Source: an uncultured Alphaproteobacteria bacterium (GTDB lineage: Bacteria > Pseudomonadota > Alphaproteobacteria > Bin95). Taken from it: a DNA stretch of 46,623 nt. The stretch lies in NCBI GenBank assembly GCA_937891825.1, contig CALAHN010000111.1, positions 1 through 46,623 of the forward strand, read 5' to 3'. Every line of letters begins with the position of its first letter. Positions within the stretch are counted from its first letter, which is position 1. Below the pieces are notes generated by a model that was given only the letters and a program-made list of their open reading frames with translations, did not search any database and had not been told where the DNA came from. Made by a program: the position numbers and the translations under genes. Shown piece by piece: positions 1 to 46,623 of the stretch.

Positions 1-48
1 CGAATCACATTCTCGAAGCCAGGGGAATCCGTTTTATGGGTCTGGAGC

Positions 49-318
49 CTAGGTCGTATCCAGGAAGCCGAGCCCATCCTCCGAGATGTCGAAACGCACA
101 TAGACATAAGGGTCGCCGCTCTCATTTACATAAAGCAGCGGATGCTCCCTGACATAGCCGATGCTCTCCAGGTAAGCCCCAAGGCCAGCCTTAATGGCCG
201 CGACCGCCAGCGTGCCCGCGACTTCCGCCGCGTCCGGCAACGGCCGGTCCGGATCCCCGCCATGGCACACGGTCCCTGGCGGGTTCGGTGCGCTCGGTAA
301 TCGCACAGGCATGCGCAT
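49..318 (-). CDS. Small hypothetical protein, 89 aa
   Basis: I do not recognise the family. The product is 89 aa with no signal peptide or membrane segment. The N-terminal half is proline-rich. The C-terminal half (about residues 40-89) looks like a small folded domain with alternating hydrophobic and acidic residues and ends in DGLGFLDTT. The start is well supported: an AGGAGG ribosome-binding site at 324-329 (minus strand) lies at good spacing before the ATG at 318. It stands alone, with about 390 bp of empty DNA upstream. Function unknown; that it is a real gene is an inference from the ribosome-binding site and codon use. Confidence 0.6.
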   Translation of the reverse strand: MRMPVRLPSAPNPPGTVCHGGDPDRPLPDAAEVAGTLAVAAIKAGLGAYLESIGYVREHPLLYVNESGDPYVYVRFDISEDGLGFLDTT

Positions 319-707
319 GACAGCCTCCTCACCTCGCCGCCGGACCGGAATGGACCCGATCGCCTACGCCTGAGAGAAGGATACCATGGCGCGAGTGGGT
401 TCAGCCAGACGAAAGCGTCCGATTGAGATTTCCTAAACGCTATAGATTATGGGAGCCGTTTGAATTGGACTGCCGTATCGCCTTGATGGCGTCACTCCGA
501 GGCCGGCAGCGTCGGAAAACGGCGACGAGGGAGCCATCGCGCTCCGGGAATAGCCTGAGCGACTGAACATCTATTGGTTGAAAATGCTATACGCCGGCAT
601 GCGGGCGGCCATGGCGGCGCGAGCGGTCCGCGGCCTGGGTATTGAGGCCGGATCAACCTGCCCCCTTCCGGCGAATGCGCCAGAAGGGGAGCAGATCAAG
701 CCGTCGA
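319..707. other. Intergenic gap without a recognised gene
   Basis: About 390 bp between the 89-aa gene and the end of the DUF35 gene. It should contain the promoter of the small gene (AGGAGG at 324-329). Base composition at 400-600 is less G/C-biased than in the coding regions. I see no convincing ORF with a ribosome-binding site, no tRNA and no repeat. The only structured stretch is the hairpin at 662-689. Confidence 0.6.
662..689 (-). terminator. Hairpin downstream of the thiolase/DUF35 pair
   Basis: Inverted repeat CCCCTTC-C-GGCG / CGCC-A-GAAGGGG with loop AATG and one C/A mismatch. It lies about 20 bp beyond the stop codon of the DUF35 gene. No T-run follows on the minus strand, so it is at best an imperfect terminator or an mRNA 3'-end stabiliser. 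Confidence 0.35.
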
Positions 708-1094
708 TCAGGCTGGCTCAAACAGCGGCAGCGAAGCGTTTTCGTTGAGGTCCTTGAACGTCACCTTGACCTTCATGCCGATCTTGACGCTGTCATAATC
801 GACATTGACGATGTTCGTCATCATCGTCGGGCCTTCGTCCAGCGTCACATAGGCGATGCAATAGGGCGAAGCGGAACGGCGCATCACGCTGTAGGTATAG
901 ATGACGCCCGTGCCCTTGGACTCGACATATTCCATATTGGTCTTGCCGGTGAACGGCGAGACCCGGCGCGGCCACCAGATATGCTTGCCCGTATCCGGGC
1001 AGCGCGCGATCAGGAACTTGCCCTGCTTCGTCGCGTCCCAGAACGGCTTGGTCTCGGGATTGATGGGCGGGTGAATGTATTCAGCCTGGGCCAT
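708..1094 (-). CDS. Zn-ribbon/OB-fold DUF35 protein, thiolase partner
   Basis: 128 aa. Proteins of this type (DUF35, OB-fold with an N-terminal rubredoxin-like zinc ribbon) pair with thiolase-like enzymes and are thought to bind CoA or bridge active sites. The N-terminal part (residues about 12-35, KPFWDATKQGKFLIARC) is characteristic. The ribbon keeps one clear Cys (in ARCPDTGKH) but the other expected Cys positions are His/Trp/Arg, so the zinc site looks degraded. The C-terminal half is the OB fold (GTGVIYTYSVM onward). The ATG at 1094 lies 2 nt after the thiolase stop, and AGGAGG sits upstream inside the thiolase end, so the two are surely co-translated. A longer in-frame start within the thiolase is less likely. 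Confidence 0.85.
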   Translation of the reverse strand: MAQAEYIHPPINPETKPFWDATKQGKFLIARCPDTGKHIWWPRRVSPFTGKTNMEYVESKGTGVIYTYSVMRRSASPYCIAYVTLDEGPTMMTNIVNVDYDSVKIGMKVKVTFKDLNENASLPLFEPA

Positions 1095-1096
1095 GG

Positions 1097-2272
1097 TTAT
1101 GCGTCCTCCTGACCGAGAATGACCGTTGCGCTGCCCATGCGGGTGCCGATCGACCCGCCCGTGCCATGCGCCAGGGCGATGTTGCAATTCGGAACCTGCA
1201 CCTTGGGATGCGCTTCGCCGCGCAACTGCCGGACAGCTTCCAGGACCTTGGTCATGCCGCCGCGATTGGCCGGATGGTTGTTGCAGAGACCGCCGCCATC
1301 GGTGTTGAACGGCAGCTTGCCGACGCCGGAAATCAGGTTGCCGTCGGACACGAACTTGCCGCCGTCGCCCTTCTTGCAGAAGCCGAGATCCTCGATCGTC
1401 TCCAGAACCGTGATCGTGAAGCTGTCGTAGACGGACGCATATTTGATGTCCGCATGCTTGACCTTGGCTTCCTCGAACGCCGCCGCGCCGGAATGGCGGG
1501 CGCCGGTATAGGTCAGGTCGACATTGCCGCCATCGAGATGCTTGATCGTCTCGCCGCCGCCCAGATACTTGATGATCGGCCGGCCGAGGGATTTCGCGAT
1601 TTCCGGCTTGACGACGACGATCGCGCCGCCGCCATCGGAAATCACGCAGCAGTCCAGGCGATGCAGCGGGTCGGAGATCATCGGCGAGTTCACGACGTCC
1701 TCGACCGTCACGACGTCGCGCAGCATCGCATGCTCATTGTGCTGAGCATGGTGCGAGGCCGCGACCTTGATCCAGGCAAGCTGTTCGGAGGTCGTGCCGA
1801 ATTCATGCATGTGGCGCATGGCGGCCATGGCGTACATGTTGACGACGGTCGGCCCATAAGGCGCTTCGAAGCCGACGTCGGGCGCGTTGTGATCGTAGAT
1901 CCGCGGCGCCGTGCCGGTCGCCATGCCTTCCGAACGCGGGCGTCCGGCGAGCGTGATCAACGCGACGTCGGCCTTGCCCGATGCGACCGTCTGCACCGCG
2001 TGGTTCACGTGGATGACATAGGAAGAGCCGCCGGTTTCCGTCGTGTCGATGTGGCGGAGCTTCAGGCCCATATATTCGGCCATCGACATGCCGCCGAGGC
2101 CAGGCGCGTCGCCGGCGCAGTAATAGGCGTCCACGTCCGCGAAGCTGAGGCCCGCGTCCTTCAATGCCCCGGCAGCGACTTCTGCATGCAATTGGGCGAG
2201 CGACTTGTCTGGCGCCTTGCGCGTGGGATGCTCGTAAATCCCCGCGATGCAGGCTGTTCCCCGAAGGCTCAT
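1097..2272 (-). CDS. Thiolase-family protein (SCP-x/lipid-transfer type)
   Basis: 391 aa, full length for the SCP2-thiolase-like branch. Family members catalyse or regulate carbon-carbon bond cleavage of beta-keto acyl-CoAs or steroid side chains, usually with a DUF35 partner, which is encoded 2 nt downstream here. The N-terminal half (VDAYYCAGD, residues about 47-55; ETGGSSYVIHVNHA, 79-92) and the C-terminal half (GGLCNNHPANRGG; LAHGTGGSIGTRMGS near the end) are recognisable. The segment that normally carries the nucleophilic Cys reads TTETGGSSY (77-85), with Gly/Ser and no Cys. It therefore may not act by the classical acyl-Cys mechanism. The His of the HGTGG segment is kept. The specific substrate cannot be named. 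Confidence 0.85.
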   Translation of the reverse strand: MSLRGTACIAGIYEHPTRKAPDKSLAQLHAEVAAGALKDAGLSFADVDAYYCAGDAPGLGGMSMAEYMGLKLRHIDTTETGGSSYVIHVNHAVQTVASGKADVALITLAGRPRSEGMATGTAPRIYDHNAPDVGFEAPYGPTVVNMYAMAAMRHMHEFGTTSEQLAWIKVAASHHAQHNEHAMLRDVVTVEDVVNSPMISDPLHRLDCCVISDGGGAIVVVKPEIAKSLGRPIIKYLGGGETIKHLDGGNVDLTYTGARHSGAAAFEEAKVKHADIKYASVYDSFTITVLETIEDLGFCKKGDGGKFVSDGNLISGVGKLPFNTDGGGLCNNHPANRGGMTKVLEAVRQLRGEAHPKVQVPNCNIALAHGTGGSIGTRMGSATVILGQEDA

Positions 2273-2556
2273 GGGCTGTTCTTCCCCCTAGTTGTTGTGG
2301 TTGGTCGGGAAGCCTAGTTGGACAAGGGGCGGATTGGCAAGCTGCCCGGCGCCGGCGCCCTGGCCGGCGCTGGCTCCCGGATGTTATGGTTACGCCGGAC
2401 AGCCTAAGCCGCGGCCGGATTGGGCCTGCGCAATCGGCCTAATCCTTGACGCCGGGCGGCTTTGGCGCACATGGTCCGCTCGATCGCGAGGGTCCGCTCT
2501 CTCCCGCGCGACCCGTCCGCCGGACGACAAAGCCAGACCACAAGGAGGCGCCCGCC

Positions 2557-3876
2557 GTGGCCATCATCAATGGCACCAACAACGACGATATTCTGACCGG
2601 CGGCGCCGACGCCGACGTGATCAATGGCCTCGGCGGCGACGATATTCTGGACGGCCAGGCCGGCAACGATGAACTGCACGGCGGCCTGGGCGTCGATATT
2701 CTGGAAGGCGGCGACGGCGATGACGTCCTCTTCGGCGAAGTCGGCGGCGATATCCTGAAAGGCGGCCTCGGCTCGGATCGTCTGGAAGGCGGCGACGGCG
2801 GCGACCAGCTCGACGGCGGCGACGGCGACGATACGCTCTTCGGCGGCGCCGGCCTCAACGTGCTCGAAGGCGGCGACGGCAACGACATCCTGACCGGCGG
2901 CGCCGAAAGCGAGACCCTGGACGGCGGGCGCGGCAATGACCGCCTGCTCGGCCTCGGCGGCGACGACACGCTCCTGGGCGGCGACGGCAACGACATCCTC
3001 GAAGGCGGCGTCGGCGGCGATCTGCTGAACGGCGGCGACGGCTTCGACCGGGCGGACTACGGCAACGCCGCCAGCGGCATCGTCGTCAATCTCGTGCTCG
3101 GCGTCATCCAGGACGGCGACGGCGGCACGGATCAGATCACGTCGATCGAGCATATCGGCGGCAGCGTCCATAATGACATCATCACCGGCGACGAGGGGGT
3201 CAATCACCTGTTCGGCAATGGCGGCGACGACCGCCTGACCGGCCGCGGCGGCGACGATCGCATGATCGGCGGCGACGGCAACGACATCTATGCCGTGACA
3301 GAAATCGGCGACGTTGTCATCGAGACAGCGACCGGCGGAACCAAGGACCGGATCAATGTCTTCGTAGACTATACGAACCCGGACCATGTGGAATTCCTGG
3401 TCGGCATGTTCGCAAGCCAGGGACTCAGGCTCATCGGCAATAACGGCCGCGAATCGATCACCGGCAGCAACATCGTCAACAGCGGCGATATCCTGAGCGC
3501 CGGCGGCGGCAACGACCGGGTCGTCGGCCTCGTCGGCAATGACGTGCTGAACGGCGGCGCCGGCGACGACCGAATTTTCGGCAACAGCGGCGATGACGTG
3601 ATCGTCGGCGCCCAGGGCAATGACGTGCTTACAGGCCAGTTCGGCGCGGACCGGTTCATCCATAACCCGGGCCACGGCGCGGACCTCATCACGGACTTCA
3701 GCGTCACCCAGGACCTGCTCGACCTGACGCGCCACGGCTTCACGAACTTTGCGCAAGTGCAAGCGCTGACCACGAACACGGCGGGCGGCGCGCTGATCGA
3801 CCTCGCGGGCGCGGATTCCATTTTGTTGCGAGGCGTGACGGCGGCGTCGATCGGGGCGGAAGACGTGCTCATCTAA
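2557..3876 (+). CDS. RTX calcium-binding repeat protein, probably T1SS-secreted
   Basis: About 439 aa. Almost the whole chain consists of glycine/aspartate nonapeptides of GGxGxDxLx type (GGDGNDILTGG, GGAGDDRIFGN), which fold as Ca2+-binding parallel beta rolls. They form a long block (residues about 5-190), a linker with VVIETATGG, and a second block (about 330-385). The C-terminus (GADLITDFSVTQDLLDL... ending SIGAEDVLI) matches the usual uncleaved type I secretion signal. I chose the GTG at 2557 because AAGGAGG at 2542-2548 lies 8 nt upstream; the in-frame ATG at 2446 would add a basic, non-repeat leader. No enzymatic domain is present, and no type I ABC/MFP genes lie nearby, so it must use an exporter encoded elsewhere. 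Confidence 0.88.
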   Translation: MAIINGTNNDDILTGGADADVINGLGGDDILDGQAGNDELHGGLGVDILEGGDGDDVLFGEVGGDILKGGLGSDRLEGGDGGDQLDGGDGDDTLFGGAGLNVLEGGDGNDILTGGAESETLDGGRGNDRLLGLGGDDTLLGGDGNDILEGGVGGDLLNGGDGFDRADYGNAASGIVVNLVLGVIQDGDGGTDQITSIEHIGGSVHNDIITGDEGVNHLFGNGGDDRLTGRGGDDRMIGGDGNDIYAVTEIGDVVIETATGGTKDRINVFVDYTNPDHVEFLVGMFASQGLRLIGNNGRESITGSNIVNSGDILSAGGGNDRVVGLVGNDVLNGGAGDDRIFGNSGDDVIVGAQGNDVLTGQFGADRFIHNPGHGADLITDFSVTQDLLDLTRHGFTNFAQVQALTTNTAGGALIDLAGADSILLRGVTAASIGAEDVLI

Positions 3877-3894
3877 AAACTGATACCGCAGTTT
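3877..3894 (+). terminator. Short hairpin after the RTX gene
   Basis: Perfect 6-bp inverted repeat AAACTG / CAGTTT with a 6-nt loop, one base after the stop codon and ending in TTT. Weak as a terminator, but correctly placed. Confidence 0.3.
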
Positions 3895-4075
3895 GGATGG
3901 AGCGCGCCTCCCGGTCGCAAGAGGGCCACCGCTGTATCGATTCGCCGCTTGATGTAGCGACCCGAAAACCAATCCCAGATCGAGGACAATTTATGCTTGC
4001 CCCGCAGATGAACTTCCTATGAAGTTGGAAATGTAGGCGACAATCAAGATACGCATAAATTTACAGGAGAGTGAT

Positions 4076-4717
4076 TTGCATAGATTTCTACCAATCGCTG
4101 CGGCAGCTTTGATGCTGACCGCTTGCGCCGGCCGCCAGGCGGCGCCAGTCGCGGTCACAAATTCCTTCGACACGGACAAAACCTGCACGCAGCTGCGAGC
4201 GGAAATCGATGCCAACAACACCCGAATCACTGAATTGCGCAATGAGGAAGAGAACAAACGAGCGCAGAACATCGTGGCCGGCACGGCTGGCGCCTTGTTC
4301 CTCTTCCCGCTGCTGTTCATGGATTTCCAGGATGCCGCCGGCCAGGAACGCCGGTCCCTGGAATCGCGCAATCAGTATCTGGCTCAGTTGACGGCCAGGG
4401 ATTGTTCGACCGTAGTCGACGCCCCGTCGACCGCGCCCGAACGCGCCCCGGCCGCAGCCGCAACGCCTGTCGCCGGGCCGATGGATAGCAACGTATTTGC
4501 TTCGGCCGCCGACCGCGACGCCTACTACGACCAGCAGGCCAGAAATGCGCAAACGACGGCGCAGTCCAAGGTCGAGGACGTCTCCGCCCGTTGCTCGGCC
4601 GCGGACGCCGACAAGGAACAGTGCCGGCTCGATCTGGTCGAGATCGGCAAGGAGCGAGCGGCTGCACTGGAAAAGATCGAAGCTGACCGCGCGGCGGCGA
4701 CCATCAAGACATCGTGA
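4076..4717 (+). CDS. Predicted lipoprotein with coiled-coil segments, 213 aa
   Basis: The start is TTG at 4076, preceded by AGGAGAG at 4065-4071. The N-terminus MHRFLPIAAAALMLTAC is a lipoprotein signal with lipobox L-T-A-C, Cys17 being the lipidated residue. After it come a charged, probably coiled-coil stretch (DANNTRITELRNEEENKRA, about 42-62), a hydrophobic segment (AGALFLFPLLFMDF, about 68-85), a second helical stretch, a Pro/Ala-rich linker and a charged helical C-terminus. The hydrophobic segment after the lipidation site is unusual and could anchor the protein again in the membrane. It stands alone, followed by a strong hairpin. Function unknown. Confidence 0.75.
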   Translation: MHRFLPIAAAALMLTACAGRQAAPVAVTNSFDTDKTCTQLRAEIDANNTRITELRNEEENKRAQNIVAGTAGALFLFPLLFMDFQDAAGQERRSLESRNQYLAQLTARDCSTVVDAPSTAPERAPAAAATPVAGPMDSNVFASAADRDAYYDQQARNAQTTAQSKVEDVSARCSAADADKEQCRLDLVEIGKERAAALEKIEADRAAATIKTS

Positions 4718-4722
4718 ATGAA

Positions 4723-4762
4723 CCCCGCCCTTCGGCAGAAATGCCAAAGGGCGGGACTATTC
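4723..4762 (+). terminator. Hairpin terminator after the lipoprotein gene
   Basis: CCCGCCCTT-c-GGC (4724-4736) pairs with GCC-a-AAGGGCGGG (4743-4755) around loop AGAAAT. It is a 12-bp stem with one internal mismatch, 6 bp after the stop codon. The following ACTATTCCG is only weakly T-rich. Confidence 0.6.
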
Positions 4763-4863
4763 CGCTTCATCGATAAAGTAGATCATAGCCGCGCGCCCGC
4801 CTGAGCGCGCCATGCTCCCGGCGCCAAGCGCGCCACGCTCCAATCCGCCGGACGCCATCCGGA

Positions 4864-5607
4864 TCAGCGGATCCCGCGGGCCTTTGCAATCTCGTCATAG
4901 GCAGCGTTGATGCGGGCGAGTTTCTGGTTCGCCACTTCAATCGCCTCCTCCGGCAGGCCTTCCGCCATCAATTTGTCCGGATGGTTGTTGCGCGCCAATT
5001 CCCGGTAGCGCGCCTTGATGACGTCCGGCGGCGTGTCGCGGCTGACGCCGAGAACGGCATAGGGATCGCTTTCGTCCGGGCCGGTATGGGTCGCCTGAAT
5101 ACGGGCGAAGTCAGCGTCGCTGACGCCCATAAGGCGCGCGACTTCGGCGAGGAACTGCCGCTCGTTCGGATGCGCGACGCCGTCCGCCAGCGCGATCTCG
5201 AACAGGCAGTCGATCACCTCTTCCTTGACCTCGGGCGCATCGGCCAGAATGCGCGCGAGTTGGCGGGCATAAGGCTCGAAGCCAGCCGTATCCTTCTTGG
5301 CCTGATTGAACAGCCGGGCGACGTTTTTTTCTTCCTCCGGCGGCGTGCGGAACACCCGGCGGAAAGCCTTGATTTCGTCCGCCGTCACCTTGCCGTCGGC
5401 CTTGGCCATCTTGGCGCCCAGCACAATGACGCCGATGGTGAAGCTGGCCTTCCGCGTGGCCTCGTCGGCGGGCACGGGCGCATCGCCGGCATCCGCGGCG
5501 CCCAGGCGCTCAGCCGCATGTCCGGCGGCCGCGCCGACAATCGCGCCAATCGGCCCGCCGATCGCGAAACCCGCGGCGCCGCCAAGAATCGCGCCAAGAA
5601 TGCTCAT
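4864..5607 (-). CDS. TerB/DUF533-type plus C-terminal J-domain protein (DjlA-like)
   Basis: 247 aa. Residues 1-33 are a Gly/Ala-rich hydrophobic stretch (GAILGGAAGFAIGGPIGAIVG) that resembles a membrane-inserting glycine-zipper. Residues about 52-175 form an all-helical TerB-like domain with two acidic DG motifs (KADGKVTADE, LADGVAHPNE). Residues 181-247 are a J-domain with the HPD motif at 209-211, the signature that stimulates the DnaK ATPase. The order is that of DjlA, a membrane-attached co-chaperone, so a role as DnaK partner at the inner membrane is likely. It is a single gene; the luciferase-like gene upstream on the same strand is separated by about 120 bp. Confidence 0.85.
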   Translation of the reverse strand: MSILGAILGGAAGFAIGGPIGAIVGAAAGHAAERLGAADAGDAPVPADEATRKASFTIGVIVLGAKMAKADGKVTADEIKAFRRVFRTPPEEEKNVARLFNQAKKDTAGFEPYARQLARILADAPEVKEEVIDCLFEIALADGVAHPNERQFLAEVARLMGVSDADFARIQATHTGPDESDPYAVLGVSRDTPPDVIKARYRELARNNHPDKLMAEGLPEEAIEVANQKLARINAAYDEIAKARGIR

Positions 5608-5729
5608 GCCACCAGCCCCGCTGCCCCCAAATTCGGGCGCATTCTACCATAGCCGGCGCGCTTGTCCGGCTCAACAAACGGATGAAAATTCCGTGACGCA
5701 GGCAAGCCCATCGACCGGCCCGTCCGCTG

Positions 5730-6797
5730 TTACTGGCTTGCCGCGCCGTTCGCCTCAAGGCGAGCGGCGCGGGCGACGATCTCCATCGCCTTGACCGACG
5801 GCCGCGACAGCAGGATCGAATGCACGAGGCCGGCGCCGGCGGCCTTCTGCCAGTCGGCGACGCGCCGGGCGATCCGGTCCGGCTTGCCCACCAGCGCGAT
5901 CGCGTCGACCAGTTCGTCCGGCACGGCGTCCGCCGCCGCGCTGCGCTTGCCGGTCAGGAACAGGTCCTGGATCTGCTTCGCCGCCGCCCCAAAGCCAAGG
6001 CGCTTCGCATAGTCGTTGTAGAAATTCTTGTCGCGCGCGCCCATGCCGCCGATATAAAGCGCCAGATGCTCCTTGACCGGGCGCCGACAGGCGTCGAGAT
6101 CGTCGCCCATGACCGTCGGCACGAACGGCAGGATGTCATAGGACGCGAGGCTCTTGCCGCCGCCTGCCTTGGCGAAGCCCTTTTCAAGGGCAGGAATGAA
6201 GGTGTCGAGCCGTTCCGGGATGGCAAAGACCGGGAACATGCCGTCCGCGACTTCAGCCGACATCGCGACGCCGGCGGGCGCGATCGTGCCGGTATAGATC
6301 TTCAGGCTGGCGTCCCCATGCAGTATGCTTTTCAGCGGCCGGCCGAGGCCCGTGGCGTCCGCGCCGCGATAGGGGATCTGATAGTGCGCGCCCGCGTATT
6401 CCAGCGGAGCTTCCCGCGCCAGGATCTGGCGGACGATCGCGATATATTCCTTGGTGCGCTGCAAGGGCTTGCCGTAGGCCACGCCGTGCCAGCCCTCGAT
6501 CACCTGCGGGCCGGACGGGCCGATGCCCAGAATGAACCGGCCGCCGGAGAGCGCGCCGAGGGTCATCGCCGTCATGGCGGCGCAGGCGGGCGTGCGCGCC
6601 TGCATCTGCATGATCGCGGTGCCGACCTTCAAGCGCCTGGTATGGGCCAGCGCCCAGGTCGCCGGCGTCACGGCGTCCGAGCCCCAGGCTTCGGACGTCC
6701 AGGCGGAATCGAAGCCCAGGCGCTCGGCGGCGGCTATCTCTGCATCCGGCATTCTGAAGCCGGCGCCGGAATATCCGATGACCATGCCCACTTTCAT
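5730..6797 (-). CDS. LLM-class (luciferase-like) flavin-dependent oxidoreductase
   Basis: 355 aa, the usual length for the bacterial-luciferase-like TIM-barrel family that uses F420 or FMN. Seen: N-terminal MKVGMVIGYSG beta strand, AAERLGFDSAWTSE (about 27-40), GTAIMQMQARTP, and GRFILGIGPSGPQVIEGWHG (about 91-110), a hallmark of the F420-dependent methylene-H4MPT-reductase-like branch. Whether the cofactor is F420 or FMNH2 cannot be decided. The start is supported by AGGAGAG 6 nt before the ATG. It is monocistronic, divergent from the small membrane protein gene. Substrate unknown. Confidence 0.85.
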   Translation of the reverse strand: MKVGMVIGYSGAGFRMPDAEIAAAERLGFDSAWTSEAWGSDAVTPATWALAHTRRLKVGTAIMQMQARTPACAAMTAMTLGALSGGRFILGIGPSGPQVIEGWHGVAYGKPLQRTKEYIAIVRQILAREAPLEYAGAHYQIPYRGADATGLGRPLKSILHGDASLKIYTGTIAPAGVAMSAEVADGMFPVFAIPERLDTFIPALEKGFAKAGGGKSLASYDILPFVPTVMGDDLDACRRPVKEHLALYIGGMGARDKNFYNDYAKRLGFGAAAKQIQDLFLTGKRSAAADAVPDELVDAIALVGKPDRIARRVADWQKAAGAGLVHSILLSRPSVKAMEIVARAARLEANGAASQ

Positions 6798-6878
6798 GAT
6801 GCTCTCCTATGGCGGCGTTCCAGCGCTTTGGTCTATGGTGCACTTCCATTTCGGACATTTCGAACGGACCCGCGCCTC

Positions 6879-7124
6879 ATGTCCATCCTGTTGAGCCCTT
6901 CGTTCCTGATCTTTGTGCTGCTCGTGGTCTTGAATTTCGTCCTGATTTTTTCCGGACAGACCGTGCTCCAGCTGCTGGCAGGGCTGTTTACGATCGCGCT
7001 TCTGATCGCCGCGTTGATGACGCTGATCGGCATCAACCACGGCCGCATCATCGGATTCATCGTGCTGATACTGGCCCTCGTGATGGCCGTGCTGTTGTCG
7101 CAGCAGGCCGGCTTCATCGGTTGA
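6879..7124 (+). CDS. Small membrane protein with two to three TM helices, 81 aa
   Basis: 81 aa, extremely hydrophobic: MSILLSPSFLIFVLLVVLNF (about 6-24), a middle segment LQLLAGLFTIALLIAALMTL (about 30-49), and IIGFIVLILALVMAVLLSQ (about 57-75). No known domain. The ATG at 6879 lacks a clear ribosome-binding site, so translation may be weak or leaderless. It is divergent from the luciferase-like gene and convergent with typA. The clean hydrophobic periodicity makes a chance ORF unlikely. Function unknown. Confidence 0.65.
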   Translation: MSILLSPSFLIFVLLVVLNFVLIFSGQTVLQLLAGLFTIALLIAALMTLIGINHGRIIGFIVLILALVMAVLLSQQAGFIG

Positions 7125-7164
7125 AGCCGGCCGCGCCGCCGCCTGCCTTAGGAATCAGCCGCGC

Positions 7165-8988
7165 TTATTCGGCGGCCGCCTTGCGCGATTCGCGCTTGCG
7201 CTCATGGGGATCGAGATAGCGCTTGCGCAGGCGGACCGATTTGGGCGTCACCTCGACCAGTTCGTCATCCGCGATATAGGCGAGCGACTTTTCCAGCGTC
7301 ATGTCGATCGGCGTCGTCAGGGTGATCGCATCGTCCTTGCCGGACGCCCGGAAGTTCGTGAGTTGCTTCGACTTCAACGGATTGACGTCCAGATCGCCCG
7401 GCTTCGCATTCTCGCCGATAATCATGCCCTGATAGACCGGCACGCCTGACGGGATGAACAACTGCCCGCGCTCTTCCAGGTTATAGAGGGCGTAGGGCAC
7501 GGCCTTGCCGGTCTCCATGGAAATCAGCACGCCGGTCCGCCGGGCCGCGATCGGCCCCTTGTGCGGCGCATAGCTGTGGAAGACGCGGTTCATGATGCCG
7601 GCGCCGCGGGTTTCGGTCAGGAAGAGGCCGTGATAGCCGATCAGGCCGCGCGCCGGCGCCAGGAACACCAGCCGCTGCTTGCCCGCGCCGGACGGCCGCA
7701 TTTCCTGCAGTTCGCCCTTACGCTCGGAGATCGAGGCGACGACATTGCCCGAATATTCTTCATCGACGTCGATGACGACTTCTTCAATCGGCTCTTCGCG
7801 GCGGCCGGTTTCCGGGTTCTCGCGGAACAGCACGCGCGGGCGGCTGACGGAAAGCTCATAGCCTTCACGGCGCATCTGCTCGATCAACACGGCGAGCTGC
7901 AGTTCGCCGCGCCCGGCGACCTCGAACGCGTCCTTCTCGGCCGATTCCGTAATCCGGATGGCGACATTGCCCTCGGCCTCGCGCATCAGGCGGTCGCGGA
8001 TCTGGCGCGACGTCACCTTGTCGCCTTCGGTCCCGGCGAGCGGGCTGTCGTTGATCGCGAACGTCATCGCGAGGGTCGAAGGATCGATCGGCCGGGCCGG
8101 CAGGGCTTCAGTGATCGTCGGCTCGCCAATGGTGTCGGCGACCGTCGCTTGCTGCAGGCCCGCGATGGCGACGATGTCGCCCGCCTGCGCCTGCTCGACC
8201 GACTGGCGCTCCAGCCCCCGGAACGCCAGGAGCTTCGTGATGCGGCCGCTTTCGATGACCGAGCCGTCTGCATGCAGCGCCTTCACGGACTGGTTGGCGC
8301 GGACGACGCCGGATTCGATGCGGCCGGTCAGAAGGCGGCCGAGATACGGGTCTGCCTCGAGCGTCGTCGCCAGCATCCGGAACGGCGCGTCGGGCTCGAC
8401 GTTCGGGCTTGGGGTGTGCGCGACGATCAGATCGAAGAGTGCGTCCATATTCGTTGACGGCGCGTCCGGCGTGAGGCTCGCCCAACCCGCCTTGGCGGAG
8501 GCGAACACGCAGGGAAAGTCCAGCTGCTTCTCGTTGGCGCCAAGCGCGCCGAACAGGTCGAAGGTTTCATCCTGGACTTCGTAGGCGCGCTGTTCCGGTT
8601 TATCGACCTTGTTGACGACGACGATCGGGCTGAGGCCCAACGCCAGCGCCTTGGCCAGCACGAACTTGGTCTGCGGCATCGGGCCTTCCGAAGCGTCGAC
8701 CAGCAGACAAACGCCATCGACCATGCCGAGAATGCGCTCGACCTCGCCGCCGAAATCGGCGTGGCCGGGAGTGTCGACGATGTTGATGCGGACGTTCTTC
8801 CACTCGACCGACGTGCATTTCGCCAGGATGGTGATGCCGCGCTCGCGCTCCAGATCGTTGGAGTCCATGGCGCGCTCGATAACGCGCTGATTGGCGCGGA
8901 AGGACCCGGACTGACGCAGCAGGCAGTCGACCAGGGTCGTCTTGCCATGATCGACGTGGGCGATGATGGCGATATTACGGATTTCCAT
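7165..8988 (-). CDS. typA: Ribosome-associated GTPase TypA/BipA
   Basis: 607 aa, matching the family length of about 605. This translational GTPase binds the 70S ribosome and helps 50S assembly at low temperature and under stress. Seen: G1 [10 protein letters not shown] (residues about 10-19), switch I with RGITI, G3 [15 protein letters not shown]4 NKVDKP, then domains II, III and V and the BipA-specific C-terminus ([38 protein letters not shown]). The start is the ATG at 8988 giving [13 protein letters not shown]; a longer ORF to 9219 adds an unconserved leader. Single gene, divergent from the ThDP enzyme. Confidence 0.97.
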
Positions 8989-9181
8989 GCCGAATAGGCT
9001 CCAGGACCGGTGGCCGGCTTCAAAAAGTGTGCAGCGTTCGCGGGATTGCGCCGGGACTATAGTCTTAAATGTCGTAGGCTCAAGCGCAGTGACGCCGCAG
9101 GCGCCTCCGCCCGTTTGACTCTCTCTTGGGCAACGGGCCATCTTCGCACGAAACATCACGCTTCGAGGAGACGACGTCCCT

Positions 9182-10876
9182 ATGCCCGATACCGCACATG
9201 CTGGCGCTAACATGCGCAACGGCGGCCAGATTCTGGCCGATCAACTGCGCCTGCACGGCTGCGACACCGCATTCTGCGTCGCTGGCGAAAGCTATCTGGA
9301 GCTGCTGGACGCGCTCTACGATCATAAGGATTTCAAGCTCTTCACCTGCCGGAATGAAACCGGCGCCGCCAATGCGGCCGAAGCTTACGGCAAGCTGACC
9401 GGCAAGCCCGGCGTCGTCATGGTGACGCGCGGCCCCGGCGCCTGTCACGGCGTGATCGGCCTGCACACGGCGCATCAGGACTCGACGCCGCTCATCATGC
9501 TGATCGGCCAGGTCGCCCGCGACCAATTCGACCGCGAAGCATTCCAGGAAATCGACTATCGCCGCATGCTGGGCCAGGTCACGAAATGGACCGCCCAGAT
9601 CGAAAGCGCCGACCGCATCCCGGAATATCTGGCGCGCGCCTTCCAGACCGCGATGTCCGGCCGCCCCGGCCCTGTGGCGCTGGCGTTGCCGGAAGACATG
9701 CTGCGCGAGTTTACTAGCGCGCCGGACGCCGCCCCCTACCGTTATTCCCGCGCGGCGCCCGCGCCTGCGGGCATGGCCGAACTTCGAACCATGCTCGGCG
9801 CGGCGAAGAAGCCGCTCGTCGTAGTCGGCGGCGGCGGCTGGACGCCCGAAGCGGCGGCCGACATCGCCGCCTTCGCGAGAGCGAACGATCTGCCGGTTTC
9901 CTGCTCGTTCCGGCGCCTCGATATCATGGACTACGCCGGCCCGAACTTTGTCGGCGATCTCTCGACGGCCCCGGCGCCGAAGCTGCTGCAGCGGGTCAAG
10001 GAGTCCGATCTCCTGCTGGTCATCGGCGCGCGCCTCGGCGAAATCACGACCCAGGGCTATGCCATGATGGAAAGCCCGAAGCCGTCGAAGCAGTTTATCC
10101 ATGTCCATGCCCTCGCCGAGGAATTGGGCCGGGTTTACCAGCCGAACCTCGCGATACAGTCCGGCATGGCGGAGTTCGCGGCCGCCGCCAAGGCGATGCA
10201 GCCGGTCGCGAACCCGGCCTGGGCCGGGTGGCGCAAGGACGCCAGGGCCGAGTTCGAAGCCTGGGCGACGCCCCAGCCCGGCGACGGCGAGCTCGACCTC
10301 GCGACCTGCATGCTGGAGATCCGCAAGCGCGCGACGCCCGACACCATCGTCACGGTCGACGCCGGCAATTTCTCCGGCTGGGCCATGCGATACATGCAAT
10401 TCCATCAACTGCGCACCTTCGCGGCGCCGACCAGCGGCGCCATGGGCTATGCGGTGCCGGCGGCGGTCGGCGCGGCGCTGGCCTACCCGGACCGGCAGGT
10501 CTTCGGCTTCGTCGGCGACGGCGGCTTCATGATGACGAGCCAGGAGCTTGCGACCGCCAAACAATATGGCGGCAAGCCGATCATTTTCCTGTTCGACAAC
10601 GGCATGTACGGCACCATTCGCGCCCATCAGGCCAAGCGCCATCCGGGGCGGGCGATCGCGATCGAACTCAAGAACCCCGACTTCCAGAAGCTGATCGAAG
10701 CTTACGGCGGCCACGGCGAGACCGTGCGGAAGACCGCCGAGTTCGGACCGGCCCTCGACCGCGCCATCGCCAGCGGCCTGCCCGCCGTGATCTGCCTCAA
10801 GATGGACCCCAACGTCATCTCGACGACGACGACCCTCGACAAGATGGAAGCCGCGGCGAAAGCGAGCCAGGCATGA
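9182..10876 (+). CDS. Thiamine-diphosphate enzyme, acetolactate-synthase-like
   Basis: 564 aa with the three-domain layout of the family: N-terminal PYR domain (catalytic Glu36 in CVAGESYLELL), central domain, and C-terminal PP domain with the ThDP/Mg motif GDGG...DN (about residues 445-475). ThDP enzymes of this group decarboxylate 2-oxo acids or ligate aldehydes; the substrate cannot be read from sequence. The next gene, a CoA-transferase, overlaps its stop by 4 nt (ATGA at 10873-10876), so the pair probably acts on one acyl-CoA or oxo-acid pathway. It resembles the ThDP enzyme at 30224-31909. GAGGAG at 9165-9170 supports the start. Confidence 0.9.
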   Translation: MPDTAHAGANMRNGGQILADQLRLHGCDTAFCVAGESYLELLDALYDHKDFKLFTCRNETGAANAAEAYGKLTGKPGVVMVTRGPGACHGVIGLHTAHQDSTPLIMLIGQVARDQFDREAFQEIDYRRMLGQVTKWTAQIESADRIPEYLARAFQTAMSGRPGPVALALPEDMLREFTSAPDAAPYRYSRAAPAPAGMAELRTMLGAAKKPLVVVGGGGWTPEAAADIAAFARANDLPVSCSFRRLDIMDYAGPNFVGDLSTAPAPKLLQRVKESDLLLVIGARLGEITTQGYAMMESPKPSKQFIHVHALAEELGRVYQPNLAIQSGMAEFAAAAKAMQPVANPAWAGWRKDARAEFEAWATPQPGDGELDLATCMLEIRKRATPDTIVTVDAGNFSGWAMRYMQFHQLRTFAAPTSGAMGYAVPAAVGAALAYPDRQVFGFVGDGGFMMTSQELATAKQYGGKPIIFLFDNGMYGTIRAHQAKRHPGRAIAIELKNPDFQKLIEAYGGHGETVRKTAEFGPALDRAIASGLPAVICLKMDPNVISTTTTLDKMEAAAKASQA

Positions 10877-12270
10877 CGCAAACGACCGAAACTGCCTTCG
10901 CCAGCGTCTGGTCCGCCCTTGGCGGCGATCCGGCCGCGCCTGAAACCGTGCGCTTTACCGGCGACGGCCCCGGCCTGCCGTCGATCTACCAGGTCGGCCT
11001 CGCCGCCCAGGTGTCCGAAGCGGCCGCCGGTCTCGCCGCGGCGGAAATCTGGAAAGCCCGGACCGGCGCCCGGCAAACGGTTTCGGTCGACCGGGAAGCC
11101 GCATCCATCGGCTTCCGCTCGGAGCGGCATGTTTATATCGTCGGCCAGGAGCCGGAATATCTCTGGGACGATATCTCGGGCCATTATCGCTGCGGCGATG
11201 GGCGCTGGGTTCAATTGCACTGCAACTACCCGCACCATCTCGCCGGCGCGACCGCCGCCTTCAAGGCGCAGTATTCCCGCGCCGGGATGCAGAAGGCGCT
11301 CGACGCCATGACCGCCGATCAGGCGGAGCAGTTGCTGATCGACCATGAACTGCCCGGCGGCAAGCTGCGGACGACAGCGGAATGGCGGGCGCATCCGGCA
11401 GGCAAGGCGCTCGACGGCGCGCCGGTCGTCGATCTTGCCAGGATCGGCGCTGGCCCGGCCCGGCCCTGGAGCGCCGACCCGAAGCGCCCGCTGGACGGCA
11501 TCCGCGTGCTCGACATGACCCGGGTGATCGCGGGCCCCGTTTGCGGCCGCACGCTCGCCGCATTCGGGGCGGATGTCCTCCGCCTGACGCCTCCGCGCTA
11601 TCCCGACCGGGGGCCGCTGGTGCTCGACGGGGGCGCCGGCAAACGCAACGCCCTGTTGAACGTCAAGACGCCGGAGGGCCTTGCGACCTTCCGGGAGCTG
11701 GCCGCCGGCGCCGACATCATCGTGCAGGGCTACCGGCCGGGCGCGCTTGACGCCGCCGGGATTGGCCCGGACGCCTTGTTCGCGATCAATCCTGGCCTTG
11801 TTTCCGTGCAGCTCTGCGCCTTCGGCTATCAGGGACCGTGGGCCAACAGGCGCGGCTTCGACAGCATCGTGCAGACGGTTTCCGGCATCGCGGAAGCGGG
11901 CGGGCGGGCGGCCGGCCTCGCCGACGGGGCGCCGAAGTCCCTGCCGGCCCAGGCGCTGGATCATGGGTCGGGCTATCTGATGGCCGCCGCGGCCATGACG
12001 GCCTTGCTGAAGCAGCGACAAGCGGGCGGCGCGTGGCGTGTCCGGACGGCGCTCGCCTGGACCGGGCGCTGGCTCGAAAGCCTCGGGCGCATCGACGGCC
12101 TCGGCGCGCCGGAGCCGAGCCCGGAGGCGATCGAGGCCCATATGATCGACGAGCATGGCCCCTTCGGCCATCTGCGGCGGATCGGCCTGGCGGCGGACCT
12201 GTCCGCGACGCCGGGGGCCTGGACCCTGCCAGCCGCGCCGCTCAGCGCGCACGCGCCCGTATGGCGCTGA
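10873..12270 (+). CDS. CaiB/BaiF (family III) CoA-transferase with rearranged domains
   Basis: 465 aa. The Rossmann-like core typical of family III CoA-transferases starts only at about residue 207 (PLDGIRVLDMTRVIAGPVCG), followed by the CoA-binding region (VQGYRPGALDAAG) and the probable catalytic Asp in GFDSIVQTVSG (about 335). The first 200 residues look like the second half of a normal family member (AAEIWKARTGARQTVSVD; YRCGDGRWVQLHCNYPHH). The chain therefore reads like a C-terminal half, then an N-terminal half, then a shortened C-terminal half. Its start ATG overlaps the stop of the ThDP gene, implying translational coupling. CoA donor and acceptor are unknown. Confidence 0.85.
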   Translation: MTQTTETAFASVWSALGGDPAAPETVRFTGDGPGLPSIYQVGLAAQVSEAAAGLAAAEIWKARTGARQTVSVDREAASIGFRSERHVYIVGQEPEYLWDDISGHYRCGDGRWVQLHCNYPHHLAGATAAFKAQYSRAGMQKALDAMTADQAEQLLIDHELPGGKLRTTAEWRAHPAGKALDGAPVVDLARIGAGPARPWSADPKRPLDGIRVLDMTRVIAGPVCGRTLAAFGADVLRLTPPRYPDRGPLVLDGGAGKRNALLNVKTPEGLATFRELAAGADIIVQGYRPGALDAAGIGPDALFAINPGLVSVQLCAFGYQGPWANRRGFDSIVQTVSGIAEAGGRAAGLADGAPKSLPAQALDHGSGYLMAAAAMTALLKQRQAGGAWRVRTALAWTGRWLESLGRIDGLGAPEPSPEAIEAHMIDEHGPFGHLRRIGLAADLSATPGAWTLPAAPLSAHAPVWR

Positions 12271-12280
12271 TCCTGCGCGA

Positions 12281-12350
12281 TCCTCTACGCGCCGCTCCGC
12301 GCCTCTGCGCGCCGCTCTGCGCCGCTGTGCGCCGCTGCGCGCCCCTACGC
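12281..12350. repeat. Seven-copy 10-bp tandem repeat
   Basis: Seven consecutive decamers of consensus GCCGCTNTGC (tcctctacgc, gccgctccgc, gcctctgcgc, gccgctctgc, gccgctgtgc, gccgctgcgc, gcccctacgc). They lie just after the stop of the CoA-transferase gene and before the ABC transporter start at 12428. The 10-bp period equals about one helical turn and does not keep a reading frame. Confidence 0.8.
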
Positions 12351-12427
12351 GACGCACTGGCCAATTGACCGGCGGCCAGGCGATACGCTACGCCGCATCC
12401 CATGCAAGGCAAAAGAAACAACCCGAC

Positions 12428-14203
12428 GTGACAGATCAGACCGCTCCGCCGGAAAAGCGCCGCCGCAACCTGAAGCCGCTCAGAATGCTCGTGCCCTTCC
12501 TGAAGCCCTACCGGGCCAGGATCGCTGGCGCGCTGCTGGCGCTCGCCGTCGCGGCCGGGGCCGTGCTGACCATCGGCATGGGCTTGCGGAAGCTGATCGA
12601 TCACGGCTTCTCCGCCGACAATCCCGGCGTCCTGGATTCGGCGCTGCTCTGGCTCGGCGTCATGATCGTGCTGCTGGCGATCGGCACCTTCGGGCGCTAT
12701 TTCCTGGTCACCTGGATCGGCGAGCGGGTGGTCGCGGACCTGCGCCGGGCGGTCTATGCCCGGGTGCTGCAATTCAGCCCGGCTTTTTTCGAGACCAGGC
12801 CGACCGGCGAAGTGCTTTCCCGGCTTTCGGCGGATGCGGAAGTCATCCAGACGGTGATCGGCTCGGCCGCCTCCGTCGCCATGCGGAATTTCCTGCTGGT
12901 GATCGGCGGGCTGACGCTGATGGCGTTTTCCAGCCCGCAATTGATGGGCGCGACGGCGCTCGCGATCCCCGTGGTGATCGCGCCGATCGTGATTTTCGGC
13001 CGCCGGGTGCGGAAGCTCTCAAGGGAAAACCAGGACCGCATCGCCCTGGTCGCGGGCCATGTGGAGGAAAGCGTCAACGCCATCCGCATCGTCCAGGCGT
13101 TCACCCAGGAGAATGCCGATCTCGATCGCTTCTCGGGCAGGCTTGAGACCGCCTTCGCCACAGCCGTGCGCCGAATCCGCGCCCGCGCCTTCCTGACGGC
13201 GACGGTAATCCTTCTGGTGTTCGGCGCCGTCGGCCTCGTGCTCTGGACCGGCGGCCACATGGTGCTCGACGGCGAGATGTCGGCGGGCGAGCTTTCGGCT
13301 TTCGTCTTTTATGCCGTCGTGACGGCGGGCGGCGTCGGGGCATTGAGCGAGGTCTGGGGCGATCTGCAACGCGCCGCTGGGGCGACCGAGCGGCTGGCGG
13401 GACTGCTGGCCGAGGAGCCGGCGATCCAGGCGCCGGCGGCGCCGGTCACGCTGCCGCTGCCGGTCAAGGGCGCCCTCACCTTCAGCCATGTCGGCTTCGT
13501 CTACCCGGCGAGGCCGGAGCAATCCGCCCTCAGCGACGTCAGCTTCGCCATCCAGCCCGGCGAAACCGTGGCGCTTGTCGGCCCGTCCGGCGCCGGCAAG
13601 ACGACTGTGTTTCAGCTATTGCTGCGGTTTTATGACCCGACATCCGGCTCGATCCAGCTTGACGGCGTCGATATCGCGAGGCTGACGCCCCAGCAATTGC
13701 GCGGCCAGTTCGGGTTTGTGCCCCAGGAGCCGGCGATCTTCTCGGCGACGGTCGCGGAGAATATCCGCTTCGGCCGACCGGATGCGACGGATCAGGAGGT
13801 TCGGGATGCGGCGGAAGCCGCCGCGGCGCTTGGCTTCATCGAGGCGATGCCCGATGGGTTCAATGCGGACCTGGGCCAGAAGGGCGTGCGCCTGTCGGGC
13901 GGACAGCGACAGCGCATCGCCATTGCGCGGGCTGTTCTACGCGACCCGCCCATCCTGTTGCTCGACGAAGCGACGAGCGCGCTCGATTCGGAAAGCGAAG
14001 CTGCGGTGCAAGGCGCGCTTGAGCGGTTGCAGAAAAATCGCACGACCCTGGTCATCGCCCACCGCTTTGCGACGGTGCAGAACGCCGACCGCATCCTGGT
14101 GCTGGATGGCGGGCGGATCGTCGCATCTGGCGATCATCAGACCCTGCTTGCCGAAGGCGGACTGTATGCCCGCCTTGCGCAAATGCAGTTTACGTCCTCC
14201 TGA
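12428..14203 (+). CDS. ABC exporter, fused membrane and ATPase domains (MsbA-like)
   Basis: 591 aa half-transporter. An N-terminal six-helix membrane domain (about 20-310; ARIAGALLALAVAAGAVL, LLWLGVMIVLLAIGTFG) is followed by an ATPase domain with Walker A GPSGAGKTT (about 385), signature LSGGQRQR (about 489) and Walker B ILLLDEATSALD. The layout is that of MsbA/LmrA-type homodimeric exporters of lipids or hydrophobic compounds; the substrate cannot be named. The start is GTG at 12428 (MTDQTAPPEKRRRN), because upstream in-frame codons run through the tandem repeat and give no sensible protein. It may be read through from the CoA-transferase operon or have its own promoter. Confidence 0.92.
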   Translation: MTDQTAPPEKRRRNLKPLRMLVPFLKPYRARIAGALLALAVAAGAVLTIGMGLRKLIDHGFSADNPGVLDSALLWLGVMIVLLAIGTFGRYFLVTWIGERVVADLRRAVYARVLQFSPAFFETRPTGEVLSRLSADAEVIQTVIGSAASVAMRNFLLVIGGLTLMAFSSPQLMGATALAIPVVIAPIVIFGRRVRKLSRENQDRIALVAGHVEESVNAIRIVQAFTQENADLDRFSGRLETAFATAVRRIRARAFLTATVILLVFGAVGLVLWTGGHMVLDGEMSAGELSAFVFYAVVTAGGVGALSEVWGDLQRAAGATERLAGLLAEEPAIQAPAAPVTLPLPVKGALTFSHVGFVYPARPEQSALSDVSFAIQPGETVALVGPSGAGKTTVFQLLLRFYDPTSGSIQLDGVDIARLTPQQLRGQFGFVPQEPAIFSATVAENIRFGRPDATDQEVRDAAEAAAALGFIEAMPDGFNADLGQKGVRLSGGQRQRIAIARAVLRDPPILLLDEATSALDSESEAAVQGALERLQKNRTTLVIAHRFATVQNADRILVLDGGRIVASGDHQTLLAEGGLYARLAQMQFTSS

Positions 14204-14214
14204 TCGCAGCAGCG

Positions 14215-14448
14215 TCAGGCGAATGCTTGCTGGCTGAACGGCTGGGCTTCGAGATGGCGACGGGGCGCGGCGGACTGCGCGGCCACATCGGCTTCGATCT
14301 CCATGATCAAATCCTTGATGCGAAGCTTCTGCATCTTGAAAAAGCGCATGGCGTCTTCATCCGGCTGGGCGTTCTTTAGTTCCAGCGACAGTTGCCGGTC
14401 AAAGACATTATGGCGATGGCGGAGGGCGGCTAAACGATGGGCGCTCAT
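14215..14448 (-). CDS. DUF465/YdcH-family small helical protein
   Basis: 77 aa. Alpha-helical, with the family pattern of an N-terminal helix (RLAALRHRHNVFDRQLSLE), a Pro-Asp turn (QPDEDA) and the conserved KMQKLRIKDLIMEIE segment (about 39-53). DUF465 proteins are common in alphaproteobacteria and probably form short coiled coils; their function is not established. The gene is convergent with the ABC transporter (12 bp between stops) and divergent from the gamma-glutamyltransferase gene. The C-terminal 20 residues are unconserved Gln/Pro/Ala. Confidence 0.82.
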   Translation of the reverse strand: MSAHRLAALRHRHNVFDRQLSLELKNAQPDEDAMRFFKMQKLRIKDLIMEIEADVAAQSAAPRRHLEAQPFSQQAFA

Positions 14449-14552
14449 GACGGCATATCCTCCCAGTTAAGGTTCACTGGGCGGAGAGTGCAGATTATGG
14501 GTAAATTGGACGTTAAGACTAATAAACGTTTTCGAAAATGAAGGACTTCTGA

Positions 14553-16142
14553 ATGCGCGATCTTCACATGCCCGGCCGCTCGGCCGCCCGCGCGACCCGC
14601 GCCATGGCGGCGACCAGCCAGCCCTCCTCGACGCTCGCCGCGCTGGAGATCATGAAAGCGGGCGGCAATGCCCTCGACGCCGCAATCGCCGCATGCGCCG
14701 TCCAATGCGTGACCGAGCCCGGCTCGACCGGCATCGGCGGCGATTGCTTCGTCCTCTGGCAGCCGAAGGGCGCCGCCAAACCGATCGCCTATAATGGCTC
14801 CGGCCGCGCGCCCGCCAAGGCGGAGCTCGCCTATTTCCAGAACGCCGGCATCAAGGCGCTCGATCCGCGGAGCGCCCATGTCGTGACCGTGCCCGGCGCC
14901 ATCGACGCCTGGTCGGCCCTCTCCCGCGACCATGGCAAGCTCGGGCTCGACCGGCTGCTGCAGGCCGCCATCGGCTATGCGGAAAACGGTTTCGCTGTCC
15001 ACGAACGCACGGCGGCCGATTTCGCCAGTTCCGCCGACAAGCTCGCTGGAGACGCCGGCGCGCGGGCGACCTATTTCAACAGCCAGGGCGCCTTGCCGAA
15101 AGCTGGCGATGTGCTGCGCCAGCCGGCGCTCGCCGAGACCCTGAAGGCGATTGCGGCCAAGGGGCGGGATGCATTTTACGCAGGCGCCGTCGCCGAAGAC
15201 ATCGTCGCGACCCTGAAGGCGAAAGGCGGCCTCCAAGAGATCTCGGACTTCGCCGGCGCCGCCGGCGAGTATGTCGACCCGATCCAGACGACGTTCCGCG
15301 GCTATGACGTGTTCCAATGTCCGCCGAACGGGGTCGGCACGATCGCGCTGTTGATGATGAACATGATCGAAGCGATGCCGGTCGCCGCCAGCCCCCTCGC
15401 GGTCGACCGCCTGCACCGCCTGATCGAAGCCAACCGTCTCGCCTACCGGGACCGGAACGCCTTCATCGCCGACCCGAAATTCTCCGACGTGCCGCTGGCG
15501 ACGCTGCTCTCGAAGGACTACGCCAAGGCGTTGACCGCCGGGATCGATCCGTTAAAGGCGGCGACAAACCTGCCGCCCGCCGGCATGACGCGCCATGCGG
15601 ACACGGTCTACATCTCCGTCGTCGATGAGGACGGCAATGCCTGCTCCTTCATCAATTCGCTGTTCAAGGGTTTCGGCAGCGGCATCGTCGCGGCGAAATC
15701 CGGCGTCGTCTTGCAGAACCGCGGCTTCGGCTTCGTCCTGGAGGAAGGCCATCCGAACCAGATCGCGCCGAACAAGCGCCCGATGCACACGATCATCCCG
15801 GGCATGCTCGCCAAGGACGGGGCGGCGGTAATGCCCTTCGGCGTCATGGGCGGCCACTTCCAGCCGATCGGACAGAGCTACGTGCTTTCGTCAATGCTCG
15901 ACTTCGGCCTGAACCCCCAGGAAGCCCTCGATCTGCCTCGGATCTTCGCCTATGACGGCATTGTCGAAACCGAGAACGGCATCGACGCGGCGACGTCGGC
16001 GGTCCTGGCCCAGCGCGGCCACGTCCTGCAGCGGTTGCAAAGCCCCCATGGCGGCGGACAGGCGATCTGGATCGATCAGGCGAGCGGCACGCTTGTCGGC
16101 GGCTCCGATCCCCGGAAGGACGGCCTGGCGCTCGGCTACTGA
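14553..16142 (+). CDS. Gamma-glutamyltransferase family protein (Ntn hydrolase)
   Basis: 529 aa. GGT-family proenzymes cleave themselves before a Thr to release the small subunit, then hydrolyse or transfer gamma-glutamyl groups (glutathione and related amides). Seen: N-terminal AATSQPSSTLAALEIMKAGGNALDA-type fold start, STGIGGDCF (58-66), and the cleavage region with Thr351 in DTVYISVVDEDGNA. The normal tandem Thr-Thr is not visible. No signal peptide is present, so the protein is probably cytoplasmic, unlike the periplasmic enterobacterial enzyme, and may act on another amide. AAGGA 8 nt upstream supports the ATG at 14553. A strong terminator follows. Confidence 0.88.
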   Translation: MRDLHMPGRSAARATRAMAATSQPSSTLAALEIMKAGGNALDAAIAACAVQCVTEPGSTGIGGDCFVLWQPKGAAKPIAYNGSGRAPAKAELAYFQNAGIKALDPRSAHVVTVPGAIDAWSALSRDHGKLGLDRLLQAAIGYAENGFAVHERTAADFASSADKLAGDAGARATYFNSQGALPKAGDVLRQPALAETLKAIAAKGRDAFYAGAVAEDIVATLKAKGGLQEISDFAGAAGEYVDPIQTTFRGYDVFQCPPNGVGTIALLMMNMIEAMPVAASPLAVDRLHRLIEANRLAYRDRNAFIADPKFSDVPLATLLSKDYAKALTAGIDPLKAATNLPPAGMTRHADTVYISVVDEDGNACSFINSLFKGFGSGIVAAKSGVVLQNRGFGFVLEEGHPNQIAPNKRPMHTIIPGMLAKDGAAVMPFGVMGGHFQPIGQSYVLSSMLDFGLNPQEALDLPRIFAYDGIVETENGIDAATSAVLAQRGHVLQRLQSPHGGGQAIWIDQASGTLVGGSDPRKDGLALGY

Positions 16143-16187
16143 GCCGAAGCCGCAAGTCCGGCCGCGCCAATCCGGCGCGATGACAGC

Positions 16188-16229
16188 AAAACGCCCCGGC
16201 AGCGAATCCGCTTCGCGGCCGGGGCGTTT
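16188..16229. terminator. Bidirectional rho-independent terminator
   Basis: AAAA-CGCCCCGGC (16188-16200) pairs with GCCGGGGCG-TTT (16218-16229): a 9-bp GC stem extended by A-T pairs, with T-run and A-run in the right places to work on both strands. It sits between the convergent gamma-glutamyltransferase and HupE genes. Confidence 0.85.
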
Positions 16230-16290
16230 CAGTTTGGCGAGCGCGATGCTCGCCTGATGAGGCTACGTTCAGGCGGCGATCAGGCGGCGA

Positions 16291-16869
16291 TCAGGCAAAG
16301 GCGAGCGCGAGGCCGGCAAAAGCCGTCAAGCCGCCAAGGGCGCGCGGCAGCACGCCTGCCGCCTGGCCGACAATGCGGCCGAGGCCGACGCCGACGCCGT
16401 GCAACAGCGCCGTCGCTGCCAGGAAGCCGACGGCAAACTGCATCATTCCAGCTTCGCCAAGCTCGGCGCCGTGGGCGTGACCGTGGAAGAGCGCGAACAG
16501 GCCGACGACGCCAGCCGCCGCCCGGACATCGAGCTTGGCCGCGAACGCGACGGCGAGCCCCAGAACGACGACCGAGGCCAGAATGACCGGCTCGACGACC
16601 GGCAGCGAAACCTGAAGCGACGCCAGACCGAAGCCGACGGCCATCATCGCGACGAACGCGGCCGGAACGATCCAGAGCGCCCGGCGGCCGAGCATGCAGG
16701 CCCAAAGGCCGACAGCAACCATCGCCAACAGATGATCGAGACCGAAAATCGGATGCATGATCCCGGATGCGAAGGATGCGAAATCCCCGCCCGCCGTATG
16801 GGCGAAGGCCGGCGTGGCGGCGGTTGCAAGAACGAACGCCGCAAGGGCGGGAACGGAAAGCATGCGCAT
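16291..16869 (-). CDS. HupE/UreJ family membrane protein
   Basis: 192 aa with an N-terminal signal peptide (MRMLSVPALAAFVLATAATPAFA, cleavage before HTAGG) and about six TM helices. HupE/UreJ proteins are secondary nickel or cobalt transporters of the inner membrane. The N-terminal periplasmic His-rich motif (HTAGGDF...GIMHPIFGLDHLLAM, residues about 24-47) matches the HupE signature HPxxGxDH, which is thought to bind Ni2+/Co2+. No hydrogenase or urease genes are near, so it probably feeds a metalloenzyme encoded elsewhere. The start is the first ATG before the signal peptide; the ATG at 16863 is also possible. It ends in short direct repeats of ggcgatca. Confidence 0.88.
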   Translation of the reverse strand: MRMLSVPALAAFVLATAATPAFAHTAGGDFASFASGIMHPIFGLDHLLAMVAVGLWACMLGRRALWIVPAAFVAMMAVGFGLASLQVSLPVVEPVILASVVVLGLAVAFAAKLDVRAAAGVVGLFALFHGHAHGAELGEAGMMQFAVGFLAATALLHGVGVGLGRIVGQAAGVLPRALGGLTAFAGLALAFA

Positions 16870-16947
16870 TGTCGGTTTTTTTCCTTCTGACGGGCGCGCC
16901 GTGACAGGCGCAAAATGATGAATGCTGCAGCGCACTATATACGTCTA

Positions 16948-16968
16948 TCGCGACGGGACTAGTCGCGA
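16948..16968. promoter_or_regulatory. Inverted repeat upstream of the HupE gene
   Basis: Perfect 7-bp inverted repeat TCGCGAC / GTCGCGA with a 7-nt spacer, 79 bp upstream of the HupE start and next to a TATATA-like stretch. Possible operator or weak terminator of the MFS gene. It does not match the NikR site I know. Confidence 0.35.
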
Positions 16969-17017
16969 AAATCGAAAAGCGCCCTGCGCTGAGCCGCGCA
17001 GTCCGGCAAGCGCCGAA

Positions 17018-18295
17018 CTATGTCTGGCTCTTCGCGCTCTCGCCATCTTCCAGCGCGGCGGCGATTTCGGTCATGCGTCGGCGCGTCCAGAACCATGCGA
17101 CGAGGCAGATCAGAGCGCCGGCGATGACCGGCGCCTGCAGGCCGTAGAATTCGGAAGCGACGCCCATGATCAGCGCGCCCGCCGCCGGCCCGGCCCGGAA
17201 GGAAAGTCCGTAAAGCGACAGCACCCGGGACAGGATCGCCGGATCGGTCGCCCCTTGGATCAAGCTTTGCATTGCGACGCCGGAGACGACCATGGCCGCG
17301 CCCGACAAGGCGGCGCCCGCCATGCCGATCCAGAAATTTTCGGTCGCGGCGAACAGGATGGACGCGGCCGCCAGCAGGAAAACCCCGTCGATCGCCAGCC
17401 GCGTCAGGCCGCGAAAGCCATTCCGCCCGCCGACAAAGACGCCAGCCGCGATCGCGCCGAGGCCGATGGAGGCCGTCAGGGCCGCAAGGCCGTCAACCCC
17501 TTTGCCAAACACCACGTCGGCAAAACCCGGGAGCAGTTCGACATAAGACCGGACCGTGACCGCGTTGGCGATCAGCAGCAGCAGGATCGGCCCGACGCCA
17601 GGGTGGCGGGCGGCATAAGCGATGCCTTCGCGCATGTCGGCGAACAAGCTGGCCGGCGCCCGCGTGCGCGGCGTGCGGGGCGGCAGGTTCAGCCGGTAGA
17701 GCGCGATGATGAACGCCAGATACGAGATGCCGTTCAAGGCGAACGCCCATCCGGCCCCGCCATGGGCGATAACAAAACCGGCGATGGCGGGGCCGACGAA
17801 GCGCGCGGTGTTAAATAAAACCGAGTTGGTCGCGACGGCGGCCGACAAATCGGCGGGCCGCACAAGGTCCCGGACCATGGAGAGTCTGGCGGGCTGGCCA
17901 AACGATACGAAGACGCCCGCCAGCGCATTCAGCCCAAGCAGCAGCAATGGCGTTATGACGTCCGTCAGGGTGCAGACCGCCATGATGGCCGCGACGACGC
18001 ACAACATGGACTGGGTTATGCGCAAGAGCGCCTGCCGGCTGACGCGGTCGGCGACGGCGCCGCCGATCGGGCCGAACAATAACGACGGCGCCAGTTCCGC
18101 CGCCGCGATCGCGCCGAGCCAGGCGGGGGAATGGGTCAACTCCCACGCCAACCAACCGACTGCGACCCGCTGCACCCAGGTGCCGATCAGCGAGAAGACA
18201 TTCCCGGTCTGATAGATGCGATAGTTCGGGTTCGAGAAGGCGCGGCCGAAGCCGCCGGTATGGGCGGCGAACCAATGGCCCGCCTTGAAGGTCAT
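17018..18295 (-). CDS. MFS transporter, probable drug or siderophore exporter
   Basis: 425 aa, 12 predicted TM helices in two halves. The N-terminus (FGRAFSNPNYRIYQTGNVFSLIGTWVQRVAVGWLAWELT) is typical of the EntS/TetA-like MFS group. Motif A appears as LFGPIGGAVADRVSRQALL (about 74-92). Probably proton-coupled efflux of a small hydrophobic compound; the substrate is unknown. The start ATG at 18295 lies 10 nt after the nitroreductase stop, so the two genes form an operon. The in-frame extension to 18424 is rejected because it overlaps the nitroreductase gene. Confidence 0.88.
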   Translation of the reverse strand: MTFKAGHWFAAHTGGFGRAFSNPNYRIYQTGNVFSLIGTWVQRVAVGWLAWELTHSPAWLGAIAAAELAPSLLFGPIGGAVADRVSRQALLRITQSMLCVVAAIMAVCTLTDVITPLLLLGLNALAGVFVSFGQPARLSMVRDLVRPADLSAAVATNSVLFNTARFVGPAIAGFVIAHGGAGWAFALNGISYLAFIIALYRLNLPPRTPRTRAPASLFADMREGIAYAARHPGVGPILLLLIANAVTVRSYVELLPGFADVVFGKGVDGLAALTASIGLGAIAAGVFVGGRNGFRGLTRLAIDGVFLLAAASILFAATENFWIGMAGAALSGAAMVVSGVAMQSLIQGATDPAILSRVLSLYGLSFRAGPAAGALIMGVASEFYGLQAPVIAGALICLVAWFWTRRRMTEIAAALEDGESAKSQT

Positions 18296-18305
18296 GATCC
18301 GGCCT

Positions 18306-19166
18306 TCAATCCGTCCGGATGCCCTGGGCGCGGACAAAGCGGCCAAGCTTGTCCCGCTCCGGCGTCGAAACCTGACGGGCCTTGTCCTCCGACCAGCCGT
18401 AGAACGGCGCCGGGCCGTAGACATCGGTCATCTTGTGGCTGTCGGCCGGGATGGCGAAGCGCGCGTCCCGGCGCTTGTCATAGCCTTGAAGCTCTTCCGC
18501 CAGGTCCCAGTCGTCATAGCGATCGGTGTGGACGTTCACCTTGGGCGGCAGGCGCATGGAGATGAAGCCGGTCTGGGCCGGCCAGCCAAGGCAAAGGCCG
18601 GCGACGGGGAAGGTGTATAGCGGCAGTTCCAGGATATCGCGGATCGCGTCCAGGTGATTGCGGACGACGCTGATCGGGCAGCAGCCAAGGCCCTTCGCCT
18701 CCGCCGCGAGCGTGAAGGTCTGCATCGCGAGCGCGGCGTCGACGGCGGCGTTCAGGAAGGCGTCCAGGTGATCGTTGGCGAACGGCTTGCCGCGCAGTTC
18801 GCAGATCCGTCGGATCCGGCGCGAATCGCCGATCCACACCATGAAGACAGGCGCCTTGCCAATCCAGGGCATGGAGGGGATCAGGTCGGCGAGCGCCTTG
18901 CGCTTGGCCGCATCCTTGACGACCACGACGCTGCCCTGTTGCAGGTCGGACTTGGCGCTCGCGGAGAACGCGGCCGCGAACAGCACGTCCAGCAGATCGT
19001 CCGGCACCGGCTCATCCGTGTAGCGCCGGTGCGTGCGGCGGTTGAGGATGCCCGCCAGCACATCGTCCGCGGGCATGTCCTTGCCGGACTTGCCGCCGCC
19101 GACGGTCCCCTTCCCATAACGATGCGCGATGACGTCGGCGAGGGATTTGAAGGCGGGATCGGACAT
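18306..19166 (-). CDS. Nitroreductase family FMN-dependent oxidoreductase
   Basis: 286 aa, somewhat longer than typical 200-230-aa members. The FMN-binding fold is recognisable from RRTHRRYTDEPVPDDLLDVLFAAAFSA (about 38-64), the central helical region (DAALAMQTFTLAAEAKGLGCCPI, about 139-161) and the C-terminal LCLGWPAQ strand. An extra N-terminal 35 residues and a C-terminal tail (DKARQVSTPERDKLGRFVRAQG) are unusual. Family members reduce nitro groups, quinones or enals with NAD(P)H. It is first gene of an operon with the MFS exporter, consistent with reduction-linked detoxification. Weak ribosome-binding site. Confidence 0.85.
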   Translation of the reverse strand: MSDPAFKSLADVIAHRYGKGTVGGGKSGKDMPADDVLAGILNRRTHRRYTDEPVPDDLLDVLFAAAFSASAKSDLQQGSVVVVKDAAKRKALADLIPSMPWIGKAPVFMVWIGDSRRIRRICELRGKPFANDHLDAFLNAAVDAALAMQTFTLAAEAKGLGCCPISVVRNHLDAIRDILELPLYTFPVAGLCLGWPAQTGFISMRLPPKVNVHTDRYDDWDLAEELQGYDKRRDARFAIPADSHKMTDVYGPAPFYGWSEDKARQVSTPERDKLGRFVRAQGIRTD

Positions 19167-19226
19167 GGCGGCGAGCTTCTTTCTGGATCAGGGTTCCGCC
19201 AGCCTACCGCCAAACGGCGCCGGCGC

Positions 19227-19979
19227 TCAATTCAATCCGACCGCGGCGCCGAGGCTCGGCCCGATCTCCGCGTTCAGGACAAGGTCGGCATAACGGTCGA
19301 GGTCGGTAGCCTCCCGGTTCAGGATCGCGAGCCTGGCGCCGTTCTGCTTCGCCATGACCGGAAAGCCGGCCGCGGGATAGACCACCAGCGACGAGCCGAT
19401 GGCGATGAACAGGTCCGCCGCCAGGGTTTCCTCCTGGGCGCGCCGCATGGGCGTTTCCGGCATCTGCTGGCCGAAGGAAATGGTCGCTGTCTTCACATAT
19501 TCGCTGCCGCAGGCCTTGCATTCGGGCAGCCGTTCGGCTTCCGCGAAGGGCGGAATGATCTCGGCAAGCTCATGGCGCTCGCCGCAGTCCAGGCAGGACG
19601 CGTAGGTGGAATTGCCGTGCAGCTCGATCACCTTGTCGTCCGGCACGCCCGAGGCCTGATGCAGCCCGTCGATGTTCTGGGTGATGATGGCGCTGGCCTT
19701 GCCGCGGCTGACGAGCGCTGCGATGGCCTTGTGGCCGCGATTGGGCGCGGCGACGCTGATGGTCTTGTCCGTCTCCAGCTTGCGCCGCCAGGTTTCGCGC
19801 CTGGCTTCGCGGCTGGACATGAAGTCGTCGAAATAGATCGGCTTGAAGCGCGTCCAGATGCCGCCGGGCGAGCGGAAATCGGGAATGCCCGACTCGGTCG
19901 AAACGCCGGCGCCAGTGAAGATAACGATGCGCCTGGCTTCGGCGATCAGGTCACGCAGGCGGTCGACATCGGCAGACAT
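19227..19979 (-). CDS. cobB: Sir2-family NAD-dependent protein deacylase
   Basis: 250 aa. Sirtuins remove acetyl or longer acyl groups from lysines with NAD+, often reactivating acyl-CoA synthetases. Seen: GAGVSTESGIPDFRSPGG (NAD site, about residues 24-41), TQNIDGLHQ, the catalytic His in VIELHGNSTY (about 117), and the zinc knuckle CLDC...CKAC. I chose the ATG at 19979; an upstream in-frame ATG at 20012 is possible, but AAGGAGG lies between the two and favours the shorter form. The nearby acyl-CoA enzymes may be its clients (inference). Confidence 0.92.
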   Translation of the reverse strand: MSADVDRLRDLIAEARRIVIFTGAGVSTESGIPDFRSPGGIWTRFKPIYFDDFMSSREARRETWRRKLETDKTISVAAPNRGHKAIAALVSRGKASAIITQNIDGLHQASGVPDDKVIELHGNSTYASCLDCGERHELAEIIPPFAEAERLPECKACGSEYVKTATISFGQQMPETPMRRAQEETLAADLFIAIGSSLVVYPAAGFPVMAKQNGARLAILNREATDLDRYADLVLNAEIGPSLGAAVGLN

Positions 19980-20014
19980 GGGACAAGCATCCTCCTTCGG
20001 CGCGGCCGCCAAGG

Positions 20015-20941
20015 TTAGCCAGCCGGGGGCGCTTTCCGCAACGGCCGCCGCCGTTCCCGAAGCGCCAGATAGAGCGTCGCAGCGACAATAACGGCGGCGC
20101 CGGCGAAGGTCGACCAGGCCGGGACTTCCCCGAACAGCAGAAAGCCGAACAGCGTGGCATAGAGAATGCGCGTGTAGCTGAAGGGCGCCACGGCCACGGC
20201 CTCGCCCGCCCGCAGCGACATCACCATGCAGGTCTGGCCAAGCGTCGTGCAGGCCGCCATGCCGGCCACCATCAAGAGGTCCCGCCCCGTCGGCTCGACC
20301 CAGGTCAGCGCAGCCGGGATGGCGGAGAGCGTCAGGATGCCGACATAGGCCCAGAACAGGATGGTCGTCGGCCGCTCGGTTCGGGTCAGGCTTTTCACGG
20401 TGGTGTGGACGCCGGCCGCAAACAGCGCCGAGGCCAGCATGACCAGCGCCCAGATATCGACGCCCTCCGGCCCCGGCCGAATGCAGATCAGCACGCCGAC
20501 AAACCCGGCGGCGGTCGCGAGCGTGCGATCCTTCAGGATCTTCTCGCCGAGGAACGCCCAGGCGAACAGGATGACGAACAGCGTGTTGGCGAAGCCCAGG
20601 GTCGCGACGATCGCAAGGTCGAGATGCTTGAGCGACAGCACCAGGGTCGAGATGCCGGCGAAGCCAAGGCAGGACCGGAAGATATGCATCCTCGGCCGTG
20701 CGGTTCTAAGGCTCGTGAGGCCGGCGCGATAGACGACCGGCATGATGAACAGGAGCGCGATCAGCGACCGCAGCGTCAGGATTTCCCAGACCGGCAAGCT
20801 GCGGCCGGCTTCCTTGATCGCGACCTGCATGCAACTGAACGCCAGGGCGGCCAGAAGCGCCCAGACAATTCCCCTGAAATTGCCGGGCAGCGCCGCCCAG
20901 CGGCGCGATAAGGTGAGGATGATCGGGCGAATGGCTTGCAT
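20015..20941 (-). CDS. DMT superfamily (EamA) transporter
   Basis: 308 aa with ten TM helices in two five-helix EamA repeats. The first contains FRGIVWALLAALAFSCMQV (residues about 22-40); the second contains ILFWAYVGILTLSAIPAAL (about 195-215). EamA proteins export amino acids, metabolites or cofactors; the substrate is unknown. It lies upstream of the sirtuin gene by 35 bp on the same strand, so they may be co-transcribed. The first 20 residues are basic and hydrophilic, and a later start is possible. Confidence 0.87.
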   Translation of the reverse strand: MQAIRPIILTLSRRWAALPGNFRGIVWALLAALAFSCMQVAIKEAGRSLPVWEILTLRSLIALLFIMPVVYRAGLTSLRTARPRMHIFRSCLGFAGISTLVLSLKHLDLAIVATLGFANTLFVILFAWAFLGEKILKDRTLATAAGFVGVLICIRPGPEGVDIWALVMLASALFAAGVHTTVKSLTRTERPTTILFWAYVGILTLSAIPAALTWVEPTGRDLLMVAGMAACTTLGQTCMVMSLRAGEAVAVAPFSYTRILYATLFGFLLFGEVPAWSTFAGAAVIVAATLYLALRERRRPLRKAPPAG

Positions 20942-21020
20942 TGGTCGCCCACTATTGGCCGAATGTCGCCTGAAGAGCTACCCTTCGACCGAGCGACCAA
21001 TCCGTGGAGAGTTGAAACTG

Positions 21021-21833
21021 ATGAGCACCGACTGGAGCGCCGCCGAAGGAACCCTCCTCGGCAGCGTGCGGGACCGCGTTCTGACCATCACCCTGAACCG
21101 TCCGGAGAGCTTGAACGCCGTCACATCGGCGATGCTCGGCACGCTCTACGACCAGGTCGCGCGCGCGGCCGAGGACGACGGCGTCGGCGCCATCGTCCTG
21201 ACCGGCGCCGGCCGCGCCTTCTGCTCCGGCGGCGACGTCAAGAGCATGTCCACGGGCTCCGAGCGGGCGCCGACGATGGAAGGCCGGCTCGACGCGCTCC
21301 GGCGGCGGATGGAAGTCTCGCGCTTGCTGCACGATATCCCGAAGCCGACCATCGCCATGGTCCGCGGGCCGGTCGCGGGCGCCGGCATGTCGCTGGCGCT
21401 GGCATGCGACATGCGGTTCGGCGACCCGACGACGCGCATCGTCACCGCCTTCGCGCGCGTCGGCCTTTCGGGCGATTTTGGCGGGACCTGGTTTCTGACG
21501 CGGCTGGTCGGCCCCGCCAAGGCCAAGGAGCTTTACATGGCCTCGCCCGCCGTCGAAGCGGAGGAAGCGCTGCAGCTTGGCATCGTCAACCGAGTGATTT
21601 CAGCCGAAAGCCTCGCCGCGGAAACCCAGGCTTTCGCCGCCAAGCTCGCCAACGGTCCCCGCGTCGCCCTCGCCTATATCAAGCGGAATCTGAACGCCGC
21701 CGAAACCGGCGGCCTCGCGGCGTCGCTCGATCTCGAAGCCATGCACCATGCGCGCTGCGGCATGACCGAGGATCACCTGGAAGCGGCCAAGGCTTTTGTC
21801 GAAAAACGCCAACCGGCATTCAAGGGGCGCTAG
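21021..21833 (+). CDS. Enoyl-CoA hydratase/isomerase family protein
   Basis: 270 aa, normal crotonase length. Seen: VLTITLNRPESLNAVTSAM (about 20-38), the oxyanion-hole segment GAGRAFCSGGDVKSM (about 59-73), and the second oxyanion loop VRGPVAGAGMSLALACDMRF (about 114-133). The region that holds the catalytic glutamates in classical hydratases reads FGGTWFLTRLVG (about 153-164), so hydratase activity is not assured; isomerase or hydrolase roles are possible. The start ATG at 21021 is preceded by GGAGAG. It is the first gene of a tight rightward set with the VOC protein (5 bp gap). Confidence 0.9.
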   Translation: MSTDWSAAEGTLLGSVRDRVLTITLNRPESLNAVTSAMLGTLYDQVARAAEDDGVGAIVLTGAGRAFCSGGDVKSMSTGSERAPTMEGRLDALRRRMEVSRLLHDIPKPTIAMVRGPVAGAGMSLALACDMRFGDPTTRIVTAFARVGLSGDFGGTWFLTRLVGPAKAKELYMASPAVEAEEALQLGIVNRVISAESLAAETQAFAAKLANGPRVALAYIKRNLNAAETGGLAASLDLEAMHHARCGMTEDHLEAAKAFVEKRQPAFKGR

Positions 21834-21838
21834 AAACC

Positions 21839-22600
21839 ATGCTGCGCTTACGCCAGATCTGCCTCGTCGCGGACGAATTGCGCACGGCGGTCGACGACCT
21901 GAAAGCCGTGCTTGGGATCGAGGAATGCTTTCACGATCCGGCGGTCGCGAAATATGGGCTGGAAAACGCGCTGATGCCCATCGGCCGCAACTTCCTGGAA
22001 GTCGTGGCGCCGGTCCAGCCCGGCACCGCCGCCGGCCGCTATCTGGAGCGCCGCGGCGGCGACGGCGGCTATATCGTCATCCTGCAATGCGACGACGGCG
22101 AACGCCGCCGCGAACACTATGCCCGGCTTGGCGTCCGCGTCGCCAACGACATGGACTATGGCGACTTCCTCGGCACGCAACTGCACCCGCGCGACACAGG
22201 CGGCTGCATGCTGGAAGTCGACCGGCAGGCCGGCGACGCCGTCGACGGTCCATGGCATCCGGCGGGGGACGACTGGGAAAGCGCCATCCTGACCGACCGC
22301 ACTGTCGCCATGGTCGGCTGCACCTTGCAGTCCCCCCACCCGCAAGCCCTCGCCGAGCGCTGGGGCGCGATCCTGGAGCGCCCGGTCGGCGAAGCCGGGG
22401 CCGCATGGCGGATCACGCTCGACAATGGCTTCATCGATTTCCTGGCGCCCACGGACGATCGAGGCGAAGGCCTGATCGGCGTCACGGTCGCGGCCGCCGA
22501 CCCGGCGGCGATCCTCGAAGCCGCGGCGGTCCGGCGCTTGTCGGTGACGCCCGGAAGTGTGACCATCGCCGGCACGGAATTCTCCCTTACGCAAAGCTGA
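21839..22600 (+). CDS. VOC/glyoxalase-like domain protein
   Basis: 253 aa. Two beta-alpha-beta-beta-beta units are visible: LRLRQICLVADELRTAVDDLKAVLGIEECF at the N-terminus and GCTLQSPHPQALAERWGAILERPVG in the second half (about 161-185). The metal-binding His usually found in the first strand is not evident. VOC proteins include glyoxalases, extradiol dioxygenases and binding proteins; function cannot be assigned. It starts 5 nt after the enoyl-CoA hydratase stop and ends 10 nt before the alpha/beta hydrolase start, so the three are one operon. Confidence 0.82.
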   Translation: MLRLRQICLVADELRTAVDDLKAVLGIEECFHDPAVAKYGLENALMPIGRNFLEVVAPVQPGTAAGRYLERRGGDGGYIVILQCDDGERRREHYARLGVRVANDMDYGDFLGTQLHPRDTGGCMLEVDRQAGDAVDGPWHPAGDDWESAILTDRTVAMVGCTLQSPHPQALAERWGAILERPVGEAGAAWRITLDNGFIDFLAPTDDRGEGLIGVTVAAADPAAILEAAAVRRLSVTPGSVTIAGTEFSLTQS

Positions 22601-22610
22601 TTGAGTGACC

Positions 22611-23498
22611 ATGAGCGCAGGACAAAGACTGCCGGGCGCGCCCGAGCCGTCGCACTATTGGGATGGGGCCGACGGCCTCAGGATCGCCGGCGATGTCTGG
22701 GGGCAGCCGGGCGGACGGCTTGTGCTGCTGCTGCACGGCGGCGGGCAGACGCGCCACGCCTGGAAGGGCGCCGGCGAAACCCTGGCCGATGCGGGCTACC
22801 GCGCCATCGCGTTCGACGCGCGCGGCCATGGCGATTCCGATTGGGCGGCCGACCCGGACTTGTATACCGGCGATCGTATGGTCGAGGATCTGAAGGCGAT
22901 CATCCAGGCGGAAGGCGGGCCGAAGCCGGCGCTGGTCGGCGCATCCATGGGCGGCGGAGCCAGCCTGCTGGCGGTCGGCGAGGGCCATGTCGACGCGGCG
23001 GCCCTGGTGCTGGTCGATATGGCGCCGAAGATCGAGCCGGAAGGCGTGGCCAAGATCCAGGCCTTCATGAACCAGAAGCCCGAGGGCTTCGACAGCCTGG
23101 AGGAAGTCGCCGAAGCCATCGCCGCCTATCAGCCGCACCGCAAGCGCCCGCGCCACCTGGACGGACTGGCGAAGAATGTCCGCCTCGCGCCCAACGGCAA
23201 ATATGTCTGGCATTGGGATCCGGCGCGGCGCCAGGCCCGCTCGAACGCCCATGGCATCCGCACTTACCGGGAGCAACTGGCCGCGGCGGCGGACAATCTG
23301 AAACTGCCGACGCTGCTGGTGCGCGGCGGCTTGTCGGACGTGTTGAGCGAGGAGGGCGCCCAATCCTTCCTGCAGCAATGCCCGCACGCCGAATATGTCA
23401 GCGTCAAGGATGCGGCGCATATGGTGGCCGGCGACCGGAACGATATCTTCGCCGGCTCCGTCGTCGAATTCTTGAAGCGCAAGGCGCCGCCAGCCTAG
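22611..23498 (+). CDS. Alpha/beta hydrolase
   Basis: 295 aa. Classic fold markers: oxyanion HGGGQTRHAW (about 42-51), nucleophile Ser112 in VGASMGGGAS, acid Asp in GGLSDVLSEEG (about 240), and His in KDAAHMVAG (about 266). It belongs to the esterase/lactonase/epoxide-hydrolase-like group; the substrate is unknown, though the operon context suggests an acyl-CoA or lactone breakdown pathway. Start: ATG at 22611; a GTG two codons upstream (22605) is equally possible, as no strong ribosome-binding site decides. The PhyH-type dioxygenase gene follows after 32 bp with its own ribosome-binding site. Confidence 0.9.
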   Translation: MSAGQRLPGAPEPSHYWDGADGLRIAGDVWGQPGGRLVLLLHGGGQTRHAWKGAGETLADAGYRAIAFDARGHGDSDWAADPDLYTGDRMVEDLKAIIQAEGGPKPALVGASMGGGASLLAVGEGHVDAAALVLVDMAPKIEPEGVAKIQAFMNQKPEGFDSLEEVAEAIAAYQPHRKRPRHLDGLAKNVRLAPNGKYVWHWDPARRQARSNAHGIRTYREQLAAAADNLKLPTLLVRGGLSDVLSEEGAQSFLQQCPHAEYVSVKDAAHMVAGDRNDIFAGSVVEFLKRKAPPA

Positions 23499-23530
23499 AA
23501 CGTGGCGACCGCCGACAGGAGGGCTTGCCG

Positions 23531-24415
23531 ATGCGACCTGAGGATATTCTGGCCGAACAGCCGATCGTCATGTCCGATGCCGACAGGGTCCGGTATTTCA
23601 CCGAAGGCTTCGCGACTGTCGAAGGCGTGACGCCGCCGGACATGCTCGACCGCATTCGCGCCAAGTCGGCCGAATTTCTGGAACAAAGCCGCAGCGTCGC
23701 CGCCTCGAATGAGGCCTTCGACCTTGGCCCGCGCCATTCCGCCGAGCAGCCTCATGTCCGCCGTCTCAGGCGGCCTGTCGACCTGGACCCGCTGTTCTGG
23801 GAGGTCGCGACTGCGCCCTTCATGACCGGCATCGCCGCCGATCTGGTCGGGCCTGACGTCAAGTTTCATAGCGCCAAGCTGAACTACAAGTGGCCGGGCA
23901 CGGGCGAACTGGTGAAGTGGCATCAGGATATTCCGGCATGGCCGCACACCAATTACAGCCCCGTCACGCTTGGGATCTATCTGGATGACGTGACGGCGGC
24001 CGAAGGGCCGCTCGCCTGCGTGCCCAACAGCCACAACGGCCCGATCTATTCCCACTTCGGCCCCGACGACGCATGGACCGGCCATATCTCGGACGCCGAC
24101 GCCGAAGCCGCGGATGTCCGCTCCGCCGTCGATCTGACCGGCCCGGCCGGAACCGTGATCGCGATCAATTGCCGGACGGTGCATGGCTCGCTCGCCAATC
24201 TGACGGACCGGGCGCGCCCGCTGCTGCTGTATGTCTACAGCTCCGCCGACGCTTTCCCCTGGATGCCCGCGCCGACGCCGACTTCGAAGACCGGCGAGAT
24301 CGTCCGGGGGGCGCCCGCGAAGATCGCCCATCTCGATCCCCGGCCCTGCCCGGTGCCGCCCGACTGGTCGAAAGCGGGCTACGCCTCGATCTTCACCGCG
24401 CAGAAGGCGATGTAG
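23531..24415 (+). CDS. Phytanoyl-CoA dioxygenase family Fe(II)/2-oxoglutarate oxygenase
   Basis: 294 aa. The facial triad and cosubstrate ligand are visible: His131 and Asp133 in KWHQDIPAW, His218 in CRTVHGSLAN, and an Arg about ten residues later (RARPLLLYVYSS). The enzyme probably hydroxylates a small carboxylate or acyl-CoA using O2 and 2-oxoglutarate. AGGAGGG at 23517-23523, 7 nt before the ATG, fixes the start. It is last in the set with enoyl-CoA hydratase, VOC protein and hydrolase. The specific substrate is not inferable. Confidence 0.9.
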   Translation: MRPEDILAEQPIVMSDADRVRYFTEGFATVEGVTPPDMLDRIRAKSAEFLEQSRSVAASNEAFDLGPRHSAEQPHVRRLRRPVDLDPLFWEVATAPFMTGIAADLVGPDVKFHSAKLNYKWPGTGELVKWHQDIPAWPHTNYSPVTLGIYLDDVTAAEGPLACVPNSHNGPIYSHFGPDDAWTGHISDADAEAADVRSAVDLTGPAGTVIAINCRTVHGSLANLTDRARPLLLYVYSSADAFPWMPAPTPTSKTGEIVRGAPAKIAHLDPRPCPVPPDWSKAGYASIFTAQKAM

Positions 24416-24490
24416 CTGCTTGCTATAGACTCTGGGGCGGGCTGCGATATCTCTGGGCGGTGTCTGAAACCGCTGTTCCGGAGAGCTTAT

Positions 24491-25525
24491 TTGTCCGCCG
24501 CCCATGCCCTGCCCGCCGATCATCCGCCCTTGCCCGGTCCCAAAATCGGCGTGCTGCTGCTGAACCTCGGCACGCCGACAGCGACGGATTACTGGTCGAT
24601 GCGGCGCTATCTCTCGGAATTCCTCTCCGACCGCCGCATCATCGAACTGCCCAAGCTCCTGTGGCAGCCGATCCTGCAAGGACCGATCCTGACATTCCGA
24701 CCGAGCAAATCCGGCAAGGCCTATCGGAAGATCTGGAACGAGGAGACGAACGAGTCGCCGCTTCGAACCTATACGCGGAAAATGACGGAGAAAGTCGCCG
24801 CGGCCCTGACGGCCGAACACCCGAGCGTCATGGTCGACTACGCCATGCGCTACGGCGAGCCCGCGACCGGCCCGGCCGTCGCCAGGATGATCGCGGCTGG
24901 ATGCGACAAGCTGCTCCTGATCCCGCTCTACCCGCAATATAGCGCCGCGACGACCGCGACCGCCTGCGACCAGGCTTTTCGCCAGTTGATGCGGGAGCGC
25001 TGGCAACCGGCGGTCCGAACGGCGCCGCCCTGGTTCGACGACCCTGGCCACATCGACCTCCTGGCCCGGTCGGTCGAAGCGCACTATGCCAGCCTCGACC
25101 ATGTCCCGGACGTGCTGATCGCCTCGTTCCACGGCCTGCCGAAGGAATATTTCGAGAAAGGCGATCCCTATCACTGCCATTGCGCCAAGACCGCCCGCCT
25201 TCTCCGCGAACGCCTGGGCTGGCCCGAAGACAAGCTGACGATGGCCTTTCAGTCCCGCTTCGGGCCGAAGGAATGGCTTCAGCCCTATGCCGACGAAACC
25301 ATCCGAGCGCTGCCGGCGAAAGGCGCGAAGTCGGTCGCGATGATATCGCCGGGCTTTGTCGCGGACTGCGTCGAAACCCTGGAAGAACTCGCGATCGGCC
25401 TCGCCGAGGAATTCCACGAAGCCGGCGGCGAAAATTTCAGCTATGTCCCCTGCCTCAACGACAGCGACGGGCAGATCGCGTTCCTGACCGATCTGGCGAA
25501 GCGCGAGCTGGGCGGCTGGCTATAG
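24491..25525 (+). CDS. hemH: Ferrochelatase
   Basis: 344 aa. Inserts Fe2+ into protoporphyrin IX, the last step of haem synthesis, at the inner membrane face. Seen: GVLLLNLGTPTATDYWSMRRYL (20-41), metal-site His214 in SFHGLPKEYFEKGDPY, and Glu295 in DCVETLEEL, both conserved catalytic residues. Cys228/Cys230-type residues in YHCHCAKTA fit the alphaproteobacterial branch, some members of which bind an iron-sulphur cluster. Start is TTG at 24491 with GGAGAG upstream. It is separated by 75 bp from the dioxygenase gene and is not part of the haem-import locus 9 kb away. Confidence 0.96.
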   Translation: MSAAHALPADHPPLPGPKIGVLLLNLGTPTATDYWSMRRYLSEFLSDRRIIELPKLLWQPILQGPILTFRPSKSGKAYRKIWNEETNESPLRTYTRKMTEKVAAALTAEHPSVMVDYAMRYGEPATGPAVARMIAAGCDKLLLIPLYPQYSAATTATACDQAFRQLMRERWQPAVRTAPPWFDDPGHIDLLARSVEAHYASLDHVPDVLIASFHGLPKEYFEKGDPYHCHCAKTARLLRERLGWPEDKLTMAFQSRFGPKEWLQPYADETIRALPAKGAKSVAMISPGFVADCVETLEELAIGLAEEFHEAGGENFSYVPCLNDSDGQIAFLTDLAKRELGGWL

Positions 25526-25631
25526 CGCCGCGACCCGCTCCTGCATCGTCCCCCATTCGGCGATTTCCTGCTTGCGCTCAACGTGCTGACGTCGGACCCT
25601 ATCGCCAGTTCACCATGCCGCAGCGACAGGA

Positions 25632-27953
25632 ATGCCAGAGCCGATGCCCGATCCCCGTGACAATCTCATCGATAGCCTGTTGGTCGGCGAAGCCGGTTCC
25701 ACCGTCCAGCCCGCGGGCGACCCGACGCTCTATGGGCATGTCACGCTGATCGGGCCGAAGACGGCCGTCGAAGCCCGGAGCTATCAGACCTACCGCCTGA
25801 TCTACACCGTCGGCCGCTATGGCCTTGACGATACCGGCGCCATTCGGGTGGCGTTCCGCTCCATGTCGGACTTCGGGCGCCTCCAGATGACCGACCCGAC
25901 CGGCCCCGGCTACACCACCGCCAAGGCCAGCAACGGCTGCCGACTGGCGCTCAGCTACGATGCCCGCGCCCACAACCGCCCGCGCTTCAAGGCGCTCACC
26001 ATCGCCGTCGGCGGCGGCTACATGCGGGAGGGCGACACCATCGAGATCGTCTTCGGCGACACAGCCAAGGGCTCGCCGGGCATGGCGATGCCGACGTTCA
26101 TCGACCCGGCCTTCGAATTCAAGGTGTTCGCCGACGTGGTCGCGACCGGCCATTTCACGCCCGTGCCCGGAACGCCCGCCATCGAAGTCCGTCCCGGCCC
26201 GCCGACCCATTGGCGCGCCGTGCTCTCCAGCCTTCGCCGGCCGGGGGAGACGTTCATCTTCGGCATCAAGGCCGAGGACAAGTGGGGCAACCCGACCGAG
26301 AGCGCCGAGGCCGCCATCCGCTTCGAGACCACCTTGCCGGTCGACGGCCTGCCCGCGACCTTCGACTACGCCAAAGGCCAGCGCTCCCACACATTCGAGG
26401 GCCTTTCGGTCGCCGAGGAAGGCGTGCTTCGGATCAAGGCGCTCGACCGGGAGACCGGGGCGCTGCTGGCGGAATCCCATCCCATGGTCGTGCGCCAGGG
26501 CGCGGTCAGCGGCTATTGGGGCGACATGCACGGCCAGAGCGGCGAATCGATCGGCGTCACGACCGCGCGGCATTATTTCGATTTCGCCCGCAACAAATCC
26601 TTTCTCGACGCCACGAGCCATCAGGCGAACGATTTCCAGATCAACAACGCCTTCTGGGCCTATTTGCAGGAGCTCGCGGCCGAATTCCATGAGCCGGGCC
26701 GCTTCTGCGTGCTGCCGGGCTATGAATGGTCCGGCAATACCGGCGTCGGCGGCGACCGGAACGTCTACTTCCGGACGGAAGGCCGGCCGATCCGGCGATC
26801 CAGCCATGCGCTGCTGACCGACCGGTCCGATATCGACACCGACGCGCCCGACGCCAACAAGCTGTTCGAGGCCCTGAAGGACGAGGATGTCTGCATCTAT
26901 GCCCATGTCGGCGGGCGCTACGCGGATATCGCCTATGCCCATGACCCGAAGCTCGAGACCGCGATGGAGGTGCATTCGGCCTGGGGCACGTTCGAATGGC
27001 TGTTGACCGACGGCTTCAAGCTTGGCCACCGCTCCGGCCTTGTCGCCAACAGCGACGGCCACAAGGGCCGGCCGGGCGCGAGCTACCCAGGCGCCGCGAC
27101 GTTCGGCGCCTATGGCGGCCTGACCTGCTTCCTGACCGATGAACTGACGCGCGACGGCATCTTCGATTGCCTGCGCAAACGCCATCACTACGGCACGACG
27201 GGGACGCGCCTGCATCTTGACGTCACCGCCGCCTTCGAGGGCGGCGCCATGCTGTATGACCGCGACCCGAACGCCTTCGATGACGCCAAGGCAGCGCCGG
27301 CCGAGCGCATCATGATGGGCGATATCGCCGCCGTTACGGCCGACGTCGCCTCGATCCGGATCGAGGCGATCACCCAGGCGCCGATCGAGCGGATCGAGGT
27401 GCGGAACGGGCTGGATGTCGTCCACACGCTCCGCGGCTTTTCCGAAGATGATCTTGGCGCCCGCCTTCGCGTGATCTGGAGCGGGGCGGAGTACCGGGGG
27501 CGCGGACGCCAATCGGAATGGCGCGGGCGCGCGCGGTTCGGCGGCTCCGTCATCAAGCGCATGGCCAAGGTCAACGCCTGGAACCTGGAGCGGCGGCTGG
27601 AAGTCCATAGCGCCGACGCCGTCACCTTCGACGCGATGACGACCGGCAATTTCGGCGGCTTCGATGTCTGGCTCGACGAGGACCCGGACGGGCAGGTTGA
27701 AATCCAGACGAACCACGGCGCCCTGACCGTCCGCTCCGGCGATATCGGCATGGACGACGTGGCGCTTGACGCCGGCGGCCTGGAGCGGAAGCTGCGCATC
27801 TTCCGCCTGCCCGAAGTCAACGCGTGTCGCGCCTTCACGGCGGAAGTGCAGGTTCCCCTGAAGCCCGAGGGCGACAACCAGCTCTGGGTGTGCGTCTTCA
27901 CCGAAGACGGCTTCCAGGCCTGGTCCAGCCCCATGTTCGCCTTCAAGGCATAG
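25632..27953 (+). CDS. Large DUF3604 (PHP-like) domain protein
   Basis: 773 aa. Residues 1-285 form beta-rich domains (about 30-165 and 175-285). From about 290 the DUF3604 core begins with GYWGDMHGQSGES (293-305), followed by conserved metal-ligand-like motifs SHQANDFQ, LPGYEW (about 366-371), YAHVGG and NSDGHKGRPG (about 476-485). This resembles a PHP-type phosphoesterase/amidohydrolase fold, with Asp/His ligands. No signal peptide is visible, so it is probably cytoplasmic. The biochemical role of DUF3604 is not established. Monocistronic, followed by a terminator at 28058-28103. Confidence 0.82.
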   Translation: MPEPMPDPRDNLIDSLLVGEAGSTVQPAGDPTLYGHVTLIGPKTAVEARSYQTYRLIYTVGRYGLDDTGAIRVAFRSMSDFGRLQMTDPTGPGYTTAKASNGCRLALSYDARAHNRPRFKALTIAVGGGYMREGDTIEIVFGDTAKGSPGMAMPTFIDPAFEFKVFADVVATGHFTPVPGTPAIEVRPGPPTHWRAVLSSLRRPGETFIFGIKAEDKWGNPTESAEAAIRFETTLPVDGLPATFDYAKGQRSHTFEGLSVAEEGVLRIKALDRETGALLAESHPMVVRQGAVSGYWGDMHGQSGESIGVTTARHYFDFARNKSFLDATSHQANDFQINNAFWAYLQELAAEFHEPGRFCVLPGYEWSGNTGVGGDRNVYFRTEGRPIRRSSHALLTDRSDIDTDAPDANKLFEALKDEDVCIYAHVGGRYADIAYAHDPKLETAMEVHSAWGTFEWLLTDGFKLGHRSGLVANSDGHKGRPGASYPGAATFGAYGGLTCFLTDELTRDGIFDCLRKRHHYGTTGTRLHLDVTAAFEGGAMLYDRDPNAFDDAKAAPAERIMMGDIAAVTADVASIRIEAITQAPIERIEVRNGLDVVHTLRGFSEDDLGARLRVIWSGAEYRGRGRQSEWRGRARFGGSVIKRMAKVNAWNLERRLEVHSADAVTFDAMTTGNFGGFDVWLDEDPDGQVEIQTNHGALTVRSGDIGMDDVALDAGGLERKLRIFRLPEVNACRAFTAEVQVPLKPEGDNQLWVCVFTEDGFQAWSSPMFAFKA

Positions 27954-28057
27954 GGCCAGGCGAGGCCTTCGCAATAGTTTTGCGCCGGGCGCTTAAGTTT
28001 TGCGAAGCAAGCTGCTACAATCCAGATCCAAGCATGATCAGCGCATCCTAGACGATA

Positions 28058-28103
28058 ATGCCCGCCAGGCGCCCCTGGCCGTGGCGCGGGCATTTCTGTT
28101 TTG
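28058..28103 (+). terminator. Rho-independent terminator after the DUF3604 gene
   Basis: ATGCCCGC (28058-28065) pairs with GCGGGCAT (28086-28093), with further pairing inside the loop (CAGG/CCTG), then a T-rich tail TTTCTGTTTTG. Located about 105 bp after the stop codon and 42 bp before the next start. Confidence 0.75.
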
Positions 28104-28144
28104 TGCGCTCTGATCGATTTTTCGCTGTGCAAGGATTATCTGTC

Positions 28145-29161
28145 GTGAAAATCATCAAGGAAGCCGAAGAGATCAGCCAGATCGCCTTCGGTTTCATGGC
28201 CTCCAAGGCTTTGTTTGCCGCTTTACATGTCGGCATCTTCACAAAGCTCTCGGACGGGCCGAAGACAGCCGCCGAACTGGCGAAAGAAGCGGGCGCGCTG
28301 GAGAACCGGATCCAGACGCTGCTGACCGCCCTGACCGCGCTTGGCCTCGTGACCAGCGAAGGCGAACTCTACGCGAACTCGCCCGGCGCCGAGGCCTTTC
28401 TGGTGGAGGGCGCAAAATATGATTTCGGCGACTATCTGCGCCTGCAGATCGACCGGCAGATGTTCCCGATCATGACCGGCCTGGAAGCCGTCGTGACGGG
28501 GGAAGCAAGCGAACGGCCGATCATCGAATCCTACGCCGAATGGTTTTCCGACGCCGAGGAAGCCCGCCTCTACAGCGAAAGCCAGCATGCCGGCTCGCTT
28601 GGGCCGGGCCGCTCGGTCGCGCGCCTGATCGACTTCAACGGCGCCAAGACCATGATGGACGTCGGCGGCGGCACCGGGGCCTTCGCCATCCGGCTCTGCG
28701 AGGCCAATCCGGGCCTCACGGCGACCGTGCTCGATTTCCCCAATGTCGCCGCGCTCGGCCGGGACTATGTGGCCAAGGCCGATATGTCCGACCGCATCGC
28801 CTTCCTTGACGGCAATGCCCTGGAGGACGATTGGCCCGGCGGCCAGGACATTGTGCTGATGTCCTACCTCTTCAACGGCGTGCCCGGCACTGCCATCCCC
28901 GACCTGACCCGCCGCGCGTTCGCAAGCTTGAACCCCGGCGGCCATTTCCTGGTGCATGACTTCATCGTCGACGACGACCGCTCCGGCCCGACGCTTGCAG
29001 CGCTCTGGCAATTGCAGCACCTGGCGTTCACGCCCGCCGCCAAGTCGCTGACGCCGACCTGGCTCGCGGGCCTGATGGAAGGCGTCGGCTTCACTGACGT
29101 CTCGACCCAGCCGCTCATTCCTGGCATGACGAAGCTGATGCATGCCCGGAAAGCGGCTTGA
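28145..29161 (+). CDS. SAM-dependent O-methyltransferase (AdoMet_MTase_2 type)
   Basis: 338 aa. N-terminal winged-helix dimerisation domain (about 15-90: FMASKALFAALHVGIFTKL, GPKTAAELAKEAGALENRIQTLLTALTALGLV). The C-terminal SAM domain has the glycine motif MMDVGGGTGAF (about 170-180) and acidic loop TVLDFPNV. The layout is that of acetylserotonin/hydroxyindole O-methyltransferases and polyketide O-methyltransferases; the substrate is unknown. The start is taken as GTG at 28145 with AAGGA about 9 nt upstream; an ATG-initiated frame to 28058 would run through the terminator. It is convergent with the amidohydrolase gene (13 bp between stops). Confidence 0.88.
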   Translation: MKIIKEAEEISQIAFGFMASKALFAALHVGIFTKLSDGPKTAAELAKEAGALENRIQTLLTALTALGLVTSEGELYANSPGAEAFLVEGAKYDFGDYLRLQIDRQMFPIMTGLEAVVTGEASERPIIESYAEWFSDAEEARLYSESQHAGSLGPGRSVARLIDFNGAKTMMDVGGGTGAFAIRLCEANPGLTATVLDFPNVAALGRDYVAKADMSDRIAFLDGNALEDDWPGGQDIVLMSYLFNGVPGTAIPDLTRRAFASLNPGGHFLVHDFIVDDDRSGPTLAALWQLQHLAFTPAAKSLTPTWLAGLMEGVGFTDVSTQPLIPGMTKLMHARKAA

Positions 29162-29174
29162 GCCATGCAAGGCT

Positions 29175-30197
29175 TCAGGTCAGCCGATAGACCCGCGCCG
29201 CCGTATCGTGGAAGAGCGCGGCCTTCTCCGCCGCCGAATAGCCGGCGGTCAGGCGCTTGAAGGAATTCCAGAGGGTATTGTAGCTGCCCGCCAGCTTGTC
29301 GACCGGGAAATTGCTTTCGAACATGCAACGCTCGACGCCGAAGAGCTGGATCGTCGTCTCGTAATAGCGCCGGGTCCGCTCCATCAGTTCCTGGCTCGTC
29401 GGCGGTTTGGGACGATCCTGCCAGCCGAAGCCGTTCACCTCCATCACAAGGCCGCCAAGCTTCGCCATGACATTCGGCCGCCGGGCAAGATCGGCGACCG
29501 CCGTCCGCCAGGCCGCAAAGACCTCATCCTCCTTGCCGGCATAGGGGCCGACGCCGATGGGACCGCCGAAATGATCGAGGATGAACGTGACGTCGGGGAA
29601 CGCCGTCGCGAGGTCGGTCAGGCCGGGGATCTGCGGGTGATAGCACCAGGCCTCGAACGATAATTGCCGGGGCGCCAGATGCTTGAAGCCGGCGCGGAAC
29701 GTGGCGTCGCCATACATCCCCGGCGGCGGCTTGGTGCGGCCGGCGGGGACGACCGGGCTCGGGTCGTGGGTCGCGCCGCACCGGATGCCGCGGAAGCGCC
29801 CAAGGCCGGCTTCCATTTGCGCGTCAAGGGTTTCAGCCGCGAGCTTCTCGCCCATCAGCAAGGGCGCCGTGCCGACGATGCCGGCCGCGATCCGCGTCGG
29901 TCCGTAGCGGCCGGACGCGCTCATGGCGGCGATGCCGTTCACGAATTCCGTCTCGCCGACGCATTTCAGATGCTCCGGCCCGTCGGCCTTGAACATCGCC
30001 CCGCATTCGACGAACACGGTCGCGACGATATTGTGGCCGCTGGAAACATCGGCCGCGATTTCGTGCATCAGATAGCGCGGCGAGACATAGCCGCCGAGAT
30101 GCCCGTCCCAGAGATGATGGTGCGGGTCGACGATCGGCAGATCGGGCTCCAGCGTCGGCTCCGCGTAGAGCTTCAGCCATTCGGCGTTATCGGCCAT
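29175..30197 (-). CDS. Amidohydrolase family 2 TIM-barrel hydrolase
   Basis: 340 aa. The metal-binding motif PIVDPHHHLWDG (21-32), a central His in FILDHFGGP, and the C-terminal acidic motif in FESNFPVDK fit the amidohydrolase_2 group (decarboxylases and lactonases such as 2-pyrone-4,6-dicarboxylate lactonase). The exact reaction is unknown. AAAGGA 8 nt before the ATG at 30197 supports the start; a longer in-frame version overlaps the upstream gene. It lies 26 bp downstream of the ThDP enzyme in the same operon, suggesting that one enzyme makes the substrate of the other. Confidence 0.87.
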   Translation of the reverse strand: MADNAEWLKLYAEPTLEPDLPIVDPHHHLWDGHLGGYVSPRYLMHEIAADVSSGHNIVATVFVECGAMFKADGPEHLKCVGETEFVNGIAAMSASGRYGPTRIAAGIVGTAPLLMGEKLAAETLDAQMEAGLGRFRGIRCGATHDPSPVVPAGRTKPPPGMYGDATFRAGFKHLAPRQLSFEAWCYHPQIPGLTDLATAFPDVTFILDHFGGPIGVGPYAGKEDEVFAAWRTAVADLARRPNVMAKLGGLVMEVNGFGWQDRPKPPTSQELMERTRRYYETTIQLFGVERCMFESNFPVDKLAGSYNTLWNSFKRLTAGYSAAEKAALFHDTAARVYRLT

Positions 30198-30223
30198 GGC
30201 AAGGGTCCTTTCTTGGCCGGCGA

Positions 30224-31909
30224 TCAGGGCAGGGTCGCGCTCGGTTCGTAGCGCCGCCATGCGCTCATCTGTTGGGCCGAAGTCTTGCAGTGGACGACGA
30301 CAGGCTTCGTCTTGACCGCGAAGGCCCGGGCGATCCCGTCGGCGACGTCCGCTTCGTCCGCGATCGTGATGCCGACCGCGCCGAAGCTTTCCGCCCAGGC
30401 CGCGAAATCGGGGTTGGTCAGGCGCGTGCCGTCCATGAACGGCCGGTCGGGATAGCGCACATAGGAATGCATGCCGATCGTGCCGTACATCGCGTTATCG
30501 GAAATGATGACGATCGGAGCGACGCCATATTGCATGGCGGTCGCGATTTCGTTGCCCATCATCAGCGCGCCGCCGTCGCCCATGAAGGCGACGACCTGGG
30601 TTCCCGGCCGCCGCATCGCGGCCGCGACCGCCATCGGCATGCCGGAGCCCATGGCGCCGACGACCGACGACAGAAACACCTGGCCCTGGCGGAAGCCGAT
30701 ATAGCGGTGCAGGAAGCTGCCAAAATTGCCGGCGTCGGACGTCACCGTGGCGTCGTCCTCCAGATGCTTGTCGATCTCGCAGACGATGGCGGCGAAGTTC
30801 ACGCCATCGGTCGTCGGGCGCCACTCCTTCGCCAGCAGTTTCGTATGGATGGCATTCAAGCCCGCGACCCAGTCCGCCCGGCGCTTCGCATTCTCCGGCG
30901 CGCCGCGCTTCAGCAGCGCCTTGATCAGCTCATGGGGGCTGCAGGGAATGCCAAGGTCGGGGCGGAAGACCCGGCCGATCTCGTTCGGGTCGGGCCAGAT
31001 ATGCGCCAGCGGCAATTGCGGCTGCGGCGCGGTCGGGAAGCTGTAGGACTGGCTGACCGTATCGGTCATGCGTTCGCCGAGCGCGATCATCAGATCGGCG
31101 CGCTTCATCTCGTCGATCAGCGCGGGCGGTACGCGGATGCCCATGTAGCCGCCATAATTCGGGTGTCGGGCGTCGAAAAGCTGCGGCCGGCGATGGGTCG
31201 GGCTGATCGGCAAGGTCCAGGTTTCAGCGAATGTATTCAGGTCCTTGAAGACGGCGGGATCGGCGACGGCGTCCGCCATGAGGGCGCCGCCGACCAGCAC
31301 CAGCGGCCGCTCCGCCCGGTCGATCATGTCGATGAGCTGCTCGAGATCGGCCGCGCGCGGGCCGGCGGCGACCGCCGGGCGGGGGCGATCGACCGGCGCG
31401 TCGGTCTGGTCGTCGAAAATATCCTCCGGCAGGATCACTGCGACCGGGCCGGGCGTGCCGCTTTCGGCCAGATGGAAGGCCCGGGCGATGGCTTCGGACG
31501 CCATATCCGGCTCGTTCACCTCGATCACCTGCTTCGTGATGTCGCCGAGCAGCACGGAATAGTTCTGCTCCTGGAGCGCCATCCGGCCGAAGTCCTTGCG
31601 CTCGACCTGACCGATCAGCATGACCAGGGGCGTCGCGTCGTGATAGGCGGTGTGGAGCGCCACGATGCCATTCGACAGCCCCGGCCCGCGCGACACCATG
31701 GCGACGCCGGCCCGGTTCCGCAGTCGCCCGTCCGCCGCGGCCATGAAGCCAGCGCCGGCCTCGTGCCGGCATACGATGACGCGGATGGAATTGCGCTCGA
31801 CCATGGCGCTGGTCAGGCCGATATAGCTCTCCCCCGGAACGCAGTAGACCTGATCGACATCATGAGCTTCCAGGCTCTCGACAAGAAGACGGGCGACGGA
31901 TTGGGACAT
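30224..31909 (-). CDS. Thiamine-diphosphate enzyme, acetolactate-synthase-like (second paralogue)
   Basis: 561 aa with the same three-domain order as the ThDP enzyme at 9182. Catalytic Glu27 lies in YCVPGESYIGLTSAM; the PP-domain motif GDGGALMMGN...SDNAMYG lies near residue 450. The two proteins share GESY, SRGPGLSNGIVALHTA/GVIGLHTAHQD-type and DNxMYGTI segments, so they are paralogues or members of the same subfamily. Here the partner is an amidohydrolase, not a CoA-transferase. Substrate unknown (2-oxo acid or aldehyde). GAGGAG at 31921-31926 precedes the ATG at 31909. Confidence 0.9.
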   Translation of the reverse strand: MSQSVARLLVESLEAHDVDQVYCVPGESYIGLTSAMVERNSIRVIVCRHEAGAGFMAAADGRLRNRAGVAMVSRGPGLSNGIVALHTAYHDATPLVMLIGQVERKDFGRMALQEQNYSVLLGDITKQVIEVNEPDMASEAIARAFHLAESGTPGPVAVILPEDIFDDQTDAPVDRPRPAVAAGPRAADLEQLIDMIDRAERPLVLVGGALMADAVADPAVFKDLNTFAETWTLPISPTHRRPQLFDARHPNYGGYMGIRVPPALIDEMKRADLMIALGERMTDTVSQSYSFPTAPQPQLPLAHIWPDPNEIGRVFRPDLGIPCSPHELIKALLKRGAPENAKRRADWVAGLNAIHTKLLAKEWRPTTDGVNFAAIVCEIDKHLEDDATVTSDAGNFGSFLHRYIGFRQGQVFLSSVVGAMGSGMPMAVAAAMRRPGTQVVAFMGDGGALMMGNEIATAMQYGVAPIVIISDNAMYGTIGMHSYVRYPDRPFMDGTRLTNPDFAAWAESFGAVGITIADEADVADGIARAFAVKTKPVVVHCKTSAQQMSAWRRYEPSATLP

Positions 31910-32223
31910 GCTGGCGGGAACTCCTCAGGCGTGATCGCGGTTGCGGACGCCGGAAAGCCAAGCGTCGGCGACCATTCTATTCAGCGCAGCCATTCGCGCC
32001 ACTCCCCCAAGCGCGCCGCGTTTCCGGGCGCGAGCCGTCCGCTTGGCAAGCCGCCTTCTGCCCATTGGCAATTCCGCCGGGACTGCCTTGCTCGGGATCG
32101 GCCCGGCTTTTGGCGCAAACGCCAAAAGGTGGATAAATTGATCGCCATTCATCACATAGAGCGTAGACCGCACATCCGCTTGGACGCGTCATGCTCTATT
32201 GTTGGCGGAAAGGAGATTCGGCC
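31910..32223. other. Divergent intergenic region carrying repeat copy A
   Basis: About 314 bp between the leftward ThDP gene and the rightward mini-ORF/Nudix pair. It must hold both promoters. The right part (32107-32198) is a copy of the palindromic repeat described below; the left part (31930-32100) shows no convincing gene. Short ORFs there lack ribosome-binding sites. Confidence 0.6.
32107..32198 (+). repeat. Dispersed palindromic repeat, copy A
   Basis: Hairpin CTTTTGGCG / CGCCAAAAG with loop CAAA (32107-32128), then GGATAAATTGATCGC, then a second module ATAGAGC ... CCGCTTGGACGCG (32176-32188) ... GCTCTA, whose AGAGC/GCTCT ends pair. The order matches copy B read on the opposite strand and, more loosely, copy C. 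Confidence 0.75.
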
Positions 32224-32310
32224 ATGGCGTTAGACAGTGTCGCCGCAGCGCTCAGGACGGCAGCCGCCGGGCCGGGGGCGGCCGCACGCCTGCGGAGCGC
32301 CGAATCATGA
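32224..32310 (+). CDS. 28-aa mini-ORF coupled to the Nudix gene
   Basis: Codes for 28 aa starting MALDSVAAALRTAA and ending RLRSAES, an Ala/Arg-rich short helix with no known domain. A strong ribosome-binding site AAAGGAG (32209-32215) lies 8 nt before the ATG. The stop TGA overlaps the Nudix start codon as ATGA (32307-32310), so ribosomes finishing it can restart on the Nudix gene. It is either a translational-coupling leader or a small protein; the peptide looks too simple to assign a role. The Nudix ATG itself has no good ribosome-binding site, which supports the leader role. Confidence 0.55.
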   Translation: MALDSVAAALRTAAAGPGAAARLRSAES

Positions 32311-32771
32311 ACCTGTTTGGGCTTTTCAGGCGCAGCCGCGTCCTGCGCCAGACCGGCGCCCTCCCCTATATCCTTACCAAGGATGGGCTGGAGGTGATGC
32401 TCGTGACCTCCCGCCGGCGCAAGCGCTGGATCATTCCCAAGGGCTGGCCGGTCAACGGCCTGTCGCTCGCCGAAGCAGCGGCCAAGGAAGCCGAGGAGGA
32501 AGCTGGCGTCCTCGGCGCGCTCGGCGACGATGCGGTTGGCGCCTACGCTTATGAAAAATTGACCGATCGGGGCTATCCGGCGCCGTGCGAGGTGCTGGTC
32601 TTCCCCTTGAACGCGACATTCCAATTGCTCGACTGGAAGGAACGCGGCCAGCGGTCGATCCGCTGGCTGCCGATTGCGGAAGCCGCCGACATCGCAGCCG
32701 ACCGTCCGCTCGCCCGCTTGCTGACCGAACTTGCCGCGGCGCCGGCTCGCCTCGGTCCGCCGCGCTTCTAG
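32307..32771 (+). CDS. Nudix hydrolase (DIPP-like)
   Basis: 154 aa. Nudix enzymes hydrolyse nucleoside diphosphate-X compounds such as diadenosine polyphosphates or diphosphoinositol polyphosphates. The box reads G-x5-L-x7-KEAEEEAGV (PKGWPVNGLSL... about 46-70): the REUXEE helix is KEAEEE with both metal Glu present, but the first Glu of the consensus is Leu and Arg is Lys. The lead-in RRKRWIIPKGWP is typical of alphaproteobacterial DIPP-like members. Translation is likely coupled to the mini-ORF upstream. The PiT transporter follows 72 bp later. Confidence 0.9.
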   Translation: MNLFGLFRRSRVLRQTGALPYILTKDGLEVMLVTSRRRKRWIIPKGWPVNGLSLAEAAAKEAEEEAGVLGALGDDAVGAYAYEKLTDRGYPAPCEVLVFPLNATFQLLDWKERGQRSIRWLPIAEAADIAADRPLARLLTELAAAPARLGPPRF

Positions 32772-32843
32772 ATCAATGACACCCTGGCTGGCGCGCGCCT
32801 CTGGGCGCGCCCGGCTCCTGCTTCCAATCCGAGAGATGCGTTC

Positions 32844-34322
32844 ATGACCCTGATGAAGTCCTCGCTCGACAAGGACCTCGAGAAGATCGTTCACGTCGAG
32901 GCGGCGACGCGGCATGTCGCCCATGGCCTGGTCGCGCACGGCCTGGCGCTGCTGTTCCTCGGGGCCTCGGCGGTCCTGGCGGCGCTCTATGTGGGCGTCG
33001 CGGAAAGCGCGGCGCTGGTGATCTTCGCGGCGGTGCTCGGCGGCTACATGGCCTTGAACATCGGCGCCAACGATGTCGCGAACAATGTCGGCCCCGCGGT
33101 CGGCAGCCGGGCGATGAGCTTGATGACGGCGATCGCCATCGCCGCCATCTTCGAAAGCGCGGGCGCCCTGATCGCCGGCGGCGACGTGGTCTCGACGATC
33201 TCCAAGGGCATTATCGACCCGGCGCAGGTTCAGGACAGCCAGACCTTCATCTGGGCGATGATGGCGGCGCTGATCGCATCAGCCGTCTGGGTCAATCTGG
33301 CGACGGTGCTGGGCGCGCCGGTCTCCACGACCCATGCGGTCGTCGGCGGTGTTCTGGGCGCCGGCGTCGCGGCTGTCGGCTTCAGCCTAGTGAACTGGGA
33401 GATGATGGGCGCGATCGCCGCAAGCTGGGTGATCTCCCCCTTGATGGGCGGCGTCATCGCGGCGGGATTTCTGGCGTTCATCAAGATCAACCTGATCTAC
33501 CGGGAGGACAAGATCGCCGCCGCCCGGCGCTGGATCCCACTGTTGATCGCCGTCATGGCGGGCGCGTTCGCCGCCTACCTGACGCTGAAGGGCCTGCGGC
33601 AACTCTGGCAGGCGCCGCCGCTTGCCGTCGCCGGGATCGGCGTCGCGGCCTTCGTGTTGGCGTGGGGCATCTCCGCGCCGCTGATCCGGCGGCAGTCGAT
33701 CGGCATGGAGAACCGGAACCGCTCGCTCCGACAGTTGTTCCGAATTCCGTTGATCTGCTCGGCGGCGCTCCTGTCCTTCGCCCACGGCGCCAATGACGTC
33801 GCGAACGCCATCGGCCCGCTCGCGGCGATTCTCGACAGCGCCGCCCATGGCGGCATCGCCGCCGAGGCAGTCGTGCCCGGCTGGGTCATGGTGATCGGCG
33901 CGCTCGGCATCAGTCTCGGCTTGTTTCTTTACGGGCCGAAACTGATCCGGATGGTCGGCGACCAGATTACGAAGATGAATCCGATGCGCGCCTATTGCGT
34001 CGCGCTTTCCGCCGCCGTCACGGTCATCATCGCCTCCTGGCTCGGATTGCCGGTGAGTTCGACCCATATCGCGGTCGGCGCGGTCTTTGGCGTCGGGTTC
34101 TTCCGGGAATATTTTACCCGGCACAGCAAGCGGCGCCGGCAGATGGTCGGCGGTCAAGCGACCGACGCGCCGGGCGATAGGATTGCGCCGGAAGAATTGC
34201 GCCGCCGCAAGCTGGTGCGGCGCTCGCATTTCCTGACCATCGTCGTCGCCTGGGTCGTGACCGTGCCTGCCGCCGCCATCCTCGCCGCGATCGTCTTCTA
34301 CGGACTGACGCTATTTCGTTAG
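32844..34322 (+). CDS. pit: PiT-family inorganic phosphate transporter
   Basis: 492 aa, about ten to twelve TM helices. PiT proteins import phosphate as metal-phosphate with protons or sodium. The family's two inverted signature repeats are visible: NIGANDVANNVGPAVGS (about 72-88) and SFAHGANDVANAIGPLA (about 312-328), with further matched PVSTTHAVVGG / PVSSTHIAVGA segments. A long hydrophilic central loop lies at about 225-250 and a charged cytoplasmic loop at about 425-455. No phoU-like gene precedes it. Its last 12 bp overlap the end of the convergent hemP gene. The start is the ATG at 32844. Confidence 0.92.
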   Translation: MTLMKSSLDKDLEKIVHVEAATRHVAHGLVAHGLALLFLGASAVLAALYVGVAESAALVIFAAVLGGYMALNIGANDVANNVGPAVGSRAMSLMTAIAIAAIFESAGALIAGGDVVSTISKGIIDPAQVQDSQTFIWAMMAALIASAVWVNLATVLGAPVSTTHAVVGGVLGAGVAAVGFSLVNWEMMGAIAASWVISPLMGGVIAAGFLAFIKINLIYREDKIAAARRWIPLLIAVMAGAFAAYLTLKGLRQLWQAPPLAVAGIGVAAFVLAWGISAPLIRRQSIGMENRNRSLRQLFRIPLICSAALLSFAHGANDVANAIGPLAAILDSAAHGGIAAEAVVPGWVMVIGALGISLGLFLYGPKLIRMVGDQITKMNPMRAYCVALSAAVTVIIASWLGLPVSSTHIAVGAVFGVGFFREYFTRHSKRRRQMVGGQATDAPGDRIAPEELRRRKLVRRSHFLTIVVAWVVTVPAAAILAAIVFYGLTLFR

Positions 34323-34511
34323 GATAAGCCGGCCGGCGCGGGTGATCTGCAGGATGTAGTCTTCCTCGTTATGCTGGATGACGAGGCGCTTGCCCCCGTG
34401 CATCAGGGCGTTTGTCGTCGTCCGGGGGGTCTGGTCCTGGGAAGCGGCGGGCTGGCTTTGGGCCGGGCGCGCCTGCTTTGATGACGGGGAAATTCTCGGC
34501 TCCTTGGGCAT
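34311..34511 (-). CDS. hemP: HemP family small haem-utilisation protein
   Basis: 66 aa. The C-terminal HemP motif is clear: RLVIQHNEEDYILQITRAG ending RLILTK (about 42-66), preceded by a Gln/Ser/Pro-rich disordered N-terminus. HemP (COG4256) is needed for haem uptake in several proteobacteria, and in some it acts as a regulator of the receptor gene. The start ATG overlaps the stop of hmuV (TAATG, 34509-34513), so it is the last gene of the operon. In most genomes I know hemP comes first, near the receptor. Its stop overlaps the convergent PiT gene. Confidence 0.9.
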   Translation of the reverse strand: MPKEPRISPSSKQARPAQSQPAASQDQTPRTTTNALMHGGKRLVIQHNEEDYILQITRAGRLILTK

Positions 34512-35320
34512 TATCGTGTCACGATCTCGGCGGCTTCGATGGCCTCGGGCAGGACCACGGGCGCGCCCGATTGCGGGTCCGGGAAGACCGTCAGGCCCGG
34601 TCCATAGACCTGACGGATCGTCTGTTCGGTAAAGATCGACGCTGGCGGACCGGCAGCGACGAGGGCGCCGTCCTGCAGCACCAGGGCTTCGTCCGCGAAG
34701 CGCGCCGTCAGGTTCAGGTCATGCAGAACAGTGAGCACGCCGACTCCGCCCGCCGCGATCTGCCGCGCGAACCCAAGCGTCGAGCGTTGATGCCTGAGGT
34801 CGAGGCTCGACGTCGGCTCGTCAAGCAGGAGATACCTGGGCACGCCCGCGTGCAGCGGCAGGATCTGCGCCAGCGCGCGGGCCAGAAACACCCGCTGCCG
34901 TTCCCCGCCCGACAGTTGATTGGACGGCCGGTCCGCCAGGTCGAGCACGCCAGCTTCCGCCATCGCCTGCTCGACATATCCGGCGGCCGCCGCCTTGCTT
35001 TCATGGCCTTCATGGGGCGCCCGGCCCATGGCGACAATCTCGAACGCCCGAAAGGCGAAGACGCTCTGGTAATGCTGCTGCAGAATGCTCACCCGGCGGG
35101 CGATATCGGGCCGCGCCAGCGACGCGAGCGGCGCGCCGTCCAGGGCGACGCTGCCGGTTTCCAGGCGAACCCGCCCGGTCAGCGCCTGCAGCAGCGTCGA
35201 CTTGCCGGCCCCGTTCGGCCCGACGATCGCCGTGACCTTGCCGGGGACGACCTGGATGCTGGCCCGATCCAGGGTGCGACGGCCGCCTCGCCTGACGCTG
35301 ATGCTCGTGCCGACCAGCAT
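34511..35320 (-). CDS. hmuV: Haem ABC transporter ATP-binding protein
   Basis: 269 aa, the family length. Walker A GPNGAGKSTL (about 34-43), Q-loop, signature LSGGERQRVFLARALAQ (about 135-151) and Walker B YLLLDEPTSSLDL. HmuV energises the HmuU permease for haem import through the inner membrane. The stop overlaps hemP by 1 nt and the start lies 3 nt from the hmuU stop, so it is fully embedded in the operon. Confidence 0.95.
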   Translation of the reverse strand: MLVGTSISVRRGGRRTLDRASIQVVPGKVTAIVGPNGAGKSTLLQALTGRVRLETGSVALDGAPLASLARPDIARRVSILQQHYQSVFAFRAFEIVAMGRAPHEGHESKAAAAGYVEQAMAEAGVLDLADRPSNQLSGGERQRVFLARALAQILPLHAGVPRYLLLDEPTSSLDLRHQRSTLGFARQIAAGGVGVLTVLHDLNLTARFADEALVLQDGALVAAGPPASIFTEQTIRQVYGPGLTVFPDPQSGAPVVLPEAIEAAEIVTR

Positions 35321-35323
35321 CGC

Positions 35324-36439
35324 TCACCAGCCTCCCTGGCCGCGGCCGCGCACCAGCAGCCAAAGGAAGAATGGGCCGCCGATGGCGGCCGTCACGATGC
35401 CGATCGGCAATTCGGCAGGCGCGGCGACGGTGCGGGAGAGGATATCCGCCGCCAGCATCAACGCGCCGCCGAGCAGCAGCGAGGTCGGCAGCAGCGCCCG
35501 ATGCCCTGGGCCGATCATCATGCGGACAACATGGGGCGTCACCAGACCGACAAACCCGATGACCCCGGTTAGCGACACGGCGGCGCCGGTGGCAAGCGCG
35601 CAACAGACGATCAGCCAGCGCTTCAGCTTCTCCGGCTCGAACCCGAGATTGTGGGCGTCCGCCTCGCCGAGCGAGAGCGCGTCGAGGGCGGCGCCGAAGC
35701 GCAGGATGCCCAGCATGCCGGCCAGGATCAGCGCCGCGGCCGGCGCCAGGGCCTTCCAGTTGGCGCCCGACAGACTGCCCAGCATCCAGAAATTGATGTC
35801 CCGGATCTGCTGATCGTCGCCAAGGAAGATGAAGAGGCCGATGCCGGCCCCGCAGATCGCGGTAAGGGCGGCGCCCGCCAGCAACAGCGTCGCGATATTC
35901 GTGCCGCCATCGTGCTGGGCGATCACGTAGACGATGCCGATCGCCGCCAAACCGCCGCAAAACGCCGCGGTTGGCAGCAAACTGGCCTGCAAGTATGTCG
36001 GCAACAGCGCCGCCGCCGGGGCGCCCAGGACAATGACGGCGACCGCGCCAAGCGCCGCGCCCGACGAGACGCCGATCAATGTCGGGTCGGCGAGCGGATT
36101 GCGGAACAGGCCCTGCAGCGCAGCGCCGCTGAGCGCCAACGCGCCGCCAGCCAGCATGCCCAGGGCCGTGCGCGGCGCGCGGATCGCCGAGAGGATCAGA
36201 TCGTCCCGGGCGGTAAACTCGGCGAACGTCGGCAGTCCCAGCTTCGAGAGGCCGATCGAGAGCGAGACGGCGGGCGATATCCGGACGGCCCCGAAGCCGA
36301 GACCGGCCAGGACCATGACCGCCAGCACGATCGCTGAGGCCGCGACCGACCAGAGAACGGCTTTCCGCGCCTTCAGGAGCCGCGCCTCGATCGTGAAGGC
36401 GCGCGCATCGCGTCCGGAAGCTCCAGCCAGGGCGGTCAT
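35324..36439 (-). CDS. hmuU: Haem ABC transporter permease
   Basis: 371 aa of the FecCD family with about ten TM helices; the [34 protein letters not shown]-type region (starting near residue 98) is the coupling-helix signature. It forms a dimer with HmuV. An N-terminal extension of about 30 residues (to [14 protein letters not shown]) precedes the first TM helix. The start ATG overlaps the stop of hmuT (ATGA, 36436-36439), indicating translational coupling. Confidence 0.95.
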   Translation of the reverse strand: [371 protein letters not shown]

Positions 36440-37317
36440 TCCGGCTTGCCCGACGGACGCGCGGCCTCCGGATAGAACGCCGCCGTCAGATGTTCGATCC
36501 CGCTCGCCAGGCGGGCGCCGAAGCCCAGCAGCAGCGCGCCATCGAACGCCACGATCCGCCCAGTCCGGGCGGCCTGGGTCGCCGCGAACTGCGGTTGCGC
36601 CCGGATCTCCTCAACGCCGCCGAGCGCCGCCATGGTGCGCTCCGTGACGATGATGATTTCGGGGTCGGCCGCGAGCATGGCTTCCGGTTCGAACGGTTTG
36701 TAGCCGCTGAAGCCGGTCGCGATATTCCGGCCGCCGGCAAGCTGGATCATGGCGTCCGCGCTTGAGGTCTCGCCGCCCGCCATCAGCCCGCCACGGCCGA
36801 CGGAAAACAGGAAAAGCGCCCGGGGCTTCGCCTGGCCCTGGGGTACAGCCGCGAGCGCCGCGTCGATGCGCGCCGATATGCTGCTGGCGAACGCCGCGCC
36901 CGCTTCGACGCTGTCGGCCGCGGCGGCGACGGCGCGAATCTTCGCCAGCGCGCCTTCGACGCTCGGCGCATCGGGGATTTCCGTGAACCGCACCCCGGCC
37001 TGCCGCAGGATTGCGATCACCTCCTTCGGGCCGGAGTCCGCGACGGCGATGATGTGGTCCGGCGCGAGCGCCAGGATCGGTTCCGCCGAAAGCTGGCGCA
37101 TATAGCCGACATTCGGCAAAGCCAGCGCCGCCGCCGGGTAGCGGCTGGTCGTATCGACAGCGACGATCCGGTCGCCCGCGCCAATAGCGAAGAGGATCTC
37201 CGTTATATCGCCGCCGATCGAGATCACCCGCTTCGCCGGTTCAGCCAGGGCCATCATCGACCAAAGCGGCAATCCTAAGCAGTGAGCGACAATCAGCACA
37301 CGGGTGAACCGGCGCAT
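36436..37317 (-). CDS. hmuT: Periplasmic haem-binding protein
   Basis: 293 aa. The N-terminal signal sequence MRRFTRVLIVAHCLGLPLWSMMALA is followed by a TroA/BtuF-like two-lobe domain starting AKRVISIGGDITEILFAIGAGDRIVAVD. HmuT captures haem in the periplasm and passes it to HmuUV. I chose the ATG at 37317 because AAAGGA lies 8 nt upstream; the in-frame ATG at 37326 overlaps that ribosome-binding site. The gene starts about 115 bp after the receptor stop, and the gap is filled by repeat copy C, which carries a strong hairpin. Confidence 0.93.
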   Translation of the reverse strand: MRRFTRVLIVAHCLGLPLWSMMALAEPAKRVISIGGDITEILFAIGAGDRIVAVDTTSRYPAAALALPNVGYMRQLSAEPILALAPDHIIAVADSGPKEVIAILRQAGVRFTEIPDAPSVEGALAKIRAVAAAADSVEAGAAFASSISARIDAALAAVPQGQAKPRALFLFSVGRGGLMAGGETSSADAMIQLAGGRNIATGFSGYKPFEPEAMLAADPEIIIVTERTMAALGGVEEIRAQPQFAATQAARTGRIVAFDGALLLGFGARLASGIEHLTAAFYPEAARPSGKPE

Positions 37318-37335
37318 TGGCGTCATCCTTTCTCG

Positions 37336-37434
37336 GATCGACCCGCCCTTTGGCCCAACTGCCAAAAGCGGGTCGATCGTCATCATCTATGGTCAGGCAA
37401 GGTCGGCGCGCCCGCTTGGACGCGCTGTCCTCTA
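37336..37434 (+). repeat. Dispersed palindromic repeat, copy C, with strong hairpin
   Basis: The hairpin has a 10-bp perfect outer stem GATCGACCCG (37336-37345) / CGGGTCGATC (37369-37378) and an inner TTGGC/GCCAA. Then CCGCTTGGACGCG at 37412-37424, the same 13-mer as copy A, and TCCTCTAG at the end. The last bases form the stop codon of the receptor gene on the opposite strand. Copy C is the most diverged of the three. Confidence 0.65.
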
Positions 37435-39549
37435 GAAGTTCAGGCGATAAGACACCTGGGCCTTGAAGTTCCGCCCCGGTTCGTTGGCGCCGGTAAAGGT
37501 GCGGCTGTATTCTTCGTCGAAGGCGTTATCGACGCCGAAATCGAGGCGGAAGCCGCTCAGCAGGCCCTCGCGCGGCGCGTATGAGGCATAGAAGTCATGG
37601 GTGTTGTAGGCGCTGCGGACTTCAGCGGCTGAATCGGTATCGTCGAACTTCGCCGCGAAGATGCCGCGCCAGCCGACGAACCCGTCGATTTCAGGGATCT
37701 TGACGCCGAAGCTCGCCGTGAACTGATCCGGCGCGAGCGTGCCGATCGGATCGCCGGTGCTGGCGTCCTCGCCCGTGATCGACGAATAGCCAAGCGCCGC
37801 CTTGAACCGATGGCTTTCATAGCCGCCTTCCGCTTCGAAGCCTTCCAGCTCCGCCTTGGCGATGTTCCGGGACGTGGTCGTTCCGTCGCAATTGCCTGGA
37901 ATAAACGGATTGCAGTCGATGAACGGCGACGGCTGAACGACGTCGAGCGCGATGAAATCCTCGCCGTAGATATAGAAGTACGAACCCTTGGCCTGCAGTC
38001 GATCGCCCGACTGGATGACATTGTCGAACTGGAGGCCGCCGCCGAATTCGAAGGTCTCGGTCCGCTGCGGTTTCAAATCCGGGTTGGGCACGAAGCGGTT
38101 CGTGATGCCTGGGCCGATGGGGATCTGGAAATGCACGCCGGTCAGAAACAGCTCGTCGAAGGTCGGCGCGCGGAAGGCGTCGCCGTAGCTGGCGAACGTC
38201 ATGGCCCAGGGCAGCGGCTTGTAGGTGAGCGCGATCCTGGGCGAGACCGCGGTCTCCTTGGTTTTCGACCCGCCGCCCACGTCGCTTTCAATGCTGTAGT
38301 AGTCGAAGCGCGCGCCTGTAATCAGCAGCAGCTCGCCGGGGATCGGCCCCAGATGGTCGATGGTGAATTCCGCCTGGGCGAAAGCGCCGAAAGTATCGGC
38401 CTCCGCATTGGGCACGCCGTCGCGCACGACGCCGCCGGCTTCGCCCGTTTGCTCATCCCGGTAATATTCGAGGCCGTAGGTGATCAGCGACGCCAGATTG
38501 TCCGCCAGGGTCACGGCAGACCGGTTATCGACCCGGAAACCGATAGTCTCGACGTCGCGGGTCAGCAATTCGCCGGCAGGTCCGTTGCCGAGATTATCCA
38601 GCCGCAATTCATCCGCCTTGGCGAGATTGTAATAGGCGGTGATGTCCAGATTGAGCAGCTTGTCGTCGGGATTGTCGTAAGTGTAGCCAAGGCGGAAGGT
38701 CTGGGAAGAAATGTCCTTTTCAACAGCGTCCGCGCCGCCGAGGCCCTGGCCATTATTCGGCTCCTCGGCCTTGTTGAAGAAGGAGACATACGACGCTTCG
38801 ACGTAGTGATCCTCGCTGACCTCCGCCCCGGCCTTGAGCATGCCGGAAATGACATTGTCATCGGAGTTCGTCAGTTGCCCGCCGCCGCCAAGGTCGATCG
38901 CGCCGCTATCCCTGTAGGTGACATTGCCGATCAGGTCGATGCCGGCTTCCGATTGCGCATAGGCTGTGAGCGACCCGAACTCTTCCGAGTTCACATCCTG
39001 ATATCCGGCCGCGACCCGGGCGCCGTGGGTCTGGCCCGGTTCGAGGAAGTCTCCGGCGCGCGCCGTCTTGAATTCCATGACGCCGCCTGTGCCGCCGCTG
39101 CCATAGAGGGAAGATGCCGAACCGCGCAAAACCTCAATGCTCCGGAGCAATTCCGGGTCAATGAAGAAACGCCCATCATGGGCTGAACCGAAGTTTTGGC
39201 GGGCGCCGTCCAGCAGCACAACCACGTCCGCGCCGGAAAAGCCCCGAATGCTGGGGCTCTCGCCAGTGCGGCGCGGTCCGCCGGTGAACTCGACGCCCGG
39301 AACGAATTTCAGGACGTCATCCGGCGTCGAAGGCTGGACGCGCTGGATTTCGTCGCGATCGATCACGGTCACCATGCCAGGCGCATCGAAGGCCGGCAGC
39401 GGGTTGCGGGTAGTGGTCACCGTCATCTGATCCAGATAGATGGCGCGGCCCTCGTCCGCGCCGGCGGCTGCTTCCTGTGCGATAGCAGCATGGGTCGAGA
39501 GCATTGTGCTCGCGCCAAGCATCGTGGCCTTCAGTAACTTCCAGTTCAT
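37432..39549 (-). CDS. TonB-dependent outer-membrane haem receptor
   Basis: 705 aa. Signal peptide (MNWKLLKATMLGASTMLSTHAAIA, cut before QEAAAG), TonB box region (LDQMTVTTTRNP, about 39-50), plug domain (about 55-165: PGMVTVIDRDEIQRV, PSIRGFSGADVVVLLDG, LRGSASSLYGSGGTGG), then a 22-strand barrel ending in aromatic SYRLNF. The haem-receptor signatures FRAP and NPNL appear as DAFRAPTFDELFL and PNPDLKPQRTE. It is the first gene of the haem-import operon, transcribed leftward from the Fur-box region. Ribosome-binding site is weak. Confidence 0.95.
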   Translation of the reverse strand: MNWKLLKATMLGASTMLSTHAAIAQEAAAGADEGRAIYLDQMTVTTTRNPLPAFDAPGMVTVIDRDEIQRVQPSTPDDVLKFVPGVEFTGGPRRTGESPSIRGFSGADVVVLLDGARQNFGSAHDGRFFIDPELLRSIEVLRGSASSLYGSGGTGGVMEFKTARAGDFLEPGQTHGARVAAGYQDVNSEEFGSLTAYAQSEAGIDLIGNVTYRDSGAIDLGGGGQLTNSDDNVISGMLKAGAEVSEDHYVEASYVSFFNKAEEPNNGQGLGGADAVEKDISSQTFRLGYTYDNPDDKLLNLDITAYYNLAKADELRLDNLGNGPAGELLTRDVETIGFRVDNRSAVTLADNLASLITYGLEYYRDEQTGEAGGVVRDGVPNAEADTFGAFAQAEFTIDHLGPIPGELLLITGARFDYYSIESDVGGGSKTKETAVSPRIALTYKPLPWAMTFASYGDAFRAPTFDELFLTGVHFQIPIGPGITNRFVPNPDLKPQRTETFEFGGGLQFDNVIQSGDRLQAKGSYFYIYGEDFIALDVVQPSPFIDCNPFIPGNCDGTTTSRNIAKAELEGFEAEGGYESHRFKAALGYSSITGEDASTGDPIGTLAPDQFTASFGVKIPEIDGFVGWRGIFAAKFDDTDSAAEVRSAYNTHDFYASYAPREGLLSGFRLDFGVDNAFDEEYSRTFTGANEPGRNFKAQVSYRLNF

Positions 39550-39666
39550 TGCAGCTGCGCTCCCGGCGTAAAATTGCGTTTTTGGGGGCTGGCTGAGACA
39601 GTCACCGGGATGACCGTCGCTTGGCTGGCGAGGCTTGATCGATCGGCAAATTGCGCTTGACTATGA

Positions 39667-39687
39667 TGCGAATGATATTCATTCTCA
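39667..39687. promoter_or_regulatory. Fur-like operator 1 (receptor-proximal)
   Basis: 21-bp palindrome TGCGAATGATATTCATTCTCA, with perfect core GAATGA-TAT-TCATTC. Matches the Fur-box style (inverted TGnnAAT). It lies 118 bp upstream of the receptor start, on the leftward side of the divergent region. Confidence 0.72.
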
Positions 39688-39734
39688 TATGCAAGCCAGC
39701 GGTCTGCCGGACGACATTGCTCCGGCACTCATAA

Positions 39735-39755
39735 TGCGAATGGTTCGCATTCGCA
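39735..39755. promoter_or_regulatory. Fur-like operator 2 (monooxygenase-proximal)
   Basis: 21-bp palindrome TGCGAATG-GTTCG-CATTCGCA with 8-bp perfect arms. Aligned with operator 1, 15 or more of 21 bases are identical, including both arms. It lies 50 bp upstream of the haem monooxygenase start. Centres of the two sites are 68 bp apart. Confidence 0.72.
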
Positions 39756-39804
39756 AGCCGAAAAAATCAAGCTCAGCGCATTAGCGTCAACGGAGGACAC
39801 AGCG

Positions 39805-40149
39805 ATGTTCATAGCCATGAACCGATTCAAGATTGTCAAAGGCCGGGAGGATGACTTCGAAACTGTCTGGCGCACGCGGGACAGCCGCCTTGCCGACGTT
39901 CCGGGTTTCGTCGAATTTCACCTGCTGCGCGGTCCGGAGGTCGAGACCCACACCCTGTTTGCATCCCACACCATCTGGAAGGATGAGGCGGCGTTCGTGG
40001 CCTGGACCAAGTCCGATGCCTTCAAGCAAGCCCACGCCGGCGCCGGCGAAACCCGCGGCATGTATATTGGCCATCCGGAGTTCGAAGGCTTCAAGGCCGT
40101 CATGCAGTCCTTGCCCGCCGACGCCTCGAGCCATGTTCTCGATGCCTGA
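39805..40149 (+). CDS. IsdG/HmoA-type haem-degrading monooxygenase
   Basis: 114 aa, ABM-fold. The three residues that define active IsdG-type enzymes are in place: Asn6, Trp67 and His77 (AWTKSDAF...HAGAG), at almost the same numbers as in Staphylococcus IsdG. These enzymes open haem with O2 and release iron, on a homodimeric ferredoxin-like barrel in the cytoplasm. Ribosome-binding site GGAGG at 39792-39796 lies 8 nt before the ATG. It has its own Fur-like operator and precedes exbB by 168 bp containing repeat copy B. Confidence 0.88.
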   Translation: MFIAMNRFKIVKGREDDFETVWRTRDSRLADVPGFVEFHLLRGPEVETHTLFASHTIWKDEAAFVAWTKSDAFKQAHAGAGETRGMYIGHPEFEGFKAVMQSLPADASSHVLDA

Positions 40150-40160
40150 TAGCGCTCGCC

Positions 40161-40297
40161 TAGAGCATGGCGCATCCAAGTGGACGCGCAGTCCATGCTC
40201 TATCTTATTGATAGCGATCAACTTATCCAATCTTAGGCGGTTCCGCCTAAGGTTGGTTTGATCTAAGCCCCCTTTTGGCGACCCCGCCAAAAGGGGG
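40161..40297 (-). repeat. Dispersed palindromic repeat, copy B, three stacked hairpins
   Basis: Three hairpins in 137 bp: AGAGCATGG / CCATGCTCT (40162-40170 / 40193-40201); CTTAGGCGG / CCGCCTAAG (40232-40251, with flanking CCAA/TTGG); and CCCCCTTTTGGCG / CGCCAAAAGGGGG (40268-40280 / 40285-40297, perfect 13 bp, loop ACCC). Read on the minus strand it follows copy A: TTTTGGCG hairpin, GGATAAGTTGATCGC, ATAGAGCATGGAC, CTTGGATGCG, CATGCTCTA. The middle hairpin is an insertion absent from copy A. Confidence 0.85.
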
Positions 40298-40317
40298 CAA
40301 GAGCTAGGACCAAGACC

Positions 40318-41034
40318 GTGGAACCCATCGCTTCTACCCCACCGCAGAGCGGCCTCGGTTTCGATGTCGCGGCGCTGGCGCATGTGCTGACGCTCGGCGG
40401 CCCCGTCGTGATGATCCTGGCGGCCCTGTCGGTCACGGGACTTGCAATCGCGCTTTTGAAGATCCTGAGCTTCCGCCGGGCGAGGGTCTGGCGGACGGCC
40501 GCGGTCGCGGCCTCCGTCAACGCCTTTCTGGCCGGCGACGCCGCGGCGGCGAGCAGGGGCCTCGCCGCCGCCGACAGCGCCCTTGCCCGGACCGTAGCGG
40601 CGGCCGTGACAGGCGCCGCCGAGAAGCCCCCGGAGATCGCCCGGGAAATCACCGAGATCACCGCCGCGGCCGAGATCGAAAAGCTGCGCGGCGGTCTCCG
40701 GCCGCTGGAATTCATTGCGGCTGTCAGCCCGTTGCTGGGCCTCTTCGGCACCGTGCTCGGCATGATCGCCGCGTTTCAGGCGCTGGAAGCCGCTGGCGAC
40801 CGGGTCGACCCTGCCATATTGGCCGGCGGCATCTGGGAGGCGCTGTTTACCACGGCCGCTGGCCTCGCCGTCGCCATCCCGGCCCTGGCGTTCTCGAACT
40901 GGTTCGAACGGACGCTCGATGCATTGGCGCATCGGATGGAGCATTATACCGGCTTGGTGCTGACCTCCGGCGCGCGCGCCGGGACAGGCGCCGAGACGCC
41001 CGCAATGCGGCATTCCGCCATGGCGGCGGAGTAG
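40318..41034 (+). CDS. exbB: ExbB/TolQ proton-channel subunit
   Basis: 238 aa, three TM helices: about 22-44 (LGGPVVMILAALSVTGLAIALL), about 130-155 (AAVSPLLGLFGTVLGMIAAF) and about 170-195 (EALFTTAAGLAVAIPALAF). ExbB pentamers with an ExbD dimer inside carry the proton flux that energises TonB. The conserved LGLFGTVLGMI and ALFTTAAGL segments line the channel. The start is GTG at 40318 giving MEPIASTPPQS. The three following genes are spaced by 8, 2 and 3 nt, so exbB-exbD-exbD-tonB is one transcript. Confidence 0.93.
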   Translation: MEPIASTPPQSGLGFDVAALAHVLTLGGPVVMILAALSVTGLAIALLKILSFRRARVWRTAAVAASVNAFLAGDAAAASRGLAAADSALARTVAAAVTGAAEKPPEIAREITEITAAAEIEKLRGGLRPLEFIAAVSPLLGLFGTVLGMIAAFQALEAAGDRVDPAILAGGIWEALFTTAAGLAVAIPALAFSNWFERTLDALAHRMEHYTGLVLTSGARAGTGAETPAMRHSAMAAE

Positions 41035-41042
41035 TCAGCGCC

Positions 41043-41414
41043 ATGGCGCCCTCCATCCGCCGCCAACGCAACGCGACCCGGATCGGCATCACGCCATTGG
41101 TGGATGTCGTCTTCATCCTCATGATCTTTTTCATGCTGGCGTCCCGCTTCACGCACGAAGGCCAGATTGACCTCTCCGTCGCCGATGGCCTGAGCGGCAG
41201 CGCCGGCGAAACCCGGCTCCTCCTCGCTGCCCCCGCAACCTTGTCGCTGGACGGCGAGAGCGTGACGACGGCGATGCTCGCCGCGCGCCTCCGCCTGCAG
41301 CCGTCGCTCCCGCTGGCAGTGAAGCCCGTTGAGGGCGCGACCATCCAGCGCGTCATCACCCTGGTCGATCTCGCCCGGGCGGCCGGCGTGACGACCGTCG
41401 TGCTGACCGAATAG
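41043..41414 (+). CDS. exbD: ExbD biopolymer transport protein, first copy (Asp present)
   Basis: 123 aa: short cytoplasmic N-terminus (MAPSIRRQRNATRIG), one TM helix (about 16-38, ITPLVDVVFILMIFFMLAS) and a periplasmic domain. The proton-carrying Asp is Asp21 in PLVDVVF, as in canonical ExbD. It would pair with ExbB and with the second ExbD encoded 2 nt downstream. Confidence 0.93.
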   Translation: MAPSIRRQRNATRIGITPLVDVVFILMIFFMLASRFTHEGQIDLSVADGLSGSAGETRLLLAAPATLSLDGESVTTAMLAARLRLQPSLPLAVKPVEGATIQRVITLVDLARAAGVTTVVLTE

Positions 41415-41416
41415 CC

Positions 41417-41833
41417 ATGACCGCCGCACGACTACGCCGCGGCAAGGCAGGGCGCGGCGCCCAGATCAACGACGACGGCATCCTGCCGCTGATCAATATC
41501 GTGTTTCTCTTGCTGATCTTCTTCCTGCTGGCGGCCCATATCGCGCCGCCGGAGCCGGCGGACATCACGCCGCCGATATCCGCCGCCACGCCGGATGCGC
41601 CCGCGCGGCCGGCGATCCTGCATATCGCGGCGGACGGCGGTGTTTCCCATAACGGCGTCCCTGTACAGGATTTGATGGCGACCGTGACATCGATCGCGAG
41701 CAGCGCGCCGGACGCGCCCGTCACCATCCGCGCGGACCAGGGCGCGCCGGCCGCGAGCGTCCTCAGGGCGGCCCGCGCCCTCCGGATGGCGCGGGTCGCC
41801 GAGAGCCAGCTTGTCGTGATCCTGGGGCAATAG
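41417..41833 (+). CDS. ExbD-like protein, second copy (Asp replaced by Asn)
   Basis: 138 aa with the same plan: N-terminal basic segment, TM helix (about 23-45, LPLINIVFLLLIFFLLAAHIA) and periplasmic domain. The position of the essential Asp reads Asn27 (codon AAT at 41495-41497), in PLINIVF aligned with PLVDVVF of copy one. Asn cannot carry a proton. It could form an ExbD heterodimer with one protonatable site, or act as a structural partner. It lies 2 nt after the first copy and 3 nt before tonB. Confidence 0.9.
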   Translation: MTAARLRRGKAGRGAQINDDGILPLINIVFLLLIFFLLAAHIAPPEPADITPPISAATPDAPARPAILHIAADGGVSHNGVPVQDLMATVTSIASSAPDAPVTIRADQGAPAASVLRAARALRMARVAESQLVVILGQ

Positions 41834-41836
41834 GCC

Positions 41837-43045
41837 ATGGACAGAACGCTTGTCGAGCGTATCGGCGGAATCTCCCTCGCCATCGGACTGCATGCCGCGG
41901 TCTTCATCTATGTCGCCCCGAACCCGGCGGGCCAGGCATCGGCAAGCCAGGGCCAGTCCGGCAGCTTGGTCATGCTGCCGGGCGATCACACGGCGATGGC
42001 GGCAGCCGCGCCGGCCGCCGCCGAAGCGCAGCCGAGCACGGCGACGCTATCGCCAGCCCTCACCATCCCTCGGCAAAGCGCGCTGCCCGCCCAGGCCACA
42101 CCTTCAGAATCGATCCCGGCGCCGACCGCAATCCCAGTGACGGCCGCGCGCCTGGCCCCCGCCAAAGACCCTGCGACAGCCCAGCCTCCCGCCGCCAGGC
42201 AGGTCGAAAGCCTGACGCCTGCCGAAGCGAAGCCGGCAGAAGCAAAGCCGAGCGCGGCCAGGTTATCGCCAGCCGCTACGATCCCCCAGCGCAGCGCTTC
42301 CGCCGTTCAAGCCCAGCCCACGGAACCAACCGCGATTCCGGCGACCGCGCCCCCGCCGCCGCCCCCAGTCGCCGCCCCGGCGCCGGCAAAGATCGCGACC
42401 GCCCAACCCGTCACGACCGCGGCGGCAAAACCGCCCGAGGCGCCGACAGAGCTGCGCTCGGCCGCCGCCAATCCGTCGGACGCCGTCCTGGCGGCCGCGC
42501 CGCCGCCGCTGCCCCCACACAGACCGCCCGAAACCGCCGTCGATCAGAACCACGCGTCGCCGCCGGCGGTCGCGAAACCCAAGCCTGCAGCCTTGGAACG
42601 TCCACAACATACCCCTGGCGCCCCAGCAACAGATGCAGCCAGTTCGGCGAGCGCTGGCCTGGCGAACGCTCCAGCGAACGCGGACGCCGCAACAAGCGCG
42701 TCCGCCGCCGCCCGGCCCCAGGTCGCGGCGCTCCCCGGCGCCGCCGCGGAGAGCAATGCCCGCGATGCCTACGCACAGAAAGTTCGCGCCATCCTGGAAC
42801 AGGAAAAGCGCTACCCCCGCCGCGCCAAGGCCCGCAGCCAGCAGGGCATTGTTCTGGTGGCGTTCAACGTCAACCGTCACGGCGTGATTTCAGGCGCCCG
42901 AATTACCCGCGACTCCGGCGTGCGCGCCCTCGACCGGCAAACCCTCGCCATGCTGGAACGCGCCAGACTCCCGCCCTTGCCAGGGACGATCCGGGCGGAC
43001 CAGTTGTCCTTCGTCATGCCGGTGACATTCTCGCTGCGGAATTAG
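41837..43045 (+). CDS. tonB: TonB energy transducer with long Ala/Pro linker
   Basis: 402 aa. N-terminal TM helix with the functional His (ISLAIGLHAAVFIYVA, His19). Then about 270 residues of Ala/Pro/Thr-rich periplasmic linker, and the TonB C-terminal domain from about 310 (YAQKVRAILEQEKRYPRRAKARSQQGIVLVAF... to RADQLSFVMPVTFSLRN). The linker contains a diverged internal duplication: LSPALTIPRQSALPAQ...PTAIPVTAA near residue 70 and LSPAATIPQRSASAVQ...PTAIPATAP near residue 143. It must couple ExbB/ExbD to the haem receptor TonB box. Convergent with the next gene. Confidence 0.92.
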   Translation: MDRTLVERIGGISLAIGLHAAVFIYVAPNPAGQASASQGQSGSLVMLPGDHTAMAAAAPAAAEAQPSTATLSPALTIPRQSALPAQATPSESIPAPTAIPVTAARLAPAKDPATAQPPAARQVESLTPAEAKPAEAKPSAARLSPAATIPQRSASAVQAQPTEPTAIPATAPPPPPPVAAPAPAKIATAQPVTTAAAKPPEAPTELRSAAANPSDAVLAAAPPPLPPHRPPETAVDQNHASPPAVAKPKPAALERPQHTPGAPATDAASSASAGLANAPANADAATSASAAARPQVAALPGAAAESNARDAYAQKVRAILEQEKRYPRRAKARSQQGIVLVAFNVNRHGVISGARITRDSGVRALDRQTLAMLERARLPPLPGTIRADQLSFVMPVTFSLRN

Positions 43046-43074
43046 CGTTCGAGAGAGTTGGCTGGTCAGTGCCG

Positions 43075-43401
43075 TCAGGCTCGCCGGGCGTAAAGGATGG
43101 CGTCGTCGCCATTCCAGAAGGAAAGCTCGATCTCAAGCGCGCCGTCGTCCATGAGTTCGGCCGGCCCCGTGCCCCGCACGTCGTCGCCTTCGTCGAAGCC
43201 TTCGAAATGGAAGAAAACGATAATGCGGCCGTATTCAAGGCCCATGCCGGCTTCAATGGCGCCGAAAGCAAAGCCGCCGTGGCCATTCACCTCGAAGCAG
43301 ATCTTCGCCGGAGCGACAAGGTCCAGGAAATCGCGATCCCACATATCGCTCTTCGTGATGCGCCAATGCCCGAGCAACTGGCAATCCGCCGGCCCGCTCA
43401 T
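43075..43401 (-). CDS. Hypothetical protein, about 108 aa
   Basis: Beginning MSGPADCQLLGHWRITKSDMWDRDFLDLV, this is a beta-rich small domain (WRI...MWDRDFLDLVAPAKICFE, GGFAFGAIEAGMGLEYG, IIVFFHFEGFDEGDD). I recognise the general pattern from unannotated proteobacterial proteins but cannot name a function. The start at 43401 is where this domain begins; an upstream in-frame GTG at 43503 would add 34 residues without family character. No strong ribosome-binding site. Convergent with tonB. Confidence 0.7.
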   Translation of the reverse strand: MSGPADCQLLGHWRITKSDMWDRDFLDLVAPAKICFEVNGHGGFAFGAIEAGMGLEYGRIIVFFHFEGFDEGDDVRGTGPAELMDDGALEIELSFWNGDDAILYARRA

Positions 43402-43764
43402 GACGCCGCAGCCAGCCGGTCTGGCAGAAAAACAAGCGCGTCGGCCGCCCCAACTCCGGACGACGTGCAGACGAACGGTTTGCGCCCGACCATCATTGTT
43501 CACCCCAAATAGCGCTCATTGCAGACCGCCGGTCGATCCCGGCGGGCGACGGGCATGAAGCCATGACCATCGGCATCGAACAGGTCCGCGCACGCCGCGA
43601 TCTCTGGCTCGACCGGATGCCGATCAAGCCGCTCCGCGAGCGGATATTCGATCAATCGCGAAAGCAGACCGGATATCAGATGAGCGCCCGTCATCCGACG
43701 CTTCACGCGTACGCTGCGTTCGGCAAAAAGCCAGGACGTACAGGGCCTCACGCGGCCGCCCATC
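43402..43764. other. Region of uncertain coding between the hypothetical and CDF genes
   Basis: About 363 bp. ORFs are open on both strands (97 codons on minus, 43500-43793; 86 codons on plus, 43563-43823), but neither shows a ribosome-binding site, and third-position G/C is lower than in neighbouring genes in both. The minus ORF ends in GTGA that overlaps a possible GTG start of the 43075 gene. It is possibly a decayed gene; I see no repeat or RNA. Confidence 0.4.
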
Positions 43765-44400
43765 CTATTCGGCGGGGACGGTTGCGACGGCATGCCGACG
43801 CTCCTGGAGGGCCTGGGCGATGATCTGTGACGACGACCACAGGAAAAGGCCCGCCATCAACCCGGCGACCGCCAGATCGGGCCATGCCGTGCCCGTCATG
43901 AAGACGCCGCCCGCCGCCAGCATGACGGCGACATTGCCGATCGCGTCATTCCGACTGCAGAGCCAGACCGACCGCACATTCGCATCGCCGTCCTTGTAGC
44001 GCATGAGCACGGCCACGCTGGCCAGATTGGCGGCAAGCGCCAGCAGGCCGACGGCGCCCATCACCGGCGCCGATGGGACGCCGAGGACGAGCACCTGATA
44101 AAGCGTCGACCCGAAGACCCAGAGTCCCATAACGGCCAGGCTGAGGCCCTTGAGCAACGCCGCCGTCGCCCGGACGCGCAAAGACATCCCCAGGACAAAC
44201 AAGCTGATGCCATAGGTCAGCGCATCGCCGAGGAAATCCAGCGCATCCGCCTTCAGCGCCTGTGAACCGGCAAGCGACCCGGCTGCCATCTCAACGATGA
44301 ACATGCCGGCATTGATGGCGATGACGACCCAGAGCGCCCGCCGGAACCCGTCTGAGGCTCCGTCGAACTTGGGTTCATGATGGCGGCACCCGACCGACAT
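43765..44400 (-). CDS. CDF-family cation efflux protein, short form
   Basis: 211 aa, six TM helices, without the C-terminal cytoplasmic domain of classical CDF proteins. CDF proteins export Zn2+, Co2+, Cd2+ or Fe2+ with proton exchange. Metal-site helices read KADALDFLGDAL (about 49-60, D-x3-D in place of H-x3-D) and WLCSRNDAIGN (C-x3-D in place of H-x3-D), a variant I associate with the short CDF clade. Start at 44400 with AGGAGA upstream. Transcribed from the MerR-type promoter at 44440-44470. Confidence 0.9.
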   Translation of the reverse strand: MSVGCRHHEPKFDGASDGFRRALWVVIAINAGMFIVEMAAGSLAGSQALKADALDFLGDALTYGISLFVLGMSLRVRATAALLKGLSLAVMGLWVFGSTLYQVLVLGVPSAPVMGAVGLLALAANLASVAVLMRYKDGDANVRSVWLCSRNDAIGNVAVMLAAGGVFMTGTAWPDLAVAGLMAGLFLWSSSQIIAQALQERRHAVATVPAE

Positions 44401-44439
44401 GGCGTTCTCCTGCATTCCTCTGCACATTCTCGTTTGCTA

Positions 44440-44470
44440 AAGATACAAGCTACAGTAACTGTTGGTTCAA
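44440..44470 (-). promoter_or_regulatory. MerR-type promoter of the CDF gene, 19-bp spacer
   Basis: On the minus strand: -35 TTGAAC (44465-44470), a 19-bp spacer, -10 TATCTT (44440-44445). The spacer carries the near-palindrome ACAGTTACTGT, where a MerR dimer would sit. A 19-bp spacer is the hallmark of MerR-activated promoters, which are twisted into alignment when metal binds. It lies between the divergent CDF and regulator genes. Confidence 0.85.
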
Positions 44471-44483
44471 GGAGAAAATTGCC

Positions 44484-44969
44484 ATGGCGAACGCGCTGAC
44501 GATCGGCCGCGTGGCTGATGCTGCGGGCTGCAAGGCCCAAACGATCCGGTATTACGAACAGATCGGCCTCCTGCCCGCGCCGCCGCGCTCCGAGGGCAAC
44601 CAAAGGCTTTACGACGACGCGGCGATCCAGCGGCTCAGCTTCATACGTCATGCGCGGCAGCTCGGTTTCCCGCTCCAGGCCATTCGGGACCTAATCAGCC
44701 TGTCGGACCGCCCCGAGCAGACCTGCGAGGCCGCAGACGCGATCGCAAGACAACAGTTGGCGGATGTGGACCGGCGCATCCGCCGTCTGCAAGCGCTCCG
44801 CCATGAACTTGAACGCATGATCGAACAGTGCAAGGGCGGGCGCATCGCTGACTGCCTGGTTATCGAGACGCTTGGCGACCACGGCCTTTGCGACGTGGAC
44901 GATCACGGCGACGCGGAGAAGACGAACAGAAACGCACAGAGACCGCCGAAATCACTAGGACGCTGGTAG
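44484..44969 (+). CDS. MerR-family metal regulator (CadR/PbrR/ZntR-like)
   Basis: 161 aa. N-terminal winged HTH (TIGRVADAAGCKAQTIRYYEQIGLL, 6-30), a coiled-coil dimerisation helix, and metal-loop cysteines Cys81, Cys116, Cys124 (QCKGGRIADC) and Cys136. The Cys pattern fits Cd/Pb/Zn-type sensors. It should activate the divergent CDF gene through the promoter at 44440-44470. Ribosome-binding site AAGGAGA is 8 nt before the ATG. The C-terminus extends past the last Cys with a His/Asp-rich tail (DHGLCDVDDHGD), possibly an extra metal site. Confidence 0.9.
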   Translation: MANALTIGRVADAAGCKAQTIRYYEQIGLLPAPPRSEGNQRLYDDAAIQRLSFIRHARQLGFPLQAIRDLISLSDRPEQTCEAADAIARQQLADVDRRIRRLQALRHELERMIEQCKGGRIADCLVIETLGDHGLCDVDDHGDAEKTNRNAQRPPKSLGRW

Positions 44970-45053
44970 AGGACATCGTGCTGACGCCGGCGGACGGCGA
45001 AATGGAGATCGACGTGCGCGGCGATCTCGCTGGAATCCTTACGCTTTCCGTCC

Positions 45054-45144
<91 letters not shown>

Positions 45145-45238
45145 TCACGCCAACCTATCAGCACCAACAAACCTCAACTTTTTTCCATATATTTTTCAGT
45201 GTTTTGATCAATTAACTTTGTTGAGGGGTGTTGGCAAA

Positions 45239-45280
45239 TAGGGACAAAGCCTGCTACGAACTGTCCCTAAATTGTCCCTA
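45239..45280. repeat. TGTCCCTA repeats before the integrase
   Basis: TGTCCCTA occurs at 45262-45269 and 45273-45280, and inverted (TAGGGACA) at 45239-45246, between the attachment site and the integrase start. Likely integrase arm-binding sites or an operator. Confidence 0.6.
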
Positions 45281-45302
45281 TGCCCTGCCCCGTGAGGCTC
45301 TC

Positions 45303-46436
45303 ATGGCTACGATTGAAAAGCGCAAGCAGACTGCGACGGGCGAGACCTATTACCGGGTCCGCGTGCGCATCCAGGGGCTGCCGGAGAAGCAGAAGACCTT
45401 CAAGCGCATGACCGACGCCAAACTGTGGGCGCAGCAGACCGAAGCGGCCATCCGACGCGGCGAGGTGACAAACGTCGTCACCAAGACGAAGGGCAAGACC
45501 CTTTCCGACGTTATTACCCGATACCGGCAAGAGGTCCTACCGCACAAGGCAAAAAGCTCTCAGCGGGCGGCTGAGAGTTATCTGAAGCATTGGGACGCGG
45601 TGCTTGGCAAATACGGCTTGTCCTATCTGACACCGGACCTGATTTCGGCTGAGGTGGCGAAGCTCGCGCAGGCAGGCGACACGCGGCGCAAGCTGAAGGC
45701 CGGGGAAAGCCCGCCAAAGCCCAAGAGCCGCAAGACGCAGAAGCTCTACCGCGACATGCTTGCCGTGCTGCTGAAGAACGCCAAGGCGTGGGGCTGGACG
45801 CCGCAGAACCTAATGGACGGGGTAAACCCAATCACGAATATCCGCGATGAGCGCACGCGATTTCTGAGCGACGAGGAACGCGCCAGGCTGCTCGATGCCT
45901 GCAAGGCAAGCGACAACGATTATCTGTTTACCGTCGTCGTCTTCGCGCTCTCGACCGGCGCGCGCAAAAGCGAGATTCTGGGCCTGACGCTGGCGGACGT
46001 GGACCTTGAGCGCGGCGCGGCGGTTTTCCGCAACACCAAGAACGGCGACTCGCGCGCCGCCCCGCCGGCCCGTCACTTGCGCGAGCTGCTGGCGGATCAG
46101 ATCGGCAAGGCCGAAGCCCTGTACGCCGCCCTGCCCAATCCTCCCCGAACGCGCTTTCTGTTTCCGCGCCGTGACGGGTTGGCCCCGATGGATATCCGCA
46201 AGGCATGGGAGAATGCGCGGGACGCGGCACAGTTGGAAGACTTCCGCTTTCATGATCTGCGGCATTCAACGGCGAGCTACCTTGCCATGAAGGGCGCGAG
46301 CCTGGTGGAGATTGCGGAGGTTCTGGGCCACCGCACGCTTCAGATGGTGCGCCGGTATGCGCACCTGTCGGAAAGCCACGTCAAGGGGCTGGTGGAGAGC
46401 CTTGGCGAGGATATTTTCGCTGATGAGACGCAGTAA
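45303..46436 (+). CDS. int: Tyrosine-type site-specific integrase
   Basis: 377 aa. N-terminal arm-binding domain (TGETYYRVRVRIQGLPEKQKTFKRM), a SAM-like core-binding domain, and the catalytic domain with Arg221 (STGARKSEI), His317 and Arg320 (FHDLRHS), His343 (LGHRT) and Tyr352 (RRYAHL). All catalytic residues except the variable Lys are visible, so it should be active. Located beside the tRNA-fMet attachment core, in the orientation expected for an element-borne integrase. Start at ATG 45303; the in-frame upstream codons from 45228 run through the TGTCCCTA repeats. Confidence 0.93.
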   Translation: MATIEKRKQTATGETYYRVRVRIQGLPEKQKTFKRMTDAKLWAQQTEAAIRRGEVTNVVTKTKGKTLSDVITRYRQEVLPHKAKSSQRAAESYLKHWDAVLGKYGLSYLTPDLISAEVAKLAQAGDTRRKLKAGESPPKPKSRKTQKLYRDMLAVLLKNAKAWGWTPQNLMDGVNPITNIRDERTRFLSDEERARLLDACKASDNDYLFTVVVFALSTGARKSEILGLTLADVDLERGAAVFRNTKNGDSRAAPPARHLRELLADQIGKAEALYAALPNPPRTRFLFPRRDGLAPMDIRKAWENARDAAQLEDFRFHDLRHSTASYLAMKGASLVEIAEVLGHRTLQMVRRYAHLSESHVKGLVESLGEDIFADETQ

Positions 46437-46441
46437 GGCGG

Positions 46442-46477
46442 TTGACGCACCCAACGGAAAAAAATCTTGACGCACCC
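46442..46477. repeat. Direct repeat TTGACGCACCC
   Basis: TTGACGCACCC at 46442-46452 and 46467-46477, 25 bp apart, in the AT-richer gap after the integrase. Possible binding sites for an element protein. Confidence 0.5.
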
Positions 46478-46579
46478 GCTGATCGATGGCATACGCGGCG
46501 TTGGAAAGTGTTGCTAGTAGCACCTTTCCCAATCTCTCTTTTCTGTATCAAGCAGCGTCGGCCTGACAATGGTGTCAAC

Positions 46580-46614
46580 GGCGGCGTAAAAACCAGCCAA
46601 TTGGCGGCGCAAAA
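46580..46614. repeat. Possible IS21-family terminal repeats
   Basis: GGCGGCGTAAAA (46580-46591) and GGCGGCGCAAAA (46603-46614) repeat at a 23-bp interval, within a stretch that reads like the multiple terminal repeats of IS21-type elements. The element body would lie beyond the window edge. Confidence 0.35.
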
Positions 46615-46623
46615 GTCTACCAC

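Follow-up and report, generated by a model that had tools for sequence, protein, structure and literature searches.

Two intact exbD genes lie 2 bases apart in the window, the whole 46,623-nucleotide stretch of DNA that was analysed, with exbB upstream and tonB downstream. The features of this operon, followed by those of the neighbouring haem uptake locus, are listed below.

40318..41034, + strand: exbB, 238 aa with a GTG start (PF01618, E=9.5e-32; alignment to solved ExbB/TolQ)
41043..41414, + strand: exbD1, Asp-type, 123 aa with the motif TPLVDVVF (PF02472, 53.7 bits; in the Asp-type clade)
41103..41105, + strand: GAT codon of exbD1 Asp21, the proton-carrying position (Asp in 86/86 Asp-type copies)
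41346..41348, + strand: codon of exbD1 Gln102, near the dimer-contact loop (Asp-type-specific, Gln in 83/86; variable in Asn-type)
41417..41833, + strand: exbD2, Asn-type, 138 aa with the motif LPLINIVF (PF02472, 65.8 bits; modelled with an ExbD fold)
41495..41497, + strand: AAT codon of exbD2 Asn27, which replaces the proton-carrying Asp (Asn in 83/86 second copies)
41735..41737, + strand: codon of exbD2 Asp107, the canonical periplasmic Asp (kept by Asn-type, lost by Asp-type)
41837..43045, + strand: tonB, 402 aa (PF03544, E=1.1e-14)
39805..40149, + strand: HmuQ-type haem-degrading enzyme, upstream of exbB (NCBIfam NF053649, E=3.6e-48, above cut-off)
37432..39549, - strand: TonB-dependent haem/haemoglobin receptor (TIGR01785, E=1.1e-134, above cut-off)
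36436..37386, - strand: HmuT-like periplasmic binding protein of the uptake locus (PF01497, E=1.8e-36)
35324..36439, - strand: HmuU-like FecCD-type permease of the uptake locus (PF01032, E=9.8e-90)
34511..35320, - strand: probable HmuV-like ABC ATPase of the uptake locus (from position and sequence only)

Both ExbD proteins score above the PF02472 cut-off of 25.4 bits (65.8 for exbD2 and 53.7 for exbD1), and exbD2 departs from the family at its transmembrane Asp, where it carries Asn27 and all 36 canonical sequences compared carry Asp. The initial annotation had read the pair as tandem exbD genes with the helix motifs PLVDVVF and PLINIVF and an Asn at position 27 of the second protein, and its coordinates and residues proved exact. 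The NCBIfam ExbD equivalogs TIGR02803, TIGR02804 and NF008429 give exbD1 and exbD2 18-29 bits, set against cut-offs of 123-216 where listed, and do not separate the Asn-type class. In the structural model of exbD2 (mean pLDDT 80.9), the best matches are solved ExbD periplasmic domains; a modelled helix at residues 19-40 and the ExbD strand-helix order give it the usual single N-terminal transmembrane helix followed by a periplasmic domain.

The surroundings of the operon are those of haem uptake (Hmu), the receptor, HmuQ, the binding protein and the permease being adjacent in the window. Between the HmuQ gene and exbB, a strong hairpin of 13 pairs at 40227-40256, CCAATCTTAGGCGGTTCCGCCTAAGGTTGG, is followed by T-rich sequence and may be a terminator, an attenuator or a regulator site. 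Just downstream of tonB, a 142-aa ORF (43075-43503, - strand) matches nothing in Pfam at E<=1e-5. Further on, positions 43765-46436 carry genes for cation efflux, for a MerR regulator and for a phage-type integrase (the last at 45228-46436); tRNA genes were looked for in the window, with none found. Four genomes of the genus to which the window belongs were searched and gave no Asn-type match, which makes the locus accessory there, and this absence together with the integrase region hints at an acquired region.

The genome of the window (4.3 Mb, 99.97% complete) holds two ExbB/TolQ-type genes, two TonB-C genes and two TonB-dependent receptors. Since its only ExbD-family genes are this pair and a TolR-like gene on another contig, the pair appears to be the sole Ton motor there.

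A profile built from 11 second copies was run against genomes of the class (385) and of the phylum (398), two overlapping samples; about 100 loci were examined and each ExbD was classed by profile score. This yielded 86 pairs in 85 loci with 34 family labels, all in the order exbB-exbD(Asp)-exbD(Asn), with tonB next where it was found. At least 59 of the 385 class genomes carry an Asp/Asn pair (counted by hand), and four pairs come from a different class of that phylum. Asp is present in 86/86 first copies. Among the second copies, 83/86 carry Asn, two Asp (L116 and L155) and one Ser (L111). The initial annotation had voiced a belief, unconfirmed at the time, that similar Asn variants occur in related loci, and had proposed the alignment of operon ExbD proteins that now bears it out. 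It had also named an assembly error among the things that would undo its reading. That explanation can be dropped, and with it a pseudogene, since Asn is kept in 83/86 second copies although these share a mean identity of 30%. The Asn is encoded by AAC in 47 and AAT in 36; since both codons are in use, the third base has changed often, while the first-base change that restores Asp is rare, a one-base return to Asp having occurred only twice. Several genomes hold two Asp/Asn systems each, and at one locus two divergent Asp/Asn operons stand close together.

Tandem exbD genes are not always of the Asp/Asn kind, as three other pairs (L188, L189 and L190) are Asp/Asp, which indicates that tandem duplication by itself does not yield Asn. 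An apparent natural ExbD-ExbD fusion at L093 (3542-4423) was rejected: exbD1 reads through because a single base is gained or lost shortly before its end, probably by sequence error or frameshift, and in the expected frame it ends normally.

Because the search profile contains Asn, the search was repeated with the profile of the Asp-type partner, and 40 of 40 matches at E<=1.2e-27 adjoin an Asn-type gene. In a tree built without the Asp/Asn column, the Asn-type and Asp-type proteins each form one clade and the two are sisters (supports of 0.6-0.8, moderate), while TolR, E. coli ExbD and single ExbD proteins fall outside both. These two results counter circular recruitment by the Asn-type profile. 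The sister clades point to one old duplication, and the copies of L116, L155 and L111, being nested inside the Asn-type clade, to later changes. These three natural revertants retain further marks of the Asn-type, among them the periplasmic Asp. In close comparisons, 14 in all, the Asn-type gene has a dN/dS of 0.04-0.26 and the Asp-type gene, where computable, one of 0.04-0.24; judged from these ratios, purifying selection is similar on both, and the earlier statement that exbD2 is not decayed holds. Distances among the Asn-type proteins rise with those among their Asp-type partners (r=0.83, with a permuted maximum of 0.16), as is expected from joint inheritance, and this is not in itself proof of contact.

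The cargo of these motors varies among loci. An HmuQ like that of the window occurs in 4 of the 85, and a haem-specific trait for the whole group was rejected on that count and on the varied cargo. The link to haem in the initial annotation thus stands for the window, whereas relatives adjoin cobalamin-type or siderophore genes. A search of plasmid records found no matches with the window protein or with one relative; with a Rhodobacterales relative it returned 20 named records, and the named matches are all Rhodobacterales. On plasmids, the pair occurs with cobalamin-type genes, including adenosylcobinamide amidohydrolase, in Phaeobacter inhibens, with siderophore genes in Leisingera aquaemixtae and near a hemP gene in Pacificitalea manganoxidans. 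In these three and in Tritonibacter mobilis the motifs are PMIDVVF and PMINVVF or PMINIVF. Annotated records name both proteins biopolymer transporter ExbD, so that the natural Asn ExbD is hidden in present annotation; no report of one was found in the open-licence literature.

The residues that distinguish the two classes were examined by comparing 36 canonical ExbD/TolR sequences with the 86 Asp-type and 86 Asn-type proteins. The Thr four residues before the Asp is present in 34/36 canonical and 77/86 Asp-type sequences, and in 1/86 of the Asn-type. The loss is reciprocal at the periplasmic Asp (Asp107 of E. coli and of exbD2), which is kept in 33/36 canonical and 83/86 Asn-type sequences, and in 9/86 of the Asp-type. 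A Gln six residues past this position marks the Asp-type alone (83/86). In the modelled exbD2 structure, the class-specific residues fall between the strand at 102-106 and the helix at 112-124, or at the start of that helix. In the ExbD homodimer, the interface is centred on Tyr112 (PMC10771500). This position is Tyr or His in 29/36 canonical sequences, small in 75/86 Asn-type proteins (mostly Ala) and large in 74/86 Asp-type proteins (mostly Leu, Val, Met or Ile), the small and large residues occurring together in 63/86 pairs; in the window it is Ala112 of exbD2 and Ile101 of exbD1. Such a combination is expected where a symmetric contact has turned asymmetric, and it is regarded here as the strongest single argument for a heterodimer. 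The transmembrane helix of the Asn-type is as conserved as that of the Asp-type, with P, I, F, L and FF at 93-99%. At column 14 of the ExbD profile, seven positions ahead of the Asn, 61/86 Asn-type proteins carry Glu or Asp where Asp-type and canonical proteins are hydrophobic.

On the ExbB side, the equivalents of E. coli Thr148 and Thr181 are retained in the exbB of the window, as aligned to solved ExbB/TolQ, and in 83/83 partner ExbB proteins, the window's included. In the solved complexes these conserved threonines are next to the essential Asp; in TolQ they make up a polar ring around it (PMC12215075). As far as these residues indicate, the rest of the proton path is preserved. At the position of E. 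coli Glu176, 44/83 partners have Glu and 23 have Val; being poorly conserved, it was not used as evidence.

From these patterns it is likely that exbD1 and exbD2 form an obligate heterodimer, giving an ExbB5-ExbD(Asp)-ExbD(Asn) motor with one carboxylate; we infer the dimer, its placement in the pore and its stoichiometry alike. The two proteins would be halves of one unit inside a single ExbB pentamer coupled to TonB. The Asp half alone would bind a proton on the periplasmic side and release it to the cytoplasm, while the Asn half would be permanently neutral and mimic a protonated site, as D22N does in MotB (PMC9389320). Dimer contact and coupling to TonB would probably be the task of the Asn half, which retains the canonical periplasmic Asp107 loop. 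Such a motor would pass about 5 protons per turn, one per 72 degrees, as opposed to the one per 36 degrees and ten per turn of standard models (PMC9389320; PMC12215075). Possible gains for the cell include fewer protons per turn, a lower force, tighter gating or directional TonB coupling. The initial annotation had proposed both a heterodimer with one active site and a changed proton stoichiometry or force. Co-inheritance, reciprocal residue loss and the asymmetric small/large dimer hub give the former good, if indirect, support, and the latter would hold only with the heterodimer as the form that does the work. Several points count against the heterodimer: both copies carry Asp at L116 and L155, so the Asn is not strictly required; homomeric E. 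coli ExbD D25N shows no activity (PMC11658791); one form of the rotary model would have a permanently neutral partner lock the dimer; and the tree supports are moderate.

The inactivity of D25N would make an Asn-Asn homodimer a natural idle form, and the full ExbD fold and helix kept by both proteins would likewise suit two kinds of homodimer, in which Asp-Asp is the working motor, Asn-Asn idles as a brake, reserve or TonB holder, and their ratio sets the output. Such an arrangement is improbable given that the Asp-type lacks the canonical periplasmic Asp, that both proteins lack the symmetric Tyr112 hub, that the genes are constant 1:1 neighbours, never separated, and that each operon has a single exbB. 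Equally doubtful is a role for the Asn-type as an accessory outside the ExbB pore, a periplasmic aid to the docking of TonB or to binding of the wall, with the motor itself driven by an Asp-type homodimer. Its retention of the Asp107 loop, which the Asp-type has lost, would suit such a role, but its strongly conserved helix fits the pore better than it fits a free helix. The keeping of a polar uncharged Asn rather than another residue suggests that the side chain may matter, and the pair might then alter the coupling ion or the gating (for example Na+ or leak control) with the same number of ions per turn; this is very unlikely, as the threonine ring of ExbB is of the ordinary proton type and the sequence bears no sign of another ion. 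Least credible is the view that the Asn is a neutral change in a gene that is redundant or decaying. Asp does become Asn by one base and two relatives have Asp, yet the conservation of Asn across divergent copies in both codons, the low dN/dS and the constant presence of the partner contradict it for the group.

Compared with known systems, the heterodimeric motor proposed here would share with the ExbB5-ExbD2-TonB motor of E. coli, Pseudomonas and Serratia its gene family, the ExbB pore threonines, the ExbD helix and periplasmic fold, and the TonB partner. In those motors two identical ExbD proteins each carry Asp, whereas here the two differ, one has Asn and the dimer contact shows reciprocal changes. 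The laboratory mutants ExbD D25N and MotB D22N make the same Asp-to-Asn change at the same site, but they are homomeric and either inactive or a protonation mimic, while the present Asn is natural, old and always beside an Asp copy. In Xanthomonas campestris and Flavobacterium psychrophilum, tandem exbD1-exbD2 genes likewise sit in one tonB cluster, a likeness drawn by description alone, and exbD2 is dispensable for iron uptake (PMC3551730). The dispensability of the Xanthomonas exbD2 would count against a heterodimer to the extent that this protein belongs to the Asn-type. In Myxococcus, the AglR-AglQ-AglS gliding motor combines one MotA-type with two MotB-type proteins, as one ExbB is combined here with two ExbD proteins; AglQ and AglS might pair, and unlike the present pair both are described as having Asp (PMC9389320). 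Vibrio TtpB2/TtpD2 was discarded as a parallel, TtpD2 being described with TPR motifs and not as an ExbD.

In published 5:2 models the two aspartates are equivalent and exchange protonation states at each step of 36 degrees, and a review holds 10-fold rotational symmetry to be 'almost certain' to be universal in such motors (PMC9389320). On present evidence it is somewhat more probable than its opposite that a natural, old and widespread heterodimeric Ton motor turns on a single carboxylate, at about 5 protons per turn, and that two exchanging Asp residues and 10-fold symmetry are thus not universal in 5:2 motors. If so, the natural Asp/Asn pair breaks the 10-fold symmetry genetically. By our own reasoning, in the simple rail model of PMC9389320 a neutral partner would lock the dimer once the Asp is protonated, while in a variant where rotation needs both sites protonated an Asp-Asn motor could still turn. 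Since the one predicts a locked motor and the other a turning one, the pair separates the two. It would lend itself directly to testing whether a single carboxylate suffices, how many protons a turn costs and which rotation model applies. Each ExbD would be separately addressable, and the asymmetry that cryo-EM shows could be traced to identified chains. For the organism of the window, such a motor would have to work in a genome without an ordinary ExbD as backup.
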